Positions 1 to 64,000 of a DNA stretch of 64,000 nucleotides are shown here, one piece after another (within the stretch, counting starts at the first letter, position 1; the number at the start of each line of letters is the position of its first letter). This DNA comes from Paenibacillus graminis (GTDB lineage: Bacteria; Bacillota; Bacilli; Paenibacillales; Paenibacillaceae), in contig NZ_CP009287.1 of the NCBI RefSeq assembly GCF_000758705.1, positions 3,968,001 to 4,032,000 on the forward strand. The letters are read 5' to 3'. The notes beneath the pieces were generated by a model, which was not told the DNA's origin, made no database searches, and worked only from the letters and a program-made list of their open reading frames with translations. The translations under genes were made by a program, and so were the position numbers.

Positions 1-403
1 TAATAGAGACAGTGCCGCGTGTAACGGTGATCTTCTCAATATCCGCTGCCGGCAGCAGACGCTCACGGTTATATTTAATGGTGGACAGTCTGGCACGTTC
101 TACCTTTAAATACGGTCGGCGGAAAAACAGCAGTGCCGCAAGCAGAAAATACAGCACAACTCCCAGCCAATTGGCAAGAATACCGCTGCCCCTAGCTTCA
201 TCAATGGAGCCAACTACCCAGAACATAATGCCAAGCAGCATCAGTACTGCCGGAAATACGATATTGCGGCCTTTAAAAACATCGCTGCTTTTGGCAGCGG
301 CAGAAGAGGTTGAAGCATAGATAGACTCTTTCCCTTGCTTCTTGCGTTGCTTGTTAATTTGCTGTGTGTTGCGTTGAACCATTCTTTCCCAAGAACGGGC
401 CAT
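1..403 (-). CDS. Small membrane protein, C-terminus beyond left edge
   Basis: The frame opens with ATG at 403 behind a G-rich Shine-Dalgarno (GGGGGAA) and stays open to base 1, so the gene is cut by the window edge. The start reads MARSWERMVQRNTQQINKQ: a basic, Gln/Lys-rich cytoplasmic N-terminus of about 50 residues. Two hydrophobic stretches follow (roughly residues 50-67 and 78-95) separated by a short loop, so it is probably a two-span inner-membrane protein with a cytoplasmic C-terminal part. I do not recognise the family. It lies upstream of and codirectional with nothing that explains its role; the DUF896 gene follows on the same strand upstream. Confidence 0.6.
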   Translation of the reverse strand, partial: MARSWERMVQRNTQQINKQRKKQGKESIYASTSSAAAKSSDVFKGRNIVFPAVLMLLGIMFWVVGSIDEARGSGILANWLGVVLYFLLAALLFFRRPYLKVERARLSTIKYNRERLLPAADIEKITVTRGTVSI

Positions 404-487
404 GTCAGTTCCCCCTAGTCATCCTAAAATATCTATGAAAAGGAACAGAGCATTACTAACTCCTGCCTTGTTGCCTTGTTCATGCTC

Positions 488-661
488 TTATTTATCCACA
501 ATCTCAATGTTGTTGAGCTGAGCACGGAAGTTGCTGCGGATATTGCCCAGGTAGATCTCGCGAAGCTTGGCTCTTTCCGCAAGCTCCTCTTCACTCAGGC
601 CGTCACTCTTCTGTTTGCGCGCCAATTCGTTGATGCGGGCGACCAATTCATCAATATTCAA
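488..661 (-). CDS. ynzC: DUF896 (YnzC-like) small protein
   Basis: A 57-residue protein that starts with TTG at 661, preceded by AGGGAGGGG at good spacing. The sequence begins MNIDELVARINELARKQ and contains LSEEELAERAKLREIYLG and RSNF, the signature of the DUF896/YnzC family, short two-helix cytoplasmic proteins. In Bacillus the family member ynzC sits beside yneA and lexA, and the same arrangement is seen here (yneA is the next gene upstream, same strand). It could therefore be co-transcribed with yneA under SOS control. The molecular function of the family is not established. It falls below common ORF length cut-offs and uses a TTG start, so it is easily missed. Confidence 0.85.
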   Translation of the reverse strand: MNIDELVARINELARKQKSDGLSEEELAERAKLREIYLGNIRSNFRAQLNNIEIVDK

Positions 662-764
662 TGTGTTCCCCTCCCTATAAATTCATTCTAACTTTGCCAT
701 GAGAAAAAGAGCTTGTCAAGGTCTGCTCCCTGAAAGCTCTTAGCATCAATCTATGGGTACTGAT

Positions 765-1169
765 TCAGTATGAATATACAGGCAAAGTCAGCACATCTCC
801 GGCTTGAATATTACTGTTCTCTAGACCGCTTGTCCGTTTGATTCCTTCTATATATACAGCCGTTTTCATATCAGCCGGTTTGTTCTTCAGTGCAATGCTC
901 CATAGAGTATCCCCGCGTTCAACAACGACCCTCTTTTCCTGCTTGGCCGAAGAGACGGATCCTGCAAACACATTACCCACTACCGTAAACCCTGAGATCA
1001 CCAGCAGAAAAATCATAGCCAGCTTTACAATATTGTCTTTCCGGATTAATGTTCGATAGGGTGATATAAAAGATAAGAGCAGATTCTTAATATTTAGTCT
1101 GTCCATTGAAGCTGTATGGTCCTCATGAACCTCATCGTAAATACTACGGTATGTGCTGTACTTTAACAT
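765..1169 (-). CDS. yneA: YneA-like cell division suppressor, LysM protein
   Basis: Protein of 134 residues. I chose ATG at 1169 because TGGAGGTCG lies at ideal distance; a longer frame upstream has no ribosome site. A hydrophobic segment (about residues 48-68) acts as a membrane anchor or uncleaved signal. The C-terminal 50 residues form one LysM domain (VVVERGDTLWSIALKNKP...VLTLPV), which would bind peptidoglycan. This order, and divergent placement next to lexA, match YneA, the SOS-induced protein that delays septation in Bacillus by acting at the membrane. Its promoter carries LexA boxes (1183-1261). The N-terminal cytoplasmic part is longer than in B. subtilis YneA, so the detailed function may differ. 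Confidence 0.85.
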   Translation of the reverse strand: MLKYSTYRSIYDEVHEDHTASMDRLNIKNLLLSFISPYRTLIRKDNIVKLAMIFLLVISGFTVVGNVFAGSVSSAKQEKRVVVERGDTLWSIALKNKPADMKTAVYIEGIKRTSGLENSNIQAGDVLTLPVYSY

Positions 1170-1182
1170 ATTAATCGACCTC

Positions 1183-1261
1183 CAAACACTTGTTCTTACT
1201 TTCGAAATTAATATAACACGAACATGTGTTTTGATCAATAGTTTTTTCGAACAATTGTTCC
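1183..1261 (-). promoter_or_regulatory. yneA promoter with three LexA boxes
   Basis: On the minus strand TTGATC (1233-1238) and TATATT (1210-1215) are 17 bp apart. Three sites fit the Gram-positive SOS box CGAACnnnnGTTC with at most two mismatches: 1183-1196 (CAAACACTTGTTCT), 1219-1232 (CGAACATGTGTTTT, lying between -35 and -10) and 1248-1261 (CGAACAATTGTTCC, the best match). The middle box should block polymerase directly. Confidence 0.8.
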
Positions 1262-1337
1262 CTTCTTTTGAATGCTCCTTTTTACCGGAATAAGACAGCT
1301 TATTTCACAAAATCCCTGCTATTTTAGCCAGCGTTTT

Positions 1338-1377
1338 AGAACTTATGTTTGTACGAACGGCAGTTCTATGTTATAAT
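1338..1377 (+). promoter_or_regulatory. lexA promoter with LexA box
   Basis: TTGTAC (1349-1354) and TATAAT (1372-1377) are separated by 17 bp. A strong SOS box, CGAACGGCAGTTCT (1354-1367), occupies the spacer; a weaker one, AGAACTTATGTTTG (1338-1351), overlaps the -35. This is autoregulation of lexA as known in Bacillus. Confidence 0.85.
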
Positions 1378-1409
1378 TTTCCCAAACATAATATATGGGG
1401 TTGATTCCG

Positions 1410-2036
1410 ATGTCAAAGATTTCGAGTCGTCAGCTGGCGATCCTGGAATTTATTCGTAACGAAGTCCGCAGCAAGGGTTATCCGCCTTCTGTCCGGGAAA
1501 TCGGCGAAGCTGTAGGACTGGCTTCCAGCTCCACGGTACATGGCCATCTGGACCGGCTGGAGAAGAAAGGGCTTATCCGCCGCGATCCAACGAAACCGCG
1601 TGCAATAGAATTGCTGGGTCAAGAGGATTCCGAGAATGTTCATCAGTTCGTTCAGACGGTAACACGCATTCCTGTCGTTGGAAAGGTTACTGCCGGGGTG
1701 CCAATCACAGCAACAGAGAATATTGAGGATTACTTTCCGTTGCCTACTCATTATGTAGGAGATAACAAAGTGTTCATGCTGTCCGTCCTTGGTGATAGTA
1801 TGGTGGACGCAGGCATTATGAACGGTGACTACGTCATCGTCCGCCAGCAGCAGACTGCGGATAACGGCGATATCGTGGTGGCCATGACTGAAGAAGATGA
1901 AGCAACCGTTAAGACCTTCTACAAAGAGCGTGACCACATCCGCCTGCAGCCGGAGAATCCGGCTTATGAGCCTCTACGTCTGAATCGTGTCACGATTCTG
2001 GGCAGAGTTATTGGTCTATTCCGCGATATTCATTAG
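1410..2036 (+). CDS. lexA: SOS repressor LexA
   Basis: 208 residues, the usual LexA length. Start chosen at ATG 1410 because GGGG lies 9 bp upstream; the in-frame ATG at 1395 has no ribosome site. The N-terminal winged helix (residues 1-68; [32 protein letters not shown]) binds SOS boxes. The C-terminal S24 peptidase domain has the self-cleavage bond Ala95-Gly96 (VTAGV), catalytic Ser130 (GDSM) and Lys168 (ATVKTF). RecA filaments on single-stranded DNA trigger cleavage and so derepress the regulon. It is divergent from yneA and autoregulated. Predicted target boxes elsewhere in the window lie at 2176, 8958 and 58948. A rho-independent terminator follows immediately. Confidence 0.97.
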
Positions 2037-2059
2037 CATTGCATTTACTCCCCTCCATT

Positions 2060-2095
2060 AAGACTGCTCCGCTGGAATAGCGGGACAGTCTTTTT
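2060..2095 (+). terminator. Terminator of lexA
   Basis: AAGACTG...CAGTCTT stem with CCGCT/AGCGG extension, followed by TTTTT. Confidence 0.85.
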
Positions 2096-2175
2096 CCTTT
2101 TCTCCAGTCCGACCTTCCCGCGTAACCTATTTTGTTCGCCATCCAGTCTTTCCATATGCCCTTTTCACCCGATAA

Positions 2176-2212
2176 GAACATTTGTTCTACCCGACTCGCT
2201 GGTGCATATTAT
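2176..2212 (+). promoter_or_regulatory. LexA box and promoter before L,D-transpeptidase
   Basis: GAACATTTGTTC (2176-2187) is a perfect GAACnnnnGTTC palindrome. Its right half overlaps a possible -35 TTGTTC (2182-2187); CATATT (2205-2210) lies 17 bp downstream. It is 81 bp before the start of the transpeptidase gene, in the same orientation, and after the lexA terminator. Confidence 0.65.
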
Positions 2213-2268
2213 TTCAGAACTCTCCTTCCTCTCCACTCATATCCTGATCATAAAGGAGTGCTGATCAC

Positions 2269-2607
2269 ATGCCCAACTATCGAATCATTATCGATCTGTC
2301 ACAGCGGATGCTGTATCTGCTGGACAATAACACTGTTATTAGAGGGTTCCCTGTAGGGATTGGCAAAATGTTAACGGTCTCTCCGGTTGGAGAATATACC
2401 ATTATCAACAAACAGCGTAACCCCGGAGGCCCGTTCGGGGCCTTTTGGATGGGCCTGTCCAAACCCCATTATGGGATTCACGGAACCAATGACCCTTCCT
2501 CTATCGGCAAAATGGTCTCCCACGGCTGTATTCGGATGTACAATGAGGATGTATTGTGGCTCGCAGCCACCGTCCCCGTTGGAACCCGGGTAACCATTCG
2601 GCAATAA
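2269..2607 (+). CDS. L,D-transpeptidase (YkuD domain)
   Basis: 112 residues, essentially a bare YkuD catalytic domain. The active-site signature is clear: [10 protein letters not shown] (His71) and SHGCIRM with His85, the catalytic Cys87 and Arg89. Such enzymes make 3-3 (meso-DAP to meso-DAP) crosslinks in peptidoglycan or attach proteins to it. Unusually there is no signal peptide, LysM or spore-targeting module; the protein starts directly with the beta-strand [13 protein letters not shown]. Short forms like this are common in spore formers. AAAGGAG precedes the ATG at 9 bp. A perfect LexA-type box lies upstream (2176), so I infer SOS control. How the enzyme reaches the wall is not evident from sequence. 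Confidence 0.9.
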
Positions 2608-2615
2608 CCAGAGAA

Positions 2616-2663
2616 AAGGACACCTATGCCAGACGTGCAGCAGCGTCCTCGCAGGGTGTCCTT
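2616..2663 (+). terminator. Inverted repeat, weak terminator candidate
   Basis: AAGGACACC (2616-2624) and GGTGTCCTT (2655-2663) pair across a 30-nt loop after the transpeptidase gene. There is no clear T tract, so the terminator call is tentative. Confidence 0.35.
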
Positions 2664-2761
2664 CATGTTATAACATTTATTTTGCGCACTAACAGGAAAA
2701 GTGCAGTAATATGTCGAAACTTGTACATTGGAAAATTAAATCTTGAAAGGAAGTGCCTGGT

Positions 2762-3139
2762 TTGAATCAATCCAAAGTCAGAACCCACGTCGATTTTAAA
2801 GTCGAAGCACTGGGTAAGCTCTCTAACCTTTTGCTGAACAATAATCATGGAGAACGCAAAGTCAATCTGCTTACTGCGTTCGGCAGCATCGAGGGCAATG
2901 TAGCTACGAATACCAGCAGTAAAGAGGATGTATTTAATTTCAAATCACTAATGGACGATGTTATCGTAGACGAATACATCTCCTACTTGGGTGCTGAGCA
3001 TCCTGAAAAATCATTCAACTATAATTTTGTTGTCCTGGACAACGTGATTGTACGTCCTTTTGCCAGTTATGGGACTGAAATTGAATATAAGCAGCTTATT
3101 GTCTATGCGGATCAAATTACCGCCTTTAACTTTCTGTAA
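2762..3139 (+). CDS. Unassigned conserved-looking protein
   Basis: 125 residues if started at TTG 2762, which has AAAGGA 10 bp upstream; a GTG at 2753 is the alternative but sits almost on the ribosome site. Soluble, no signal or membrane segment. It reads as alternating strands with several Asn-rich turns (VDFKVEALGKL, KVNLLTAFGSIEGNV, NYNFVVLDNVIV, IEYKQLIVYADQITAF). I do not recognise a family. It is a single-gene unit between the L,D-transpeptidase and a convergent gene, and a GTGCCTCC/GGAGGCAC inverted repeat follows. Real coding is supported by the ribosome site and good codon use. Confidence 0.6.
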   Translation: MNQSKVRTHVDFKVEALGKLSNLLLNNNHGERKVNLLTAFGSIEGNVATNTSSKEDVFNFKSLMDDVIVDEYISYLGAEHPEKSFNYNFVVLDNVIVRPFASYGTEIEYKQLIVYADQITAFNFL

Positions 3140-3177
3140 AGCTGTACATCTCTACATATTGAAGCAATAAACAGCTT

Positions 3178-3229
3178 GTGCCTCCTGGTATACATCACCA
3201 TGGCCCGCAGAATAAAATCACGGAGGCAC
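3178..3229. terminator. Inverted repeat between convergent genes
   Basis: GTGCCTCC (3178-3185) pairs with GGAGGCAC (3222-3229) around a 36-nt loop. Its position between convergent stop codons suggests a shared terminator, but no strong T run is present. Confidence 0.35.
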
Positions 3230-3235
3230 TTAGCT

Positions 3236-3778
3236 TTATTGCCGCGTCTGCTCATATCCGAGTTCATCCAGTATACCTTCTGCCAGTGCGAGCTGAACCT
3301 CTCCGGGTTCCTTCAGCTTTCTGGCATGGACCACTGCGCTTTTAACCACTTTTTCAATCAGCCGCCGGCCCTGTTCTCTGGTAATGGACACTTCCACTCC
3401 AGAGCGCCCCACCACTTCCGATAAGCAGAAGAATGCAATCCGCATACTGTAATTTTCCCGGCTTAAAAAGTAGAACAGATAAGGGATATTCTTCAGCAGA
3501 CGATCTACCCAGTTCGTGATCTCACGGATCTGATAAATTTCTCTCCGGTCTAGCTCATACCCGTTAAAGATCAGGGTTACCTTTCCGCGCAGCCTTTTCT
3601 TTTCGTACTTTTTGAACTCCCGCAGATAATTCTCCAGCCGCCCCTTTTCTACATCTTCCCTGGATACATTCAGGACGGTTATCCCTTCCGTATCCGCATT
3701 TCGTGCTGGCGTTACTGCAATATCTCCAGTTTCCTGCTGCTTTGGCAGCCCCAGCCGCAACCGCAAACTCTCTTCCAT
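3236..3778 (-). CDS. Unassigned cytoplasmic protein
   Basis: 180 residues from ATG 3778, which has GGAAGG 8 bp upstream (a GTG three codons earlier has none). Highly charged N-terminal half with a Lys/Arg/Glu-rich helix (LREFKKYEKKRLRGKVTL). The middle part reads IFNGYELDRREIYQI REITNWVDRLLKNIPYLFYFLS, and the C-terminal part SRENYSMRIAFFCLSEVV is mildly hydrophobic but not convincingly membrane-spanning. I do not recognise the domain. It stands alone on the minus strand, convergent with the gene at 2762. No ligand-binding or catalytic motif is visible. Confidence 0.6.
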   Translation of the reverse strand: MEESLRLRLGLPKQQETGDIAVTPARNADTEGITVLNVSREDVEKGRLENYLREFKKYEKKRLRGKVTLIFNGYELDRREIYQIREITNWVDRLLKNIPYLFYFLSRENYSMRIAFFCLSEVVGRSGVEVSITREQGRRLIEKVVKSAVVHARKLKEPGEVQLALAEGILDELGYEQTRQ

Positions 3779-3824
3779 TCCCGTCACCTTCCAGTTATGT
3801 AGATTAAGATACCTCTTATCATTG

Positions 3825-3846
3825 AAAAGGCACCCCGAAGGATGCC
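3825..3846 (-). terminator. Terminator of the 73-residue gene
   Basis: On the minus strand GGCATCC-TTCG-GGGTGCC (one G.U pair, UUCG tetraloop) followed by TTTTC. It follows the gene at 3885-4106. Confidence 0.75.
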
Positions 3847-3884
3847 CTGAATCCCAAGACTTCTGCTGCTAAGCCCCAAGCTAA

Positions 3885-4106
3885 CTACAGAATGCTGCGG
3901 AGTAACCGGATTGCTGCAGCATTTAAACGCAATGCTTCACGTATGGAAGCTCTCGCAGCCAGCAGTTCGCGTCTGGCCCGGCTGGGATTGGGTACCCGCC
4001 GTAAATTTTCATTGATTTCTTCCAGTCTCTCCAGCAAAATAGCTCTTTGCGCACGCAGCAAATTCAGCGCTCTGCGGATTCTTGCACGCTCGCGTTCTGT
4101 CATCAT
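3885..4106 (-). CDS. Small Arg/Leu-rich helical protein
   Basis: 73 residues, started at ATG 4106 (the next codon is also ATG) with AAAGAGGTG upstream. The sequence is almost entirely predicted helix with a heptad-like Leu/Arg/Ala pattern (ERERARIRRALNLLRAQRA, LLERLEEINENLRRV, ARRELLAARASIREALRL), so two or three coiled-coil helices broken at VPNPS are likely. Strongly basic. No family recognised. A good terminator (3825-3846) closes the single-gene unit. Small basic coiled-coil proteins of this type are often DNA- or spore-associated in spore formers, but nothing here proves it. Confidence 0.6.
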   Translation of the reverse strand: MMTERERARIRRALNLLRAQRAILLERLEEINENLRRVPNPSRARRELLAARASIREALRLNAAAIRLLRSIL

Positions 4107-4262
4107 TTACACCTCTTTTACGTTTGATAGTATAAGAGATGCAATTGATGCTGCATTGGTATGTGCGATCAGGCAGTAAAATTCAAGAAAACAAAAGAGC
4201 CGCTTCTCAGCAGCTCATAGTAAAGGACGGAAAAAAGCTCATCCGGAACAGGGCTGGGCCAT

Positions 4263-4493
4263 CTATTCTTCCTGTTTTTTCGGAACACGGACTCTGAACT
4301 CAAATCCATCCCGGCTGTAACACATTCCGGCTACAAGCACATCATCCGGGGTCCATCTCTGCACAGGTCCGGCATAGTCTGCAATTACATGCGGCTTGCC
4401 TTCAATTAACTGAACGACATATACCTTCACTTGAGAAAGCGCCGCAGCGAACAAATCGGCATCGCTCGTCAGAACTTTATACGTTGACTTCAC
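4263..4493 (-). CDS. Small unassigned protein
   Basis: 76 residues starting at GTG 4493 with a near-perfect AAGGAGGTG site. Soluble; contains VLTSDADLFAAALSQVKVYVVQLIEG, then AGPVQRWTPDDVLVAGMCYSR and a basic C-terminus FRVRVPKKQEE. No recognised domain or catalytic motif. Single-gene unit on the minus strand; the 326 bp upstream are noncoding. Probably a conserved small protein of the genus, function unknown. Confidence 0.6.
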   Translation of the reverse strand: MKSTYKVLTSDADLFAAALSQVKVYVVQLIEGKPHVIADYAGPVQRWTPDDVLVAGMCYSRDGFEFRVRVPKKQEE

Positions 4494-4819
4494 AAAGGCA
4501 CCTCCTTATCGGCTGGTTGATACCCACACAGGCAATTCCCTGATTTTTTGGAATATATGTATAACAAATTAACAGACTTCCATTTCAGACAGAAGAATTT
4601 CCATACATAGGTAGTATACAGCGGCACCGAACAATATGTAAACGAGTCAGGCTGTTTATTTTCCATAAAAAAAGTGCATTCTGTTAATTATTTAAATTCT
4701 GGCATGAGAAACAAATTTTTTTTGCAAGTGTCATTTTTATGACTTGGCTTGCCTTTCCGTGCGGGATTTGGTAAGACTAATTTAGTTTAGAACAGACTGA
4801 ATGATAAGGAGGAAGCACT
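4494..4819. other. Noncoding stretch
   Basis: AT-rich intergenic region between divergent genes. I see no gene. An imperfect inverted repeat (AAGTGTCA...TGACTTG near 4725-4748) and AT-rich promoter-like tracts are present but nothing I can assign firmly. Confidence 0.4.
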
Positions 4820-5038
4820 TTGGAGGAAGTTAGAATTCAGAAAAAGGACCGTACCGTCAGCTTTAGGGTGATCGAGGAAGCAGGCGAATTTATCGTGTTT
4901 GATATGTCACTGTCCAACCCGTCCGGCAGTCGCACCAATTATAGCGGGAAACAGTTCCAGGAAGCCTGGAAGGCAGTAGAATCCATCCTTGGGGAAACTG
5001 CAATTCCAGACGAAATCATCAAGTATGCCAACTCCTAA
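4820..5038 (+). CDS. Small unassigned protein
   Basis: 72 residues beginning with TTG at 4820, with AAGGAGGAAG upstream. Acidic N-terminus (MEEVRIQKKDRTVSFRVIEE) followed by a beta-rich middle (GEFIVFDMSLSNP) and a helical end (FQEAWKAVESILGETAIPDEIIKYANS). No membrane segment or metal motif. Family not recognised. A strong terminator follows 4 bp after the stop, so it is monocistronic. Confidence 0.6.
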   Translation: MEEVRIQKKDRTVSFRVIEEAGEFIVFDMSLSNPSGSRTNYSGKQFQEAWKAVESILGETAIPDEIIKYANS

Positions 5039-5042
5039 TCCG

Positions 5043-5073
5043 CAGCAAAGGCCCCTGCAACGGGGCTTTTGCT
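5043..5073 (+). terminator. Rho-independent terminator
   Basis: AGCAAAGGCCCC-TGCAAC-GGGGCTTTTGCT, a long stem whose arms include the A and T runs, so it can work both ways. Confidence 0.85.
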
Positions 5074-5075
5074 GT

Positions 5076-5422
5076 ATTCTATCCATTTTCCTGACGATTA
5101 TTGGAGCCTGGGTAGGAACCAATTCCATCACTTTAGATCCGCCGCGAAATTTCTTTTACCGGTGGCCCAGAAATTTTTCCATAGCATTTTGGGTCGAAGC
5201 CTTCATTGCCCAGCCTGCAGCAAGGTTGGCTATGAAAAAATTACATGCACAGCAGGCCCGCAAATTAGCAAGCGGACGTTCTTAGGCCTTCGGGCTAGGT
5301 GTCAGCTAGAAACCCGACAAGTGCAGGAGCGGCAGGTATTCATCAAAATAATTGCCGTGCTGCGGATGAACCCCTTCTACCATTTGCATAGTCTATCTCA
5401 AATACTACTGGGGGTATGCACT
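5076..5422. other. Noncoding stretch
   Basis: About 350 bp between the terminator and the next start. Open frames cross it but lack ribosome sites and show no coding character. No RNA gene or repeat recognised. Confidence 0.4.
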
Positions 5423-5854
5423 ATGACACGGTTTCTTGATGCCAGAACTTCACAGAACGCCAGTACTGCAGGCAGTATGAACGGAGTAGGATTAACCGCA
5501 AACCAAAATGTACTTGTTGGCCAGATCGGATTAAATACCGCTGGAGCTGAGGGGCCAATCAGGGTACAGCTTTATGGAGTTGCAACATTTTTTGTGTTTT
5601 CAGGAGGATTCATCACCTTGAATCTTTTTGCAGTCAGAGGAAGTGTTGCCACCGATCCAGTGATCGCGTCAAACCGGCTTCAGTTAAATCCCGGAGCTAC
5701 AACTCCGACAAATACATTCCCGCTGTATCTGATAGGTTCGGACTACAATCCAGTACCGTCTGATGAGATCGTCTATTCCTTATTTGTGAACAGCTCAGTT
5801 AACGTTAACCGGATCGGTCCAGAGAGCTTTAATGGCTGCGCTTATTCAGACTAG
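5423..5854 (+). CDS. Unassigned Ser/Thr/Asn-rich beta protein
   Basis: 143 residues from ATG 5423 with GGGGGT about 7 bp upstream; the longer open frame has no ribosome site. Low charge, rich in Gly, Asn, Ser, Thr and Val with alternating strands (NQNVLVGQIGLN, IRVQLYGVATFFVFSGGFITLNLFAVRG, TFPLYLIGSDY, IVYSLFVNSSVNV), which looks like a jelly-roll or other all-beta surface fold. No signal peptide. Spore-surface or exosporium proteins of Bacilli often look like this, but the assignment is only a guess. It is the last chromosomal gene before the prophage left end. Confidence 0.6.
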   Translation: MTRFLDARTSQNASTAGSMNGVGLTANQNVLVGQIGLNTAGAEGPIRVQLYGVATFFVFSGGFITLNLFAVRGSVATDPVIASNRLQLNPGATTPTNTFPLYLIGSDYNPVPSDEIVYSLFVNSSVNVNRIGPESFNGCAYSD

Positions 5855-5896
5855 AATGATATTCCCCGACTGTACCGGATAACTTGATATCTGCAC

Positions 5897-5929
5897 AAAA
5901 AAAGCCCTTGACGCATTAGCGTCAAGGGC
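5897..5929 (-). terminator. Original glnA terminator, displaced
   Basis: On the minus strand GCCCTTGACGC-TAAT-GCGTCAAGGGC followed by seven Ts. One arm (5919-5929) lies inside the attL repeat and the other outside it. Before insertion of the prophage this hairpin ended glnA. Confidence 0.85.
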
Positions 5930-5991
5930 TGCTTCATCCTAGTAAAGAGTCATGTACTGATCTCTTTCCCATTCGTGGACTTGGGTGCGGT
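5918..5991. repeat. attL: 74-bp copy of glnA 3' end
   Basis: Bases 5918-5991 are identical to 15152-15225. Read on the minus strand the copy encodes the last residues of glutamine synthetase ([17 protein letters not shown] and stop). It is a displaced 3' gene end, typical of site-specific integration into a gene end. The identity stops sharply at both sides. Confidence 0.92.
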
Positions 5992-6098
5992 TTACAGTTT
6001 GGCCTTTTTAGATCAATCTGAACGCTACTGAATGCCTTGTATAAAAGGGAACTAAGAGAGGTGACTTTTTAAAATGTACTGCCTTCCTTCTATTATAT

Positions 6099-6139
6099 GT
6101 GGGCATTTTGTGGGCATTTTGTGGGCGTTTATGTGGGCA
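6099..6139 (+). repeat. Left integrase arm-type repeats
   Basis: Four copies of GTGGGCA (third is GTGGGCG) start at 6099, 6110, 6121 and 6133, about one helical turn apart, 108 bp inside attL. The same motif occurs twice beside attR (15071, 15082). Spacing and position fit arm-binding sites of the N-terminal domain of the integrase. Confidence 0.7.
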
Positions 6140-6185
6140 CTACTTTTGAGTCATATTAAAGCCATAAAAATTGAGCCGTCCAGGA

Positions 6186-6404
6186 TTATTCCTGTGGCGG
6201 CTCTTCTACATACTCAATTAATTCAGAAATGTCTTTCAGTTCCAATGCAATCATAATCTTGTTGAGATTTTCCGGGGACCAAGCTTTGGATTTATTATCG
6301 GCCATATCTGAGATAGTGGGGTACCGTATTCCTGTCGTTTTAGATAGTTGGTTTGCATTTAGCCTTTTTTCATAAAGTAGCTTGTCCAGTTTGAGTCTTA
6401 ACAT
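6186..6404 (-). CDS. XRE-family (Cro/CI-like) regulator
   Basis: 72 residues, a single helix-turn-helix domain: LDKLLYEKRLNANQLSKTTGIRYPTISDMADNK, then WSPENLNKIMIALELKDISELIEYV. This is the compact Cro/CI form seen in phages and mobile elements; it would bind operator DNA as a dimer. It is transcribed away from a strong divergent promoter (6481-6509) surrounded by ACGAT-type inverted repeats that are the likely operators. Its own promoter is TTGAAT-17-TATATT (minus strand). The element's other, ImmA-linked repressor is truncated, so this may be the functional regulator that remains. Confidence 0.85.
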   Translation of the reverse strand: MLRLKLDKLLYEKRLNANQLSKTTGIRYPTISDMADNKSKAWSPENLNKIMIALELKDISELIEYVEEPPQE

Positions 6405-6421
6405 ATGCTCACCTCATCAAT

Positions 6422-6450
6422 AATATACCCGATTTCCGTAAAATATTCAA
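6422..6450 (-). promoter_or_regulatory. Promoter of the XRE regulator
   Basis: Minus strand TTGAAT (6445-6450) and TATATT (6422-6427) with a 17-bp spacer, 20 bp before the start codon. Confidence 0.65.
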
Positions 6451-6460
6451 CGAACCTCGA

Positions 6461-6509
6461 ACGATTATATACGATTATCGTTGACATATATACGAATATC
6501 GTATATAAT
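6461..6509 (+). promoter_or_regulatory. Consensus promoter with XRE operators
   Basis: TTGACA (6481-6486) and TATAAT (6504-6509) match consensus exactly with a 17-bp spacer. Inverted repeats ACGATTATCGT (6471-6481) and TACGAATATCGTA (6491-6503) cover the -35 and the spacer, and a half site ACGATTAT lies at 6461. Binding there by the divergent XRE protein would repress this promoter. Confidence 0.8.
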
Positions 6510-6536
6510 TATATATGTAGAGAGGAGGTGAACACA

Positions 6537-6656
6537 TTGGATAAATCGAGACAAGAAAGGCGGAAAGAGGAAAAAGCTGAAACAGTCAAGACGGTGACGG
6601 CAATCATCGGCTTGATAAACTCAATCCTCACCCTCATCTACTTGCTGATTAGGTAA
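6537..6656 (+). CDS. 39-residue membrane peptide
   Basis: Starts with TTG 6537 behind GAGGAGGTG, in a transcript from a perfect consensus promoter. Residues 1-18 are highly charged (MDKSRQERRKEEKAETVK); residues 19-38 are one hydrophobic helix (TVTAIIGLINSILTLIYLLI). The charged-end plus single-span build resembles phage holin-like or type I toxin peptides, but the polarity and motif are not diagnostic. Tight control by the neighbouring XRE protein is inferred. Alternatively it is a small subunit or modulator of a membrane protein. Confidence 0.6.
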   Translation: MDKSRQERRKEEKAETVKTVTAIIGLINSILTLIYLLIR

Positions 6657-6766
6657 GTTATCCCGAAACCTTGGCCCCGAAAGGGGCTGAGGCCTAGGGG
6701 GATGAAATACAAGGGCCGCCTTTCCTCTCGATTATAACATAACTATAAGATAAGGAGCGATGAGCC

Positions 6767-6859
6767 ATGAGCATTAAAGAAAGAACTACTGTAATTGCCA
6801 CATATGCCGCACTGGTAATAAGCATCGCCAATACCGTTATCTTGTTGGTGAAATGGTAA
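6767..6859 (+). CDS. 30-residue membrane peptide
   Basis: ATG 6767 with AAGGAG 10 bp upstream. The peptide MSIKERTTVIATYAALVISI is followed by ANTVILLVKW and stops: a basic start, then one transmembrane helix nearly to the C-terminus. It overlaps the next gene by one base (TAATG), so translation is probably coupled. Same build as the 39-residue peptide upstream, which suggests a pair of small membrane peptides in one operon. Holin-like toxin is possible; not proven. Confidence 0.55.
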   Translation: MSIKERTTVIATYAALVISIANTVILLVKW

Positions 6860-7101
6860 TGCTGCCGGCACATGTAAGACTCGCTGAGTTTTACTACCTG
6901 CATAAAGCCGGCAAGCTCACAATGGAGCATGGCCCCGAGCTGCTACAGTGCCTCCACGTTAACGCCCGCTACTGCTGGGACAGCCTAAAGCTGCGGCAGC
7001 TCTCCAATATGGCCGTAGCCACGCAAGATATGGAATGGTTGACTAAACTTCACATCCAGGAGGAAGCCCTGCGGCTGACCGGGAGGGCTCCCACCATATG
7101 A
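6859..7101 (+). CDS. Phage-type small protein
   Basis: 80 residues. I use ATG 6859 in the TAATG overlap; an ATG two codons earlier is the alternative. Contains LPAHVRLAEFYYLHKAGKL, HGPELLQCLHVNARYCWDSL, and a helical C-terminus. It resembles short helical proteins that recur in Paenibacillus phages (DUF7667-like, from memory), role unknown. It overlaps the next, broken gene by ATGA, so the four genes from 6537 to 7334 look like one operon driven by the XRE-controlled promoter. Confidence 0.6.
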   Translation: MLPAHVRLAEFYYLHKAGKLTMEHGPELLQCLHVNARYCWDSLKLRQLSNMAVATQDMEWLTKLHIQEEALRLTGRAPTI

Positions 7102-7334
7102 AACTTTCTGACATCAAACCCGGTCAGCGCGTCCAGATCATTCCCCGCCACCCGAGCAGCTTCGGCGGCCGGATCGGCAGCGTGGTCGCTATAGGCACTT
7201 TCGAGGGCGGTCCTATGTAGATCGGCGTGTTGGTGGATATCGGTGAGCCACTGCTGACCATCATTGAGCCGGAAGCTTTGGAGCCAGCACCGGAAGATCC
7301 ACTACCACCTGGATGGGCGGAATACGACATATGA
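7098..7334 (+). pseudogene. Small phage gene with in-frame TAG
   Basis: The frame from ATG 7098 reads MKLSDIKPGQRVQIIPRHPS and continues for 40 codons to a TAG at 7218, then stays open in the same frame for another 37 codons to TGA 7332. The part after the stop (IGVLVDIGEPLLTIIEPEAL...) continues the same beta-barrel-like pattern, so a single base change has interrupted a 78-codon gene. No sequencing or suppression evidence is available. Family not recognised; the first part could be a small SH3-like domain. Confidence 0.7.
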
Positions 7335-7340
7335 CAAATG

Positions 7341-7368
7341 CCCCGCTGGCCTTATTATGGCTGCGGGG
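7341..7368 (+). terminator. Hairpin after the prophage small-gene operon
   Basis: CCCCGC...GCGGGG hairpin with an inner GGCC/GGCT stem. It lacks a proper T run, so termination is uncertain. Confidence 0.4.
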
Positions 7369-7584
7369 TGATTTCAGTCCCAAAAAATGGATATACCTTT
7401 CCAACTATGTATGCATATGTTTAGACATATTCTAGAACCTATCGTATTCTATGTAATGGATTTGTCCTAAATATCAGTTTTACAGTAACTTTAAGTAAAT
7501 TTTCAATTGGCAGGAGCGTGATTATCAGTTGAAGATAATATAAACAAAAGTAAGTGCCAAATTTAAAATTACGGAGGTCCAAAA

Positions 7585-8547
7585 ATGAAACGAATTCTTA
7601 CATTGTTTCTGACATTAATTCTTTGTTTAACTGCAGTTCCGTTTAGTACGTATGCCGCTTCTGAAAATCATATTGCCGGACTACCCTTTATTTCCACAAA
7701 TAATCCTTCTGATAGTCATACTGAGGCAACTGATGGAGACCTATCCACTAGTTTTAAAATGAAGGACTCAGATTACAAGTTGACTTTTGATCCCACCGAA
7801 GTTAAAAGCATAAGCATAATTGCCTCATTACCAGTACATAACGGTAGTGGATTGTGGTTAAGAGCGTTTGATAATGGAACTCAAAAAGTATACGAGATCT
7901 ATCACCCCACACTGGAAAAACAAACATTTACTTACAGGTTTAAGCAGCCTGTAAATCTTACGTCTATACGCCTTTCATACTCGGGTAACTTAATCTACGA
8001 GGTAGCAATAAACTCAGATTTGAGTACAACACCTACTCCTACACCGATCGCTACACCTACACCAAGTGCAACTCCTACACCAAGTGCAACTCCTACACCA
8101 AGTGCAACTCCTACACCAAGTGCAACTCCTACACCAAGTGCAACTCCTACACCAAGTGCAACTCCTACACCAAGCGCTACTCCAACACCAAGTGCAACTC
8201 CTACACCAAGTGCAACTCCTACACCAAGTGCAACTCCAACACCAAGTGCAACTCCTACACCAAGTGCAACTCCAACACCAACTGCTACGCCAGAACAACC
8301 AAGTGAAAGTGAACGAGCAATAGTTACAATCACACTGATTAATGGAATTGAAAAGGAGTATGATCTCCCTATTTCAGAGGCCGACGCTTTCGTTAAATGG
8401 TACGATGCAAAAGATGCTGGAAGAGGCCCAAGCTCATACGCAATTAACAAGCACTCCAACAACAAAGGCCCATATAAAAAACGCACAGATTATGTTGTAT
8501 TCGATAAAATCCTTACCTTTAGTGTAGACGAGTACACCGCTGAATAA
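7585..8547 (+). CDS. Secreted protein with Thr-Pro repeat linker
   Basis: 320 residues. Signal peptide with a Lys-Arg start, Leu/Thr core and AYA-like cleavage near residue 25. Residues 26-150 form an unassigned globular domain; its pattern ([11 protein letters not shown]..., [12 protein letters not shown]) is reminiscent of F5/8-type or carbohydrate-binding discoidin domains, low certainty. Residues about 155-235 are a low-complexity TPTPSA repeat linker (13 units). A C-terminal domain follows ([20 protein letters not shown]...[20 protein letters not shown]), of a type seen in phage and Bacilli proteins. GGAGG precedes ATG. It is lysogenic cargo: surface or secreted, probably binding rather than catalytic. 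Confidence 0.7.
8051..8288 (+). repeat. 18-bp tandem repeat coding for TPTPSA
   Basis: Thirteen in-frame 18-bp units (ACTCCTACACCAAGTGCA with silent variants), twelve ending Ser-Ala and the last Thr-Ala. Near identity at DNA level suggests recent expansion by slippage and possible length variation between strains. Confidence 0.9.
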
Positions 8548-8551
8548 GCTG

Positions 8552-8590
8552 ATAAGCCCCGCTTAGCCGTTACTGGCCAGCGGGGCTTAT
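8552..8590. terminator. Bidirectional terminator
   Basis: ATAAGCCCCGCT...AGCGGGGCTTAT, 12-bp stem, between convergent stops; its right end overlaps the last codons of the YolD-like gene. Confidence 0.75.
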
Positions 8591-8928
8591 ATTATGTAGA
8601 AACCGAAATAACCTCTTCCTTCGCGGATCCAATCCCAGTCATCTTCCGACCAACGCAGCTTGATGCCGCGCTGCCGATCCAGCTGCATGACAATGCCTCG
8701 GGCGAGGTTATCCTCGAACGGATCAAACAGGGTCAATGTAACAGGGCTGTGATCCTCCATCAACTGAGCCAGGGCGCGTTCAATTTCCTCCACTGCCTGA
8801 GGATCCAGGACCGGCTTCTGCCGCCGCAGTTGCTCCCACTCCTCTTCGATGATGCGCTGTTTATGCTCCGGCAGCATCATGCGGCTGCTCTCCCAGAGAC
8901 CGTTGCCTTCAAGCTTTTTACGTTCCAC
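8587..8928 (-). CDS. YolD-like protein
   Basis: 113 residues from GTG 8928 with AGGAGG about 9 bp upstream. The pattern LEGNGLWESSRMMLPEHK near the N-terminus, VTLTLFDPFE in the middle and the IKLRWSEDDWDWI end are typical of the YolD-like family. In Bacillus, YolD-type genes are paired with Y-family polymerase uvrX (umuC-like) and are LexA regulated. Here a good LexA box (8958-8971) lies at the promoter but no polymerase gene follows, so it is an orphan. Role of the family: assumed accessory to translesion synthesis, not well defined. Confidence 0.85.
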   Translation of the reverse strand: MERKKLEGNGLWESSRMMLPEHKQRIIEEEWEQLRRQKPVLDPQAVEEIERALAQLMEDHSPVTLTLFDPFEDNLARGIVMQLDRQRGIKLRWSEDDWDWIREGRGYFGFYII

Positions 8929-8949
8929 ATCTCATCGCCTCCTGGGTCC

Positions 8950-8971
8950 ATTATATGCGAACACTTGTTCT
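8950..8971 (-). promoter_or_regulatory. LexA box and -10 of the YolD-like gene
   Basis: CGAACACTTGTTCT (8958-8971) has both GAAC/GTTC halves. A minus-strand TATAAT (8950-8955) lies just downstream of it; no good -35 is visible. Confidence 0.75.
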
Positions 8972-9107
8972 TTTATTACAAGAAAAAAGCCCCTTCATTG
9001 TCATAGAATTACCTTTGCTTACAAATTTTATTGATTTTATATTATCATCTCCAGATAAATTTGTCACCTTTTATATGCTCCGCTTTTGACATCAGCAAAC
9101 GCCTCAG

Positions 9108-9263
9108 TCAACAGGTAATGGTACAGACTCCGACAACTGCAATAATACCGGTGACTTTGATCGCCTCCGCTGATGCCCCAAACGCTCCCAGGACATAAGT
9201 ACCGACTGCAGCCAGTAGCACCCGAAAATTCTGGCTTAATAATTTCGTAAGGACTTTATTCAT
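9108..9263 (-). CDS. Possible 51-residue membrane peptide
   Basis: ATG 9263 to TGA 9108: MNKVLTKLLSQNFRVLLAAV then a Gly/Ala/Val-rich hydrophobic run (TYVLGAFGASAEAIKVTGIIAVVGVCTI). Two short hydrophobic segments suggest a small membrane or holin-like protein, which would fit a prophage. There is no clear Shine-Dalgarno and the frame is short, so it may be a remnant. The rest of 8972-9345 holds no gene that I can see. Confidence 0.35.
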   Translation of the reverse strand: MNKVLTKLLSQNFRVLLAAVGTYVLGAFGASAEAIKVTGIIAVVGVCTITC

Positions 9264-9345
9264 TCTACTAATATTTGCAAAATCACATAGTAAATATTAC
9301 CTATATTTGATAAACTATCTCCATCAACCAAATATGGAGGTACAT

Positions 9346-10089
9346 ATGAAAAAAAAGAAATTGATTACCGCTGCCATTGCCGGCTTGGTCCTTGTTTCTA
9401 CGTTTTCCGCCGGAGCGTATGCTGCTACAAAATTTAAATTGATTGTAGATGGAAAGACTACGTCTGCTGATATTCAAGAGATCAAGGGCGCTCCTTACGT
9501 ATCATTGAAAGATGTTGGAAATCTATTAGGAGCAACGGTAAAGTATGACAGCATAACAAAAACGGCCACTATAACCAGCAAAGGAAACGCATCTACAACT
9601 GCTCCTGCTACGAATGACACTGTGCAATCAAGTCGTACCAAGCCAGCTGCTGTCGGATCCAATCTTCCTTTTACAGTCGATAGCGCTCTGAAAAAGTATA
9701 CCGGTCAAGTTTCAATCACTCAAATCATACGCGGGGATGAAGCATGGAAAATGATCAGTGAAGCGAATTCGCTTAACAGCCCGGCAAAAGAAGGTTATGA
9801 GTATATTTTGGCAAAAGCGAATGTTAAGATTATTTCCAATAAAAAAAGTACGGATGCAGCGGTAGACGTTTGGAATGGAGATTTTAAGCTTGTATCCAGT
9901 TCCGGAACCGATTACGACTATTTAATGTCAATAGTTCTCCCTGAACCCAACATAGACGCAAAGGTATATGCGGGTTCGTCCAAAGAGGGGTGGGTTGCAT
10001 TTCAGGTCAAGAAGGATGATCCTTCACCTGTCATAAGTTTTGCTCGAAAATATGACGGTTCTGGTGGTGTCTGGTTCAAAACAAACTAA
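9346..10089 (+). CDS. Secreted stalk-domain protein, DUF4352-like C-terminus
   Basis: 247 residues from ATG 9346 with TGGAGG upstream. Signal peptide: five Lys then a Leu/Ala core ending AGAYAATK. Residues about 27-78 are a copper-amine-oxidase N-terminal-type stalk domain (KLIVDGKTTSADIQEI, APYVSLKDVGNLLGATVKYD), a peptidoglycan-linked domain frequent in Paenibacillus. A Thr/Ala-rich linker follows. Residues about 105-247 look like a DUF4352/telokin-like immunoglobulin fold (EGYEYILAKANVKII). The protein is probably exported and wall- or surface-attached. In the element it is cargo, flanked by terminators on its 3' side. Confidence 0.75.
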   Translation: MKKKKLITAAIAGLVLVSTFSAGAYAATKFKLIVDGKTTSADIQEIKGAPYVSLKDVGNLLGATVKYDSITKTATITSKGNASTTAPATNDTVQSSRTKPAAVGSNLPFTVDSALKKYTGQVSITQIIRGDEAWKMISEANSLNSPAKEGYEYILAKANVKIISNKKSTDAAVDVWNGDFKLVSSSGTDYDYLMSIVLPEPNIDAKVYAGSSKEGWVAFQVKKDDPSPVISFARKYDGSGGVWFKTN

Positions 10090-10094
10090 AAAAC

Positions 10095-10128
10095 AGCCCT
10101 GCCGACTATTATGGTCAGCAGGGCTTTT
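10095..10128. terminator. Terminator
   Basis: AGCCCTGC...GCAGGGCT stem followed by TTTTC, between convergent genes. Confidence 0.8.
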
Positions 10129-10154
10129 CATAATCCCAAACGCTTGGGATTTTA

Positions 10155-10961
10155 TTAATCTCCTTTCAGGCGGGCCAAGTCCAACCGGTACAATACTGTA
10201 AAAATCCGCGCCTCTGTTTTTGTTGCCTTGTCCGGTGTATCAATGACCGGATTACCGTTAAAAACAGAAGGCGTATCATGTAGCGCCTGAATGGCCTCCA
10301 AGGACCACTTTGGCGGGGTGGTATCTGTCAGCTCCAGGATTGCTCTACCCAATTCCTTAATCTCCCCAGCCTGCTGCAGAACCTGACCCTTTAGAGCATC
10401 CTTACTATTGGTCAGACCCGCCACAACTTCCGCCAGCTCCTTGATCTGCGTTTCCAGTACTTCAATTTTACTCATGTCTTCTTCCGCCTCTCCTTGTAAT
10501 TTATCAATGACGGCATACGCCGCTTTTACCTGTGCTGCTGTTGGTTTTGCTCCAGATCGCAACGCGGACAGTACCAGTCCAAAGGTCATTTGAAAATGCG
10601 GATAATCCTTTATACTGGTCCAGTCTCCGCCCCACTCGAAACCCAGCGCCTTAGCTTGCTGGACAACCCCTTTCCAATCAGCTACCCTATCGCCGTTACC
10701 GTCCCGATTCATATCCCAGGAGACGTTACGACCATCCGGCTGCAGCAGCGCAAAATCTATAGCCAGACCGTAATTGTGATAGCTATGACCACCCCGGGCA
10801 TTTGTGACAATTGGCCCCGGCTTCGTGCGGCCCTGCGCGTACAATGCGTCTTGCTTCGCGATGGTGCGCAGCCCTTGAGTAATCAATATATTGACTCCCT
10901 GGGCATAACAGTGTTCAATCATAAGATATTTAGTTGTATGCCAGTTTTCCGCGCGCCCCAC
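10155..10961 (-). CDS. M15 L-alanyl-D-glutamate peptidase endolysin, N-truncated
   Basis: 268 residues in the open frame. The zinc peptidase core is complete: GLRTIAKQDALYAQGRT, GGHSYHNYGLAIDF (His and Asp ligands) and YPHFQM (third ligand His), as in CwlK/VanY-type phage lysins that cut the peptide stem of peptidoglycan. The C-terminal 110 residues are helical (KIEVLETQIKELAEVVAGL, NSKDALKGQVLQQAGEIKEL) and may be a coiled-coil or wall-targeting part. The N-terminus is odd: GTG 10961 has no ribosome site and the first residues overlap the preceding tail fragment in another frame; the usual ~20 N-terminal residues are missing. Probably a deletion joined the two genes, so expression is doubtful. 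Confidence 0.8.
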   Translation of the reverse strand: MGRAENWHTTKYLMIEHCYAQGVNILITQGLRTIAKQDALYAQGRTKPGPIVTNARGGHSYHNYGLAIDFALLQPDGRNVSWDMNRDGNGDRVADWKGVVQQAKALGFEWGGDWTSIKDYPHFQMTFGLVLSALRSGAKPTAAQVKAAYAVIDKLQGEAEEDMSKIEVLETQIKELAEVVAGLTNSKDALKGQVLQQAGEIKELGRAILELTDTTPPKWSLEAIQALHDTPSVFNGNPVIDTPDKATKTEARIFTVLYRLDLARLKGD

Positions 10962-12366
10962 AAGAGGTATATCCGCCGCCCATAGAAGCCTCCACTTTAA
11001 AGTAAAGAATAACCCTATTGTCTAGGTTGAAGGGCTTTGTAAAAGTGCCGCTCACCCCTATGTCAGTGTTACCATACCACCCTCCGTGATAATCGGAACC
11101 ATCTTGACGGGTGGTTGAGGTTATCTGTCTGTTAATCCTATCGACAAACATACCGTCTTGTGCAGCAAACCAGCTTCCGCTAAAGCTTTCATATCCTCCT
11201 AACAATAGTTCATTGCCATGAATGTCCTGCAAGATTAAACTTTGCTTTTGGAAGATATTAGTGGAAGATTGATCTTGATTAATATATCCAGCATACGCTA
11301 TATTTGTCCATCCGGCAGGTACTCTAAAAATTTCATAGAACCCTATAAGGGGGAGGGACACCCGGTCCTGGACTACTAAAGTTCACAACAAAAGCCCCGC
11401 CAAAGTATTCCCGAATATTCCCCGTCATATCACCGATAACGACCCCTGCACGAACATTATTGGGGACAAGACCCGGTACAGGTGCAGTCACCCAGGAATC
11501 TCCATTAAACCATCCTGCCGGCGGTCTGATGAAGAATCTGTCTCCTTACCATACAGTTACTGCGGTGCCTGGCATATGGTGGTTACGTGCTGAGTTATTA
11601 GCTATCCCTCCAGGAGTGCCAAATATATCTCCGCCCTCAAGAATGTAATTTGATCTAAGCCAGCCATCAACAGCTTGAAGTTGTGCTGTTGACACTCTTA
11701 ATTCCCCTTCGCCCGAACCGCCTTTACGGTACCCCTTGCGCGGGTATACTGCCAAATCACCGTTACCCCATTTACCAGCTCCGAGCGCTGGGTCATTGTT
11801 TGATGTGATATGGGGCATCGTCCCCGTAAACTCGCCGTTATCGTTTGTAAAATTGTAGGGCTCTAGAACATGCGCGGGCTGGGCTGTACCATATCCCCCC
11901 GCGCTATCTGCCAAAAAATCCGGCCCTACTTTTCTAAAGGAATAAGGCTTGCCCGCCAGCAGGTTAAGGGTTGCCCCTTTGATCTTTCAAAGGTACTGCA
12001 CCCAGCCCGTCAACGTTTAGTGTTGGGTTTGCTAGGTTGGTGTTCTGCGGAACTATCGTTACCCAAAAACCCTAAATACCCTGTGGGCTTTGGGGACAGC
12101 GACATTGTATAGTCTTTGTTACCTAAGGCGGGGCCGAAACCCGGCTGCCGAATGTAGTTGAGGTTTACTTGGTTAATAGACGCTTCAAGCCCCAAAACCC
12201 CGTTCTCAAGGTTATTCAGGTTCGCAGCATTCAACGGTGTTCCTGCCGCCAGTATCGTACCCTCTGCGGACACCAGCGTAACAGTGCCATCAGGGTTATT
12301 TTCTAGTGTATAGGTCCGGGGTGTCTCGACCTCTCGATCTTCCCAGGTTGTACGATTATAAGCCAC
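10930..12366 (-). pseudogene. Tail-fibre-like gene, broken in several places
   Basis: Reading starts with GTG 12366 behind GGAGGG (AYNRTTWEDREVETPRTYTL, then LNAANLNNLENGV, a motif of Bacilli tail fibres). Around 12065 the sense continues in another frame (VTIVPQNTNLANPTLNVDGLG), near 11955 in a third (LAGKPYSFRKVGPDFLADSA), then a TAA at about 11546 interrupts it, sense continues past it (RFFIRPPAGWFNGD, NNVRAGVVIGDMTGNIREY), and a last shift leads into the 11361-10930 frame ending GGYTSCGARGKLAYN. At least three frameshifts and one stop codon show decay. It would have been the distal tail or receptor-binding protein. Confidence 0.8.
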
Positions 12367-12377
12367 AACGTTCCCTC

Positions 12378-12724
12378 CTATCCTTGATAATGCTGCCACA
12401 GCAGCAAAAGATTAAGTTCCCACCATTGGCATCGGCATACCCAAATAGCTGCTCTGGCGTCCACGGCAGATCTCTGCCTACCCATCCCACCGGTGTGTAT
12501 GGCTGCCTTAATTTATCTAAGTTGCTTTTGATACGTTTAAAATCGTCTTCGAAGGGCACCCACCATTCATTTCTTGTTGTCACGCCGGGCATTATAGTTA
12601 CTGCCACACCCTTCTCCTGCATGATAGAGACCATTTCTTTTATGTTGTTTTCTATCCTATCCATATCGTTGTAGGCGTAATAGTCACTTGGTTGCCAGTT
12701 GACTTTTGGTGTGAGCCAGGCCAT
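12378..12724 (-). pseudogene. Phage minor tail protein with 3' frameshift
   Basis: ATG 12724 with GGGGGGG upstream. The sequence has the repeated WLTPKVNWQPSDYYAYNDMDRIENN and YTPVGWVGRDLPWTPEQLFGYADAN motifs typical of small structural proteins encoded just before tail fibres in Bacilli phages. At about 12420 the natural ending (WELNLLLLWQHYQG, stop at 12378) is in the next frame; the current frame instead runs to 12356 with a Cys-rich nonsense tail. The ribosome site and start of the next gene sit right after the shifted stop, which supports a one-base indel. Confidence 0.75.
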
Positions 12725-12736
12725 CACCAGCCCCCC

Positions 12737-13066
12737 CTATCTGTACTTGGAAATCAGAATCTCAGCAGAAGCAAATTCTCCGCCCAGGTAACCGTAAACC
12801 CCGTAAGGCGTAAAGGTGGCGTTTATTGCGCCCATCTGTTTAGTGTTACCGTCAGGCAGCACACCACGAACGGCCACAATAAAAGTATTATCCTTCGTCC
12901 ATGTGGTGTCGGGGTAGTTCATGTTAAAGTCTGTGGTATTGACAATATCCGCCTTCACTACGGTTATGTCAGGAATGCGACGCGCACCAGACCAAGCATG
13001 TCCATCAGAATCAACAGAAAATAATTTCTGTTCAAGGGCTTCAGAAATTCGACGAGATACAACCAA
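12737..13066 (-). pseudogene. Tail gene fragment, 5' truncated
   Basis: The frame enters from 13066 without a start codon or ribosome site (first possible codon TTG). It reads ALEQKLFSVDSDGHAWSGARRIPD, then TTDFNMNYPDTTWTKDNTFIVAVRGVLPDG, and ends ASAEILISKYR. The pattern fits a phage tail structural protein. Its 5' end abuts the 5'-truncated repressor gene on the other strand, so both were probably cut by one deletion between about 13025 and 13066. Confidence 0.65.
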
Positions 13067-13428
13067 TTGAACCGGATTACCTAGCTATTGATAGAGTTGC
13101 TAAGGCCCTCATTATGGAGCCAAAGGTATTGCGGAAAGCATTGAGTAGACAAGAACCACCAGGCTATGAGGGCCCAGAGGATGCTCGAAGCCTTGAAGAA
13201 ATTTTCGCTAAAAATGATCTTAAAGAGCCATCAGTTCCTGAATGGGCTACTAAAAGGGACACTCGCGACTTTAAAAAGATGCTCGAGGAAGACACTCCTA
13301 TCATGTTTGATGGCGTACCGATAAGCGAGGATGACAAAGAAAAGATCAAGCGCGTGATGGAGGCTATGTTTTGGGACGCGAAAAAGAAGAATAAAGAAAC
13401 CTATGGACGTAAGACGAAGGGTGACTGA
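13048..13428 (+). pseudogene. C-terminal part of phage repressor
   Basis: The open frame runs into this region from the left without a ribosome site; it reads FDEIQPIEPDYLAIDRVAKALIM, then LSRQEPPGYEGPEDARSLEEI and an acidic/basic helical C-terminus (DDKEKIKRVMEAMFWDAKKKNKE). This is the typical C-terminal part of XRE-type repressors that precede ImmA/IrrE peptidase genes in phages and ICEs. The helix-turn-helix N-terminus is absent. ATG 13114 is the first possible start, but no ribosome site precedes it. The stop is 5 bp before the peptidase gene, so they formed an operon. Confidence 0.65.
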
Positions 13429-13433
13429 CATTC

Positions 13434-13850
13434 ATGGAGATAAATCGACTTATTCGAAGATTGCTTCGAAAGCATAAAACGAACTGTCCTTATCGCCTGG
13501 CCGCGGCTCTAAATATAGAAGTTTGGTTTGAGGATCTGGGTGAAGGCACACGCGGCATGTTCAGACGAACATTACGGCGCAAGTACATTGTTATCCACTC
13601 GGGGCTGTCGGAAGCTTGGAAACGGGTCATTTGTGCCCACGAACTTGCGCACCCCCTTCTCCATCCCGGGATCAGCCGTTTTTGGATAGACGAGCATACT
13701 TTTTTCTGTGTGGGACGCTATGAACGTGAGGCGAATTACTTTGCCGTTCGATTATTGACTTCTGGAGATACTGTAGAAGACGGGGATACGGTCTATAACC
13801 TATTTCACCGTAACGGAATCCCTGATGAAATGATTCAATTTTACATATAA
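13434..13850 (+). CDS. ImmA/IrrE family metallopeptidase
   Basis: 138 residues. The zinc motif HELAHPLLHP (HExxH) at about residues 68-72 and the downstream EREANYFAVRLL glutamate helix define the ImmA/IrrE (M78) family. ImmA-type peptidases cleave the partner repressor after DNA damage and so induce the element. Start ATG 13434 follows AAGGGTGA. Its partner gene directly upstream is truncated (13048-13428), so here the peptidase has probably lost its substrate. N-terminal part is basic (LIRRLLRKHKTNCPYRLAAAL), as usual. Confidence 0.88.
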   Translation: MEINRLIRRLLRKHKTNCPYRLAAALNIEVWFEDLGEGTRGMFRRTLRRKYIVIHSGLSEAWKRVICAHELAHPLLHPGISRFWIDEHTFFCVGRYEREANYFAVRLLTSGDTVEDGDTVYNLFHRNGIPDEMIQFYI

Positions 13851-13923
13851 CCTTCGTGCTTTCCAGCTGTAAGGCTGTTTATTATACCATAAAATAGAAC
13901 ATATGTTTGTAGTGATGTAAATT

Positions 13924-15054
13924 ATGGCAAGCTTTAAGAAGCAATCTACAGGATGGGAGTATCGAATACGTTACAAAGACCCTATCACTCAGAAATTTAA
14001 GGAGAAGTCGCAGCGAGGTTTTGAGACAAAGAAGGAAGCACAGGTCGCAGCAGCAGACGCAGAAAGTAAAATAGCAGAAGGCTACGAGCAAACAGACATC
14101 CCTCTAATCGTCTATCTTGAAGAGTATGTACAAGAGTATAAGGTCGGCACAGTCCGAAAAAACACATTAATCCAGCATCAGAATAACATTAAGAATCACA
14201 TTAAACCGTATTTTCAATCAATTATGCTTAGAGAAGTAAAACCGATTGGATATCAAAAATTTTTAAATCATCTTGCAGAGAAATACAGCAAAAGTACCGT
14301 TGAAATTATCCATAATACCATGAACAGTGCATTGGAGAAGGCCGTGACTCTTGGGAAACTGGAAAAGAACCCGTGTAGAGGAGTTACAATTAAAGGGAGC
14401 GTCAAAGCGAAGGGTTTAAAATTCATCGAATCTGAGCATATACCCGCTTTTCTCCGGGCCGCTCACCAGTATGGTTACATCTATTGGATGTTTTATCGAA
14501 TTTTGATTGAAACTGGCATGCGGAAAGGTGAAGCCGCCGCCTTGACATGGGATGACGTTGACTTGAAAGCCGGCACTATAACTATAAATAAGACATTGGA
14601 TTTCAGCGCTGAAGACGAATCAGAACTTTTCGGGGATACCAAGACATTTAACTCGGAACGAACGATAAAGATTAGTCAGTCAATCATTCAGGATTTGAAA
14701 CAGCACATAAAATATCAGAACCAAAATAAACTGGCCTGGAAAGGCTCTTACAAGCACAAGCTTAATCTGGTACTCTGCCGAGACGATGGTAATTTTATGC
14801 CGAAGTCATCATTATTCAATTCGTTTTCACGCATCCTGAAACGTGCCGGTCTTCCATCAATGCCGATCCACTCTCTGAGGCACACCCATGCTGTGTTACT
14901 CCTAGAGGCAGGCAATGATATGAAGTATGTACAAGAACGATTGGGACACGGTAGCATGAGAATTACTGCGGACGTCTATTCCCACGTTTCCAAAAAGATT
15001 GAAGAGAGCAGTATGGAGAAGTATGAGGCCCACATGAAATCCATCCTCGAATAG
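13924..15054 (+). CDS. int: Tyrosine site-specific integrase
   Basis: 376 residues, full length for phage integrases. Residues 1-55 are an AP2-like arm-binding domain (FKKQSTGWEYRIRYKDP), residues about 60-150 the SAM-like core-binding domain, and the rest the catalytic domain with ETGMRKGEAAALTWDDV (Arg), HSLRHTHAVLLLEAG (His-x-x-Arg), RLGHGS (His) and VYSHVS (Tyr nucleophile). It catalyses recombination between attP and the glnA 3' end. ATG 13924 has only a poor ribosome site. It lies next to attR (15152), as is normal, and arm-type repeats occur at 15071 and at the left end. No excisionase was recognised. Confidence 0.93.
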   Translation: MASFKKQSTGWEYRIRYKDPITQKFKEKSQRGFETKKEAQVAAADAESKIAEGYEQTDIPLIVYLEEYVQEYKVGTVRKNTLIQHQNNIKNHIKPYFQSIMLREVKPIGYQKFLNHLAEKYSKSTVEIIHNTMNSALEKAVTLGKLEKNPCRGVTIKGSVKAKGLKFIESEHIPAFLRAAHQYGYIYWMFYRILIETGMRKGEAAALTWDDVDLKAGTITINKTLDFSAEDESELFGDTKTFNSERTIKISQSIIQDLKQHIKYQNQNKLAWKGSYKHKLNLVLCRDDGNFMPKSSLFNSFSRILKRAGLPSMPIHSLRHTHAVLLLEAGNDMKYVQERLGHGSMRITADVYSHVSKKIEESSMEKYEAHMKSILE

Positions 15055-15070
15055 CTACCTCGAAATATTT

Positions 15071-15088
15071 GTGGGCATTTTGTGGGCA
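15071..15088 (+). repeat. Right integrase arm-type repeats
   Basis: GTGGGCA at 15071 and 15082, 11 bp apart, 64 bp from attR. Same motif as the four copies beside attL. Confidence 0.65.
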
Positions 15089-15132
15089 CCATTAGTTTAA
15101 GGGTCCTTCACTACTCCCACGCCCACGCAAAG

Positions 15133-15162
15133 AAAAACCCTCAACGCTTAGAGCGTCAAGGG
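15133..15162 (-). terminator. Phage-rebuilt glnA terminator
   Basis: On the minus strand CCCTTGACGCT-CTA-AGCGTTGAGGG then TTTTTC. The first arm is inside attR, the second is phage DNA that pairs completely using two G.U wobbles. It replaces the original glnA terminator left at 5897. Confidence 0.85.
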
Positions 15163-15225
15163 CTGCTTCATCCTAGTAAAGAGTCATGTACTGATCTCTT
15201 TCCCATTCGTGGACTTGGGTGCGGT
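15152..15225. repeat. attR: 74-bp repeat at glnA 3' end
   Basis: Identical to 5918-5991. It carries the last 17 codons of glnA with its stop, plus one terminator arm. Integration therefore left the GlnA reading frame intact. Confidence 0.92.
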
Positions 15226-16501
15226 AGATATCCCATTCAATTTCCTTCAGTTCGTAGAAGTGAGCCAAGGCATGTTCACCGAGGGCTTCGGTAATGACAT
15301 GACTGCGGATCATTTCGCCCAGCGCTTCCTTCAGATCGGACGGCAAGCTTGGAATGCCTTCTTCGATCCGCTCTTCTTCGGACATCACATAGATGTTGCG
15401 GTCGATAGGAGCAGGAAGATCAAGCTGGCGTTTGATGCCGTCCAGACCTGCCTTCAACATGACAGCAAGTGCCAGGTAAGGGTTAGCCGCAGGATCCGGG
15501 TTACGGACTTCGATACGTGTGCTGAGCCCTCTGGATGCCGGGATACGGATCATTGGGCTTCGGTTGCTGGCGGACCAAGCCACGTAGCAAGGCGCCTCAT
15601 AACCAGGCACAAGACGTTTGTACGAGTTCACTGTAGGGTTAGTGATGGCTGCAAAAGCACGTGCGTGCTTAAGAATGCCTGCCATGTAGTACCGCGCAGT
15701 TTTACTCAGACCAAGAGTGTCACTTTCGTCATAGAACACATTCTCGTTGCCTTTGAACAAGGATTGGTGTGCGTGCATACCGGATCCGTTCATACCAAAA
15801 AGAGGTTTAGGCATAAAAGTAGCATGCAGGCCGTGCTGGCGGGCAACCGTCTTCACGACAAGCTTAAAGGTTTGAATTTGGTCGGCAGCCTTGATGGCGT
15901 CAGCATATTTAAAATCAATCTCATGCTGGCCGGAAGCAACTTCATGGTGAGATGCTTCGATTTCGAAGCCCATTTCCTCCAGAGTCAGTACGATTTCACG
16001 GCGGCAGTTCTCCCCAAGATCCATCGGCGCCAAATCAAAATATCCACCCTGATCATTTAATTCCGTTGTCGGATTGCCTCTTTCGTCTGTTTTAAACAGG
16101 AAGAATTCCGGCTCTGGTCCAACATTCATCGCCGTGTAGCCCATTTCCTCGGCTTCCTGCAGACAGCGTTTCAGAATGCCGCGCGGGTCACCGGCAAAAG
16201 GTGTTCCGTCAGGCATGTACACATCGCAAATCAGACGTGCTACCCGGCTGTCCGTTACCCAAGGGAAAATAACCCATGTGCTCAGATCAGGGTAAAGGTA
16301 CATGTCAGATTCTTCAATCCGCACATAACCTTCGATGGAAGAACCATCGAACATCATTTTGTTGTCCAGCGCTTTTTCCAGCTGGCTGACAGGAATCTCA
16401 ACATTCTTAATCGTACCGAGCAAATCGGTAAACTGCAGACGAATAAAACGGACATTTTCATCCTTAGCGATACGCAGGATATCCTCTTTTGAGAAGCTCA
16501 C
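15173..16501 (-). CDS. glnA: Glutamine synthetase type I
   Basis: 442 residues, the length of Gram-positive GSI-alpha. It makes glutamine from glutamate, ammonia and ATP in the cytoplasm as a dodecamer. Visible hallmarks: [29 protein letters not shown], the Glu-rich metal sites, [11 protein letters not shown], the [12 protein letters not shown]/glutamate segment and [15 protein letters not shown]. There is no adenylylation-type insertion. GTG 16501 has GGGAGAGGG upstream. Second gene of the glnRA operon, 30 bp after glnR. Feedback-inhibited GS acts as the co-regulator of GlnR in Bacilli. The last 17 codons are supplied by the prophage attR and are unchanged. Confidence 0.97.
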
Positions 16502-16531
16502 TTTACCCTCTCCCTTTCACGTCTCTTTGTA

Positions 16532-16942
16532 TTATTTATTAAAAAACCGGGATAGCTCGCCTTGAATAAGAGACACTTGTCCCGGTCTTTTACCGGAAAC
16601 CAGTTCCTGCTTCAGTAAACGGTGCAGCTGTGAATCAGACAGCTCTCTACGTCTAACCTCTGTGTCAGGGGTAATGACTGTAGCTTCTTCGGATTCCTTC
16701 GAGACGGGATTCATTACCTGCTTGATGCCGGCAATATTAACTCCCTTCTCAATCAATGCCTTGATTTCCAGTAGGCGTTCCACATCATTAAATGAGAACA
16801 AACGCTGGTTGCCGGATGTGCGCGCGGGCACAATCAGACTGTGCTGCTCATAATAACGAATTTGTCTTGCCGATAGATCAGTTAGCTTCATTACGATTCC
16901 TATAGGAAATAATGCCATATTTCTGCGGATTTCATCACCCAT
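16532..16942 (-). CDS. glnR: Nitrogen regulator GlnR
   Basis: 136 residues, MerR-type winged helix: MALFPIGIVMKLTDLSARQIRYYEQHSLI, SGNQRLFSFNDVERLLEIKALI. The C-terminal tail (GQVSLIQGELSRFFNK) matches the glutamine-synthetase-responsive tail of GlnR. GlnR represses glnRA and other nitrogen genes in glutamine-rich conditions when feedback-inhibited GlnA binds its tail. Same operon as glnA. A TGTNAN7TNACA box and a consensus-like promoter lie upstream (16980-17030), so autoregulation is expected. The translated start includes MGDEIRRN before the usual MALFPIG; GGAAGG sits 11 bp before ATG 16942. Confidence 0.95.
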   Translation of the reverse strand: MGDEIRRNMALFPIGIVMKLTDLSARQIRYYEQHSLIVPARTSGNQRLFSFNDVERLLEIKALIEKGVNIAGIKQVMNPVSKESEEATVITPDTEVRRRELSDSQLHRLLKQELVSGKRPGQVSLIQGELSRFFNK

Positions 16943-16979
16943 GACTCATCCAACCTTCCAATGATCTTTTTCTCATCTC

Positions 16980-17030
16980 ATTGTACATTTCCTTATTTGG
17001 CGTGTCAATGGTGTGTAAGATATTCTCACA
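16980..17030 (-). promoter_or_regulatory. glnRA promoter with GlnR box
   Basis: Minus strand TTGACA (17003-17008) and TACAAT (16980-16985), 17-bp spacer. A perfect GlnR/TnrA box, TGTAA-N7-TCACA, spans 17014-17030 just upstream of the -35, as in Bacillus glnRA. Confidence 0.85.
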
Positions 17031-17173
17031 AGATTTTATGTAACCTTAAGAATTCAAGTAAAGTGAGTGTAAGCTAAAACATAACACGACCTCCGAAGTA
17101 TATCACAGAGAACGATGCACAAGCAAAAGATAAAGCGCTTAGAATAACCTTGATTCAGCAATAGTTCAGGAGA

Positions 17174-17207
17174 CAAAAAAAGTCCCCACCGGCCAAGCCG
17201 GTGAGCA
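17174..17207 (-). terminator. Terminator
   Basis: Minus strand CTCACCGGC-TTG-GCCGGTGGG stem, then GACTTTTTTT. It ends the unit of 18726-17235. Confidence 0.8.
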
Positions 17208-17234
17208 AAATTAGGTTCAGGGCAACCGAAGCTC

Positions 17235-17450
17235 TTAATATGTACCGTCTCTGTGAACGGATTCATACCGCTCCCTGATTTCAAGATTTTTGGCATGATT
17301 GTATAAATCCAGCGCGATAATCCCTCTGCGGGCCAGTTTTACCAACAGGACAAAAGCATAAATACCCAGCCCCACACTAACTATCAAAATCAAGAAAAAC
17401 AGGATGCTAAAACCACCAGCGAAAAAAAATCCCGGTTGTTGGGTTACCAT
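17235..17450 (-). CDS. Small membrane protein
   Basis: 71 residues: a short N-terminus, one strong transmembrane helix (GGFSILFFLILIVSVGLGIYAFVLLVKLA, residues 12-40) and a basic/helical cytoplasmic C-terminus (ARRGIIALDLYNHAKNLEIRERYE). Start ATG 17450 with AAGGGGATA upstream. It follows the PLP-enzyme gene by 16 bp and precedes a terminator, so both are one transcript. Family not recognised; small proteins of this type in Paenibacillus are unassigned. Confidence 0.6.
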   Translation of the reverse strand: MVTQQPGFFFAGGFSILFFLILIVSVGLGIYAFVLLVKLARRGIIALDLYNHAKNLEIRERYESVHRDGTY

Positions 17451-17466
17451 TATTTTATCCCCTTCT

Positions 17467-18726
17467 CTATAGCAATTTACGGTCTCTCATGCTCTGCAGC
17501 GCCATCAATACTCCATATTTCACGTGGGAATAGGTTAATCCGCCTTGCATATAGCCGATATAGGGTGCACGGATCGGGGCGTCCGCAGATAACTCCAAGC
17601 TGCCGCCCTGGATGAAGGTTCCTGCCGCCATGATGACAGGATGCTCGTAACCCGGCATATCCCACGGCTCGGGAACGACATGGCTGTCCACGGCTGCGGC
17701 GCGCTGGATTCCCTGGACAAATGCGATCAGGTGCTCTGGTCCGTCAAAAGACACGGCCTGGATCAGATCCGTTCGCGGCTCGTTCCAGCCCGGCTTAGTC
17801 GTAAACCCGCAGCGCTGGAAGACGGCAGCGGCAAAGATGCTGCCTTTGACTGCCTGCCCTACCGTATGCGGGGCCATGAACAGCCCCTGGTAGAGGCCGC
17901 GCGTTGTTCCCAGCATGGCGCCTACTTCACCACCGATGCCAGGCGCTGTAAGCCGGTAAGCCGCAAGTTCCACAAGTTCCTGCTTCCCGAGGATGTAGCC
18001 GCCGGTTTCAGCGATTCCGCCGCCGGGATTTTTGATCAGCGAGCCTGCTACCAGATCCGCGCCTACCTGTGGCGGCTCAAGCTTTTCGGTAAATTCGCCA
18101 TAGCAGTTATCCACAAAAACGATGACATCCGGTTTCAGGGATTTGACTTTTTCCACCATTTCACCAATTTCAGCGACCGTGAAGGACGAACGCCAATCAT
18201 AGCCGCGCGAGCGCTGAATGCCGATGACCTTGGTCTTGTCATTAACAGCAAGAGCAACCTCTGCCCAATCGATCTTCCCTTCAGCAGTCAAAGCTGTTTC
18301 GCGGTAGCCAATGCCGAAATCAGCCAATGAGCCTGTGCCGTCACCCGGTTTGCCGACCACCTTGTGCAGCGTATCATAAGGTCTTCCAGTGATGTACAGC
18401 AGTTCATCTCCGGGACGCAGCACGCCAAAAAGCGCTGTTGAAATCGTATGTGTGCCTGAAGCAAAATGCGGACGTACCAGCGCCGCTTCCGCTCCGAACA
18501 CCTCGGCATAGACAAGATCCAGCACCTCCCTGCCCCGGTCATTGTAGGCATACCCGGTGGAGCCGGCAAAATGAAAATCACTTACCTGCTGACGCTGGAA
18601 AGCTTCAATAACCTTCCACTGATTATGATCCACAATCCGGTCAAGCGATTTCACTGCACTTTCAATCTCCTGCTCTGCGGCCTCTGCCGCCTGTAAAATA
18701 TCCTCCGCAAAAACTGCCATTCCCAA
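17467..18726 (-). CDS. PLP-dependent YnbB / methionine gamma-lyase-like protein
   Basis: 419 residues. Fold type I PLP enzyme of the family often labelled 'aluminium resistance protein' or methionine gamma-lyase family (YnbB in Bacillus). The PLP lysine is in SLIKNPGGGIAETGGY (about residue 226); other motifs are FASGTHTISTALFGVLRPGDELLYITGRPYDTLH and VFVDNCYGEF. Reaction in vivo is not established. Start TTG 18726 has AAGGAG at 6 bp; ATG two codons on is the alternative. In Bacilli ynbB lies close to glnR/glnA and hflX, as here (hflX upstream, glnR downstream), which supports orthology. A MITE-like element is inserted between this gene and hflX. Confidence 0.85.
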   Translation of the reverse strand: MGMAVFAEDILQAAEAAEQEIESAVKSLDRIVDHNQWKVIEAFQRQQVSDFHFAGSTGYAYNDRGREVLDLVYAEVFGAEAALVRPHFASGTHTISTALFGVLRPGDELLYITGRPYDTLHKVVGKPGDGTGSLADFGIGYRETALTAEGKIDWAEVALAVNDKTKVIGIQRSRGYDWRSSFTVAEIGEMVEKVKSLKPDVIVFVDNCYGEFTEKLEPPQVGADLVAGSLIKNPGGGIAETGGYILGKQELVELAAYRLTAPGIGGEVGAMLGTTRGLYQGLFMAPHTVGQAVKGSIFAAAVFQRCGFTTKPGWNEPRTDLIQAVSFDGPEHLIAFVQGIQRAAAVDSHVVPEPWDMPGYEHPVIMAAGTFIQGGSLELSADAPIRAPYIGYMQGGLTYSHVKYGVLMALQSMRDRKLL

Positions 18727-18750
18727 TGTTCTCTCCTTATCTGTACCCCT

Positions 18751-19008
18751 CTATATAAGTTGAACTTTAGTTTTACATTGAAGGGTATAGTCGTAACTGC
18801 GGGAAATGTTTGGACTTCCAGCCGCTGTTGTCGTAAGAATTTCTTGATTTGAACCGCCTTTTGCGGTTGAAATCCGGTGACTGATTATGCTTACGATGCG
18901 AGCTTTCCTACGGAAAGCTTTCAGGCGGCCGCCAACGCTCTTCCAGTTCCAAACTTCCCCTCCGCACTTCTACCCTTCCTATGAAATTTTCTAGTCCAAC
19001 TTATATAG
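18751..19008. mobile_element. MITE-like element, copy 1 (258 bp)
   Basis: Ends are a perfect 12-bp terminal inverted repeat (CTATATAAGTTG and CAACTTATATAG). No ORF with a ribosome site. The interior is homologous, in opposite orientation, to 33371-33621: shared blocks include CTGAAAGCTTTC, AGGAAAGCTCGCATCG and AATGTAAA(A/G)CTAAAGTT. Non-autonomous, presumably mobilised by a transposase elsewhere. It separates hflX from the ynbB-like gene. Confidence 0.75.
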
Positions 19009-19036
19009 CGATGGAATCTATAACTGTCCAGCAAGA

Positions 19037-19063
19037 AGAAACGGCCGATACACAGCCGTTTCT
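19037..19063 (-). terminator. hflX terminator candidate
   Basis: AGAAACGGC...GCCGTTTCT stem followed by TCTTGC on the minus strand, 35 bp after the hflX stop. Confidence 0.5.
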
Positions 19064-19097
19064 GAAGGAAGTACCTTGGTTCAATACAAGCCCGGAT

Positions 19098-20387
19098 CTA
19101 TTCCTGCTCCACATATTCCGACAGCTTGTAGCTCCATTTTCCATAATCCTCTTTGTTCAGACGCACTTGATATAAAACGTCATTGTCATCCACATTCTGT
19201 TCCAGCACCTCTCCCACACGGTAAAGCAGTGAAGAAAGATCTCCACGGTCACCGGGAATACGAAAGGTCAGTGTATCTCCAGCCAGCTCGTCGGCAATCA
19301 TTTCAGTGATCCGGGTCAAATCGTCCGGGTTAAAAGCGCTAATTTTCAAAAATCCTGGTCCCGAAGGCAGCATCTGCAGCTGCTCAGGCCGGCAAATATC
19401 ACTTTTGTTAAAAAGTACGATTTGCGGTTTCCCTGCCGCCCCAAGCTCCTGCAGAATGGACTGCACAACCTCCATCTGCTCCTCCCTCATCGGAGAAGAA
19501 GCATCCACCACATGCAGCACCAGATTGGCCTCATTGACCTCTTCAAGCGTTGCACGGAACGAGGCTACCAGATCATGAGGCAGATTCTGTATAAATCCTA
19601 CAGTATCAGTCAGGACGACTTCTTTGCCTGCGGGCAGCTGCAGCACACGCGAGGTAGGATCGAGGGTCGCGAACAGCTGGTTCTCAATATAAACATCGGC
19701 ATCTGTAAGCTGCTTAAGCAGCGTTGACTTGCCGGCATTGGTATATCCGACCAGCGCAACCTGAACCGCGCCGCTCTTGCGCCGGCGTTCCCGGTGCAGC
19801 TCACGCGTTTTGACCACTTCGTCCAGCTGGCGTTTCAGTTCGGTGATCCGGTCACGGATATGCCGGCGGTCGGTTTCCAGCTTGCTCTCCCCCGGACCTC
19901 TGGTTCCGATTCCCCCGCCAAGCCGGGACAGATTTTTGCCATGGCCGGATAAGCGCGGCAGCAGATAGGACAGCTGTGCCAGCTCCACCTGAATAATGCC
20001 CTCCCGCGTTTTGGCCCGGCCTGCGAAAATATCCAGAATCAGCTGGGTACGGTCAATAATCTTCAGGTCCAGCGCCTCCTCCAGGTTCCGTACCTGTGCA
20101 CCCGAGAGCTCCTGGTCGAAGATAGCCGTATTGGCCCCGAGTCCGTCAGCGGCCATCCGCAGCTCCTCTACCTTTCCTTTGCCAATGAACCACTTGGAAT
20201 CCGGGGTTTCCTTGTTCTGGCGGAGAACATCCAGCACTTCAACGCCGGCTGTCTCGGCAAGCTGGACCAGTTCCTGCAGCGACAGCTCGGGATCAATGCC
20301 GGTGCGTTTGATTTTGTCTGTAACCAGACTGACCAGAATAGCCCGGTCCTGTATTTCTGTTTCGGTATCGTGGGTGGTGATTGCCAT
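19098..20387 (-). CDS. hflX: Ribosome-associated GTPase HflX
   Basis: 429 residues. N-terminal HflX domain (residues 1-190; DSKWFIGKGKVEEL, GIIQVELAQLSYLLPRL, GGGIGTRGPGESKLETDRR, the family signature). G domain from about 200: GYTNAGKST (P-loop), DTVGFI (switch), NKSD (base recognition). C-terminal domain about 370-429. HflX splits or rescues stalled 70S ribosomes. Start ATG 20387 with AAGGAG upstream. It lies downstream of spoVK, same strand, as in other Paenibacillus-like genomes. Cytoplasmic, ribosome-bound. Confidence 0.95.
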   Translation of the reverse strand: MAITTHDTETEIQDRAILVSLVTDKIKRTGIDPELSLQELVQLAETAGVEVLDVLRQNKETPDSKWFIGKGKVEELRMAADGLGANTAIFDQELSGAQVRNLEEALDLKIIDRTQLILDIFAGRAKTREGIIQVELAQLSYLLPRLSGHGKNLSRLGGGIGTRGPGESKLETDRRHIRDRITELKRQLDEVVKTRELHRERRRKSGAVQVALVGYTNAGKSTLLKQLTDADVYIENQLFATLDPTSRVLQLPAGKEVVLTDTVGFIQNLPHDLVASFRATLEEVNEANLVLHVVDASSPMREEQMEVVQSILQELGAAGKPQIVLFNKSDICRPEQLQMLPSGPGFLKISAFNPDDLTRITEMIADELAGDTLTFRIPGDRGDLSSLLYRVGEVLEQNVDDNDVLYQVRLNKEDYGKWSYKLSEYVEQE

Positions 20388-20447
20388 GAATTACATGCTC
20401 CTTGTCCTGTGCACTTAAGATGTGTATCGTCCGTGGTGAATAGCTGC

Positions 20448-21419
20448 CTACAGCTTAAAATCTTCTGTGCGGAGTGTCATCAGCTCCTGCTTGCCCGGGC
20501 TGTTGCTCTCATATTGATTCAGCAGCCGTACCGCTTGGGCACGCACTGCTTTTTCTATAGAGTTGCGAACATAACGCGCGTTGCTGAAAGCATGGAGGCT
20601 CTCGGTCTTTTCCAGCAGCAGATGCTGCTTTAGTTTGAGTATGGCCTGAGGCATCAGAATATAATCGCGTTCTTTGGCCATCAGCTCTGCAATCTGCAGC
20701 AGCTGGTCTATGGTGTAATCCGGAAATTCCACCTGAATGGGGAACCTTGAGGGCAAACCGGGGTTACTCATCAGAAAATAATCAATTTCACTGGAATACC
20801 CCGCCAGAATCAGCACAAATTGGCTGCGGTGATCCTCCATGGATTTGACAAGCGTGTCAATGGCCTCTTTGCCAAAATCCTTATCCCCGCCGCGGGCGAG
20901 ACTGTACGCTTCATCAATAAAAAGAATGCCTCCAAGCGCCTTTTTCACCAGGTCCCTTGTCTTCTGGGCCGTATGCCCGATATATTCGCCCACCAGATCA
21001 GCTCTTTCCACTTCGATCAGATGCCCTTTGGTCAGCACCCCCATCCGCTGAAACAGCTTGGCGACAATTCTGGCTACCGTAGTTTTGCCGGTTCCGGGAT
21101 TTCCTTTGAAAACCATATGATAGGCCTGGCCGCCGCTGGCAAGTCCCGCATCGCTGCGCATCTTGGCGATCTGCAGCAGGGCATAGATCTCGAATACCAG
21201 CTCCTTGATATTATCCAACCCAACAAGTGCATCCAGTTCGCGGTTAAGCTCCTGAAACAATTCACTGTGTCCGTTGTTTTTGGGGGGTGCGGCCTGAGCA
21301 AGACTGTCTGCAGCCGCGTGGCTTACCGCTGGTGTATCCTGATTCCGCAGCACAATATTAATTTGTCGTGACGGTCTGCCTTCCTCCCGTCCGCTTGCCG
21401 CCGCTACACGTCCGTTCAC
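20448..21419 (-). CDS. spoVK: Stage V sporulation ATPase SpoVK
   Basis: AAA+ ATPase, about 323 residues from GTG 21419 (GAGGTG lies 6 bp upstream; the GTG at 21428 has no site). Walker A GNPGTGKTT, Walker B ILFIDEAYSL, sensor and arginine-finger segments (SNPGLPSRFP) are all present, as in the CbbX/SpoVK family. The N-terminal 60 residues are low-complexity and not conserved. SpoVK is needed for late sporulation stages in Bacillus; CbbX relatives activate Rubisco, but no Rubisco context exists here. Located 60 bp upstream of hflX on the same strand, the standard spoVK-hflX pair. Confidence 0.92.
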   Translation of the reverse strand: MNGRVAAASGREEGRPSRQINIVLRNQDTPAVSHAAADSLAQAAPPKNNGHSELFQELNRELDALVGLDNIKELVFEIYALLQIAKMRSDAGLASGGQAYHMVFKGNPGTGKTTVARIVAKLFQRMGVLTKGHLIEVERADLVGEYIGHTAQKTRDLVKKALGGILFIDEAYSLARGGDKDFGKEAIDTLVKSMEDHRSQFVLILAGYSSEIDYFLMSNPGLPSRFPIQVEFPDYTIDQLLQIAELMAKERDYILMPQAILKLKQHLLLEKTESLHAFSNARYVRNSIEKAVRAQAVRLLNQYESNSPGKQELMTLRTEDFKL

Positions 21420-21563
21420 CTTGTTCACCTCATTATCCAGGGCTGACTTTACCTATACCTTATATCAAGTCTATTCCGCTAACTAAGGTCTTATTAGCAG
21501 TTTCAGAAACTTCTGGACAAATTAAGATGCAGGATTCTGGAAAGCTGCGCCCGGCTTGCTTTT

Positions 21564-22223
21564 TCACAGGAAAAGCTGCTGCATCTTCCATTTCGTATAA
21601 GCCAAAATCTCACGGGTCTTGTACTTTAGCATCGACATCACCTGTGAATCGGTGAGCCCCAGCTCAGGACGGTTGTAATTCAGCTCCTGGGCAATTTCAA
21701 GTGCACGCTGTCCGTGAAAAGTATGTGTAATAATGACTGCTGTATTGAAGCCTTTCGATTGCATTAGCTTTTGACTGAACTTGAGATTCTCATAAGTGCT
21801 GGTAGACTTGTTCTCGAGAATGACCGCGTTCTCCGGAACACCCTGCTCCACCAGATAGTTCTTCATCCCCTCTGCCTCGGTATACTTATAATCTGCCCGG
21901 TCCAGACCGCCAGATACAATAAACCGGGGGAATATGCCTTCCCGGTATAGTTTCAGCCCATAGTCAAGCCTTTCCTTTAACCCGGGACTGGGTTTGTCAC
22001 CCCACATTGCCATGCCAAGAATAATGCCAACATCCGCTTTCTGCATAGGATTCGTCGTCGCAGCGCTATTAATGCGGCCAAACACTGACGCGCACCAGAG
22101 CAACCCGGCGGCGATACAGATTACCAGTAAAATGAGCAGATTTCGTTTCAGCCGGAAACGCCGGCCTCTGCGCGATACTTTGCGTATCGGGGATGAACCT
22201 CTTTGATAGACATACCAATCCAT
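21564..22223 (-). CDS. YdcF/SanA family membrane protein (DUF218)
   Basis: 219 residues from ATG 22223 (AGGAGG at 7 bp; an upstream in-frame ATG lacks a site). Basic cytoplasmic N-terminus (KVSRRGRRFRLKRN), one transmembrane helix (residues 30-50) and an extracytoplasmic DUF218 domain with ADVGIILGMAMWGDKPSPGLKERLDYGLKLY and FIVSGGLD. ElyC/SanA relatives influence cell-envelope assembly; the enzyme activity of the family is undefined. The start is 2 bp after the stop of the DUF402 gene, so they form an operon. Confidence 0.88.
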   Translation of the reverse strand: MDWYVYQRGSSPIRKVSRRGRRFRLKRNLLILLVICIAAGLLWCASVFGRINSAATTNPMQKADVGIILGMAMWGDKPSPGLKERLDYGLKLYREGIFPRFIVSGGLDRADYKYTEAEGMKNYLVEQGVPENAVILENKSTSTYENLKFSQKLMQSKGFNTAVIITHTFHGQRALEIAQELNYNRPELGLTDSQVMSMLKYKTREILAYTKWKMQQLFL

Positions 22224-22224
22224 T

Positions 22225-22779
22225 TTATTTCCTCCTGAATTCTCCGTGATGGAACAATTCGGCACGATGCTTCAAGGAAAGAGAGAAATAAGGAAAAGCA
22301 TGAGCATCTATGCTGCGAAGAATACTGCTTGCTGTAGCCCAGGCTAAATTATAGTCACTGTCCGTAATATCCTCACGTTCCAGGGCTTCCTCCAGCTCGT
22401 CCTCATCCAGCAGAAATACCTCTCCATTCCACAGCACCACAACATCCAGATACAGATCATCGAACCAGGGCACACCTTGGTCGGTAACCCCTTGAACCTT
22501 GCAGGTATCAATGTACCACTGCACGATGTTTTGCCGCTCGTCGAACATTGCCGTCACAATATAGTGGCTGTCCTTGGGAAAATACTGCAGCCATGAGTAC
22601 CCTTTGTCCGCTATGCGGTATGTATGCCTGCCGTAGCTCTTCCACAGCGGTTCCTTCAGCCCGTAAATTGTATACAGGGTGATGTATCCGCTGAATTCCC
22701 GGCTCTCCACATAGCGGCAGGCAAAATGGCGGCGCGTAATCCGGCGCCAGTTGGCCCGGTCTCCGAATTTACGTTTCAT
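22225..22779 (-). CDS. DUF402 protein
   Basis: 184 residues from ATG 22779 with GAGAGGG upstream. DUF402 barrel with YDTCKVQGV-like centre (QWYIDTCKVQGVTDQGVPWFDDLYLDVVVLWNGEVFLLDEDEL), where the paired Asp/Glu residues bind metal. A staphylococcal relative is a nucleoside tri-/diphosphatase, but most members are uncharacterised. The N-terminal region is basic. It is the first gene of a two-gene operon with the DUF218 gene. A pbp1A-type gene and its terminator follow further upstream on the same strand. Confidence 0.85.
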   Translation of the reverse strand: MKRKFGDRANWRRITRRHFACRYVESREFSGYITLYTIYGLKEPLWKSYGRHTYRIADKGYSWLQYFPKDSHYIVTAMFDERQNIVQWYIDTCKVQGVTDQGVPWFDDLYLDVVVLWNGEVFLLDEDELEEALEREDITDSDYNLAWATASSILRSIDAHAFPYFSLSLKHRAELFHHGEFRRK

Positions 22780-22886
22780 ATGAATGACCCTCTCAAGAAA
22801 TGGTGTATTCAGCTTAACACATTTGCCAGATACACTCAAAACATCCCTTGTAAATTACGGCAGATGATGCTCTTGAAAGAGGTAAT

Positions 22887-22946
22887 GTAAAAAGCCCCGC
22901 CAGCCGCAGTCTCCGCATCATCCAGGAGATTCACAGCTGCCGGGGC
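22887..22946 (-). terminator. Terminator of the PBP gene
   Basis: Minus strand GCCCCGGCAGC...GCTGGCGGGGC followed by TTTTTAC. Confidence 0.8.
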
Positions 22947-22979
22947 AGGTGCAGTTCATTTGTTTTGATTGAGATTCAA

Positions 22980-25679
22980 TTACTGTGTGGCATTGCCTTC
23001 ATCCACGAAACCCGAGGAAGGATCCGTGCCGGGATCTGTAGCCCCCTCGGTACCCGTGTTGCCGCTGCCTGCTCCGGTCGTGACAGCCGGATCAACCGGG
23101 GGAATAGTTGCCGGAGGAGGTGTCGGCGAAGCTTCGGGAGACTCGGAAGGAACCCCTCCGCTGCTGCCGTTACCACCGGGGTTGCCGTTGCCGGAGCTGC
23201 CATTTCCTTGATTCCCGTTGCCCTGGTTGCCATTTCCCGGATTCCCGTTCTCCCCGCCGTTGCCATTCCCGCTGCCGTTCCCATTGTTTCCGTCCGGGTT
23301 TCCATTATTTTGCCCGTTTCCATTATTGCCGCCATTCCCCGTCCCATCGGTTGGAAGATTCGGATCAATCGTTGCCTCCGGCTCCTGTGTCGGTTGTTCA
23401 TCCTGCACCTCAACCGTGACGGTCGCAGAAGGCTCGCTTTCCGCATCGAGCGCCGGATAATAAGCCGTGACATAATACTCATAGGTCAAGCCGGGCATTG
23501 CACTGATATCCCCGACACTGGCCGAAACGGTATTCAGAAGCGGGCTGAACTCTGCTTCCGAAGTTTCGCGGCGGTAGATCCGGTATTCCACACCTTTGGC
23601 AGAGGCAGGCTCCCAGCTCAGGTTGACCGTCATGGTAGAGGCATCATAGGCTGCACTCAGACCACTGACAGGCTGTGCCGCTTCCGGTGTTGCTGTCGGT
23701 TCCGGCTTGCTGACACCTTCCGGCTGCGGGAACGACTTCGCCGGTACGCCTTCCAGAGCTTCCTCCATGACCTTGCCCCAGAATGCCGCAGCAAGCGGAC
23801 TGCTGTTCTTCAGCAAATGTTTTTTGCTTGGTTTGTCATACCCCATCCAGACCGCAGCCGTCCATTCCGGCGTGTAGCCGACAAACCAGACGTCCCGGTT
23901 GGAGCTGATGCCGTCGTAGCCGCTTTGCGTGGTACCGGTTTTGCCGGCTACGGGACGGTTAATTTTAGCTTTTTTACCTGTGCCGTCTTCTACGACCTTC
24001 TGCATCATCTCAGTCATCTGGTAAGCTGTATTCTCGCTCATGACCCGTTCCGGTTTGGTATTTGCTTTGTAGACGGTATCTCCTTCGCTGTTGGTGATCG
24101 ATTTGATCGAATAGGCCTCGCGCAGGTCACCGCCATTGGCAAAAGCGCTGTAGGCTTGAGCCATTTCCAGTGTATTCGTACCTTCACTCATCCCGCCAAG
24201 TGCCAGCGAGAGGTTTTTGTCCTCGTCCTTCAGCTTGATCCCGAGCTTTTTGGCGAACTGGAAGCCGGTATTGACCCCGATTTCGTTCAGCAGCCATACG
24301 GCCGGGATGTTCTCCGACTTCGTCAAGGCAGCCGTCATGCTGATGGTTTTCGAATAGCCGTGCATGTTGTTCGGGCAGTAAGTGCCGAAGCATTGCTTTT
24401 CGTTGCTAAGTACGGAATTATTGGTGAATTTTCCGGATTCGAGCGCAGGTGCGTATGCAACCAGCGGTTTGAAGGATGAACCCGGCGAGCGTCTGCTGCC
24501 GTCCACCCGGCTGTAGCCTTTTTTCTCATAATTCCGTCCGCCAAGGAGGGCCACGATGCTGCCGTTCTCCTGGTTGATAATCGTCATCGAGCCCTGCACC
24601 AGCTCATCGTCGGCGCTCTTCTCAAAGTTATCGCTGTCGGCAAAAGCTTTTTCCACCGTCTCCTGGGCATGTGCGTCCATGGTCGTATAGATTTTGTATC
24701 CGCCGATATTCAGATCATCCTCAGTCAATCCGAATTTGTCTTCCGCTTCATCAACCGCATAATCAATAAAGGCCTGGTAACGCTGTTTGCTTTCCGGCGG
24801 CTTATAGTTGTAGTTCACCGCTTTGGCCTCGTCCATCTGCTCCTTGGTAATGTAGCCTTGCTCATACATCAGCTGGAGCACCACACCGCGCCGTTCCTTC
24901 GAAAGCTCAGGATTACGCAGCGGGTTGTAGCGGGATGGCCCCTTAGGCATTGCAGCAAGCGTGGCCATCTGCCAAACCTTAAGTTTGTTCAGATCACTTT
25001 GGCCAAAATACCGGATGGATGCCGCCTTGATCCCGTAAATGGTGCCGCCGAAGTTGATGCGGTTCAGATATTTAGTAATAATCTCTTCTTTGGTGAATTT
25101 GTTCTCCAGCGCCACGGCGATCGAAACCTCGGTCGCTTTGCGGAAGAAGGTCTTATCCCGGGTAAGGAAAATGTTCTTCGCCAGCTGCTGGGTAATCGTA
25201 CTGCCGCCTTCGACCATGCTTCGTGCAGCAATATCCTTCACTGCCGCCCGGCCGATCGACCATAGATCAACGCCGCTGTGTTCAAAAAAACGCTTATCCT
25301 CTGTAGCTACAAAAGCGTTGACCAGCAGCTTAGGTATATCGTCATACTCTACCGGTTCACTTTTCTCCAAAGCCAGCTCGCCGATCAGCTTCGCATTCCG
25401 GTCATAAATCTTCGTTGTCTCGTTAACCGTGAGCTTATCGATGTTCTCATCCAGCAGCTTCTCGCCGTTCAGCATGATGAACAAGTAACCGCCCAGCGCG
25501 CAAAAAATCGCCAGCGCCGTGGTAAAAAACAGCGTCCACAGCACACGCTTCTTGGTTAAAAACTTCTTCTTCTTGGATTTCCCTTTGGGATTGGGATTGG
25601 GATTTGCATTCGAACTCGTACTTGATGACTGTCCTCTGTTTCTATTGCGGTTCGTCCTGGATATATCGTCTCTGGACAT
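22980..25679 (-). CDS. ponA: Class A penicillin-binding protein 1
   Basis: 899 residues from ATG 25679 (AGGAGG 5 bp upstream). Basic cytoplasmic tail, transmembrane helix about 46-69, glycosyltransferase 51 domain (Glu127 in ATEDKRFFEH; GGSTITQQLAKN), transpeptidase domain with Ser401 (SSFK), SEN (455-457) and KTGT (580-583). It polymerises and crosslinks peptidoglycan outside the membrane. Residues 668-760 are a fibronectin type III domain, followed by a 90-residue Gly/Asn-rich tail ending in a Thr/Pro-rich, acidic part. The last two parts are longer than in B. subtilis PBP1. Stands alone between hfq and DUF402. Confidence 0.95.
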   Translation of the reverse strand: MSRDDISRTNRNRNRGQSSSTSSNANPNPNPKGKSKKKKFLTKKRVLWTLFFTTALAIFCALGGYLFIMLNGEKLLDENIDKLTVNETTKIYDRNAKLIGELALEKSEPVEYDDIPKLLVNAFVATEDKRFFEHSGVDLWSIGRAAVKDIAARSMVEGGSTITQQLAKNIFLTRDKTFFRKATEVSIAVALENKFTKEEIITKYLNRINFGGTIYGIKAASIRYFGQSDLNKLKVWQMATLAAMPKGPSRYNPLRNPELSKERRGVVLQLMYEQGYITKEQMDEAKAVNYNYKPPESKQRYQAFIDYAVDEAEDKFGLTEDDLNIGGYKIYTTMDAHAQETVEKAFADSDNFEKSADDELVQGSMTIINQENGSIVALLGGRNYEKKGYSRVDGSRRSPGSSFKPLVAYAPALESGKFTNNSVLSNEKQCFGTYCPNNMHGYSKTISMTAALTKSENIPAVWLLNEIGVNTGFQFAKKLGIKLKDEDKNLSLALGGMSEGTNTLEMAQAYSAFANGGDLREAYSIKSITNSEGDTVYKANTKPERVMSENTAYQMTEMMQKVVEDGTGKKAKINRPVAGKTGTTQSGYDGISSNRDVWFVGYTPEWTAAVWMGYDKPSKKHLLKNSSPLAAAFWGKVMEEALEGVPAKSFPQPEGVSKPEPTATPEAAQPVSGLSAAYDASTMTVNLSWEPASAKGVEYRIYRRETSEAEFSPLLNTVSASVGDISAMPGLTYEYYVTAYYPALDAESEPSATVTVEVQDEQPTQEPEATIDPNLPTDGTGNGGNNGNGQNNGNPDGNNGNGSGNGNGGENGNPGNGNQGNGNQGNGSSGNGNPGGNGSSGGVPSESPEASPTPPPATIPPVDPAVTTGAGSGNTGTEGATDPGTDPSSGFVDEGNATQ

Positions 25680-25732
25680 GGTACCTCCTGACTCCCTCTC
25701 GGAACGTTCATGATATTGAGTGCACGAATGAA

Positions 25733-25755
25733 AAGAACAACCTTCACAGGTTGCT
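25733..25755 (-). terminator. hfq terminator candidate
   Basis: Minus strand CAACCT-GTGA-AGGTTG then TTCTTTTC, 60 bp after the hfq stop. Confidence 0.55.
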
Positions 25756-25817
25756 CTCTCGCACTCTCTATTCAAACGATTTATAAGCAAAAAGGTTTCG
25801 CTTTAAGACTGTAAATC

Positions 25818-26057
25818 TTATTCTTCGCTTCCATTGTCCTGCATGAGCGATACGCTGCGTTGCGGGGTAAAGGTGGAAATCGCATGCTTGTACACCATCT
25901 GCTGGCGGCCGTCACTGTCGATGACAATGGTGAAGTTGTCGAAGGCTTTGATGATTCCCCGGATTTGAAAGCCGTTGGTCAAATATACTGTAGCAGGGAT
26001 ATTCTCTTTGCGCAGTTGGTTCAAGAACGTATCTTGGATGTTAATGGACTTGTTCAT
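25818..26057 (-). CDS. hfq: RNA chaperone Hfq
   Basis: 79 residues from ATG 26057 (GGGGGT upstream; an upstream in-frame ATG is not needed). Sm fold: [42 protein letters not shown], and the Sm2 motif YKHAISTF. Short acidic C-terminus, typical for Bacilli. Forms a hexamer that binds sRNAs and mRNAs. It follows miaA by 19 bp, the usual miaA-hfq order, and the whole mutL-methyltransferase-miaA-hfq row is on one strand. Confidence 0.96.
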
Positions 26058-26076
26058 ATGACGTACCCCCAATGGT

Positions 26077-27057
26077 TCAATTAGATTGTTCAGAAGTATA
26101 TTCAAGACCTGAGAGAAACTTTCCTGCTATTATAGCACGGATTTTTTCAAAATTCTCTGAAAAGTTTTGGCTCTCATCGACGTCGATCCACTGAATCTCC
26201 TTCATGTGGCGAAACCATGACAACTGTCTTTTGGCGAATCGGCGGGTATCGCGTTTGAGAAGTGTCACAGCCTCATCCAGCGTCATTTCTCCCGCGAGGT
26301 ATGCGGCAATTTCCTTGTAGCCCAGTCCCTGCATGGACACAAGGCTTCTGCTGTAGCCGCGTTGCAGCAGTCCTTCCACCTCTGCGACGAGTCCGTCCGC
26401 CAGCATCTGGTCAATTCGGTCTTCAATACGTTTATATAGTATTTTCCGGTCCATTGTCAAACCAATCAGGCATAGTTCATAGGGAGATTCCTTTTTCTGG
26501 CCTGCATGGGATGCCGAAAGAGTGACCTTGGTCTGATGATGAATTTCCAGCGCGCGGATGATCCGGCGGCGGTCATTCGGGTGCAGTCTGGCTGCGCTGG
26601 CCGGGTCTACTGCAGCCAGCCTGGCATGCAGCGCCTCAGCTCCATGAGCCTCTGCATAGGCATCCTGCTCGCTGCGGAAGGCTTCATCCGCCACAGCTTC
26701 CGAGAAGCGGAAACCGTAGCACAGGGACTCAATATAGAGCCCGGTGCCGCCGACTATAAAAGGAAGCTTGCCTTTGCGGCTGATCTCTTCGATCAGCTTC
26801 GTCCCCTGCTCCTGAAATTCAGCAGCAGAATAAGCATCCCGGGGATCATGGATATCGATCAGATGATGGGGAATTCCCAGCATTTCCTCCGGTTTGATTT
26901 TGGCTGTCCCAATGTCCATCCCCCGGTACACCTGCATCGAATCGCCAGATATAATCTCTGCGTCATAGGCCTCAGCCAATTCAAGGCTTAACCTGGTTTT
27001 GCCGACAGCTGTCGGGCCAAGCAGCACCAGAACCCTGCGTTTTGTCTCAGTTGTCAA
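26077..27057 (-). CDS. miaA: tRNA dimethylallyltransferase MiaA
   Basis: 326 residues. P-loop [32 protein letters not shown] and GGTGLYI, then the helical insertion and [12 protein letters not shown] at the C-terminus. Transfers dimethylallyl to N6 of A37 in tRNAs that read UNN codons. TTG 27057 overlaps the upstream methyltransferase gene by 11 bp and has GGGGTGAT before it. Translational coupling is likely. Confidence 0.96.
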
Positions 27058-27826
27058 TGGATATCACCCCGTACGATGTTTTGGCGCTGGCCCGCAGCAG
27101 CTCGGTAAAACCAAGCCGGGAGAATTCGCCGCTTAAGGCTTTTTCTTTCAAAAGCACGGTTTTGCGGGCGACCCGGACGGCCTCGGCGACGCTCTCCGCC
27201 CTCAAGGCAGCTGCATTCGCGAACTGGCGCAGAGGCGATATCGCTGCCGAATCCGTCAAAGGCACACGGAACATGGGATCAAAATAGACGATATCTATAC
27301 TGTTGTCCGGCTGCTCCCGCAAGTAAGCAAGATGGTCGCTGTGCTCCACACGCACGCGGCGCAGTGCCTCATTCACTTTCTGCTGTCCCGAGATGTAGTG
27401 GCTCATTCCTTCAAGCAGCAGCGCACAGAGCGGCAGGGAGCTCTCCAGCGCAGTGACTATGGATGCCTCGCCACCGTACACCGCAAACAGCAGAGAATCG
27501 CTGCCAAGCCCTGCCGTGCAGTCCAGCACACTGTCGCCTGGAACCATCCGGGCGGCCTCCAGCATCGGGTCCGGCTCACCGCGGATAATCCGTTTGGCCC
27601 GGACAAAACCCATGCTGGGGTGAAATTCCATCGGCGGCATGCCCGGTGTAATCAGCCGTACAGCGTCCTGCAGCACGACCAGAATCTCCCCGTCACTGTA
27701 GCGTTCCGCCATCTTGGACATGGACAATTTGCCTCTTGGCGCATACATTGTACCGGTTCGTTCTGCAAGGCTTTTGGCCCGCATTTCGATTGCCGGGATC
27801 GGGTCAAAGCCCGTTGTTATAATCAT
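27047..27826 (-). CDS. Class I SAM-dependent methyltransferase
   Basis: 259 residues from ATG 27826 (CGGAGG at 5 bp). The SAM motif is PGDSVLDCTAGLGSDSLLFAVYGG (residues about 98-121), and DIVYFDPMF matches the catalytic region of RsmJ-like/YhiQ enzymes. It probably methylates rRNA, but the exact target is not shown. Gene sits between mutL and miaA, as in many Bacilli (the YpiP/RsmJ-like neighbour), same operon. Overlaps miaA by 11 bp. Confidence 0.85.
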   Translation of the reverse strand: MIITTGFDPIPAIEMRAKSLAERTGTMYAPRGKLSMSKMAERYSDGEILVVLQDAVRLITPGMPPMEFHPSMGFVRAKRIIRGEPDPMLEAARMVPGDSVLDCTAGLGSDSLLFAVYGGEASIVTALESSLPLCALLLEGMSHYISGQQKVNEALRRVRVEHSDHLAYLREQPDNSIDIVYFDPMFRVPLTDSAAISPLRQFANAAALRAESVAEAVRVARKTVLLKEKALSGEFSRLGFTELLRASAKTSYGVISIDN

Positions 27827-27867
27827 GTTGCCTCCGTTCCTGCTCACAACAAATTCAGATAAATCAG

Positions 27868-29958
27868 TTACATTACCCGCTTGAACAGCTTCTCCAAATC
27901 ATACGCGGAAAAGGATACTACAATCGGCCGTCCATGCGGGCAGGTATACGGCTGGCGGCAGGCAGCGAGCCGTGAGAGCAGCGACTCCACTTCATGCTCC
28001 GTCAGCTTCTGGTTAGCCTTGATCGAAGCCTTGCAGGAGCAGAGAATCGATGATTTCTCGCGCAGCTTCGCAAGGTCAATCGACCGCTCGCTGAGGACCC
28101 ATTCCGCCATCTCTTCAATCACGGCTTTCTCGTCCCCCTCCGGGAACCAGTATGGCAGGGAACGGACCAGGAAGGTCTGGCCTCCAAAGTGTTCAAGATA
28201 AACACCTGCCTGCTGGAACCAGTGCAGCCGCTCGCTGAGCTGTTTGCTCTCCGAAGGTGTGAACTCCAGTGTAATCGGCAGCAGCAGCTCCTGCGAAGCG
28301 TCCTCGGGACGTCCGAATTTCTCATAATAATATTCGTAATTCACCCGTTCATGCGCTGCATGCTGGTCAATCAGATACAATCCGCTGTCATTCTGGGCAA
28401 TAATATAGGTTCCGTGATGCTGGCCGATATAGTTCAGCTCCGGAAACTGCGGCAGCCCGGCTTCCTCATTGCCGGGAGGAGCATACAGCTCCTCCGCTGA
28501 CGGCAGCTGTCCCCTTGCGGAATTCGCCGGCGGGTATTGGCGGTAGCTCTCGCTGCCCGCCCCCTCCCGCCGCTGTGCAGCGGCCTGTGGAGCGCTGCCG
28601 CTGTATGCAGCCGCCCGTTCCCGCGACTGGGGATTCAGGCCGGAGCTGCTGCTGTACGGCGCAGCTTCGCCTGCGGCTGCGCCAGGCAGCGGGGCGCCAT
28701 TACCGCCGCTGCGGACCCCATCCAGGGACTGCTGCGGCAGGCTGCTGAGCGGCCCCGGGGAACGGGGCGGCTCACTGCTGCCCGCTCCAGCACCACCGGG
28801 CGCTGGAGCGGGCCCGGTCCGCGGATAGCCGGGCTCTGCGCTGCTCCGGCCCAAGGCCTCTTCCTGAGGCGGAGGCGGAACAGCGCCCTTGGGAAAGGCA
28901 AATTGCTCCTGGATAAAGGAGCTGCTGCCCTTGGCCCCAATGATTTCTTTGCCCGGCCGGGGAATAAGGCTCTGTCCCATCAGAACCTTGCGGATTTCCT
29001 GCTCAACGAAAGCGTAAAGCTCTGCCTCCTTGCTGAAGCGGACCTCCAGCTTCGCCGGATGTACATTGACGTCGACAAGAGAGGGGTGCATTTCCAGCTG
29101 CAGCACTAGCAGCGGGTAGCGGTTGATCGGCAGGAGCGTATGATAAGCCCGCATAATCGCCGCATTCAGCCCGTTGCTGCGGATGTAGCGCCCGCCGACA
29201 ATCGTAGTGACCGCGTTGCGGTTCGAACGGGTCCACTCCGGGCGGCTGACAAAGCCGGAAATCCGGTAATCCGGGTCTTCCGCGCTAAGCGGCAGCATCG
29301 CCTTGGCCGCAGAGGTGCCGTACACGGCGGCAATGACCTGCAGCAGATCCCCGTTGCCCAGCGTATGCAGCAGCTGATTGCCGTTGTGATGCAGCGTGAA
29401 GGAGATGGACGGGTGCGCCAGTGCCACACGGTACATGGTGTCGGAGATATGCCCCAGCTCCGTTTGTACGCTTTTCATATATTTCAGCCTTGCCGGAGTA
29501 TTGTAAAATAATTCCCTTACCGCAAGATCACTGCCCTTGCCGGAGGGCTCGTCCTCATTGCGGATCAGCTTGCCTCCTTCGATGTCCAGAGCCCTGCCCT
29601 TGCCGTCCTCATTGCTTGAAGTAAGCAGGGACAGCTTCGACACGGAAGCGATACTGGGCAGGGCTTCCCCGCGAAATCCGAGGGAGGTGATTTGAAACAA
29701 ATCCCTGCCGTTTAGGATTTTGCTCGTCGCATGACGGTAGAAAGCCGTCTCGCAATCCTCGGGATCAATACCCGAGCCATTGTCCTTTACCCGGATGCTT
29801 TGCAGCCCGCCTTCCTCCACAGACACTTCTATGCGGGTGCTTCCGGCGTCGATGGCATTCTCCACAAGCTCCTTGACGACCGAAGCGGGCCGCTCCACCA
29901 CTTCCCCCGCGGCAATCTGGTTGGCAATATGCTCATCAAGCACATGAATTTTGGCCAT
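27868..29958 (-). CDS. mutL: DNA mismatch repair protein MutL
   Basis: 696 residues from ATG 29958 (AGGTGA at 8 bp). N-terminal GHKL ATPase (residues 1-330): VVKELVENAIDAGST, DNGSGI, GFRGEAL. A long Pro/Gly/Ala-rich linker spans about 345-500, longer than in B. subtilis. C-terminal dimerisation/endonuclease domain carries DQHAAHERVNYEYY, the metal-binding motif of nicking MutL proteins, so this MutL is expected to nick. Acts with MutS 300 bp upstream. Cytoplasmic. Confidence 0.95.
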   Translation of the reverse strand: MAKIHVLDEHIANQIAAGEVVERPASVVKELVENAIDAGSTRIEVSVEEGGLQSIRVKDNGSGIDPEDCETAFYRHATSKILNGRDLFQITSLGFRGEALPSIASVSKLSLLTSSNEDGKGRALDIEGGKLIRNEDEPSGKGSDLAVRELFYNTPARLKYMKSVQTELGHISDTMYRVALAHPSISFTLHHNGNQLLHTLGNGDLLQVIAAVYGTSAAKAMLPLSAEDPDYRISGFVSRPEWTRSNRNAVTTIVGGRYIRSNGLNAAIMRAYHTLLPINRYPLLVLQLEMHPSLVDVNVHPAKLEVRFSKEAELYAFVEQEIRKVLMGQSLIPRPGKEIIGAKGSSSFIQEQFAFPKGAVPPPPQEEALGRSSAEPGYPRTGPAPAPGGAGAGSSEPPRSPGPLSSLPQQSLDGVRSGGNGAPLPGAAAGEAAPYSSSSGLNPQSRERAAAYSGSAPQAAAQRREGAGSESYRQYPPANSARGQLPSAEELYAPPGNEEAGLPQFPELNYIGQHHGTYIIAQNDSGLYLIDQHAAHERVNYEYYYEKFGRPEDASQELLLPITLEFTPSESKQLSERLHWFQQAGVYLEHFGGQTFLVRSLPYWFPEGDEKAVIEEMAEWVLSERSIDLAKLREKSSILCSCKASIKANQKLTEHEVESLLSRLAACRQPYTCPHGRPIVVSFSAYDLEKLFKRVM

Positions 29959-30258
29959 GTTCATTTCACCTCGCGATTTAGCTGTTATAGATCTCTTTTG
30001 TAACACCCGGTGATACCTATAAGTGCATTTTCAGCAATTAAAAGGATGCTCAAACTGATATTTTCAGTGATAAATGTACCCGATGCAGTTAAAATTGGCG
30101 AAAAGCCTTTTTTATTAGAACCATTTAATGGAAACCCAAGGGAAAGTCCTTAACTCCAGCATGAAAGTTAGCCTACCTGAACAAATTCCATGCATAAGAG
30201 ATGATAAAAAGCCTGCAATCATAAAAAGATATAATCGGAAAGGATCAGCAGGAGCTCC
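29959..30258. other. mutS-mutL intergenic region
   Basis: 300 bp, AT-rich, between mutS and mutL. A short inverted repeat (ACTGA...TCAGT at 30054-30070) is present. No gene, RNA family or strong terminator recognised; it breaks the usual tight mutSL operon and may carry a separate mutL promoter. Confidence 0.4.
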
Positions 30259-33099
30259 TTAAAGCTCCTTGGCCTTCATCTTCAACTCGTTCAGCAAGCC
30301 CATCGCCTGCAGCGGCGTCATGTTCATGAGGTCTGCGCTTTGCACGGCGGAGATGAGCTCTTTAACCAGCGGATTCTCCTTGGCCGCCGGAGCGGCTGCC
30401 CCGCCCTTGCGGTTCTTGCGCGGTTCTTCCTCCCCAAAAATAGAGAGCTGGACAACCTCATGGTCCTCCTCCGCTGCGGAAGAGGCAAGCGAAACGGCCG
30501 TTTCTAACCGGACAGCCGCCAAGGCAGCATCGGACGAACCGCCGCCTGAATGTACTGAACCGCTGCGCGTGGAGGCATAGGCTTGGCCCCCGGCTGCCGG
30601 GCCTTCTCCGGAATCCGGCGGCACAGCCAATGCCTGATTCTCTTGAATACCCTGCCCGGTATGTTCAGTATAGCCTGAACCATAATTGAGCGAAAGCGTT
30701 CCCGGAGGGGCAGCCTGCTCAATACTCTGAAGCAGTCCATACGCCCGGTCAATAATGCCTTCGGGAAGGCCTGCCAGCCGGGCGCAATAAATCCCGTAGC
30801 TGCTGTCAGCCGCTCCCGGCACGAGCTTGCGCAGGAAGTTGACTTTGTCGCCGCTTTCCTGTACAGCCATCGAGTAGTTGCGCAATCCCCGGAGACTCTG
30901 CTCCAGGTGGGCCAGCTCATGAAAATGTGTCGAGACCAAAGCCTTGCAGGCGATGGTGTCATGCACATATTCGATCACCGCCTGGGCAATCGCCATCCCT
31001 TCGCTTGTTGAAGTGCCCCGGCCCAGTTCGTCGATGATGATCAGGCTGCGCGCCGTTGCTTTTTCGGTCATGACCTGGATATCCGCCATCTCCACCATAA
31101 AGGTGCTCTGGCCGCCGATCAGATCATCCGCTGCTCCGATCCGCGTAAAGATGCGGTCAATCAGCGGAACCTCCGCACTGCCTGCCGGAACAAAGCAGCC
31201 AATCTGGGCCAGGATGCAGATGAGGGCAACCTGGCGCATATAAGTGCTTTTTCCTGCCATGTTCGGGCCGGTGATCAGGAGAATATTGCCTTCTTCCTTG
31301 CTGAGCGTGCTGCCGTTGGCAATAAATGCCGCATCCTTCAGCACCGCCTCCACAACCGGATGCCGTCCGCCTTCCAGCCGCAGATCATAGCCTTCAGACA
31401 GCTTAGGCTTCACAAACCGGTGCTCGGCGCTGACCGCCGCCAGGCACTGGTACACATCGATCTCGGCCACCTTTTCGGCTAATGCCTGAAGACGGGGAAT
31501 CTGCGCACTGATCCGGTCACGCAGCTCGATAAAGAGGCTGTATTCCAAATCGGTCATTTTGTCCTGTGCTTCCAGGATCAAGGCTTCCTTCTCTTTCAGC
31601 TCCGGTGTAACGAAACGCTCGGCGTTCGCCAGCGTCTGCTTGCGCTCATATCTTCCTTCCGGCAGGGAAGACAGGTTGGAACGGGTGATTTCAATATAAT
31701 AACCGAAGATTTTGTTATAGCCGATCTTCAGGGACTTGATCCCCGTGGCCTGGCGCTCCTTGGCCTCCAGCTCGGCAATCCAGCGTTTGCCGCTGCTGCT
31801 GGCTTCCCTCAGCTCATCCAGACGTTCATGGTAGCCTGTACGGATAATTCCGCCATCCCGAACCGATACCGGAGCTTCTTCAACAATCGCCCGGTCGATA
31901 TCCTCGCGCAGCTCGGCACATTCATCCATGCTGGCGCCAATCTCCCGCAGCGTCGCCGAGCCGGATGCGATACACATGTCCTTCAGCGCCGGAATTTGGG
32001 CGAGCGACAGCTTCAGGGCATTCATGTCACGGCCGTTGGCGCTGCCAAAGGCGATCCGTCCAACCAGCCGCTCCAGATCGTAGATCTCTTTGAGCGCTCC
32101 GCGCAGATCCTCCCGCACGATAAACTGGTTGTACAAATAATCGACCGCCTCCAGCCTCCGTTCAATCGGCGCACGCTGCAGGAGCGGCTTGTCAATTCTG
32201 CGGCGCAGCAGACGGCCGCCCATCGACGTTTCGGTACGGTCAAGCAGCCAGAGCAGCGAGCCTTTTTTGGAACGCTCGCGCACGGTTTCGGTCAGCTCCA
32301 GATTGCGCCGGGTGAACGGGTCCAGAATCATATAATTCCCCGGTTCATACGGCGAAATCTGGCTCAGCTGGCCCAGGGAGCGCCGCTGGGTTTCGCTCAG
32401 ATAGGAGATCAGCAGTGCGAGGCAAAGGCCGCGCTCTTTCTCCAGACGCACCCAAGCGGCTTCACCGAACTGGCGGCGGGCCAGCTCTTCCTCGCGCTTC
32501 TCCCACGGAGTATAGACAACCGGCTTCGCAAGCAGCGAGGCTTCACTCCGCAGCATATCCAGCAGCGCGGCATCCCCGATAATCTCGGCCGGTTCATAAA
32601 TGCCGATTTCATCCCTGAGCCATTCGGCACCCGAGAGCACAGAAGTGACATACAGCTCACCTGTGGTCAAATCACAGGCAGCGAGTGCCATCATCCCGTC
32701 CTCTTCAGTCACACAGACAAGGTAATTGTTGTTTTTATCGGAAATGATCTTGCCGTCCATCACCGTGCCCGGTGTCACTACGCGGACAATATCACGCCGG
32801 ACCATCCCCTTCGTTACTGCCGGATCATCCAGCTGCTCGCAGATGGCGACCTTGTAGCCTTTTTCAATCAGGCGCTGTATGTACCCCTCGGCGGCATGGT
32901 AAGGCACACCACACATGGGAATGCGCTCTTCGCCTCCACCCTCGCGGCCTGTTAATGTGATCTCAAGCTCCTTTGACGCAAGAATCGCATCCTCAAAAAA
33001 CATTTCATAGAAATCGCCCAGACGGAAAAAAAGGAAAGCGTCTTTGGCTCCTTCCTTCACTTTCAAATATTGCTGTATCATCGGCGTATAATTTGCCAT
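30259..33099 (-). CDS. mutS: DNA mismatch repair protein MutS
   Basis: 946 residues, about 90 longer than B. subtilis MutS because of a Gly/Ser-rich insertion before the C-terminus (near 820-900). N-terminal mismatch-recognition RLGDFYEMFFEDA (Phe-x-Glu), connector, lever, clamp, and ABC ATPase with GPNMAGKSTYMRQ (Walker A), IIIDELGRGTSTSEGMAIA (Walker B) and the helix-turn-helix dimer region. Detects mismatches and recruits MutL. ATG 33099 has GGAGG at 8 bp. Same strand as mutL, cotE and the amidoligase, but the cotE-mutS junction has been opened by other genes and repeats. Confidence 0.96.
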   Translation of the reverse strand: MANYTPMIQQYLKVKEGAKDAFLFFRLGDFYEMFFEDAILASKELEITLTGREGGGEERIPMCGVPYHAAEGYIQRLIEKGYKVAICEQLDDPAVTKGMVRRDIVRVVTPGTVMDGKIISDKNNNYLVCVTEEDGMMALAACDLTTGELYVTSVLSGAEWLRDEIGIYEPAEIIGDAALLDMLRSEASLLAKPVVYTPWEKREEELARRQFGEAAWVRLEKERGLCLALLISYLSETQRRSLGQLSQISPYEPGNYMILDPFTRRNLELTETVRERSKKGSLLWLLDRTETSMGGRLLRRRIDKPLLQRAPIERRLEAVDYLYNQFIVREDLRGALKEIYDLERLVGRIAFGSANGRDMNALKLSLAQIPALKDMCIASGSATLREIGASMDECAELREDIDRAIVEEAPVSVRDGGIIRTGYHERLDELREASSSGKRWIAELEAKERQATGIKSLKIGYNKIFGYYIEITRSNLSSLPEGRYERKQTLANAERFVTPELKEKEALILEAQDKMTDLEYSLFIELRDRISAQIPRLQALAEKVAEIDVYQCLAAVSAEHRFVKPKLSEGYDLRLEGGRHPVVEAVLKDAAFIANGSTLSKEEGNILLITGPNMAGKSTYMRQVALICILAQIGCFVPAGSAEVPLIDRIFTRIGAADDLIGGQSTFMVEMADIQVMTEKATARSLIIIDELGRGTSTSEGMAIAQAVIEYVHDTIACKALVSTHFHELAHLEQSLRGLRNYSMAVQESGDKVNFLRKLVPGAADSSYGIYCARLAGLPEGIIDRAYGLLQSIEQAAPPGTLSLNYGSGYTEHTGQGIQENQALAVPPDSGEGPAAGGQAYASTRSGSVHSGGGSSDAALAAVRLETAVSLASSAAEEDHEVVQLSIFGEEEPRKNRKGGAAAPAAKENPLVKELISAVQSADLMNMTPLQAMGLLNELKMKAKEL

Positions 33100-33370
33100 C
33101 GTTAACCTCCATGCCTACTTCATACTGTCCTCTATTATAGCAGAAAGTGGTCCGGCAAAGTTACCCCGGCAATGCTCTCCATAAGAGCTGCCTTGCTGTG
33201 TATAGAAAACTGCCCTAATGAAAGACAGGCTGAAGACCACGTAAAATCAATGCAAGCTTAGGGCAGCACGGGTTATAAAGGCGTGCTTTTGATTCAGATG
33301 CAGTAAAATCACTTAGTATGCTGAATTCCTAAAATTGTCAAGCAGTAGCAGCCACACCGTCCTTTTGGAT

Positions 33371-33621
33371 TAGATGAACTTGTAATTAAAAAGGGGGCGA
33401 AGTGCGGAGAAAAAATTAGGATACTTACGGAGCGCGGTAGCGTCCGTCTGAAAGCTTTCGGCAGGAAAGCTCGCATCGAAAGCATTAACAGTCTGCGGAT
33501 CTCAACGGCAAACGGCGGTATAAAACAAGAAATCTGCAGATGGGCAGCGGCCGGAAGCCCAGACATACCCCGGAGTTACGACCATCCCCCGCAATGTAAA
33601 GCTAAAGTTGATCTTATATAG
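33371..33621. mobile_element. MITE-like element, copy 2 (~251 bp)
   Basis: Homologous to 18751-19008 read in the opposite orientation; conserved blocks are GAAGTGCGGAG, CTGAAAGCTTTC, AGGAAAGCTCGCATCG, AGTTACGAC and AATGTAAAGCTAAAGTT...CTTATATAG. Its terminal repeats are more eroded than in copy 1. No ORF of its own. It lies between mutS and the acetyltransferase remnant. The flanks 33100-33370 and 33622-33749 contain no gene that I can see. Confidence 0.7.
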
Positions 33622-33749
33622 TATAAAATCATTGCAGCAGGATACAGTTGCGATTCCCGTAACAGGCCCCAATCTCTGGGACGTGCAGTGCTGAATCGCT
33701 ATATGCATATCGCGTACCATGGCGGGCTGGTCAAGCCTGGTGCGCGTGA

Positions 33750-33980
33750 TTGCCACAGCATCAGGCTATAGCAGAAAGCTCCATGTCAGCTATGGCCGTA
33801 GCCACACAACCCGCATACAGAGGGCAGGGATTGGCCAGCCAACGGGTTGCCCGCTTAAGTGCCGATATGCTGCATGAAGGCAGAACTCCCTGCCTGTTCT
33901 ACAACGATCCGCAGGCCGCTCTGATCTACCGCAAGCTTGGATATCAGGATATCGGGTTCTGGACGATGCTGTATGTATGA
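33750..33980 (+). pseudogene. GNAT acetyltransferase C-terminal fragment
   Basis: 76 residues with the C-terminal half of a GNAT domain: AVATQPAYRGQGLASQRVARLSADML (acetyl-CoA motif A, Q/RxxGxG/A), RTPCLFYNDPQAALIYRKLGYQDIGFW. The N-terminal half is missing and ATG 33750 has no ribosome site. It probably is a remnant of a longer acetyltransferase, with the MITE copy 130 bp upstream as a possible cause. Confidence 0.7.
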
Positions 33981-34076
33981 TTACCGGTAAAATCTGGCCG
34001 TAAAAAATGGGGCGGTCTTCAAATGGCATCCTATGACGGGCAGCCCCAGCCCTTACCATAGTCCGGAAGAGACGCA

Positions 34077-34577
34077 TCAAAGGTAAAAATACCTTTGATT
34101 TGCCTGCAACGGGCGTTAAGGCACCATTCAAAGGTAAAAATACCTTTGATCTGCCCTGCAACGGGCGTTAAGCACCATTCAAAGGTAAAATACCTTTGAT
34201 TTGCCAGTGACAAGCGTTGAGGCACCATTCAAAGGTAAAATTACCTTTGATTTGCCTGCAACGGGCGTTGAGGCACCATTCAAAGGTAAAAATACCTTTG
34301 ATCTGCCTGCGACAGGCGTTGAGGCACCATTCAAAGGTAAAAATACCTTTGATTTGCCTGCAACGGGCGTTAAGGCACCATTCAAAGGTAAAAATACCTT
34401 TGATTTGCCACTGACAAGCGTTGAGGCACCATTCAAAGGTAAAAATACCTTTGATTTGCCAGGTGACAAGCGTTGAGGCACCATTCAAAGGTAAAAATAC
34501 CTTTGATTTGCCTGCAACGGGCGTTAAGGCACCATTCAAAGGTAAAAATACCTTTGATTTGCCTTCAACGGGTCGTC
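34077..34577. repeat. Tandem array of ten ~50-bp hairpin units
   Basis: Ten units, period 50-52 bp. Each has a palindrome CAAAGGTAAAAATACCTTTG (hairpin) and then a connector of two kinds: TGCCTGCAACGGGCGTTAAGGCA or TGCCAGTGACAAGCGTTGAGGCA, itself with TGCCT/AGGCA ends. Several frames stay open through it, but they are artefacts of the repeat. The array lies between two convergent 3' ends. Connectors are alike, so this is not a CRISPR. Confidence 0.9.
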
Positions 34578-34579
34578 TA

Positions 34580-36010
34580 CTATGCCAATTCCCGCCCACT
34601 CGATCGCCATTTGCCGCACCACAGCCCGCGGATGTCGCGGGACTCATCCCAGGTCTGTTCCGCGGCAATACAGCTGAACAGCGGTTCTATATAACGCGCC
34701 GCCTGCGCATAGCCAGGCAGCGCGCGCAGCTGCGCCGCAAGCGGAGGCAGCGCGGCGCGCAGCGGCGGTTTGTCGCCGCTATAGTAGGCGGCATGCAGGT
34801 CTTCCCGGTCGAGCGGGCGCAGCGTGAGGTCTTCATAACGGCTCACAATCAGGTGAGCCAGGAAGACCACTCCTTTGGCGATGACCGGGGACACCAGGAA
34901 GCTCGGCAGGGTCCGGTATTCAAAGCCGCCATGCGGCTGAAGCCGGAAATCGCCGAGCCCCCCGTACCTCGGACGCCGTGCCGCCGCACAGTCGTCCTCC
35001 AGCAGCAGCAGCGGCAGCGCGAGATAGTTGTCGAGCGCGCGCAGAAGCGGCGCGCACAGCGTCACGCCGCTGAAGTGCAGATGGCCGCCGAGGGCCCAGC
35101 CCGGCAGCGGCATACCTCCCGCCCGCCAGTACAGCGAGCGGTCGGGGATGAGCCGGTCCGCCATGCGCGCGGCGGACATCAGCTGCGCCAGCAGCGCGCG
35201 CGGTTCCCCGCGCGGCGCAGGGCGCAGCTCGGCGACCGGGAACGCGCCGTGCGTTCCCGGAGGCCCGGCGTCGCAGCCGGCGACGCCGTCCATGGGCAGG
35301 TACCGCGACGCCGGCACGGCGCGGCCTGTGGAGGCCCGGAGCAGGAGGAACTCCGGGTCCATGCCCATCAGCAGCCCCGGACGGCCGGGCTGCTCCAGAG
35401 CCAGGGAGCGGGCCAGCGCCAGCGAGGCCGCGCGGTATGGCTCCGGCAGCACCCCGCCGGAGCCTGCCCGAAGCGGAGTAACCTTGTCGACCCTGTAGCG
35501 GCGGCCGCCCAGGGACTTCAGCAGCACCTCTCCGCTGTCGAGGCCGAGCGTATACAGCGCCCGCACCGCGGTATCCCGCATTTTTCCCGCCGCGCCGCGC
35601 TGGCGGCCGGGAGATGCCGGGACTTCGGATCGGCTATGCCGCACTCCGGTTCCCCCTTCGCCCTGGAGGCCGGGCATCCACTCTTGACCGTGCAAGGCGA
35701 TATCCGCCGAGCCATTTCCCTCATCCGCTCCATTCCACCGCATCACACCCGCATGGATGACAGGAGGCAGAGCGGCCGGCTTCATCGCTGCCCCCGTTCC
35801 AAGCGGCTGGATTTCCAGCACCTCCAGGTTAAATACACGGACCCGGTAATACTGCTTGTACGAATGGGCCGACACAGACTCTCCGGCAGTATCCTTCCCC
35901 GGTCCCGAACCTTCTGCCGGCACCAGCAAGGTTACCAATCCGTTGCGCCTCAGCCTCTCTTCCCGCTGGGCAGCGGACAATAGCAAGTATGTAGGAAGCC
36001 CCTCATTCAT
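34580..36010 (-). CDS. Putative COOH-NH2 amidoligase
   Basis: 476 residues from ATG 36010 with AAGGAG close by. The C-terminal 270 residues match the phage phiEco32-like COOH.NH2 ligase type 2 family: GMDPEFLLL (216-224), YLPMDGVAGCDAG, PVAELRP (258-264), WALGGHLHFSGV (305-316), QPHGGFEYRTLPSFLV (358-372). Fold is of the glutamine-synthetase/GCS kind; such enzymes join a carboxylate to an amine with ATP. The N-terminal part (1-200) is unassigned and probably binds the substrate. Substrate unknown. It lies between cotE and mutS, after a terminator of cotE, so it has its own transcript. GC-rich relative to neighbours. Confidence 0.75.
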   Translation of the reverse strand: MNEGLPTYLLLSAAQREERLRRNGLVTLLVPAEGSGPGKDTAGESVSAHSYKQYYRVRVFNLEVLEIQPLGTGAAMKPAALPPVIHAGVMRWNGADEGNGSADIALHGQEWMPGLQGEGGTGVRHSRSEVPASPGRQRGAAGKMRDTAVRALYTLGLDSGEVLLKSLGGRRYRVDKVTPLRAGSGGVLPEPYRAASLALARSLALEQPGRPGLLMGMDPEFLLLRASTGRAVPASRYLPMDGVAGCDAGPPGTHGAFPVAELRPAPRGEPRALLAQLMSAARMADRLIPDRSLYWRAGGMPLPGWALGGHLHFSGVTLCAPLLRALDNYLALPLLLLEDDCAAARRPRYGGLGDFRLQPHGGFEYRTLPSFLVSPVIAKGVVFLAHLIVSRYEDLTLRPLDREDLHAAYYSGDKPPLRAALPPLAAQLRALPGYAQAARYIEPLFSCIAAEQTWDESRDIRGLWCGKWRSSGRELA

Positions 36011-36089
36011 AACTCCTTCTCCTCCTGGATTTTTTCCGCGGGCAGGACAGCATCGTTCTCTTCATTGTACCGCTGCCCCGCGCGGAAAA

Positions 36090-36125
36090 ATAAAAAAAAA
36101 TAAAAAAGGAGGGCATTCGCCCTCT
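36090..36125 (-). terminator. cotE terminator
   Basis: Minus strand GAGGGC-GAAT-GCCCTC followed by CTTTTTTATTTTTTTTTA. Confidence 0.85.
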
Positions 36126-36197
36126 TCGCCGCCGCCCCCACTACATATAATGGATTAAAACCCACCCGATATCAGTTGGCGGCGGCGATTCTCTTCC

Positions 36198-36755
36198 TTA
36201 CAGCTCATCATCCAGGGCGTCAGGGTCCAGATCATCATAATCGAAGCTTTCACCGTCAAAGTCATAATCCTTGTCTTCCGGATCGTCACTTTGATCGCTG
36301 ACATACACGCGGACCTTGGTTTCAGCCACCAATTCCGCCTCGAATTCCCGTTCTACGCGAAGCGTCACACTGCCGCCGCCCGGAGAGACGCCTGCTTCCA
36401 CACAGTTGGGTTCCTGCGTTGCCTCCGCAGAGACCTCTACCGTAGCAGCACGGTGTCTCGGGTCCAGGTACGACAGCGGAATGAGCTCCACATAGGAGAC
36501 CGTTTCCTTGGCTACCTCTGTCTGCTTGTTTTTGTCGTACGAGTACCAGATGTTTACATCGTAAGTACCGATTACTTCGATTCCGTTCCCGGCGGCAACC
36601 GCTTCGTACTGGTGGTTAATAATCCAAGCCCCCAGAATACTAGTCGGATGGTGTGGCGGAGTCACGGTATGGGTTGCTGTAGAGAACTTACGACCTTTGC
36701 CGCAAATTGCCTTCGTAATGATCTCCCTTGTTTGACGTTTATGGCTTAATGACAT
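36198..36755 (-). CDS. cotE: Outer spore coat morphogenetic protein CotE
   Basis: 185 residues from ATG 36755 (GGAGGAGG at 8 bp). CotE hallmarks: REIITKAICGKGRKFSTATHTV, PTSILGAWIINHQYEA, GTYDVNIWYSY and the acidic C-terminus (SDDPEDKDYDFDGESFDYDDLDPDALDDEL is largely Asp/Glu). In Bacillus CotE assembles the outer coat and is made in the mother cell. A sporulation-type -10 (36790) lies upstream. Classical cotE-mutS neighbourhood is interrupted here by the amidoligase. Confidence 0.93.
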   Translation of the reverse strand: MSLSHKRQTREIITKAICGKGRKFSTATHTVTPPHHPTSILGAWIINHQYEAVAAGNGIEVIGTYDVNIWYSYDKNKQTEVAKETVSYVELIPLSYLDPRHRAATVEVSAEATQEPNCVEAGVSPGGGSVTLRVEREFEAELVAETKVRVYVSDQSDDPEDKDYDFDGESFDYDDLDPDALDDEL

Positions 36756-36789
36756 CTTTGAACCTCCTCCATACAATCATTCACTATCA

Positions 36790-36797
36790 AGTGTATG
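36790..36797 (-). promoter_or_regulatory. Possible SigE/SigK -10 of cotE
   Basis: Minus strand CATACACT fits the -10 of mother-cell sigma factors (CATAnnnT); no convincing -35 partner is visible. Low certainty. Confidence 0.3.
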
Positions 36798-36935
36798 CAC
36801 GTTCTGGGCATTTGTTGATTGTTAGAGTAGAAATAAATTTGGGTAAGCCCTCAGAGGAGCTTTTTTAACAAGAGTCATAGTTCATTTTATTGTGAAATTT
36901 GCCCGGATATGAATAGATCATTTAATCCTCTCGCA

Positions 36936-36968
36936 AACAGCCCCTGTAGATCCTCTACAGGGGCTGTT
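36936..36968. terminator. Terminator of HD-GYP gene
   Basis: AACAGCCCCTGTAGA-TCC-TCTACAGGGGCTGTT, perfect 15-bp stem, ends in T's on the minus strand. Confidence 0.85.
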
Positions 36969-36979
36969 GCTGTTCTTGG

Positions 36980-38002
36980 TTATTGCGGGATTACACGCAC
37001 AATTCCAAGGTGTCTGTTCTTGCTGAGATCAATGAATTCCTCCCCGATGTTTACCAAAGGGCGAAGCGGGTCATGCGCCAGAATCATGATGATTTTGCCC
37101 ATTTGTCCGTCTGTTAACAGCACCTCGTTGCCTATCATTGACTGCATTAGCTTGCTAATAAAAACACCGCAAATATAAGGATCAAGCTTTCCGAAGGAGT
37201 AGTCCTCCATCTGGGTAAGAACTTCATAGAGCGGTGCCGCCTCGCTGTAAAACCGGTCTGAAGTCATCGCATGAAAAATATCCGTAACGGCTACAATTTT
37301 GCTGAAGTCCGTTATCCGGTGTCCCAGTACTCCGAACGGATAACCGCTCCCGTCCATTCTTTCATGATGCTGCAGCGCGACAAGCGCCTGCATATGTGTC
37401 GTGCCCGGTGTATCTCTGACCAGCTCGTAGCCATGCGTCGTGTGTTTTTTCATGATATCAAATTCTTCATCCGTCAGCGGCCCCGGCTTAGTTAAAATTT
37501 CAGCCGGGATCATAATTTTTCCGATATCGTGAAGGGTTGCAGCAATGGTCAGCATGCCCAGCTCCTCCGGGCCCAGCTTAAGCCACTTCCCCAGAAGTGT
37601 TGATAATATGCCTACAGCAACATTATGTCTGTATGTATAATCATCTTTGGTCTGCAGTGCAGCCAGGATTCCGAAGAAGTCATTCTTCTCGCTTACCTGC
37701 TGGATAAAAGGAATAACTTCATTTTTGAGTTCAAGCATCGGCAGCCGCTTGCTCTTGGTATAGCGCAGCTGATCAAAAATATTCTCCATAGCTGCCGTAC
37801 AATCATCCACGGCCAGTTGATAGAATGCTTCGCTGTCCAATTGAATGACATCATGGGGCTGGAGGATAATCCGATGCTGGGTGATTAACCGGACATGCTC
37901 TGAGCTCAGAAGCGTCAATGCGGGCAGTACAAATACGCCGTTGTGATTAAAGAGGTTGTCTACTAGCTGTTTGCCGATATATTGTTCGTTGCTGTTGTTC
38001 AC
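36980..38002 (-). CDS. HD-GYP cyclic-di-GMP phosphodiesterase-like protein
   Basis: About 340 residues. The HD-GYP core is intact: NVAVGILSTLL, TLHDIGKIMIPAEIL (HD), HTTHGYELVRD, QHHERMDGSGYPFGVLG (HHE and GYP-type SGYP), and FDIMKKHT. Such proteins usually hydrolyse c-di-GMP to GMP. The N-terminal 130 residues are helical and unassigned, probably sensory. Start at GTG 38002 is supported by AGG at 8 bp; GTG 38011 is an alternative. Monocistronic with a strong terminator. Confidence 0.88.
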   Translation of the reverse strand: MNNSNEQYIGKQLVDNLFNHNGVFVLPALTLLSSEHVRLITQHRIILQPHDVIQLDSEAFYQLAVDDCTAAMENIFDQLRYTKSKRLPMLELKNEVIPFIQQVSEKNDFFGILAALQTKDDYTYRHNVAVGILSTLLGKWLKLGPEELGMLTIAATLHDIGKIMIPAEILTKPGPLTDEEFDIMKKHTTHGYELVRDTPGTTHMQALVALQHHERMDGSGYPFGVLGHRITDFSKIVAVTDIFHAMTSDRFYSEAAPLYEVLTQMEDYSFGKLDPYICGVFISKLMQSMIGNEVLLTDGQMGKIIMILAHDPLRPLVNIGEEFIDLSKNRHLGIVRVIPQ

Positions 38003-38231
38003 CTTCGTCACCTGCCAGTGCAGAATTCACACCCCGTGAATTAGCTGCTGTAATTGGAATATGTGCCGATCCGTTCATTATGATAATATAGTATATCCCG
38101 CTTTCCTGAAGCCTATATGAATGCAGCACAAAACAAACACTCACATGTTGTTCATATATCTCTTATCGTAATTTCACACGAAAAGATGAATACCTAATTC
38201 TTCCTTATTGCCATCATCACCTAATTTCTTT

Positions 38232-39227
38232 CTAGACACGGGAGTTTCCTTTTGCCGGCACAGGCCGTTTCACCGGTTTGATATCGACCGGCATCTTATA
38301 TCTCTTGGCGATGTTGAGATATAACGAGAGCTCGCGGCATAATTGCAAAATAGCTGAACGCACTTCGAATTCCTCGCGGGTTTCCGGCAGCTCCATCCCC
38401 TGAAATTCCTTCTCCAGCGCATCAAGCAGTTTTTCGGTCCGCCCGGTATATTCCTCAGCCAGCACATCATTGCTCAGCTGATCGAACAAATCCGCAACCA
38501 TGTCTCCGTGAGGGAGCTGACGGTAGACCTGCGAGAGGAGCTGCATCATGTTCTGGATCGATTCCAGCTGTTCCTTCCGCATGTAAAAATACACATTCCA
38601 TGCCTCATCCGGATGAATGACATGGTTCTCCATTTCCCTGGCGGCTGCCGTAAGTCCCCGCTGGACCGCCTCCCCTGCGCCGATCAGTTCCTTGCCGTCC
38701 CAGAGATACCCTGGATCACGCAGCGTCCGCGCCATTTGCGTAAATATCACCGAAAAATAACCGTCCACTTCTTTGCGGATTCCAGCAATGACGCTGCCGG
38801 TCTGCGGCATATAGATCAGATTGACCAGACCGGCCGACCCCAGGCCTACGAACAACAGCTCTATCTGCTGCAGCAGAACATGTACAGACAGCTCGGCTTG
38901 TCCAAAAACCCGGAAAACAATAACGGAACTGGTCACGATTCCTTCCTTGTAGCCCGATTTTACAATCATTGGGAATCCTACCAGCACATACAGGCCCAGT
39001 ACCCAATAATGAAATCCGAGGAAGAAAAACAAGATGCAGCCGAAAAAGAGTCCCACAAGAGAGGCCAGGAAACGCGCCGTGATGGTGCGCAGACTCCTTT
39101 TTCGTGTCGTTTCCACACCTAGAATCGCAAGCAGACCCGCACTTTGCGCGTTGGGAATGCCCACAGCGGCTGCCAGCAGGATCGACAACAGAGTCGCAGC
39201 CGCCGTTTTGATAATTCGAAATCCCAT
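38232..39227 (-). CDS. Aromatic acid exporter family membrane protein
   Basis: 331 residues from ATG 39227 (AAGGAG near; the longer frame has no site). N-terminal half has about four to six transmembrane helices, starting MGFRIIKTAAATLLSILLAAAVG, with RFLASLVGLFFGCILFFFLGFHYW; the C-terminal half is a soluble helical domain with REMENHVIHPDEAWNVYFYMRKEQLESIQNM. This is the ArAE_1/DUF939 build seen in YgaE/YqjA-like proteins, presumed exporters of small organic acids. Substrate unknown. It follows the ABC importer genes on the same strand by 160 bp. Confidence 0.8.
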   Translation of the reverse strand: MGFRIIKTAAATLLSILLAAAVGIPNAQSAGLLAILGVETTRKRSLRTITARFLASLVGLFFGCILFFFLGFHYWVLGLYVLVGFPMIVKSGYKEGIVTSSVIVFRVFGQAELSVHVLLQQIELLFVGLGSAGLVNLIYMPQTGSVIAGIRKEVDGYFSVIFTQMARTLRDPGYLWDGKELIGAGEAVQRGLTAAAREMENHVIHPDEAWNVYFYMRKEQLESIQNMMQLLSQVYRQLPHGDMVADLFDQLSNDVLAEEYTGRTEKLLDALEKEFQGMELPETREEFEVRSAILQLCRELSLYLNIAKRYKMPVDIKPVKRPVPAKGNSRV

Positions 39228-39388
39228 GTAATACCTCTCCTTGCGGGCTTGATAAGTCCTGTCTCCTCTGGTCAGCTTCCTTCGAAACATCAACTGGAAA
39301 CACAGGCTTATAATGTTGGCTATAGTCTTCAGGTAAAGATATAGACATGGTACAAGATTTTGCGGACCGGCACAATATGACATAATTC

Positions 39389-40225
39389 TCACCGCCGCGA
39401 CAAAAGCAGCTTTTCCACATAAACCACCAGCTGATACATAGCTGTAGCCACAGCCGCAATAATCAGCAAGCTGGACATCACCAGTGTGAAGTTGAACACC
39501 TGAAAGCCGTAAATAATCAGATACCCAAGCCCGGATTTGGCCACCAAAAATTCACCTACAATCACACCCACCCATGACATGCCTACATTGACCTTCAGCG
39601 TGGAGACCACAGTGGGAAAAGAAGAAGGCAGAATTACCTTGTTAAATACCTGCACCCGTGAAGCTCCGAATGACCTTGCCACTTTCACCAAATTCGGGTC
39701 AACACTACAAAAGCTGTTGTACACCACAAGGGTGGTTATAATCACCGTAATAGACAACGTGGTCACCACAATCGCCGTAAAACCCGCACCGAACATCACA
39801 ATAAAAATCGGTCCCAGCGCTACCTTCGGCATACTGTTAAAGACGACCATATACGGATCGAGCACTGCAGATAAAAAAGGCGACCACCAGATGATAATGG
39901 CTAGAAGTGTGCCAAGCAGCGTCCCGAGCAGAAAACCCACAACCGTTTCCCCAACCGTCATGCCCAGATGCGGCCACAGACTGCCGCTGATCATATCGTT
40001 CCAAATTTGCCCGAAGACCTTGGTGGGATAGCTGAACAGCAGCTCATCGATCCAGCCCAGCCGGGCTCCGGCCTCCCAGAGAGCAAAAAACAGTACCAGC
40101 AAACTGCCGCGGACAGCCATGACCCGGTTGTGCCAGCGCCGTTTTTTCTTCTGGTGCTCTCCATGCTTCTCTTCCAGCCACAGTGCACGGGAGGCTGCGA
40201 TTTCAATTTGTTCAACCGACTTCAC
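39389..40225 (-). CDS. ABC importer permease (SsuC/TauC-like)
   Basis: 278 residues; GTG 40225 overlaps the ATPase stop by GTGA and has GGGAGGG upstream, so translation is coupled. BPD_transp_1 fold with about six transmembrane helices and the EAA loop VARSFGASRVQVFNKVILPSSFPTVVSTLKVNVG, which contacts the ATPase. It forms the membrane channel with the SBP at 41118. The class suggests sulfonate, taurine, nitrate or thiamine-precursor uptake; substrate is not determined by sequence. Confidence 0.88.
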   Translation of the reverse strand: MKSVEQIEIAASRALWLEEKHGEHQKKKRRWHNRVMAVRGSLLVLFFALWEAGARLGWIDELLFSYPTKVFGQIWNDMISGSLWPHLGMTVGETVVGFLLGTLLGTLLAIIIWWSPFLSAVLDPYMVVFNSMPKVALGPIFIVMFGAGFTAIVVTTLSITVIITTLVVYNSFCSVDPNLVKVARSFGASRVQVFNKVILPSSFPTVVSTLKVNVGMSWVGVIVGEFLVAKSGLGYLIIYGFQVFNFTLVMSSLLIIAAVATAMYQLVVYVEKLLLSRR

Positions 40226-41001
40226 AACTTTTCCCTCCCTGCCAGCTCCATTTCCTTCCATACCTCATGAAACAGCTCCGCAAACCCCGGCAAGTCCCGC
40301 GCGTATAGCGGGGGTGTGCTCCGGATCGCTTCGGGCACGGTAAAGATCCTGCGGATCTTTCCGGGATTCGGCTGCAGCAAAATCACCCGGCTGCTGACAG
40401 CGATTGCCTCGGACAGATCATGGGTCACAAGAATAGCCGTTGTCCCGCGTCTGCGCAGCGTTTCGGACACCAGATCCTCAAGCTGTAATTTAATTTGGTA
40501 ATCCAGCGCAGAGAAAGGCTCATCCAGCAGCAGCAGGCCCGGATTGGTGGATAGTGTCCGCACCAGTGCCACCCTCTGGCGCATGCCCCCGGACAACTGG
40601 GCCGGGTAAGCATATTCTTTGCCGGCTAGCCCCATCTCACCCAGCAGCCCGATTGTTTTCTGCCGCGAGATTTCGTTCAGTCGTCCAGTGAGCTCCAGAC
40701 CGAGCAGGGCATTGTCCAGAATCGTCCGCCACGGAAAAAGATAATCCTGCTGCAGCATGTAGCCCACTTCAGGCGAAGGGCCGCTGACCGTGTGTCCGCT
40801 CACGAACACCTCTCCGCGCGAGGGCTGCAGAAGTCCGGCGATGATCGACAGGAGTGTGGTTTTGCCGCAGCCGCTGGGGCCGACCAGACTGACGAACTCT
40901 CCGGCTTCCACGTGTAGGCTGAAATTCTCGATGGCAAGCGACGCCTCGCGGTCCCCCAGATAGGCATGCGTCACTTCCTTAAGCTGCACAATGGGAAGCA
41001 T
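40222..41001 (-). CDS. ABC importer ATPase (SsuB/TauB-like)
   Basis: 259 residues. Walker A GPSGCGKTT, Q-loop QQDYLFPW, signature LSGGMRQRVAL, Walker B LLLLDEPFSALD, H-loop VTHDLSEA. Powers the importer with the permease (overlapping downstream) and the SBP (117 bp upstream). All three belong to the nitrate/sulfonate/taurine class. The region between SBP and ATPase contains an imperfect direct repeat (GTTTTGTAAGC/GTTTTTTGCAAGC). Confidence 0.9.
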   Translation of the reverse strand: MLPIVQLKEVTHAYLGDREASLAIENFSLHVEAGEFVSLVGPSGCGKTTLLSIIAGLLQPSRGEVFVSGHTVSGPSPEVGYMLQQDYLFPWRTILDNALLGLELTGRLNEISRQKTIGLLGEMGLAGKEYAYPAQLSGGMRQRVALVRTLSTNPGLLLLDEPFSALDYQIKLQLEDLVSETLRRRGTTAILVTHDLSEAIAVSSRVILLQPNPGKIRRIFTVPEAIRSTPPLYARDLPGFAELFHEVWKEMELAGREKL

Positions 41002-41117
41002 ATCGCCCCTCCTAAAAGTTTTGTAAGCTTCTGCTCCGGTGATTCACTTCGTACAAAACTCGCTTCGGAAGCATCCGCTTAAGTTTTTTGCAAGCCTCAG
41101 CTCCATTACAGGTACGC

Positions 41118-42125
41118 TCATTTCACGCCGGCCCCTGCTTTCTCGGCAAAACTGTTGTCGACGATCCTCGCTTCCGGAATACGTTCCTTTAATTCACCGG
41201 CGTTATCCATCACATCCTGCAGATTGTTCCATTCTTTGCCGTCGATAACCGGATTTACTGCATAGGTATCCTGCTCTTTGTAGCGCTTAACCGAAGAGGC
41301 CAGAATATCCCGGTCGGTATTCTCAAAATAAGGCAGGATTGCATCGGCAATCTCCTCCGGGCTATGCTCCTTCACCCAAACCTGGGCGCGCTGGACGGCA
41401 TTGGTGAATTTCTGTACCGTATCCCCGTTTTTGCTGATATAGCTCTGTTTGGACATAAAGACTGTATAAGGCAGATAGCCGCTTTCCACTCCAAAAGACG
41501 CAACCACTCTGCCGCGCTGTTCACGCTCAAAAATGGAGGCCGTTGGTTCGAAAAGCTGCACATAATCCCCCGTTCCGGAGGCAAAAGCACCGGCAATGTT
41601 AGCGAAATCAATATTCTGAATCAGCGTAAGATCCTTTTCGGCATCGATGCCTTTCTGCAGCAGCGTAAAAGCGCCGGCCATCTGCGGCATACCGCCTTTT
41701 CTTTGGCCGAGGAAGGTACTCCCCTTCAATTTGTCCCAGTTGAAGTTCGCATCCGCCTTCCGTGCGAACAGGAATGTGCCGTCACGCTGGGTTAACTGGG
41801 CAAAATTGATTACAGGATCATCTGCTCCCTGCTGGTACACGTAAATTGAAGTTTCCGATCCGACAAGCGCCACATCAATGGCCCCGGAGAGCAGGGCCGT
41901 CATTGTTTTGTCTCCGCCCGGGATTGTCTGCAGCTCTACCTCCAGCCCTTCATCCTTGAAGAAATTCTGTGTTAATGCCACATATTCAGGCGCATAAAAG
42001 ACCGAACGGGTGACTTCACCGATCTTCACCTTCACCGCAGCCGAGTCACTGCCACAGCCGGCAAGGACAGACAGACACATGGTGAGGATCATGAGCGACA
42101 GTGAGATTTTTTTTCTGAGATTCAT
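41118..42125 (-). CDS. ABC importer substrate-binding lipoprotein
   Basis: 335 residues. Lipoprotein signal: MNLRKKISLSLMILTMCL then LAGCGSDS (lipobox, Cys24). The mature part is the NMT1/THI5-like fold (KIGEVTRSVFYAPEYVALTQNFFKDEGLEVELQTIPGG, LLSGAIDVALVGSETSIYVYQQG), shared by SsuA, TauA, NrtA and ThiY. It captures the substrate outside the membrane. A perfect cre site for CcpA lies at 42253, which suggests carbon-catabolite control and so an organic substrate, but this is inference. First gene of the three-gene importer operon. Confidence 0.9.
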   Translation of the reverse strand: MNLRKKISLSLMILTMCLSVLAGCGSDSAAVKVKIGEVTRSVFYAPEYVALTQNFFKDEGLEVELQTIPGGDKTMTALLSGAIDVALVGSETSIYVYQQGADDPVINFAQLTQRDGTFLFARKADANFNWDKLKGSTFLGQRKGGMPQMAGAFTLLQKGIDAEKDLTLIQNIDFANIAGAFASGTGDYVQLFEPTASIFEREQRGRVVASFGVESGYLPYTVFMSKQSYISKNGDTVQKFTNAVQRAQVWVKEHSPEEIADAILPYFENTDRDILASSVKRYKEQDTYAVNPVIDGKEWNNLQDVMDNAGELKERIPEARIVDNSFAEKAGAGVK

Positions 42126-42252
42126 CCTTCATTCTCCTTTCTTCCCGGGTCTTCGCCCTTGCTTAAAGCATATGCTCCTGTCTAAAGATTGGTTAACTGA
42201 CATGTAGTGCAGCGTTCACGATACTCCTAGCCGGACTGAGACACCGCAATTA

Positions 42253-42267
42253 TGTAAGCGTTTTCAT
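42253..42267 (-). promoter_or_regulatory. cre-like site before the importer
   Basis: Minus strand ATGAAAACGCTTACA matches the CcpA consensus WTGNAANCGNWNNCW at every fixed position. It is 128 bp before the lipoprotein start. Confidence 0.6.
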
Positions 42268-42318
42268 AATAATGCTTTACAAATTAGTTCGAACTCACAC
42301 TTCCACCTTGCTCAACGG

Positions 42319-42987
42319 TTATTCTCCATTAGATACCTCTAAGGGCTGCAGCAGCCATCTATAAATGATGGAGCTTAGCTGAGGTCTGGTCAGCGGCACC
42401 GCAATCATCCAGTCTTCCGATTCCCTGCCGCTGACGCGCACCAGCCAGCTTCCGGAACTATTCTCCATATACGAGGCGCGCTGAAAAGACCATGCACCCT
42501 CATGCAATGAACAGAGCTTAAGCTCTCCCTCTGCCGTCGGACTCTTCATCACGTTGGCCAGCTGCGGGGAATTTACAACATCTCCTGTCTCGGCTGTCAG
42601 CCGTTCAGTCAACAGGAACAAAGTATAAGCATCCGCTTGCTCCTGGAGTTCTTCATACTTGTGTCTGGACATCAGCAATGCAGGCGAATCCGAAGGACTG
42701 CTGTATGTAAACTGAAAGCAATTCAGAAGATAAAAGGATGCACGCTTGATCTCTTCCGGAGTCTTTAATTCACAGTCGAAGGCATCCGTATCTTTCAGGT
42801 GGGATAACAGCACTGCATCTTTAAAAACCTGCAGACATAAATCCTGCGTATATTCCCCTTCGCTGAATTTCAATCTGCAAATCCTGTCCGCTGAGGCTGC
42901 CTTTTGCAGCACCTCTTCAACTTCTGTATTCCCTGATGTTTCAGGGAACAGAAAATGCGCTAAATATAACTTATCATTGTTATTCAC
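42319..42987 (-). CDS. Unassigned acidic protein
   Basis: 222 residues from GTG 42987 with GGAAGG 10 bp upstream (TTG 42993 is possible). Soluble, acidic, no signal peptide or transmembrane helix. It has VEEVLQKAASADRICRLKFSEGEY, HLKDTDAFDCELKTPEEIKRASFYLLNCFQF, and a C-terminal part with GRESEDWMIAVPLTRPQLSSIIYRWLL. No domain recognised. Located upstream of the ABC importer on the same strand, so it is not obviously part of that operon. Confidence 0.6.
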   Translation of the reverse strand: MNNNDKLYLAHFLFPETSGNTEVEEVLQKAASADRICRLKFSEGEYTQDLCLQVFKDAVLLSHLKDTDAFDCELKTPEEIKRASFYLLNCFQFTYSSPSDSPALLMSRHKYEELQEQADAYTLFLLTERLTAETGDVVNSPQLANVMKSPTAEGELKLCSLHEGAWSFQRASYMENSSGSWLVRVSGRESEDWMIAVPLTRPQLSSIIYRWLLQPLEVSNGE

Positions 42988-43125
42988 ATCCAAGTTTCCT
43001 TCCCGGAAAGGCTTCAAGCTATAAGTCTTGTAATCTTTATGTTATCATAAGCTAATTTTAAGGTAAAATTAAGAAAGTAAAGGTATGATCTATAACATGA
43101 AATACTTGTAGCGAGGTGATTTCAA

Positions 43126-43365
43126 ATGAGAATGCTCATCACATTTCAGAACAAGATTGTACCTGTGTACTTCACTACAGAAAATAAACAGCCTACACAA
43201 AAAGTACTTCGATTGCTAAACAGCACGCTGGAACTTAAAATTCAAAAGGGCAAAAGCGCCCTGCAGAAATGTTTGAATTCTCTGATCAGTATCGAAATTA
43301 AAGGCTCTGAAGCTATATTGCACAGTTACAGTGAAAATGATTCATTGGCATTATCCCTCTATTAA
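43126..43365 (+). CDS. Small unassigned protein
   Basis: 79 residues from ATG 43126 with GCGAGGTGA upstream. MRMLITFQNKIVPVYFTTEN, then a Lys/Leu-rich helical C-terminus (VLRLLNSTLELKIQKGKSALQKCLNSLISIEIKGSE). No membrane segment or motif. Followed at once by a terminator. Function unknown. Confidence 0.55.
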   Translation: MRMLITFQNKIVPVYFTTENKQPTQKVLRLLNSTLELKIQKGKSALQKCLNSLISIEIKGSEAILHSYSENDSLALSLY

Positions 43366-43383
43366 ATAGAGGGATATTTTTTT
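43355..43383 (+). terminator. Terminator overlapping a stop codon
   Basis: CCCTCTATT-A-AATAGAGGG then TTTTTTT; the hairpin covers the final codons of 43126-43365. Confidence 0.8.
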
Positions 43384-43463
43384 GCACAGGAAAAAGAGCA
43401 CCTCCCTCCCAAAGGAAAATGCTCCATATATAGTGCCGGATCCTCACTTCACCAACGGGTTGG

Positions 43464-43604
43464 TCAGCTGATTCGCTCAGGGTATTTATTCTCTTGCTTT
43501 TCCGCCTTTTGAATCCGCAGCTTGAACAGCTTCACCAGATTTCGCCGGGTACGCTCTTCCTGACAGCTGTCCAATTTTTTAATGATGAACCGGTCAATGG
43601 ACAT
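43464..43604 (-). CDS. 46-residue basic peptide
   Basis: ATG 43604 with AAGGAG at 8 bp: MSIDRFIIKKLDSCQEERTR, RNLVKLFKLRIQKAEKQENK, then YPERIS. Basic and helical, one Cys. A much longer frame extends upstream but this start is the only one with a ribosome site. Function unknown. The stretch 43605-43933 upstream holds no other gene; AT-rich promoter-like sequence near 43870-43920 probably serves the azoreductase. Confidence 0.5.
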   Translation of the reverse strand: MSIDRFIIKKLDSCQEERTRRNLVKLFKLRIQKAEKQENKYPERIS

Positions 43605-43933
43605 GTCACTCGCTCCTTTTATTGTTGGATTCTGTTGCAGCCAGAACTGAGAGGAAATCCTTTCCTTATTCCTTGTAACACCTATATAACCGGGTCCCTG
43701 CCACGTTAAACCTGGGTGTAAACACAAAAATAACCGTGCGAAAACTGCGGAACTACATCTTGATCTTTCAAAGTAAAAAAGCTGCCATCTGCCCGGAGAT
43801 ATGGTATCTGCACAAAAAAAAGTGCTTTGGTGCAAGCAGATAATTTTTTTACCCGACGGATATTTACAAACAAATAATTAAATGCTATATTAATTATAGT
43901 TAATAAATATTATATATCTAAGGAGAAATCATA

Positions 43934-44560
43934 ATGTCAAACGTACTGTTCGTTAAAGCAAATAACCGTCCGGCAGATCAAGCAGTGAGTGTACAACTTT
44001 ACAACGCCTTCCTGGCAAGCTACAAGGAAACTCATCCTCAAGATGAAATTACAGAACTTGATTTGTTCGCTGAACAGCTTCCTTACTATGACAACACACT
44101 GATTACAGGGATCTACAAAGCCGCTCAAGGATATGAAGCTACTCCAGAAGAAGCTGCAGGCGCTGCTACTGTGAAGAAATATGTGGATCAGTTCCTGGCC
44201 GCAGACAAAGTAGTCTTTGCCTTCCCGCTGTGGAACATGACAGTTCCGGCTGTACTGCATACTTACATCGATTACTTGAGCCAAGCGGGTGTTACCTTTA
44301 AATACACCGCTGAAGGTCCGGTTGGACTGATAACAGACAAAAAAGCAGTGATTCTGAATGCCAGAGGCGGCGTTTATTCCGAAGGTCCTGCTGCCAGTGC
44401 AGAAATGGCTGTTAATTTTGTGGCAGGCATGTTGAACTTCTGGGGCTTCAAAGAAACTACCCAGGTTATTATCGAAGGACACAACCAGAATCCGCAGCAA
44501 TCTGCAGAAATTATCGCTAAGGGCCTGGAATTGGCTAAAACTGCCGCTGCATCGTTCTAA
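43934..44560 (+). CDS. azoR: FMN-dependent NADH-azoreductase
   Basis: 208 residues, flavodoxin-like fold. NVLFVKANNRPADQAVSVQLYNAFLASY, DLFAEQLPYYD, FAFPLWNMTVPAVLHTYIDYLSQAGVTFKYTAEGPVGLITDK and NARGGVYSEG are typical of AzoR/AcpD. Reduces azo dyes and quinones with NADH, FMN as cofactor, in the cytoplasm. ATG 43934 has AAGGAG at 8 bp. Monocistronic, with terminator 44703. An AT-rich upstream segment with inverted-repeat character (TATATTAATTATAG) could hold a redox regulator site. Confidence 0.92.
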   Translation: MSNVLFVKANNRPADQAVSVQLYNAFLASYKETHPQDEITELDLFAEQLPYYDNTLITGIYKAAQGYEATPEEAAGAATVKKYVDQFLAADKVVFAFPLWNMTVPAVLHTYIDYLSQAGVTFKYTAEGPVGLITDKKAVILNARGGVYSEGPAASAEMAVNFVAGMLNFWGFKETTQVIIEGHNQNPQQSAEIIAKGLELAKTAAASF

Positions 44561-44702
44561 ATTGCCAGGAGCGCTAAAAGTCCGGTTCTTATTTAGTCAT
44601 CCGCACTTTTTACAGACATCTCCTTTTTACATCAGCCGGACTTTTATTTATATATAGTTTGGCAGATTGCTTCTTCAAGAAGCTCCGCCGGACAAAAGAT
44701 AA

Positions 44703-44743
44703 GGGACCCCCTGCAGCTATTATGGGCTGCAGGGGGTCCCTTT
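44703..44743. terminator. Strong bidirectional terminator
   Basis: GGGACCCCCTGCAGC...GCTGCAGGGGGTCCC then TTTC, between convergent azoR and the RsgA-like gene. Confidence 0.85.
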
Positions 44744-44752
44744 CTACTTCCC

Positions 44753-45844
44753 TCAATATTCGTCCAGTTCATGCCGCCAGTTTGAGTTTCGGGTACGCGG
44801 ACCCGCAGACTTTGTAACAGCAGCAGCAGTTTTCCGCTTTTGCTTCACTTCTTTGCTGCTCTGATACTTCAGTTCCCGCTGGGTTTTCCGGTAATTCAAG
44901 AGCCGTTTCTCCTCCAGCTCACCGCTGGCTATAGCCTCAAGTACTGCGCAGCCATCTTCATGTTCATGCCTGCAATCCCCGAAACGGCATTCGGCTGCCA
45001 GCCTGGTGATGTCGCCGAAAGCAAGGTCGAGTCCCCCTTCATCCTCCCATAACTGCAGCTCGCGCATTCCCGGAGTGTCCACTATGATGCCGCCATCCGG
45101 CAGAACAAACAGTTCCCGGTGGGTTGTCGTATGACGTCCCCGGCTGTCATCCTCTCTTACATCCTGGGTAAGCTGAAGACGTTGGCCGCTGAGCCAGTTG
45201 ACCATCGTCGATTTGCCGCAGCCCGAGGAACCGGTAAGGGCCACGGTCTGACCTTCGCCGATATAGGGCAGCAGGTCTTCCCGCCCGTCGCCCAAAAGCG
45301 CGCTAACTGCATGGATGGCTACACCGGGTGCCACGCGCTCCATCTCGGCGATTTTACGTTCTGCATCCGGGCTCAAGTCGGATTTGGTTAACAAGATTAC
45401 CGGATTCGCCCCGCTGTTCCAGGCCATGATCAGGTATCGCTCCATCCGCCGGACATTGAAATCATCATTTAGGGCACTGACCAGAAATAAAGTATCCACA
45501 TTGGAGGCAACGATCTGCTCCTCCAGTGTATTTCCTGCAACCTTTCGTGAAATCACGCTGTGCCGGGGCAGGACACCGTGAATGACGGCATGCTCCCCGC
45601 CATCCTGCATCGCCAGAACCACCCAGTCCCCGACGGCCGGGTATGCCCCGGAGTCTGTCAGTGAATGTCTGAGTTTGCCGGCCAGTTCACCCCATGTCTC
45701 CCCATTCTCCGCCATGACCCGGTACTTGCTGCCAAAGTCGCCCACGATTCTTCCCGGAACATACCCCTTCCCTTCATTCCCAATAATCCTTTCATTCCAC
45801 TTGCTTTGCCAATTCATATTCCAGCCATATTGTTCTATTGTCAT
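44753..45844 (-). CDS. rsgA: RsgA-like circularly permuted GTPase
   Basis: 363 residues from ATG 45844 (AGGAGG at 6 bp). N-terminal OB fold, then the permuted G domain: LTKSDL (G4), GSSGCGKSTMVNWLSG (P-loop), DTPGMRELQLW (G3), and a zinc finger CRFGDCRHEHEDGC. RsgA helps mature the 30S subunit. The C-terminal tail is basic (KQKRKTAAAVTKS). It is longer than YloQ/RsgA (298 residues in B. subtilis) and is probably a paralogue; the genuine rsgA is normally next to a PP2C/PrkC pair, not here. Preceded by two terminator-like hairpins and a structured leader. Confidence 0.85.
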   Translation of the reverse strand: MTIEQYGWNMNWQSKWNERIIGNEGKGYVPGRIVGDFGSKYRVMAENGETWGELAGKLRHSLTDSGAYPAVGDWVVLAMQDGGEHAVIHGVLPRHSVISRKVAGNTLEEQIVASNVDTLFLVSALNDDFNVRRMERYLIMAWNSGANPVILLTKSDLSPDAERKIAEMERVAPGVAIHAVSALLGDGREDLLPYIGEGQTVALTGSSGCGKSTMVNWLSGQRLQLTQDVREDDSRGRHTTTHRELFVLPDGGIIVDTPGMRELQLWEDEGGLDLAFGDITRLAAECRFGDCRHEHEDGCAVLEAIASGELEEKRLLNYRKTQRELKYQSSKEVKQKRKTAAAVTKSAGPRTRNSNWRHELDEY

Positions 45845-45944
45845 TATTGCCTCCTGAATTTTTAACTTTTTTTGGTAATTTCTGCATTACAACCTGTCTG
45901 CTTCTGATTCTGATTCTGAACCTGCTTCACGTTTTCCCGGAACA

Positions 45945-45977
45945 CAAAAAGCCGCCGGAATCCCTCATTCCGGCGGC
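45945..45977 (-). terminator. Terminator 2 of leader
   Basis: Minus strand GCCGCCGGAAT-GAGGG-ATTCCGGCGGC followed by TTTTTG, 101 bp before the RsgA-like start. Confidence 0.8.
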
Positions 45978-46130
45978 ATCTCCTGCAGAACCAGTCTTCT
46001 GCCACAGGCAAAAGACAAGCTTGCAAAAGCATTGAACGAAAAGTACGGCCCCTTCCCGCATAGCGGGACAGGCCGGTATTTTCCGTATGTGCACAGGTAC
46101 AGCTATACCTTACTGCCTCATGCACATGCA
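45945..46130 (-). ncRNA. Structured leader or small RNA before the RsgA-like gene
   Basis: Minus-strand RNA would form a long hairpin 46087-46127 (ATGTGCA/TGCACAT with an inner AGGCAG/CTG-CCT stem), a GGCC/CCCGC-type hairpin 46044-46078, and a terminator 45945-45977. The region is noncoding. It does not match a riboswitch that I know. It may be a regulator of the RsgA-like gene or an independent RNA. Confidence 0.4.
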
Positions 46131-46166
46131 AAAAAGCCGCCGGAACCGATACGGTTCCCGGCGGCT
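46130..46166 (-). terminator. Terminator 1 of leader
   Basis: Minus strand GCCGCCGGGAACC-GTATC-GGTTCCGGCGGC followed by TTTTTTG, after the 26-codon ORF. Confidence 0.85.
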
Positions 46167-46206
46167 CTAAAAGGCATCATAGAGCTGGCCCGCTAAGCTG
46201 CAATTC

Positions 46207-46287
46207 TTACACTGCAGCCGCTGTTCCCGGAAGACACGTATCACAAGCAGTATTCAACGATAACGAAATAACCGTATAAACTGACAT
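46207..46287 (-). CDS. Possible 26-residue peptide
   Basis: ATG 46287 with AAGGAG at 10 bp: MSVYTVISLSLNTACDTCLP then GTAAAV. Two Cys separated by two residues; hydrophobic N-terminus. A strong terminator follows 41 bp later. It could be a leader peptide, a signalling peptide or a bacteriocin-like peptide. No modifying or export genes were seen near it, so the function is open. Confidence 0.4.
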   Translation of the reverse strand: MSVYTVISLSLNTACDTCLPGTAAAV

Positions 46288-46370
46288 ATAACATCGTCTC
46301 CTTCCGAACTAATATGGTGTAATGATAAACGGAGCTGCATTATTTTGTCAACCCGCAAGTCTCATCCCGG

Positions 46371-47042
46371 CTATAAAATAGACTTCAGCTCATCAAGCTC
46401 ATGAATGGTTTTCCACGGGTGTGCATCCAGCTTATCATCCCACGGATGGTTGCGCTTCAGCCAAATCGTCTCCATCCCTGCACTGGCTGCACCCCAGATA
46501 TCATTCACCGGATGATCTCCGATGAACAATGTTTCCTCTGCTGTTGTCCCCATACGCTCAAGGGCAAGGCGGTAGATCTCCGGATCCGGCTTGCTGATCC
46601 CGGCCTCCCCGGAGATGATGATGGCCTTGAAGTAACCCCGGAGCTTAAGCAGGTCGATTTTGCCATCCTGGATATCCTTCTGGCCGTTCGTGACCAGCCC
46701 GAGCGTGTAGCCGCGCTCCCGGCAATATTCCAGCATCTCTACGGCATGCTTCATAAGCGCTCCATGGGTGATATATGTTCTGTCATAATAAGCCCGAATA
46801 TCCGCAGCAGCCATTTTCTTCTTCCAGGGCAACACATCGCTGAGTTCGGCAAAAAAACCATCCTTATTCCGGTATCCGTCCGCATCTCTGACGATGATAT
46901 CTTCCACGGTGCGCTCCGCCTCTTCCGGGTCCATATGCCCGAGGAAATCCTGTACGAACTTCCTGCTGAAGCTGCGGAAAGTATGGTCGCGGTCCATTAA
47001 TGTATTATCCAGATCAAACAGTAAAGCTTGTACTTTTTCCAT
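46371..47042 (-). CDS. HAD-superfamily phosphatase
   Basis: 223 residues. Motif I LLFDLDNTLMDRD (Asp nucleophile), motif II LVTNGQ, motif III around KPDPE (Lys), motif IV FIGDHPVND. YjjG-like cap with GYRNKDGFFAELSDVLPW. Probably hydrolyses nucleotide or other phosphates; exact substrate not evident. ATG 47042 has AAGGGGAAC upstream. Monocistronic on the minus strand. Confidence 0.88.
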   Translation of the reverse strand: MEKVQALLFDLDNTLMDRDHTFRSFSRKFVQDFLGHMDPEEAERTVEDIIVRDADGYRNKDGFFAELSDVLPWKKKMAAADIRAYYDRTYITHGALMKHAVEMLEYCRERGYTLGLVTNGQKDIQDGKIDLLKLRGYFKAIIISGEAGISKPDPEIYRLALERMGTTAEETLFIGDHPVNDIWGAASAGMETIWLKRNHPWDDKLDAHPWKTIHELDELKSIL

Positions 47043-47178
47043 TCCAAGTTCCCCTTATCCCTTGATTTCGTTCCGTAACCAGTCAGAAATCCATTGTACT
47101 ATGGGGGAACGCGCAAAGAAAAGACCATTCCGCAAAAGAGGTCTCCCCCTCCAGCTGAACAGTCTGCTAATTTGTAAA

Positions 47179-47637
47179 TCATTGCTCAAAATGCTCCGGC
47201 CGATGCGTAAGCATCATCTCTTCCTCGGTAATATACAATGGAAAAGGCGGCGTTTCCTTCAAATATCGTTCCGTGGCCAGCAGCCGGTAGTGAACCTCGG
47301 GCAGCCAGGCATCCTCAACAAGCGGAAGCTTGCCGGTATCGCTGATGTAGTTATCGACAGCCGATTGAACCAGGTCGAGATAATAGGGCACTAGCTTGTC
47401 AGACTCCTCAAAAATCTCAAAGGTTTCGCGTGACATATAGAACTTTTGCTCAGGTACTCCGCCTAAGTAGCGTTTGAGCCGGCTTAAGTCAATACTTTTA
47501 TCCTCCATCATCAGGGCCGTGCGGTTGATAGGTGCGGGCATATCTTCTTCAAATTGCCTTACAGCCTGTTTGATCTGCGGCAAGGTAACAGTGGGGGGGA
47601 CAGTGGGCATATTCTTTTTGGCGCGCTTGAATATCAT
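47179..47637 (-). CDS. DUF3939-like protein
   Basis: 152 residues. IKQAVRQFEEDMPAPINRTALMMEDKSIDLSRLKRYLGGVPEQKFYMSRETFEIFEE matches the pattern I associate with DUF3939 of Bacilli; the C-terminal half has YLDLVQSAVDNYISDTGKLP and HYRLLATERYLKETPPFPLYITEEEMMLTHRP. No membrane part. Function unknown. ATG 47637 behind AAGGAG. Single gene, 121 bp downstream of an ArsR-type gene on the same strand. Confidence 0.65.
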   Translation of the reverse strand: MIFKRAKKNMPTVPPTVTLPQIKQAVRQFEEDMPAPINRTALMMEDKSIDLSRLKRYLGGVPEQKFYMSRETFEIFEESDKLVPYYLDLVQSAVDNYISDTGKLPLVEDAWLPEVHYRLLATERYLKETPPFPLYITEEEMMLTHRPEHFEQ

Positions 47638-47758
47638 ACTGAAAGTCTCCTTTCGAAGTATATGTCAGATAACGCTTACAATTCCATTTTATTCGTTATT
47701 CAGACATTTAATCAGCTTGCCAGCCTTTTGTCACAAAAAATACCCAAATTTTAGATCA

Positions 47759-48364
47759 TTATTTGACATTTTCCCAATGTGTCCACAACTCCGGCGGATT
47801 CAGCTCATAGTGATCATTCTCGCGGTACATAAATTGATGCATAATGAACTCACGGCGAATGGTCGCATAATCCTCGTGAAACGGCTTGATGAAATCGTTG
47901 ATTTCTTTTTCCGTATAGACCACACCCGGTTCCAGCTTCTCGGCCAAATATTGCAACGCAATTAGCTTCTTCTTGTATTGTGAGGGAATCTGCCGCAAAC
48001 GGCCGTCTTTGGCGAAGAAATTGCGCAGCACTGATTCCTTCAGACTCTCATCCGGAGACACCTTCTCCAAGTCCTCCACTCCTCTGGCAAAAATAAATTT
48101 CAGTGAAGCCTCTGATCCGGCCTGGATAAACTCGGGGTTCAGCGCAAAATAAACCGTGTTCTTCTCCCTCCGCTCTTTGATGAGCGCAGCTTCCCGCAGC
48201 TTGGCGGCATGATGGGTAACGGTAGGCTGCGACAAATTCAGCTTCTCGGCCAGGGCCTGCCCGTGAACTTCCCCCTTCGACAGCAGCAGCAGAATCCGCA
48301 TACGCGTAGGGTCGGACAAGGCTTTGTGGTAATTGACAATTTTCTCAAGCTGCAACAGGGTCAC
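47759..48364 (-). CDS. ArsR-type regulator fused to DUF2087
   Basis: 201 residues. Residues 1-80 are an ArsR winged helix (HKALSDPTRMRILLLLSKGEVHGQALAEKLNLSQPTVTHHAAKLREAALI). The C-terminus (YKKKLIALQYLAEKLEPGVVYTEKEINDFIKPFHEDYATIRREFIMHQFM) is a DUF2087 domain. No Cys metal motif of arsenic sensors is seen in the helix-turn-helix region. The divergently transcribed neighbour is YpdA, which may be a target. Confidence 0.88.
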   Translation of the reverse strand: MTLLQLEKIVNYHKALSDPTRMRILLLLSKGEVHGQALAEKLNLSQPTVTHHAAKLREAALIKERREKNTVYFALNPEFIQAGSEASLKFIFARGVEDLEKVSPDESLKESVLRNFFAKDGRLRQIPSQYKKKLIALQYLAEKLEPGVVYTEKEINDFIKPFHEDYATIRREFIMHQFMYRENDHYELNPPELWTHWENVK

Positions 48365-48545
48365 TCTCCTATAAATACAGGCAGATTTATAAAATCATTA
48401 ATTTAGATATATATCTAATTATATACCATCCAATGATCCGGAGCAAGCAAATTCACCGGAATTGCCGGGAACCATGGCGAAAATTTAATATTTAGGGTAC
48501 GCTTTATAGTAAACGCAATTTATTCTCCGGGAGGTTCACCGTTTT

Positions 48546-49532
48546 ATGAAAGATGTCATCATTATCGGGGCAGGCCCTTGCGGACTATCCGCCGCCATTG
48601 AATGCCAGCGCCGCGGGTTGTCCAGCCTGATCATCGAAAAAAATTTTATTGTCCATTCCATTTACCTCTATCCGACCAATATGCAGTTTTTCAGCACCAC
48701 CGCACTGCTGGAAATCGGGGATGTGCCCTTCACTTCACCGAATGACAAGCCTTTCCGCCATGAAGCACTGGTCTACTACCGCCGAGCTGCGAAGCAGCAT
48801 GGGCTGGACATTGCCGCTTACGAGGAGGCCCTCTCTGTGAATCCGCTGGAAGATGGGACCTTTGCTGTACATACCCGCAATAAACGCGGGGAAACTTATA
48901 CCCGCACAGCTGCCAGCGTAATTATTTCCACGGGCTATTTCGATCAGCCGAACCTGATTGGCATTCCGGGAGAAGAGCTTCCCAAGGTCACCCATTATTT
49001 TGGGGAAGCCCATCCGTACACAGGAATGAAGGTTACCGTCATCGGGGGCAGCAATTCCGCTGTCGATGCGGCACTGGAGCTGCTCAGGGTTGGTGCCGAA
49101 GTGGATATGGTATACCGGGGAGCCAGTATTTCGGAGAACATCAAGCCTTGGGTGCGCCCGATCTTCGAGAGTATGGTGGAGAAGGACAAGATTGTTCTGC
49201 ATCTGGAGTCACGGGTAACTGAAATCACACCGGGCTCGGTGCATATCGCCGGGCGGAACGGCGGGGTTAAAGAGCTGGACAACGATTTTGTGCTGGCCTT
49301 AACGGGATTCAGACCGAGCCGATCGCTGCTGTCCTCAGCCGGAGTAAGCATGGACGAGACCCAGGAAAAGCCGGCCTTCAATCCCGCCACCATGGAGAGC
49401 AATGTGCCCGGACTGTATATCGCTGGCGTCATTGCCTCCGGACGCAACGCCAATGAGGTATTTATCGAAACCGGACGCGGGCACGGCAAGCTGATCGCAG
49501 ACCACATTATTTCCAAACGTCTGGCCGACTAG
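48546..49532 (+). CDS. YpdA-family bacillithiol disulfide reductase
   Basis: 328 residues. FAD site GAGPCGLSAA, NADPH site GGSNSAVDAALEL, and C-terminal FAD site NVPGLYIAGVIASGRNANEVFIETGRGHG. The CxxC of thioredoxin reductases is absent, as in YpdA, which reduces oxidised bacillithiol with NADPH. ATG 48546 follows GGGAGG. Implies bacillithiol use, consistent with a Bacillales host. Divergent from the ArsR gene. Confidence 0.93.
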   Translation: MKDVIIIGAGPCGLSAAIECQRRGLSSLIIEKNFIVHSIYLYPTNMQFFSTTALLEIGDVPFTSPNDKPFRHEALVYYRRAAKQHGLDIAAYEEALSVNPLEDGTFAVHTRNKRGETYTRTAASVIISTGYFDQPNLIGIPGEELPKVTHYFGEAHPYTGMKVTVIGGSNSAVDAALELLRVGAEVDMVYRGASISENIKPWVRPIFESMVEKDKIVLHLESRVTEITPGSVHIAGRNGGVKELDNDFVLALTGFRPSRSLLSSAGVSMDETQEKPAFNPATMESNVPGLYIAGVIASGRNANEVFIETGRGHGKLIADHIISKRLAD

Positions 49533-49612
49533 CATCCAGGGTCTCATAAACTCCGTGTCCGGTCCATAATATAAGCATTGTGTGTATCTTAGAAAAGGAG
49601 TGTACCGCCTCC

Positions 49613-50056
49613 ATGGATATTACCTCTTTACTGCTGCTAGGTTTTGCCGCACTCGGCATCATCAGCAAAAATTCACCGATCACGATAGCGATGGTCGTAC
49701 TGCTGCTGCTGCGTGTGCTTGGACTTCAACAGACATTTCCCTGGCTGGAAAAGTACGGCCTGACAGCCGGGATCATTATCCTGACAATCGGCGTAATGAC
49801 ACCTCTGGCCAGCGGGAAAATTTCACTGGACACCATCTGGCACTCCTTCCTGCACTGGAAGTCGCTCGCAGCCATCGGCATCGGCATGCTGGTCGCCTAT
49901 CTCGGGGGCCGGGGCGCTCTGCTGATGGGCAGTCAGCCCACCGTTGTCGCCGGGCTGCTGATCGGCACCGTACTGGGTGTCGCTTTCTTCAAGGGGGTTC
50001 CGGTCGGACCGCTGATTGCCGCCGGGCTTCTGTCTCTGCTGATCGGCAGAGGATAG
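49613..50056 (+). CDS. UPF0756 membrane protein (DUF441)
   Basis: 147 residues from ATG 49613 (AAAAGGAG 12 bp upstream). Four to five transmembrane helices: [32 protein letters not shown], then [18 protein letters not shown], and [32 protein letters not shown]. This pattern is the YeaL/UPF0756 family, function unknown. Follows YpdA by 80 bp on the same strand. Confidence 0.85.
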
Positions 50057-50077
50057 AGCTTGTAGCTGCTGACTATA

Positions 50078-50119
50078 AAAGGCTGCCCGGACGCTTCCAA
50101 AAAGCGCCAGGCAGCCTTT
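50078..50119. terminator. Terminator
   Basis: AAAGGCTGCC...GGCAGCCTTT, with inner CGCTT/AAGCG, between convergent genes. Confidence 0.8.
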
Positions 50120-50141
50120 AATCTTTTACAAAATATTATGA

Positions 50142-50696
50142 TTATCCCTCGATGCTGTACTGCTTCTCCATTTCCGAACGGTAATGGGGATCGTACCGGA
50201 TTTGCCTCCGCGGAGTGCAGTCAAGCGGCTCTCTGTTGCTGCCCTGATCACCCGGATGCTTAGGGTTATGCCATTGCCGTTCCTTGACTTTTCTGACGAT
50301 TTCATGATCCATAACGGGCGGCTCCGCCTCTTCTTCGTCTAAGATCATCAGCGGCACAGCAAATGAACGGGTCCATTCCTCGCCACTCCCCCCGATGCAT
50401 GACACAGTAAAGATAAGCTCTGTCAGTCCGGGGCTAACCGGCTGCAGCGTATAAATCTCGAGCAATAGTTCGCTTGGCGCATTTGCGGACTCCAGGAACA
50501 TCTGACCGTCTGCTCCAACGGGGCATGCTCCCGCATCTCCATTCCAAAAAACCCCTTCAGGAAGCTGCATCCCGGCTGCGGCACGCTTCACGCCGGCAAG
50601 CGGCGGGAGCTTGACCCAAAGATGATTGATTCCTTCTTCGTGCTCTAGATAGGACTTGGCGAAGCGGAACTCCACCTGGAATGATTCTCTAATCAT
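50142..50696 (-). CDS. Unassigned protein beside MerR gene
   Basis: 184 residues from ATG 50696, overlapping the MerR stop by ATGA, so coupled. Soluble, acidic, with LWVKLPPLAGVKRAAAG, LLLEIYTLQPVSPGLTELIFTVSC and a Pro/Arg/Tyr-rich C-terminus (PRRQIRYDPHYRSEMEKQYS). I do not recognise a family. Because it is in one operon with the MerR-type regulator and under its palindrome, it probably is part of the regulated response. Confidence 0.65.
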   Translation of the reverse strand: MIRESFQVEFRFAKSYLEHEEGINHLWVKLPPLAGVKRAAAGMQLPEGVFWNGDAGACPVGADGQMFLESANAPSELLLEIYTLQPVSPGLTELIFTVSCIGGSGEEWTRSFAVPLMILDEEEAEPPVMDHEIVRKVKERQWHNPKHPGDQGSNREPLDCTPRRQIRYDPHYRSEMEKQYSIEG

Positions 50697-51121
50697 AGCT
50701 CCTTCTCTCCTCTCAGCAGACAGGTGACCGCCTCAATCATCTCTGACCTCTGTTCCGGCGTGATCTGCGGGCTTACCGTGAGCATCACATCGTCATTTAT
50801 AACCAGTGTCTCATGCTGCAGGATGTGCTGCGGCTGGTAGAACCTGAGCCGTGCGCCAAGGCTGGCAATTTCCTCACGGGAGAGTGCTGCCAGCTTCACT
50901 TGTATATCCGCCAGGCTTTCGCCGCTTTTGGATAAGGTCAGGATAGCCCGCAAACATTCCAAATGCCTGTCGGTATATACCCTTTTATTCCCCACTAGCT
51001 CCAGAGGCGGCAGCATGCCTATCTGCGTATAATACCGGACGGTTCGCAAATTCATGTCTGCATCCTCCTGCTGGAGGATATCAGCCAGTTGCTTGCCAGT
51101 ATACACTTTCATCAGGTTCAT
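50693..51121 (-). CDS. MerR-family regulator
   Basis: 142 residues. Winged helix (KVYTGKQLADILQQEDADMNLRTVRYYTQIGMLPPLELVGNKRVYTDRHLECLRAILTL) followed by a dimerisation helix and a short effector domain of about 60 residues. The effector part has no Cys cluster, so a metal sensor is unlikely. A perfect 30-bp palindrome (51165-51194), a MerR-type operator, lies upstream and may control this operon. The next gene down is unassigned. Confidence 0.85.
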   Translation of the reverse strand: MNLMKVYTGKQLADILQQEDADMNLRTVRYYTQIGMLPPLELVGNKRVYTDRHLECLRAILTLSKSGESLADIQVKLAALSREEIASLGARLRFYQPQHILQHETLVINDDVMLTVSPQITPEQRSEMIEAVTCLLRGEKEL

Positions 51122-51164
51122 CTCCTGTTAGGGTTTGATTTTCCGCCACAAGTTACATATAAGT

Positions 51165-51194
51165 GTGTTGGTTACAGTATACTGTAACCAACAC
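51165..51194. promoter_or_regulatory. 30-bp perfect palindrome, MerR operator
   Basis: GTGTTGGTTACAGTA and its exact reverse complement. It is 44 bp upstream of the merR start, where a MerR-regulated promoter would be. Confidence 0.75.
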
Positions 51195-51282
51195 TAAAAT
51201 GCAATATCCTTGCAGGGAAGATCAGATTGGAACAGAAAAAACAATCAGTGGTGATACGGGCAGGGGAACGTTATTAGGCAGA

Positions 51283-53082
51283 TCAGTTTTTCCGCAAAAA
51301 CTGATCTTCTGATGCTTCTAAGTGATTTACTTTTTTGGAATCCAGCCGCTGCACATTGAACAGCCGGGCGTAACTGCCGTCCAGAGCCATAAGCTTCTCA
51401 TGGGTTCCCCGCTCGGTTATCTCACCGTGCTCCAGCACGACGATCTGGTCAGCATGGGTAATTGTCGACAGCCTGTGGGCCACAATCAATGTGGTACGCT
51501 CCGAAGCCAGAGATTGCAAGGCCTGCTGAATCAAGTGCTCCGATTCCAGATCGAGCGCCGAGGTGGCTTCGTCAAGAATCAGCACCTTGGGGTCCTTCAG
51601 GAAGACCCGGGCGATGGCGACACGCTGCTTCTGTCCTCCCGACAGCTTCACTCCCCGTTCACCGACCTCAGTGTCATACCCTTCCGGCAGCTGCATGATG
51701 AAATCATGGGCATTCGCCGCCTGAGCAGCTGCGATAATCTCCGGTTCCCCCGCTTCTGGATTGCCGAACAGAATATTGTCCCGCACCGAGCCGCTGAACA
51801 GGAAATTGTCCTGCAGCACCATGCCCACGGCCCGCCGCAGGCTCTCCTGCGTCAGTGTTCTGACATCCTGACCGTCCATACGCAGGCTGCCTTCAGTAAT
51901 GTCATAGAACCGCGGTATGAGGCTGATCAGGGAAGACTTCCCTCCCCCGCTCATTCCGACAAAAGCCACTGTCTGTCCCGGCTCAATGCTGAGCTCGATA
52001 TTTTTGAGTACCCAATCATTCTCATCATTGTATTTGAACCACACCTTCTGGAACTCTATAGCTCCAGCCGGTGCCGCCAGCGGTTTGGCTCCCGGCTCAT
52101 CGATGATATCATACGGCTCGTCCAGGAGCTCCATCACCCGTTCCAGCGAGGCGGAAGCCTGGGTCAGCACCGTCGAGGAATTAATCAGCCGCCGGAGCGG
52201 TGCATACATCCGGTCCAGGTAGCCGAAAAAGGCCACAAAGGTTCCCAGCGACAGGTTTCCGTGAATGACCTGATACCCCCCGTACCCGATCACCAAGAGC
52301 GGTGCAATGTCCGTCAGGGTATTGATGATGGCGAACGTAAAAGCGTTCCAGCGCGTCTGGGCCATCGCTTTTTCCAGAAATCTGCCGTTGATATCCTTGA
52401 ACTGCTTCTTGTCCACCCGCTCCATCGTGAAACTGCGGATGATCGCAATTCCCTGTATCCGCTCATGCAAATACCCTTGGATCGCCGCCAGGGCCTGGGA
52501 ACGGTCTTTGGTCAGCAGTTTGAGCCGCTTATAAAGAGTATTCACCGCAATGCCGTACAGCGGCAGAATAGCAATGGACACAAGGGCCAGCACAGGATTC
52601 AGATAGAACATAAAGGCCAGGGCGAACACCAACGTGAACATATCCAGCCAGACGTTCATCATCCCGACTTCCACGAGATTTTTGCTCTGTTCGACGTCAT
52701 TGATAAATCTGGAGATCGCTTCACCGACCTTGGTATTCTGATAATAGCGGAGAGAGAGCCGCTGCAGATGTCCATACAGCCTGTTCCGCATGTCAAACAA
52801 TACTCTGCTGGTAATCAGTTGGGCAAAATACTGGCGGTAATACTCCACCGGCCCCCTGATAATCACGAACAGCACAAGGGAGCCCCCGAGCACCGTCATC
52901 AGCTTCGACACCCGCTCCGGAGCGGTAAGCGCCGGATTGTTCAGCAGGTCATCTACCACATACTTCAGGATGAGCGGCAGAGTCAGCGGTATGCTGAACT
53001 TGATCATGCCAATGAACAGAGTAAGCACAATCCATTTCATATAAGGCCGTACAAAAGTATAATAAGATTTCCATTGCTTCAC
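51283..53082 (-). CDS. Homodimeric-type ABC exporter
   Basis: 599 residues with an N-terminal six-helix exporter domain (about 1-320) and ATPase domain (about 330-575): Walker A GMSGGGKSS, signature LSGGQKQRVAI, Walker B LILDEATSALD with catalytic Glu intact, so it can work as a homodimer. ATG 53082. No accessory gene. Its last codons form a perfect hairpin (GATCAGTTTTT/AAAAACTGATC around 51280-51310) that could aid termination. Substrate unknown; multidrug or lipid class. Confidence 0.88.
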   Translation of the reverse strand: MKQWKSYYTFVRPYMKWIVLTLFIGMIKFSIPLTLPLILKYVVDDLLNNPALTAPERVSKLMTVLGGSLVLFVIIRGPVEYYRQYFAQLITSRVLFDMRNRLYGHLQRLSLRYYQNTKVGEAISRFINDVEQSKNLVEVGMMNVWLDMFTLVFALAFMFYLNPVLALVSIAILPLYGIAVNTLYKRLKLLTKDRSQALAAIQGYLHERIQGIAIIRSFTMERVDKKQFKDINGRFLEKAMAQTRWNAFTFAIINTLTDIAPLLVIGYGGYQVIHGNLSLGTFVAFFGYLDRMYAPLRRLINSSTVLTQASASLERVMELLDEPYDIIDEPGAKPLAAPAGAIEFQKVWFKYNDENDWVLKNIELSIEPGQTVAFVGMSGGGKSSLISLIPRFYDITEGSLRMDGQDVRTLTQESLRRAVGMVLQDNFLFSGSVRDNILFGNPEAGEPEIIAAAQAANAHDFIMQLPEGYDTEVGERGVKLSGGQKQRVAIARVFLKDPKVLILDEATSALDLESEHLIQQALQSLASERTTLIVAHRLSTITHADQIVVLEHGEITERGTHEKLMALDGSYARLFNVQRLDSKKVNHLEASEDQFLRKN

Positions 53083-53303
53083 AGAATGTAACGTCCTTTC
53101 TCTTTACCGTGTTGATTGGGTACTGTTGACATTTGCGCTCCACAGTGTTTTTATATTTTTAAGTCCATAGGTACGCGTGCAACTCTTCAAAAGTGTGTTG
53201 TACATCACCATACTGCCGGTAAAAAACGCCGCTGTCGATTCACAATGTACAGTTAGCAGGCGTACTAGTACGATTGCAGTACCCGAACTTCAGGAGGATA
53301 ACG

Positions 53304-53819
53304 ATGTCCAGACAATTTGTGACCGAAGCCGTCATGATGGCAATTTACGGCCAGCTTCTCGTTCCGCGGAGCCCCGTAGAATATATAGTGCCTTACACTA
53401 CCGTGATGGAATTATACGAACTGCGGGACAGCGATGAGCCTCTGATGAGCCATGCAGAAGATGACCAGCATGTGAAGCTCAAAATCCGTGAACTCATAGC
53501 GTACTTCGAGGAGCCGCTGAATTCCAAGAAAATTAACCGCTGCCTGAACATCCCCTGGGCCAAAAGCTCAGGCATTCTGCTGGGCAGCCACGCACAGATC
53601 ACCATTATCAACGGTGTTGATAACGCAACGTATGGCGAAGCTTTCGATCCCATCGAAACGGAGCTGCTGCTGACCTCCCAGCGGGAGAAGGTGCCGATTC
53701 TAACCGATCAGTTCGAGCTGATCCAGCGCATCATTGAAGGCGGGGTCCCTGTTCAGGTGTATGATATTGATGATTTTGACTTCGCGATGGAGGAAGAAAC
53801 CTTCCGCAGCTCGCACTAA
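53304..53819 (+). CDS. Unassigned protein
   Basis: 171 residues from ATG 53304 (AGGAGG at 6 bp). Reads SRQFVTEAVMMAIYGQLLVP, VEYIVPYTTVMELYELRDS, EPLNSKKINRCLNIPWAKSSG, FDPIETELLLTSQREKVPILTDQFELI and VYDIDDFDFAM. Soluble and acidic. I recall near-identical proteins in Paenibacillus with no proven function (some labelled ADP-heptose synthase, which the sequence does not support). A terminator follows. Confidence 0.7.
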   Translation: MSRQFVTEAVMMAIYGQLLVPRSPVEYIVPYTTVMELYELRDSDEPLMSHAEDDQHVKLKIRELIAYFEEPLNSKKINRCLNIPWAKSSGILLGSHAQITIINGVDNATYGEAFDPIETELLLTSQREKVPILTDQFELIQRIIEGGVPVQVYDIDDFDFAMEEETFRSSH

Positions 53820-53857
53820 TGCTTCTGCAGTTCAGCATGCGGGAGCGCCATACAAAA

Positions 53858-53887
53858 AGCCCTGCCTTGTGGCAAGGGCTTTTTTGT
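53858..53887 (+). terminator. Terminator
   Basis: AGCCCTGCC...GGCAAGGGCT with a TTTTTTG run after it. Confidence 0.8.
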
Positions 53888-54041
53888 CAATATAAGAATT
53901 TATATGCGTTACGCAATCAATGTTCCTTATATTTCCCGCTGAAACCGGTACCTGAAAGCGATACTCTGTATCGCTGCTTCGGAAGCATAGGCTCCTTAAA
54001 AGGACGGCCCAGCCTTTTCTGCTTCCATGTAAGAAAACAGC

Positions 54042-54359
54042 TTATTCCTGTAGAACCCCGGCTGCCGCCTCAGGCTCATAGACATATTCAATATCATCTT
54101 CAGCTTCCGAATACACAATGGACAGGCTATAACCCTCCATATACCAAAGATCCTGCTCCTCCATATAAAAAACAATTCCCGCCTGCTCCCTCTGTACAGC
54201 AGGGCGGCCAGGAGGCTCATTCGCAATCCCCAGCGAAAAGCCCGAATGCAGTCCGCCTCCCGAGCTGTAGCGGGGAAATAAACGGATATATGCCCCGTCC
54301 TGCAGCGAAAGTTCCCGCTTGAACCAGGCGGCGGCCTCATTGCTGATTAACATCTTCAT
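54042..54359 (-). CDS. HesB/IscA-like family protein
   Basis: 105 residues from ATG 54359 (GGAGGTG at 9 bp). MKMLISNEAAAWFKRELSL, YIRLFPRYSSGGGLHSGFSLGIA and a short acidic C-terminus. It is the HesB/YadR/YfhF fold related to A-type iron-sulfur carriers, but the three Cys of IscA are absent, so cluster binding is doubtful. Function unknown. Followed upstream by the exporter leader region on the other strand. Confidence 0.75.
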   Translation of the reverse strand: MKMLISNEAAAWFKRELSLQDGAYIRLFPRYSSGGGLHSGFSLGIANEPPGRPAVQREQAGIVFYMEEQDLWYMEGYSLSIVYSEAEDDIEYVYEPEAAAGVLQE

Positions 54360-54470
54360 CTTTTTAAGCACCTCCCGTATGGTTTAATCATACTGAAATT
54401 ATGGCAATATTCCAAATAATTTAAGCAGAACTCGTTCTACGGCTGATTCGCTATCTATCCAAAATTACAT

Positions 54471-54499
54471 TTGACAATTCTTTAGGCCGGGTGATAAAC
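54471..54499 (+). promoter_or_regulatory. Promoter of the leader-peptide operon
   Basis: TTGACA (54471-54476) and ATAAAC (54494-54499), 17-bp spacer. Good -35, moderate -10. Confidence 0.65.
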
Positions 54500-54558
54500 T
54501 CGGAACATAACGAAGCGTCTTCAAGTTATTACCAAAATTAATGAAAGGGGTGAGCGCG

Positions 54559-54651
54559 GTGTTTAACCTTGTACCTGTATTTTTCACAACCATTGTCGGC
54601 AGTAATACACAACCGAATACCGAAGCAGCCCCGGCAGTGGAAACCTCCTGA
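54559..54651 (+). CDS. Leader peptide of BmrCD-like operon
   Basis: 30 residues from GTG 54559 with AAAGGGG 8 bp upstream: MFNLVPVFFTTIVGSNTQPN then TEAAPAVETS. It is followed by two alternative hairpins and a terminator in front of a BmrC/BmrD-like exporter pair. In B. subtilis bmrB is such a leader, and ribosome stalling in it by translation inhibitors allows read-through. The sequence is not conserved, but the layout is. Confidence 0.7.
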   Translation: MFNLVPVFFTTIVGSNTQPNTEAAPAVETS

Positions 54652-54703
54652 GACTCTAGCGTATTACGCGTAGCGCTTGAACTCGGGTTAGGCAACTCTC
54701 CTC

Positions 54704-54793
54704 CATGTCTCTGTGCTGCAATACAGCACCGTGGACATGATAGCTGATGTTAATGACAGGCATATCATCCGTTACCGGATGGTATGCCTTTTT
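54704..54793 (+). promoter_or_regulatory. Attenuator: hairpins and terminator
   Basis: Hairpin 1: CATGTC/GACATG with GTGCTG/CAGCAC (54704-54739). Anti-terminator: GG-ATGATA (54733-54742, with a 2-nt bulge) can pair with TATCATCC (54763-54770). Terminator: GGCATATCATCC/GGATGGTATGCC (54759-54788) and TTTTT. The three pairings are mutually exclusive. Confidence 0.7.
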
Positions 54794-54891
54794 GCATGCT
54801 GGTATTAATTAACACTTTCATTAATCTGAACAGGCAAGAATGTTTACAAACAAGCCGACAATCATTTCAACCCGAAAGGAAGGGATTTCCC

Positions 54892-56640
54892 TTGTTCTCC
54901 GTTCTCCGCAATCTCGGCTGGTTTTTCCGCCGCGAAAAGAAACGCTATGCTATTGGACTTATTTTATTGATTGTTGCAGGGGTTCTGGAGCTTCTGCCTC
55001 CCCGTCTGCTGGGCAATGCCATTGATGACATTGTCAGCGGTTCAATAACCGCAGGCTCGCTCATGAAGTATATCGGCATGATTGTGCTCATGCTGCTGAT
55101 AATCTATTGGATCACCTACATATGGATGCACAAGCTGTTCGGAGGGTCCAACCTGGTAGAGCGTCTGCTGCGCTCCCGCTTCATGAATCATCTGATGACC
55201 ATGACCCCTTCGTTTTTTGAACGCAACCGGACCGGTGACCTGATGGCCCGCGCCACCAATGATATCCGGGCTGTCTCCGCAACCGTGGGTTTCGGAATGC
55301 TTACGCTTGTCGATTCGACGATATTTCTCTCGGTTGTGCTTCTGGCCATGGGCTTCCTGGTCAGCTGGAAGCTGACACTGGCCGCCGTGCTGCCGCTGCC
55401 TCTCATCGCAATCGCAATGATCTTCTACGGCAAAGCCATTCATGACCGCTATAGTCTGGCGCAGGATGCCTTCGGTGATATGAACGATCAGGTACTGGAG
55501 TCGGTATCCGGGATTCGTGTCATCCGTGCCTATGTGCAGGAACGTCTTGACGAGAAGCGTTTTGGGGAGATTACGGATGATGTGTACCGCAAGAACATGG
55601 CCGTTGCCAAGGTCGATTCTTTCTTCGAGCCAACCATCCGGCTGTGTGTAGGGCTTAGCTACGTCATCGCCCTGACTTACGGGATTTATCTGGTTTTCCG
55701 CAATCAGATTACGCTGGGCGACCTGGTCTCCTTCAATATGTATCTCGGGATGATCGTCTGGCCGATGTTCGCTATCGGCGAGCTGATCAACATTATGCAG
55801 CGCGGCGGAGCTTCGCTGGAGCGGATCGACGAAACGCTGAATTCGAAGCCGGATGTGCAGGATGCGGCCCATCCGGTTCCAGTGGCGCAGCCGACCTCCA
55901 TCGAGCTGAAAGACGTCACTTTCCGTTATCCGACCTCAACGATAGATAACCTTACCGGGGTCAGCTTCACGCTCACCCAGGGCCAGACTCTCGGCGTGGT
56001 CGGCCGCACCGGCAGCGGTAAATCCACACTGCTTAAGCAGCTCCTGCACGAATATCCGACCGGACGAGGCGAAATCCTGATCTCGGATGTTCCGATTGAC
56101 AAGATTGCACTTGACCAGCTTCACAGCTGGATGGGCTATGTGCCGCAGGAACAGATCCTGTTCTCCAAATCGGTGCGCGAAAATATCCAGTTCGGCCACC
56201 ATGGCGCCAGCGATGAACGGATTATGGATGCAATCACAGCTGCGGCATTCCAGAACGATCTCGGCACCTTGTCCGACGGTTTGGATACCCTGGTGGGTGA
56301 ACGCGGCGTTTCCCTTTCCGGGGGCCAGAAACAGCGTGTCTCCATCTCAAGAGCATTCATTGCCAATCCCGATATTCTGATTCTGGATGATGCACTTTCC
56401 GCTGTTGACGCACGGACCGAAGCCAGGATTATCGAGAATATCCGTGAGGAACGGGCAGGCAAAACCACATTAATCTCTACCCACCGCCTTTCCGCTATCG
56501 AGCATGCCGACCAGATTGTCGTGCTGGATAACGGTAAGATTATCGAACGCGGCACCCATCAGGAGCTGCTGGACATGAACGGCTGGTACCGCGAACAGTT
56601 CGACCGCCAGCAGGTGGAGAACAACCTGACCAACGAATAA
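54892..56640 (+). CDS. BmrC-like half of heterodimeric ABC exporter
   Basis: 582 residues from TTG 54892 (GAAAGGAAGGG upstream; the ORF start 54784 lies in the terminator). Six transmembrane helices in residues 1-310, ATPase in 330-570 with Walker A GRTGSGKST, signature LSGGQKQRVSI, Walker B LILDDALSAVD, where the catalytic Glu is Asp: degenerate site. This matches BmrC (YheI) length and asymmetry. Works with the BmrD-like gene 109 bp downstream. Expected drug or lipid exporter; controlled by leader attenuator. Confidence 0.9.
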   Translation: MFSVLRNLGWFFRREKKRYAIGLILLIVAGVLELLPPRLLGNAIDDIVSGSITAGSLMKYIGMIVLMLLIIYWITYIWMHKLFGGSNLVERLLRSRFMNHLMTMTPSFFERNRTGDLMARATNDIRAVSATVGFGMLTLVDSTIFLSVVLLAMGFLVSWKLTLAAVLPLPLIAIAMIFYGKAIHDRYSLAQDAFGDMNDQVLESVSGIRVIRAYVQERLDEKRFGEITDDVYRKNMAVAKVDSFFEPTIRLCVGLSYVIALTYGIYLVFRNQITLGDLVSFNMYLGMIVWPMFAIGELINIMQRGGASLERIDETLNSKPDVQDAAHPVPVAQPTSIELKDVTFRYPTSTIDNLTGVSFTLTQGQTLGVVGRTGSGKSTLLKQLLHEYPTGRGEILISDVPIDKIALDQLHSWMGYVPQEQILFSKSVRENIQFGHHGASDERIMDAITAAAFQNDLGTLSDGLDTLVGERGVSLSGGQKQRVSISRAFIANPDILILDDALSAVDARTEARIIENIREERAGKTTLISTHRLSAIEHADQIVVLDNGKIIERGTHQELLDMNGWYREQFDRQQVENNLTNE

Positions 56641-56749
56641 TCATATCCATTAAACTTAACCATCTCCGTGTAACTTATGCCCAGCGATGCCAGTTCAGCA
56701 TGAAGCGGCGCAGATGTTATGCATACAACACATTCAGGAGGTGTCACCG

Positions 56750-58840
56750 TTGACACAGAGTACAGGCAAACGCCTGCTGCAGTATGCTTTAACTGCCAAA
56801 AAGACGTTTATCGCAGCCCTTTTGCTGCTTACCATCGGAGTGGCGGCCGAGCTTGCAGGCCCTTTTATCGCCAAGAGCATGATCGACAACCACATGCTGG
56901 CCATCGAAAAACCATACTTCCAGACCTCCTCTCCCGAGGAGGCAGCTGAGTATAAGAATGCCTATTACAAACGCGGTGACCGCTTCGCAGCGGATGAAGC
57001 CAAAGGCCAGGAAATCCGCCTGCTTCAGGCAGGAAAAAGCTTTTATTTCATCAATATGCCGGTTGCCCAGCCCGATGGGGAGCGGACCTTCCGCGATGGA
57101 CAGCTGCATATCCAGCGTGGAGACACCGAAGCCGTCTACCCGGCGGTGAAGCTGTCGGCGGATGAGCTGTTTTCCTTCTACAAACCGGAGCTTCCCGGAA
57201 TCTATGAGCTTGTAGGCTTGTACGCTCTATTCCTGGTCATCTCGATCTTTGCCGAGTTCGGCAAAACCTATTGGCTGCAATCCTCGGCCAATCAGGTCAT
57301 CCGCAAGCTGCGGACCGATGTGTACGCGCATATCCAGCGGCTGCCGGTATACTTTTTTGACAATTTACCTGCGGGCAAGGTGGTGTCCCGGGTAACGAAT
57401 GATACGGAAGCGGTAAAAGATCTGTTCATCGCCGTATTGTCCAACTTCAGCACAGGGATTATCAATATTATCGGCGTATATGCCGCACTGTTCCTGCTGG
57501 ATATCCGGCTCGGCCTGGTCAGTTTGTTCATCGTGCCGATTGTGATTCTCTGGATCGTGCTCTACCGCAAAATAGCCACCAAATACAACACGATTATCCG
57601 CTCACGTCTCAGTGAGATCAATGCGATTATCAATGAATCGATTCAGGGGATGTCAATCATCCGTATTTTCCGCCGCCAAAAGCAGAGTACGGAAGAGTTC
57701 GAGAAACTCAACGATGATTATTTGAAATATCAGAACAAAATGCTGAATTTGAACGCCTTCACATCCCACAACCTGGTGAACTCGCTGCGCAGCCTTTCTT
57801 TTGTGCTGGTGCTGTGGTATTTCGGTTTCGGCAGTCTGGACGGTTCCACCTTTGTATCACTGGGTGTGCTGTATGCGTTCGTCGATGTGCTGGGACGGAT
57901 GTTCCAGCCGATTACGGGGATGGTCAACCAGCTCGCCAACCTCGACAGTTCTATGGTTTCAGCAGGCCGGGTGTTTACGCTGATGGATGAACCGGGCGAA
58001 CCGGTTACTGATGGAACCATGCCGCGTTACAAGGGAAATGTGGTATTCAAGGATGTCTCTTTTGCTTATAAAAAAGACTTCGTCCTGAAGAACATCTCCT
58101 TCGAAGCACGCCCCGGCGAGACCGTTGCCCTCGTCGGCCATACCGGCTCCGGCAAAAGCTCGATCATCAACCTGCTGTTCCGCTTCTACGATCCGCAGCG
58201 CGGAACCATTACGATTGACGGCCAGGAGGTCAAAGGCATACCGAAGCAGTGGCTGCGCAGCCACATGGGCATCGTATTGCAGGACCCTTACCTCTTCACT
58301 GGCACCATCGCTTCCAATGTAAGCCTGGGAGACGGGCGGATCTCCCGCGAACGTGTGGAGCGGGCGCTGCAGGAGGTTGGCGCCGATAAGCTGCTGGCCC
58401 ATCTCCCCCATGGCTTTGATGAGCCCGTTGTGGAAAAAGGCAGCACGCTGTCAGCTGGTCAGCGCCAATTGATTTCCTTTGCCAGAGCGTTGTCCTTTGA
58501 TCCGGCGATTCTGATATTGGATGAAGCCACCTCCAATATCGACACTGAAACGGAGAGCCTGATTCAGGAAGCGCTGGAGGTGCTCAAGAAAGGCCGCACC
58601 ACCTTCATCATCGCCCATCGGCTCTCCACCATCCGCAGCGCAGACCAGATTCTGGTGCTGCACCATGGAGAGATTGTGGAACGCGGCAGCCATGATGAGC
58701 TGATGGCCCTCGGCGGAAGATACTTCCGCATGTATCAGCTGCAGCTGGGGGCAGGAGCAGCCGGCGGACCCGAGCTGCCGGCTCCTGCGGCGGTTCAGCT
58801 GTCCGGTGCACCCCTGCGGCCATCGGTCAAGCAGGTATAA
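56750..58840 (+). CDS. BmrD-like half of heterodimeric ABC exporter
   Basis: 696 residues from TTG 56750 with AGGAGG at 8 bp. Larger than its partner because of an extracytoplasmic insertion of about 120 residues between the first helices (residues 50-160), as in BmrD (YheH, 673 residues). ATPase: Walker A GHTGSGKSS, signature LSAGQRQLISF, Walker B LILDEATSNID with canonical catalytic Glu. With BmrC-like protein it forms a heterodimer with one active ATP site. A terminator lies 60 bp on. Confidence 0.9.
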   Translation: MTQSTGKRLLQYALTAKKTFIAALLLLTIGVAAELAGPFIAKSMIDNHMLAIEKPYFQTSSPEEAAEYKNAYYKRGDRFAADEAKGQEIRLLQAGKSFYFINMPVAQPDGERTFRDGQLHIQRGDTEAVYPAVKLSADELFSFYKPELPGIYELVGLYALFLVISIFAEFGKTYWLQSSANQVIRKLRTDVYAHIQRLPVYFFDNLPAGKVVSRVTNDTEAVKDLFIAVLSNFSTGIINIIGVYAALFLLDIRLGLVSLFIVPIVILWIVLYRKIATKYNTIIRSRLSEINAIINESIQGMSIIRIFRRQKQSTEEFEKLNDDYLKYQNKMLNLNAFTSHNLVNSLRSLSFVLVLWYFGFGSLDGSTFVSLGVLYAFVDVLGRMFQPITGMVNQLANLDSSMVSAGRVFTLMDEPGEPVTDGTMPRYKGNVVFKDVSFAYKKDFVLKNISFEARPGETVALVGHTGSGKSSIINLLFRFYDPQRGTITIDGQEVKGIPKQWLRSHMGIVLQDPYLFTGTIASNVSLGDGRISRERVERALQEVGADKLLAHLPHGFDEPVVEKGSTLSAGQRQLISFARALSFDPAILILDEATSNIDTETESLIQEALEVLKKGRTTFIIAHRLSTIRSADQILVLHHGEIVERGSHDELMALGGRYFRMYQLQLGAGAAGGPELPAPAAVQLSGAPLRPSVKQV

Positions 58841-58899
58841 CGCAGCGGCTGTTATCCCGCCAAAACGGGAAACACGAAGGGTTAACAGCAACTACACTC

Positions 58900-58933
58900 C
58901 CCCTGATGCAGGAATTAGCATCAGGGGTTTTTT
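58900..58933 (+). terminator. Terminator of the BmrCD-like operon
   Basis: CCCCTGATGC-AGGAATTA-GCATCAGGGG then TTTTTT. Confidence 0.88.
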
Positions 58934-58939
58934 ACTTGC

Positions 58940-58968
58940 TTGTACAGAGAACATTTGTTCCGTATAAT
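58940..58968 (+). promoter_or_regulatory. SOS-box promoter of YcaQ-like gene
   Basis: TTGTAC (58940-58945), 17-bp spacer, TATAAT (58963-58968). The spacer contains AGAACATTTGTTCC (58948-58961), a perfect GAACnnnnGTTC. Same layout as the lexA promoter. Confidence 0.85.
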
Positions 58969-58999
58969 AGGAATAAATCAAAAGAACGGGGTGGAATTC

Positions 59000-60253
59000 G
59001 TGATCACTTATTCGCTCAGCAAGCGGCAAGCCCGGCTTTTCCTGCTTCAGCATCAGCGGCTCATATCCAGAGGCCTGTCCCCTGGTAAGGCTGCCGTTTA
59101 CGACTACGTCCGCCATGTGGGCTGCATACAATATGATCCGCTCAGCATTGCCGGGCATAATCATGAGCTAGTGCTGCAGGCGCGGATTCCCGGCTTCGTC
59201 CCGGAACTGGCCTCGGAGCTGCTCTACAAGGACAGGCTGCTGATCGATGGCTGGGACAAGAATATGTCGATCTACTGCACGGAAGACTGGCCGTACTTTC
59301 AGCGGCGCAGAGCGATGGCGGCAGAACGTTATCAAGGGAATGAGGCGCTTGGAGCCATGGTGTCGCATGTCCGGGAAGAACTGACCCGGCGGGGTCCCCT
59401 CTCTTCACTGGATCTGGAGAGCAGAGACAAGATCGATTGGGCCTGGGCTCCGGCGCGCCTATCGCGTGCAGCCATGGAGAGTATGTATTATTGGGGCGAA
59501 CTCACTGTACATCATAGGGTCCATACACGCCGCTATTATGATTTCAGTGCGAAGCTGCTGCCTGAGCATCTGCTTGACGCCGAGGACCCTAATATGACAC
59601 CTGAACAGCACTACGACTGGTATGTGCTGCGGAGAATCGGCAGCATCGGCCTGCAGTGGAACAAATCCGGAGACGGATGGCTTGGTATCGCAGGTCTGAA
59701 GAGCAAGGAGCGGACAGCCGCGATTGAGCGTCTCCTGCTAAGCGGCTTACTCCGGGAGGTCCGTGTTGAAGGGGTAAAGCTCCCGCTCTATATGCGCACA
59801 GCGGATGCCCCCGGATTGGAAGAGATTCTGCTGCGCAGAGATACCGCAGATGCAGCCGGAGCTGAAGCCGGTGCCGATTTCGCCGCCGCACTGGCTCCGC
59901 TCGACAATCTGCTCTGGGACAGGGAGCTGATCCGGCAATTATTCGGATTCACCTACCGCTGGGAGGTGTACAAACCGGTTGCTGAACGGGAGTACGGCTA
60001 TTATGTGCTGCCGCTGCTCTTCGGAGACCGTTTCATTGCACGGTTTGAACCAGTAATGGATAAGAAGAACGGGGTACTGAATATTCTGCGCTGGTGGTGG
60101 GAGCCGGACACGGACTTAAGCGCGGAGATGATCCCCGCGCTCACAGCAGCTCTTGGTTCGCTCGCGAAGTGTACGCGGGCATCGTCGGTCCGGTTCGCTC
60201 CCGGAGTGGCAGAGCGCAATGGGCTTCAGGAACTGGAAGCCCGTCTAATATAA
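59000..60253 (+). CDS. YcaQ-like DNA glycosylase (winged helix)
   Basis: 417 residues from GTG 59000 with GGGGTGG at 6 bp; the frame opens earlier, but no site exists there. Family HTH_42 (YcaQ/AlkZ): HVGCIQYDPLSIAGHNHELVLQAR near the N-terminus and WDKNMSIYC, RRGPLSS, MYYWGELTVHHR further on. YcaQ unhooks interstrand crosslinks; AlkZ removes azinomycin adducts. The catalytic pattern Q-x-D/Q is only partly clear (IQYD). Its promoter has a LexA box, so a DNA-damage response is expected. Confidence 0.85.
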   Translation: MITYSLSKRQARLFLLQHQRLISRGLSPGKAAVYDYVRHVGCIQYDPLSIAGHNHELVLQARIPGFVPELASELLYKDRLLIDGWDKNMSIYCTEDWPYFQRRRAMAAERYQGNEALGAMVSHVREELTRRGPLSSLDLESRDKIDWAWAPARLSRAAMESMYYWGELTVHHRVHTRRYYDFSAKLLPEHLLDAEDPNMTPEQHYDWYVLRRIGSIGLQWNKSGDGWLGIAGLKSKERTAAIERLLLSGLLREVRVEGVKLPLYMRTADAPGLEEILLRRDTADAAGAEAGADFAAALAPLDNLLWDRELIRQLFGFTYRWEVYKPVAEREYGYYVLPLLFGDRFIARFEPVMDKKNGVLNILRWWWEPDTDLSAEMIPALTAALGSLAKCTRASSVRFAPGVAERNGLQELEARLI

Positions 60254-60266
60254 AGGGAGGTGCAGT

Positions 60267-60731
60267 TCAAATTAGAGTTTCCTCTTCAATTCCAAGCTTG
60301 TTGTACAGCTCGGTGCAGTAACCCTGGAGCTTAATCTCTAGCCTGCGGGCTTTATTCTTGAACCGCTTCAGTTCACGGATCATTTGTGCTCTGCCGGCCG
60401 GCGTGAAGGTTTCCTGAATCCGTTCCTTGAAATAGTCATGTACAATATGATTACGCTGCTTCCATACGGCCTGCAGCTGGTTGGTTTCCTCTTCCGAAAA
60501 AGGAAAGTGATGCTGGATTTCTTTGATGAGCTGGCCGAGTGAATTGCTCAGCTTACGCTGATACAGTTCCGCAAGATCCGCTTCTGTTGGCGTTTCCCCC
60601 TGAGACAGCTTTGTAAGCAGCAGCAGGTTGGTCAACTGCTGCTCCAATGCCTGGCAGTAATAGACGGCTAGGCCGAAATAAGCAAATAGCTCTTTGGATT
60701 GTTCACTCTCCGGTACTTGTGTATCCTTCAT
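60267..60731 (-). CDS. HEPN-like protein
   Basis: 154 residues from ATG 60731 (GGGAGGAACG upstream). Helical throughout. LFAYFGLAVYYCQALEQQLTNLLLLTKLS and KQRNHIVHDYF give the R-N-x-x-x-H pattern of HEPN domains, and the C-terminal half is helical and basic. Most HEPN proteins are RNases or nucleotide-binding helpers in defence or toxin systems. No partner (nucleotidyltransferase) gene is adjacent. Function unproven. Confidence 0.65.
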   Translation of the reverse strand: MKDTQVPESEQSKELFAYFGLAVYYCQALEQQLTNLLLLTKLSQGETPTEADLAELYQRKLSNSLGQLIKEIQHHFPFSEEETNQLQAVWKQRNHIVHDYFKERIQETFTPAGRAQMIRELKRFKNKARRLEIKLQGYCTELYNKLGIEEETLI

Positions 60732-60771
60732 CGTTCCTCCCATTCCTCCTTCTATCTATGAATTCGTGTCC

Positions 60772-61482
60772 TCACAAGCTTTTGCGGTCGTCCATCCGGC
60801 TGGAGCGGTATAAATAAAATCCGATTAACAGCATTATATAGACCAGTGCATGCAGGAAGGCCCCCATTACCCGCATCAAGGGCAAGCTATCGGCATTCAT
60901 CAGGACATCCATCACCGGAGCTGCCGGAGGAAGCAGGAGATGTACAAATGGGCCTGGGATGAGTGCGCTCATCTTGCCCGCACCAATGGAGATGATAAGA
61001 ACCGTAAGTAAAAGACCGGCAGCATAGCTGGTTTTGGGTACCCAGGCAGCCTGAAGGTACAGAGAGACAGCCATACCTAACAGACCCAGCAGGAAATGGC
61101 CGGCGAAGGCGAGTGTCATTCTGTATAGACCTGCCGGTTCATCAAAATGTCCGGTAAGCACCGGATAGGTTACAATCAGCAGGTCAAGCAGCAATATAAA
61201 CAGACCCAGGGTAAGCAATGTACCGAGGTTATATCTCCACTTGCTTCTTGCCTGAACTATCGATACCTGGCGCTGTACCGGATGCTCGTGATTCAGAAAG
61301 CTTAACCCCATCCAGGCAGAGCCGGCAAAAAGGATAATGGCTGTGGCTGCATAGCTGTTCATTACAGGATTAGGGGTATAGGAATAGAGGATCAATACCG
61401 CAATAATTGTACCGGCAACAGGCCCGAAGTACCGCTGGGAAGCCGTATAGCTGCGAAGCAAATAGACCATAAGCGCTCTCAT
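60772..61482 (-). CDS. ABC exporter permease
   Basis: 236 residues from ATG 61482, overlapping the ATPase stop by ATGA. Six transmembrane helices: YFGPVAGTIIAVLILYSYTP, YAATAIILFAGSAWMGLSFL, LLTLGLFILLLDLLIVTYPVL, AGHFLLGLLGMAVSLYLQAAW, AAGLLLTVLIISIGAG, ALVYIMLLIGFYLYRSS. No motif for a specific substrate. Works with the ATPase upstream. Possibly a YxlG-like permease. Confidence 0.82.
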   Translation of the reverse strand: MRALMVYLLRSYTASQRYFGPVAGTIIAVLILYSYTPNPVMNSYAATAIILFAGSAWMGLSFLNHEHPVQRQVSIVQARSKWRYNLGTLLTLGLFILLLDLLIVTYPVLTGHFDEPAGLYRMTLAFAGHFLLGLLGMAVSLYLQAAWVPKTSYAAGLLLTVLIISIGAGKMSALIPGPFVHLLLPPAAPVMDVLMNADSLPLMRVMGAFLHALVYIMLLIGFYLYRSSRMDDRKSL

Positions 61483-62447
61483 TCCGCAGCTCCCCCTTTG
61501 GCCGGCTTGGGGTCCATCCATTGCTCCAGGCCGCCTGTACTCAAACCGCCACATGGCTCTACAGACACTACTGATCCTCCTGCCTTCAGCACCCGGAGAA
61601 GATAGCCGTCTGCCGCTCCAGCCTCTATAGTCACTCTTAGATTGTCCCCGGAAGCACCATCCGGTTCCTTATGTATCGAAATAATCCCGGACATCCCCAA
61701 AATGTCCTCTTTACATTGCTCTGAAATGTTATTACAAACTATGTAAGCAGCGGGTGCAACCCGCATATTTTCTTCGCCATGGATAATCTTGACGGTTCTG
61801 CCAGCCTGCAGCACATGTACGTTGTCTGCCAGTGCTTCTACTGTCTCTGGCTCATGTATGGAGAACACCAGTGCTGTCCCCCTGCGTTTCAACTCCTGCA
61901 GCAGCCCAATCACTGTATGCTGCGCGGGAAGATCCAGACCTGACATCGGCTCGTCCAGCAGCAGCAGCTGCGGCTGTGTAAGCAGACTTTGAATCAAATT
62001 CACTTTTTGCAGCATTCCTTTGGAGAATCCGGCCATACTCTGCCTGCGGAACTCTTCCAGATGAAAGACACCCAGCAATTCTGTCACTCTGGCTTCTGCT
62101 GCAGCAGATGTAAGACCCGCGAGTTTGCCCATACAGAGCAAATATTGCTCTGCCGGCAATTTCAGCCCCGGAAAAGCTTCAGGGGCATATCCTATAATTA
62201 ATCTGCGCTCATACCGTACCAATGTGCCCGACGAAATCTTCGTCAATCCGGCAAGTATGGACAGCAGTGTGCTTTTGCCGGAACCGTTCCTTCCGATCAG
62301 AGCCGTAGCCGTTCCGGATTCCACGAGCAAGGACACTTCACTCAGCACAGGACGGCGGCCATAAAACTTCGTGGCACGGGTAAGCTCAATAAGTGGCGAA
62401 GCATTGCCCTCATCGCGCCTCTGTGTACTGAAACCTGCAAGGGTCAT
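61479..62447 (-). CDS. ABC exporter ATPase
   Basis: 322 residues. Walker A GRNGSGKST, Q-loop APEAFPG, signature FSKGMLQKVNL, Walker B LLLLDEPMSGLD, H-loop SIHEPETV. The C-terminal 100 residues are an additional domain (CNNISEQCKEDILGMSGIISIH). Exporter class similar to YxlF. Partner permease overlaps. ATG 62447. Confidence 0.85.
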   Translation of the reverse strand: MTLAGFSTQRRDEGNASPLIELTRATKFYGRRPVLSEVSLLVESGTATALIGRNGSGKSTLLSILAGLTKISSGTLVRYERRLIIGYAPEAFPGLKLPAEQYLLCMGKLAGLTSAAAEARVTELLGVFHLEEFRRQSMAGFSKGMLQKVNLIQSLLTQPQLLLLDEPMSGLDLPAQHTVIGLLQELKRRGTALVFSIHEPETVEALADNVHVLQAGRTVKIIHGEENMRVAPAAYIVCNNISEQCKEDILGMSGIISIHKEPDGASGDNLRVTIEAGAADGYLLRVLKAGGSVVSVEPCGGLSTGGLEQWMDPKPAKGGAAE

Positions 62448-62454
62448 TCCGTTA

Positions 62455-62604
62455 TCATCCCCTTAACGTTCTTCCTACACTTAATTCGCCGGGGCTGCAC
62501 CAATTTCCTTTTAAGATAAACAGATTGATTACTATGAAACCAAATAAAGCAAAAAACCAGATGCCCGCAGTATAAACTGCCGGAACCTCTGGTTTTGGGA
62601 TCAT
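62455..62604 (-). CDS. Possible small membrane protein before ABC ATPase
   Basis: 49 residues from ATG 62604: MIPKPEVPAVYTAGIWFFAL, then FGFIVINLFILKGNWCSPGE, and LSVGRTLRG. One transmembrane helix. It ends 7 bp before the ATPase start, so it would be in one operon. The ribosome site is poor (AAAAAGAGC), so coding is uncertain. In sigY-type operons small membrane proteins precede such ABC pairs. Confidence 0.4.
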   Translation of the reverse strand: MIPKPEVPAVYTAGIWFFALFGFIVINLFILKGNWCSPGELSVGRTLRG

Positions 62605-62641
62605 GCTCTTTTTCAATATATAAAAATGGATCGGTAACAAA

Positions 62642-62989
62642 CTAAGCGTACACTTCTACCGTATCGCTGATCAAACGGCAGGCTTTCGCAGCAGCACGGC
62701 AGGCGTTAATGCATTCCTGGCAATGTGTGTGTATATGTTTACTGCTCTCATCGGCACAGCGTTCGCAGATTTCTGCGCACAGGCGGAGAATTTCTGCAAC
62801 GAACGGACTTTGACGGGTCATGGCCTGCACAGCGAAGGAGCAGATATCCGCACATTCCCGGTCCAGTCTGATGCTTTCTCGAAGCGACGCAAGATCATAT
62901 TGTTTCAGGCTTGAGACGTAGCTATAGTTACAGGCGTTCATAGTTTGGATACAAGCATCGATGCACTCCTGATATTGAATTCGGGTCAT
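62642..62989 (-). CDS. Four-helix copper-binding protein (Csp-like)
   Basis: 115 residues. Cys residues are spread on helices in CxxxC patterns: YQECIDACIQTMNACNY, LDRECADICSFAVQ, LRLCAEICERCADES, HCQECINACRAAAKACRL. This matches the YhjQ/Csp family, cytosolic four-helix bundles that store Cu(I). The Cys line the core of the bundle. ATG 62989 has AGGAGG upstream. Same strand as the ABC pair. Confidence 0.9.
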   Translation of the reverse strand: MTRIQYQECIDACIQTMNACNYSYVSSLKQYDLASLRESIRLDRECADICSFAVQAMTRQSPFVAEILRLCAEICERCADESSKHIHTHCQECINACRAAAKACRLISDTVEVYA

Positions 62990-63081
62990 AGCCTTTAACC
63001 TCCTGCAATTTTTATAGGGTATGCCTATGTATTAACCTGCAAGAAAAGGAACGAACCATTCTCCCCGGGAGGGGAGCACGG

Positions 63082-64000
63082 CTACAAACTTCTTTTTACA
63101 ACAGCCGGCCTGGCCAGAATACGCTTCTCCAGCTGGAGAAGCCGGGTCCGCAATTCTAGGGAAGAAAAGTGTTCACCGATGAATACCGCCACATCCGGCA
63201 CTTCCCCCTGAGGAGTGATTTTCATAAAATCCGCCTCTCTGTAGGCATATTGGAAGAGAAAGCGGCTGGAGGTATCGCTGAACGTGACAATCCCCTTCGC
63301 GCGGTACACATCCCTTGGCAGCTCCTTCACAAACTGCTCAAATTCCTCACTGTTCACAGGGCGTTTGAAGTAGTGGGTATAGGCCATTACATGGTCATGG
63401 GAACCATGCACCGCAGCCCCAGTCTCACCTGCTTCACCGGCATATTCAGCCTGACCCTCTGCAGCCTGCACCTCATCTTCTTCCTGGAAGCGGGCTTCGG
63501 CATGGATGCCCCCCATCCCATCAAGCAGCGCTTCCGGCTCCAAATCACAGCGCACCGCAGGCAGGATTTCCGCATAGGCATTCCACTTGCGCAGGATTGC
63601 GGTGATCTCCTCCGCTTCCTGTGGGGTTACGCGGTCGGTTTTGTTCAGGATCAGCACCGATGCGCAGCGGATCTGCTCCTGCATCAGCCGGTAGGTCGAT
63701 CCTTGCTGGGACCGGTACAGCTCAATAAGATGTGCGGCATCCACGACCGTGATCAGACCTTTCAGCTCCACCAGCTGATACAAAGAGATTTCAGTAACCG
63801 CATCGACAATCTCCAGCGGGTTAGCGGCCCCGGTAGCTTCAATGACCACAACATCGGGTGACTCTTTTTTAATCAGTGTAGCCAGCTCTGTGCTGAGATC
63901 GCCGCGGATCGAGCAGCAGATGCAGCCCCCGAGCATTTCGGCCATCGGCACCGACTGTTCGACCAGCAGTCCGTCCAGGTTCACCTCTCCCAGCTCGTTC
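63082..64000 (-). CDS. CobW/COG0523 metal GTPase, N-terminus beyond right edge
   Basis: About 306 residues lie in the window; the frame continues past 64000 (NELGEVNLDGLLVEQS just at the edge), so the P-loop is missing. Visible: GGCICCSIRGDL (Cys-x-Cys-Cys metal motif), VIEATGAANPLEI, VVDAAHL, LNKTDRV (G4) and the C-terminal CobW_C domain (YRAKGIVTFSD...). Such proteins (ZagA, YciC types) bring zinc or other metals to client enzymes under starvation. A His/acidic linker lies before CobW_C (HGSHDH). The GTG in the frame at 63984 is not a start. Confidence 0.85.
   Translation of the reverse strand, partial: NELGEVNLDGLLVEQSVPMAEMLGGCICCSIRGDLSTELATLIKKESPDVVVIEATGAANPLEIVDAVTEISLYQLVELKGLITVVDAAHLIELYRSQQGSTYRLMQEQIRCASVLILNKTDRVTPQEAEEITAILRKWNAYAEILPAVRCDLEPEALLDGMGGIHAEARFQEEDEVQAAEGQAEYAGEAGETGAAVHGSHDHVMAYTHYFKRPVNSEEFEQFVKELPRDVYRAKGIVTFSDTSSRFLFQYAYREADFMKITPQGEVPDVAVFIGEHFSSLELRTRLLQLEKRILARPAVVKRSL

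Follow-up and report, generated by a model that had tools for sequence, protein, structure and literature searches.

What becomes of a housekeeping gene whose end serves as a phage attachment site is the question raised by the glutamine synthetase gene glnA (15173-16501, minus strand; 442 aa) in the 64,000-nucleotide stretch of Paenibacillus graminis DNA analysed here, referred to as the window. In agreement with the original prediction of a perfect repeat coding for the last GlnA residues and stop, a 74-bp direct repeat that is 100% identical between 5918-5991 and 15152-15225 contains 16 complete C-terminal GlnA codons and part of one more, the stop codon and a further 21 nt. The copy at 15152-15225 (minus strand) is the glnA 3' end in use and represents the attR core, and the copy at 5918-5991 (minus strand) is a detached glnA end without the rest of the gene and represents the attL core. 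Across the whole 7.17-Mb genome, only these two flanking copies and no third were found. The glnA reading frame and stop are kept at attR, and the block of identity lies inside the glnA 3' end, as in integrations that restore the end of the target gene.

As judged from the sequence, it is highly probable that a tyrosine integrase inserted a now-defective prophage into the end of glnA, with crossover in the last codons and a phage-supplied glnA tail. The integrase (13924-15054) would have placed the element in the codons of the conserved GlnA C-terminus (YRTQVHxWER), with crossover at a point roughly -50 to -18 relative to the glnA stop. The repeat boundaries thereby suggest crossover segments at 5959-5991 in attL and 15193-15225 in attR. 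Since the crossover would lie upstream of the stop, integration would swap the whole glnA end: the final codons, the stop and the entire terminator at attR would come from the phage, and the host's own tail and terminator would move to attL. The GlnA protein would be unchanged because the phage carries a matching copy. Genes for replication, packaging, head and most of the tail would have been lost later.

Gene content of the remnant

A defective prophage occupies 5918-15225. The prophage assignment made originally stands as regards a phage element with an integrase but not as regards completeness, as the 9.2 kb between the repeats is a remnant with no complete-phage set (terminase, portal, capsid, full tail module) among 18 element ORFs compared with PHROGs. 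From the attL side it encodes a Cro/CI-type HTH regulator (6186-6404, minus; PF13443, 1.8e-11), an ORF of probable cargo with an 18-bp tandem repeat (TPSA repeats) whose C-terminal part matches phrog_10059, of unknown function (7585-8547, plus), a YolD-like protein (8587-8928, minus; PF08863, 9.8e-16), a DUF4352 ORF, also probable cargo, with a copper-amine-oxidase-N match below the curated cut-off (9307-10089, plus), and an M15 peptidase endolysin (10155-10961, minus; PF13539, 2e-18; phrog_2649, 5.6e-44). Next comes a probable tail region made up of short ORFs (11546-13066, minus), with matches to phrog_18725, phrog_17334 and phrog_28171, all of unknown function, and a weak one to the baseplate family phrog_6142 (0.0088). 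A small ORF (13114-13428, plus), which has a counterpart next to the ImmA and int genes of the G032 prophage (50% over 78 aa), an ImmA/IrrE-type M78 metallopeptidase (13434-13850, plus; PF06114, 1.8e-16) and the integrase (plus strand; 376 aa, open frame) complete the element. The tail ORF at 12356-12727 occurs in one other genome of the genus, G047, distant from its glnA. A near-identity search with the whole element found no match among phage records. Of five viral contigs examined, two (34 and 51 kb) match the element at both ends and three at the int end only. Scanning the window for Rfam families and tRNAs gave no matches.

The int gene ends about 100 bp from the repeat copy in glnA, and its stop lies about 120 bp from glnA itself, with the two genes convergent. 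Putative integrase arm-type sites flank both cores, namely four TGTGGGC repeats on the attL side (6098-6139, plus) that resemble two TGTGGGCA repeats on the attR side (15070-15088, plus). The frequency of TGTGGGC in the window is not above that in shuffles (11 versus a mean of 9.3), and its clustering alone is notable.

A clade of integrases at glnA

The integrase matches phrog_1 and contains Arm-DNA-bind_4 (PF14657, 4.4e-8), Int_SAM_3 (PF14659, 1.3e-12) and Phage_integrase (PF00589, 2.2e-25) domains. In an eight-row alignment R200, K240, H316, H342 and Y352 are invariant, and a second arginine, R319 in the window integrase, is replaced only in the truncated L010; with these assignments we take R-K-H-R-H-Y to be the catalytic set of a tyrosine integrase. 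Contrary to the original view that glnA is an uncommon target, 70 of the 80 best-matching relatives kept from named genomes, spread across bacilli, have a glutamine synthetase gene no more than 2.5 kb downstream (69 of them with a GlnA alignment of at least 100 aa, one with 44 aa at a contig end). A further eight have the glnA tail only, one of these tails being partial, and two have neither. The glnA-site integrases in the tree, including that of the window, fall in one 73-row branch (support 99/91). The 17 rows outside this branch show no glnA tail by pattern, two of these rows having flanks of just 103 and 48 nt. Three members of the clade depart from the rule: L202 lies away from glnA, L216 sits next to a divergent GlnA paralog, and L170 is 1.5 kb from glnA. 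The insertion is thus of an ordinary kind, as related phages share the glnA address in many bacilli. The 3' end of this central nitrogen gene is an attachment site that phages share widely in bacilli, and its core is sharply bounded.

Terminator-like hairpins on both sides

A GC-rich hairpin with a U-run, the form of an intrinsic terminator at the sequence level, follows the glnA stop. At attL, a native-type hairpin of 12 pairs (5903-5930, minus) stands beside the displaced glnA tail, which bears out the claim that the original terminator was stranded there; with flanks (5890-5941) it folds at -27.2 kcal/mol (z -5.3), and a nearly identical hairpin sits after glnA in the relative G029. The terminator-like hairpin now 3' of glnA at attR (15136-15164, minus), probably supplied by the phage, has 13 pairs, of which six are G-C, and folds with flanks at -20.9 kcal/mol (z -4.5). 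For either hairpin 0 of 200 shuffles were as good. By eye its stem contains three G.U pairs; the slightly shorter stem of the original prediction has two. The 3' arms of the two hairpins differ because the shared 74 bp stop within the stem. With frame, stop and a terminator-like hairpin all in place, glnA would retain both its protein end and its stop signal, as had been proposed.

Such hairpins are frequent at related sites: one of -13 kcal/mol or lower with a T-run follows the glnA stop at 59 of 72 sites versus 4 of 360 dinucleotide shuffles, the 72 including L156 and L176 (tail only, contig end) and L170. This test supersedes an earlier one with mononucleotide shuffles and a lax cut-off (58/63 versus 57/189). 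Approximately 12 of the 72 sites are without a strong hairpin. L195 was scored as lacking one through a frame error; the earlier test shows a hairpin there. The hairpin-less sites are grouped by lineage, and on the tree this state requires 5 changes versus a mean of 10.4 in shuffles. Native glnA sites have a hairpin of the same kind. Given these hairpin-less sites, the likeness of native sites and the weak attP hairpin of Bacillus phage SPbetaL5 (-5.4 kcal/mol), the phage need not carry a terminator. Most lineages, though not all, retain one; a possible reason is that glnA transcripts, converging on int, would otherwise enter it in antisense.

Position of the crossover and alternative explanations

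The 74-bp identity alone is silent on which parent supplied each base. The original prediction placed the crossover inside the attR hairpin, making it a true bacterial/phage hybrid whose arms pair through G.U by luck or selection. The identity does end within the stem, and the window pair alone is compatible with crossover there. However, when the window is set beside the repeat pairs of G027, G004, G035, G026 and G032, all six are alike in where the repeat starts, exactly -50 nt from the glnA stop, while the 3' ends vary from +15 to +52. This constant start and variable other end place the crossover probably in the last codons. Outside the window, four pairs have a repeat that passes the hairpin (exactly in G027, with 1-3 mismatches in G004, G035 and G026, the last also with one gap); in the fifth, G032, whose repeat likewise contains 1-3 mismatches, attR and attL are unlike in both arms close to the loop. 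Two decayed elements keep only -45 to -18 and -45 to -19 as exact repeats. Additionally, G.U pairs are equally common with and without an integrase trace (2.7 versus 2.5 per stem). The 3' arms do differ between the two ends as claimed, but their labelling as bacterial and phage is probably wrong, and we regard the hybrid hairpin as very unlikely.

Just as unlikely, in our estimate, is a role for the element as a small working satellite (PICI-like) or as a tail-derived particle locus, with int and the tail or lysis genes kept on purpose. Its size, the intact int, HTH and ImmA genes and the endolysin are in keeping with such a role, as is G026, in which a contig with full int has an int-to-core distance of about 9-10 kb and the glnA contig has an int fragment and a 70%-identical endolysin. 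Hallmarks of PICI-type satellites are primase or replication initiator genes and satellite regulator genes. Against this reading, no primase, replication initiator, satellite regulator, terminase or capsid family was found (18 ORFs against PHROGs, 10 against Pfam), the tail ORFs are short, the full-int contig of G026 has only int and att DNA in common with the window, and elsewhere the integrase traces at glnA have decayed to differing lengths. An origin of the repeat by duplication or recombination, with which a perfect repeat alone would be compatible, is extremely improbable given the integrase clade at glnA, the arm-like repeats on both sides, the free attP forms and the identical 5' boundary in six elements. 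The repeat, the integrase, the arm-like repeats and the clade-wide association all argue that, as predicted, a phage element inserted site-specifically into the 3' end of glnA.

Free attP forms and comparison with known systems

The glnA tail is found as attP in phages SPbetaL5 and vB_SpsX-DS11, in a circular 'plasmid' of B. glycinifermentans and in a circular 36-kb contig of P. mangrovi (G035). All four carry the last codons and stop, and three have a good terminator-like hairpin. The G035 contig (35,912 bp) has 55-bp identical ends, and glnA lies on another contig without a phage flank; this structure could reflect an assembly path.

In E. coli, phage 21 and e14 integrate at icd. At icd and many tRNA genes, attP carries replacement sequence so that the target stays functional, as described in PMC10111431. 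Integration that restores a gene end is therefore already known as a kind. The glnA sites resemble the icd type in that the integrase acts well inside a housekeeping protein gene and attP holds the replacement sequence, but differ in target, in their bacilli hosts and in the terminator-like hairpin found in the replaced stretch at most sites. SPbetaL5 (Spbetavirus) is like the window in having a tyrosine integrase (52% identical) and an attP that codes for the GlnA C-terminus, but is a 127-kb phage. The rows covered from Table 2 of an SPbeta review give spsM, kamA and intergenic sites, and glnA and SPbetaL5 are absent from those rows.

A search of phages for distant DNA matches to the attR end gave 71 records, nearly all irrelevant short matches, and led to the Staphylococcus phage DS11 and prophage PhiSepi-HH1. 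Their integrases fall in the same tree branch as that of the window and are 35-39% identical to it or to the one of SPbetaL5. The glnA-type tail adjoins int in DS11; in PhiSepi-HH1, translated by eye, it lies at the end opposite int, as for attL. We rejected PhiSepi-HH1 as a free phage with its tail 3 kb from int, as the record is a prophage region extracted from genomes, according to PMC7891712, and the tail fits attL.

The Paenibacillus glnA prophages (the P. mangrovi contig, G027, G032 and G004) share the integrase clade, site and core boundary with the window but are approximately 36-42 kb and have little other gene content in common. Besides int, G032 shares the HTH, YolD, ImmA and small ORF and G004 shares ImmA (37%); G027 and G035 share int alone. 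B. subtilis 168 presumably also has a prophage-like region beside glnA. In the literature searched we found no glnA attachment sites, glnA-specific clade or terminators in att sites, and an earlier listing is possible; the glnA tail is apparently a little-noticed phage docking place.

Terminators 3' of glnA

With int and glnA converging across about 120 bp, the terminator carried by the phage may work like a valve. Where it has been retained, int would be shielded from glnA read-through; in lineages without it, nitrogen-controlled glnA transcription may run antisense over int and could tie excision to the nitrogen state of the host. On this view glnA would not have been chosen only for its conservation. 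We consider this idea very doubtful. The natural variants with and without a terminator do make testable what a phage must return to a housekeeping gene.

The original prediction was to be refuted if relatives had no single core copy at glnA, and it withstood this check. The closest relative, G029, has one copy in the stretch examined, differing at 2 of the 74 bases; its glnA is followed by about 650 bp and a second half-hairpin, so that G029 is not a clean empty site. The suggested integrase search at Paenibacillus glnA 3' ends was also productive, with an integrase trace or scar-like motif pair in at least 23 of 99 flanks, the scar motifs having been picked after the flanks had been inspected. 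The terminator after Paenibacillus glnA may therefore be the phage's, and annotation would benefit from considering the origin of terminators at this position. Exact repeats of at least 16 bp from the glnA end occur in 6 of the 99 flanks, and those in G049, G084 and G050 are 20-22 bp long.

A prophage remnant at the 3' end of glnA

The window contains a perfect direct repeat of 74 bp, with copies at 5918-5991 and 15152-15225, and a search of the whole single-contig genome (7,166,464 bp) established that these are its only two copies. In the right copy, glnA (15173-16501, minus strand) has its genuine 3' end, and the left copy holds a glnA tail cut off from the rest of the gene. The 9.2-kb interval between the two encodes a tyrosine integrase (13924-15054) whose domains serve arm binding, core binding and catalysis, a finding that upholds the original prediction of a phage element enclosed by a perfect repeat at this gene end. 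Other element genes code for an ImmA-type peptidase, a Cro/CI-type regulator, a YolD-like protein, an M15 endolysin and short tail-region ORFs, and a PHROGs scan detected no terminase, portal or capsid families among the 18 element ORFs (a 19th scanned ORF belongs to the flank). Five viral contigs encoding related integrases were compared with the element: the match lies close to both contig ends in two of them (51 and 34 kb) and at the integrase alone in the remaining three. Our interpretation is that the element is a prophage whose middle has been lost. The motif TGTGGGC occurs on the plus strand four times at 6098-6138 and twice at 15070-15087, and these repeats are likely arm-type sites for integrase binding. 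An element ORF at 7585-8547 also contains about 14 copies of an 18-bp unit (8035-8285, TPSA repeats), and elsewhere in the window a 51-bp unit is repeated 9.7 times at 34077-34572, in an ORF (34168-34668, minus strand) encoding a repeated KSKVFLPLNGA-like peptide.

The glnA site is used by an integrase clade

Site use was analyzed in named genomes with the best 80 of 150 confirmed integrase relatives. At 69 of these 80 loci, GlnA with at least 100 aligned residues is encoded within 2.5 kb downstream, and the view that glnA is an uncommon integrase target is consequently not sustained. Locus L171 reaches a contig end after 44 GlnA residues, seven loci have the glnA tail alone (L156, L176, L186, L206, L213, L217 and L228) and L209 has a partial tail as judged by eye. 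Neither glnA nor its tail is present in the 828 nt examined at L151, where the DNA after the integrase gene is unrelated and may be an insertion sequence, and L202 is without glnA. Among the 72 sites used for the hairpin analysis, the integrase gene lies 91-231 bp from the glnA stop at all but L170, where glnA is 1.5 kb away; the upper value reflects a frame error at L195. In Priestia abyssalis (L216) the integrase, a member of the clade, adjoins a divergent glutamine synthetase (54% identical) whose C-terminus retains YRTAVHTWE. In a 90-row integrase tree the glnA-site integrases, together with those of SPbetaL5, DS11, PhiSepi-HH1 and a plasmid, constitute a single 73-row branch (99/91) that also includes L202, and a pattern search found no glnA tail among the 17 rows outside it, where YPHTV-1 and phiOH2 offer just 103 and 48 nt of flank. 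A single contig of Paenibacillus ottowii encodes the identical integrases L186 and L220 at a distance of about 60 kb, one beside glnA and the other beside a detached tail, as neighbouring insertions at the same site.

Of 100 Paenibacillus genomes, 99 have glnA at E 1e-200 or better, and up to 20 kb downstream (less at contig ends) was examined in each. The search for the same integrase that had been suggested for this genus returned traces directly after glnA in 15 of the 99, with two further cases (G043 and G035) outside that count. Forward and inverted arm-type motifs, picked after the flanks had been seen, occur together within 115 bp in 17 of 99 glnA flanks versus 0 of 5,067 control windows. 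No integrase trace accompanies eight of these 17 flanks, and the motif pair is incomplete at six of the 15 trace-bearing sites; thus, at least 23 of the 99 flanks carry either an element or what is likely a scar. Prophages at this site measure about 41.6 kb in G027, 40.1 kb in G032 and 35.7 kb in G004. The integrase encoded on a 12.4-kb contig of G026 (L149) is 91% identical, and the DNA between its gene and the expected position of the core (the repeated glnA 3' end) is unrelated, perhaps an insertion sequence; the glnA contig of that genome bears a second integrase fragment (97% identical).

Strand exchange and the terminator hairpin

Terminator-like hairpins on the minus strand follow both the left tail (5930-5903; -27.2 kcal/mol with flanks, z -5.3) and the right tail (15164-15136; -20.9 kcal/mol with flanks, z -4.5). 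The latter had been described as a hybrid of one bacterial and one phage arm, marked by G.U wobbles. We compared six repeat pairs, from the window (G000) and from G026, G027, G032, G004 and G035, all containing mismatches except those of the window and G027 (the G026 pair spans two contigs, with one gap). In all six the repeat starts exactly 50 nt before the glnA stop, and its other end varies from +15 to +52; the decayed elements of G055 and G081 retain exact repeats only at -45 to -18 and -45 to -19. In the simplest reading, crossover would fall within the YRTQVHxWER codons, with everything downstream, including the entire hairpin, delivered by the phage. The repeat extends beyond the hairpin in four of the five other pairs, and in G032 the near-loop parts of both arms differ between the attR (glnA) and attL ends, so the hybrid look probably just reflects the point at which the 74-bp identity stops. 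The two-arm description is consequently unlikely to hold, and the wobbles are ordinary, with 2.7 G.U pairs per stem at integrase-bearing sites of named genomes (59 stems) versus 2.5 in the genus where no integrase trace is present (83 stems).

At 59 of 72 integrase-bearing sites, versus 4 of 360 dinucleotide shuffles, the glnA stop is followed by a hairpin that folds at -13 kcal/mol or better and has a T-run. The 13 sites counted without one include the L195 frame error, leaving 12 where it is absent, among them sites in P. lycopersici, P. glycanilyticus, P. ottowii and three Oceanobacillus. With tree labels assigned from these results (54 rows with a strong hairpin and 11 without; weak sites L222 and L225 fall outside the tree because their integrase matches are too short), the trait clusters at 5 changes versus a shuffle mean of 10.4 (0 of 500 shuffles as low), although near-copies, such as the identical P. 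ottowii pair among the 11, themselves make labels cluster. Phages of this clade appear to bring a hairpin usually, not always. Within the genus, hairpins at least as stable as -8 kcal/mol follow glnA at all 15 sites that show an integrase trace and at 83 of the 84 that do not, and are therefore normal for glnA, phage or none.

The left hairpin is probably the former host terminator, since the relative G029, whose GlnA is identical, has a nearly identical one after glnA. The single core copy that had been sought in a relative is present in the G029 stretch examined (2 of 74 bases differ, counted by eye), though G029 is not a clean empty site because about 650 bp and a second half-hairpin separate glnA from the flank shared with the window. 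Two glnA-type terminator remnants there, about 650 bp apart (L035, 400-1150), are possibly an older insertion scar. G047 is a better empty-site comparison, its match to the window flank beyond the left repeat starting about 57 bp past the glnA stop, despite the absence of window stretch 5071-5917 with one gene. The decayed glnA element region of G055 (L038) contains, on both of its sides, stretches that match the window gene ending at 5854.

Free forms and proposed integration

The phage attachment site, attP, has been described as replacing the end of its target gene at icd and tRNA genes (PMC10111431, in the portion available), and the glnA element is a new example of this known kind. Among the sites given in the accessible part of an SPbeta review, spsM, kamA and intergenic, glnA does not figure (PMC8270828), and neither glnA nor glutamine synthetase occurs in the main text, as far as available, of the PhiSepi-HH1 paper (PMC7891712). 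No relevant paper on either as a prophage attachment or integration site was found in the literature searched, which did not extend to the TIGER island survey, a likely source; on that basis, the clade is apparently undescribed so far.

The anatomy, clade-wide site use, attP forms and hairpins are all visible in sequence. We propose that strand exchange would occur inside the last glnA codons, that the whole glnA end would be replaced by the phage copy and the host's own end moved to attL, and that the integrase gene may be protected from convergent glnA transcription.

Bacillus phage SPbetaL5 (integrase 52% identical) has, directly beyond its integrase gene, a tail encoding MFRTQVHPWEREQYMSQY and a stop, with a weak hairpin (-5.4 kcal/mol). 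In Staphylococcus phage vB_SpsX-DS11, an unverified record, YRTQVSEWEVEQYMKQY and a stop adjoin the integrase gene, followed by terminator-like sequence as judged by eye. G035, taken as P. mangrovi, has a 35,912-bp contig with identical 55-bp ends inside the core and a hairpin of -19.5 kcal/mol (L156), and a separate contig bears glnA without a phage flank. In the extracted prophage record PhiSepi-HH1 the integrase gene is terminal, and about 30 kb from it lies a glnA-type tail (translated by eye), which fits a putative attL. A circular 33-kb B. glycinifermentans "plasmid" carries a glnA tail and, by eye, terminator-like sequence; its integrase and that of an insertion at glnA in another strain are identical in the tree. 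This record (L308, NZ_MF996511.1), whose incomplete gene table names no structural phage genes, resembles the circular form of a glnA-site element. In Cytobacillus spongiae, a 690-kb record labelled plasmid (L317) has glnA and a MerR-type regulator adjoined by an integrase of the clade.
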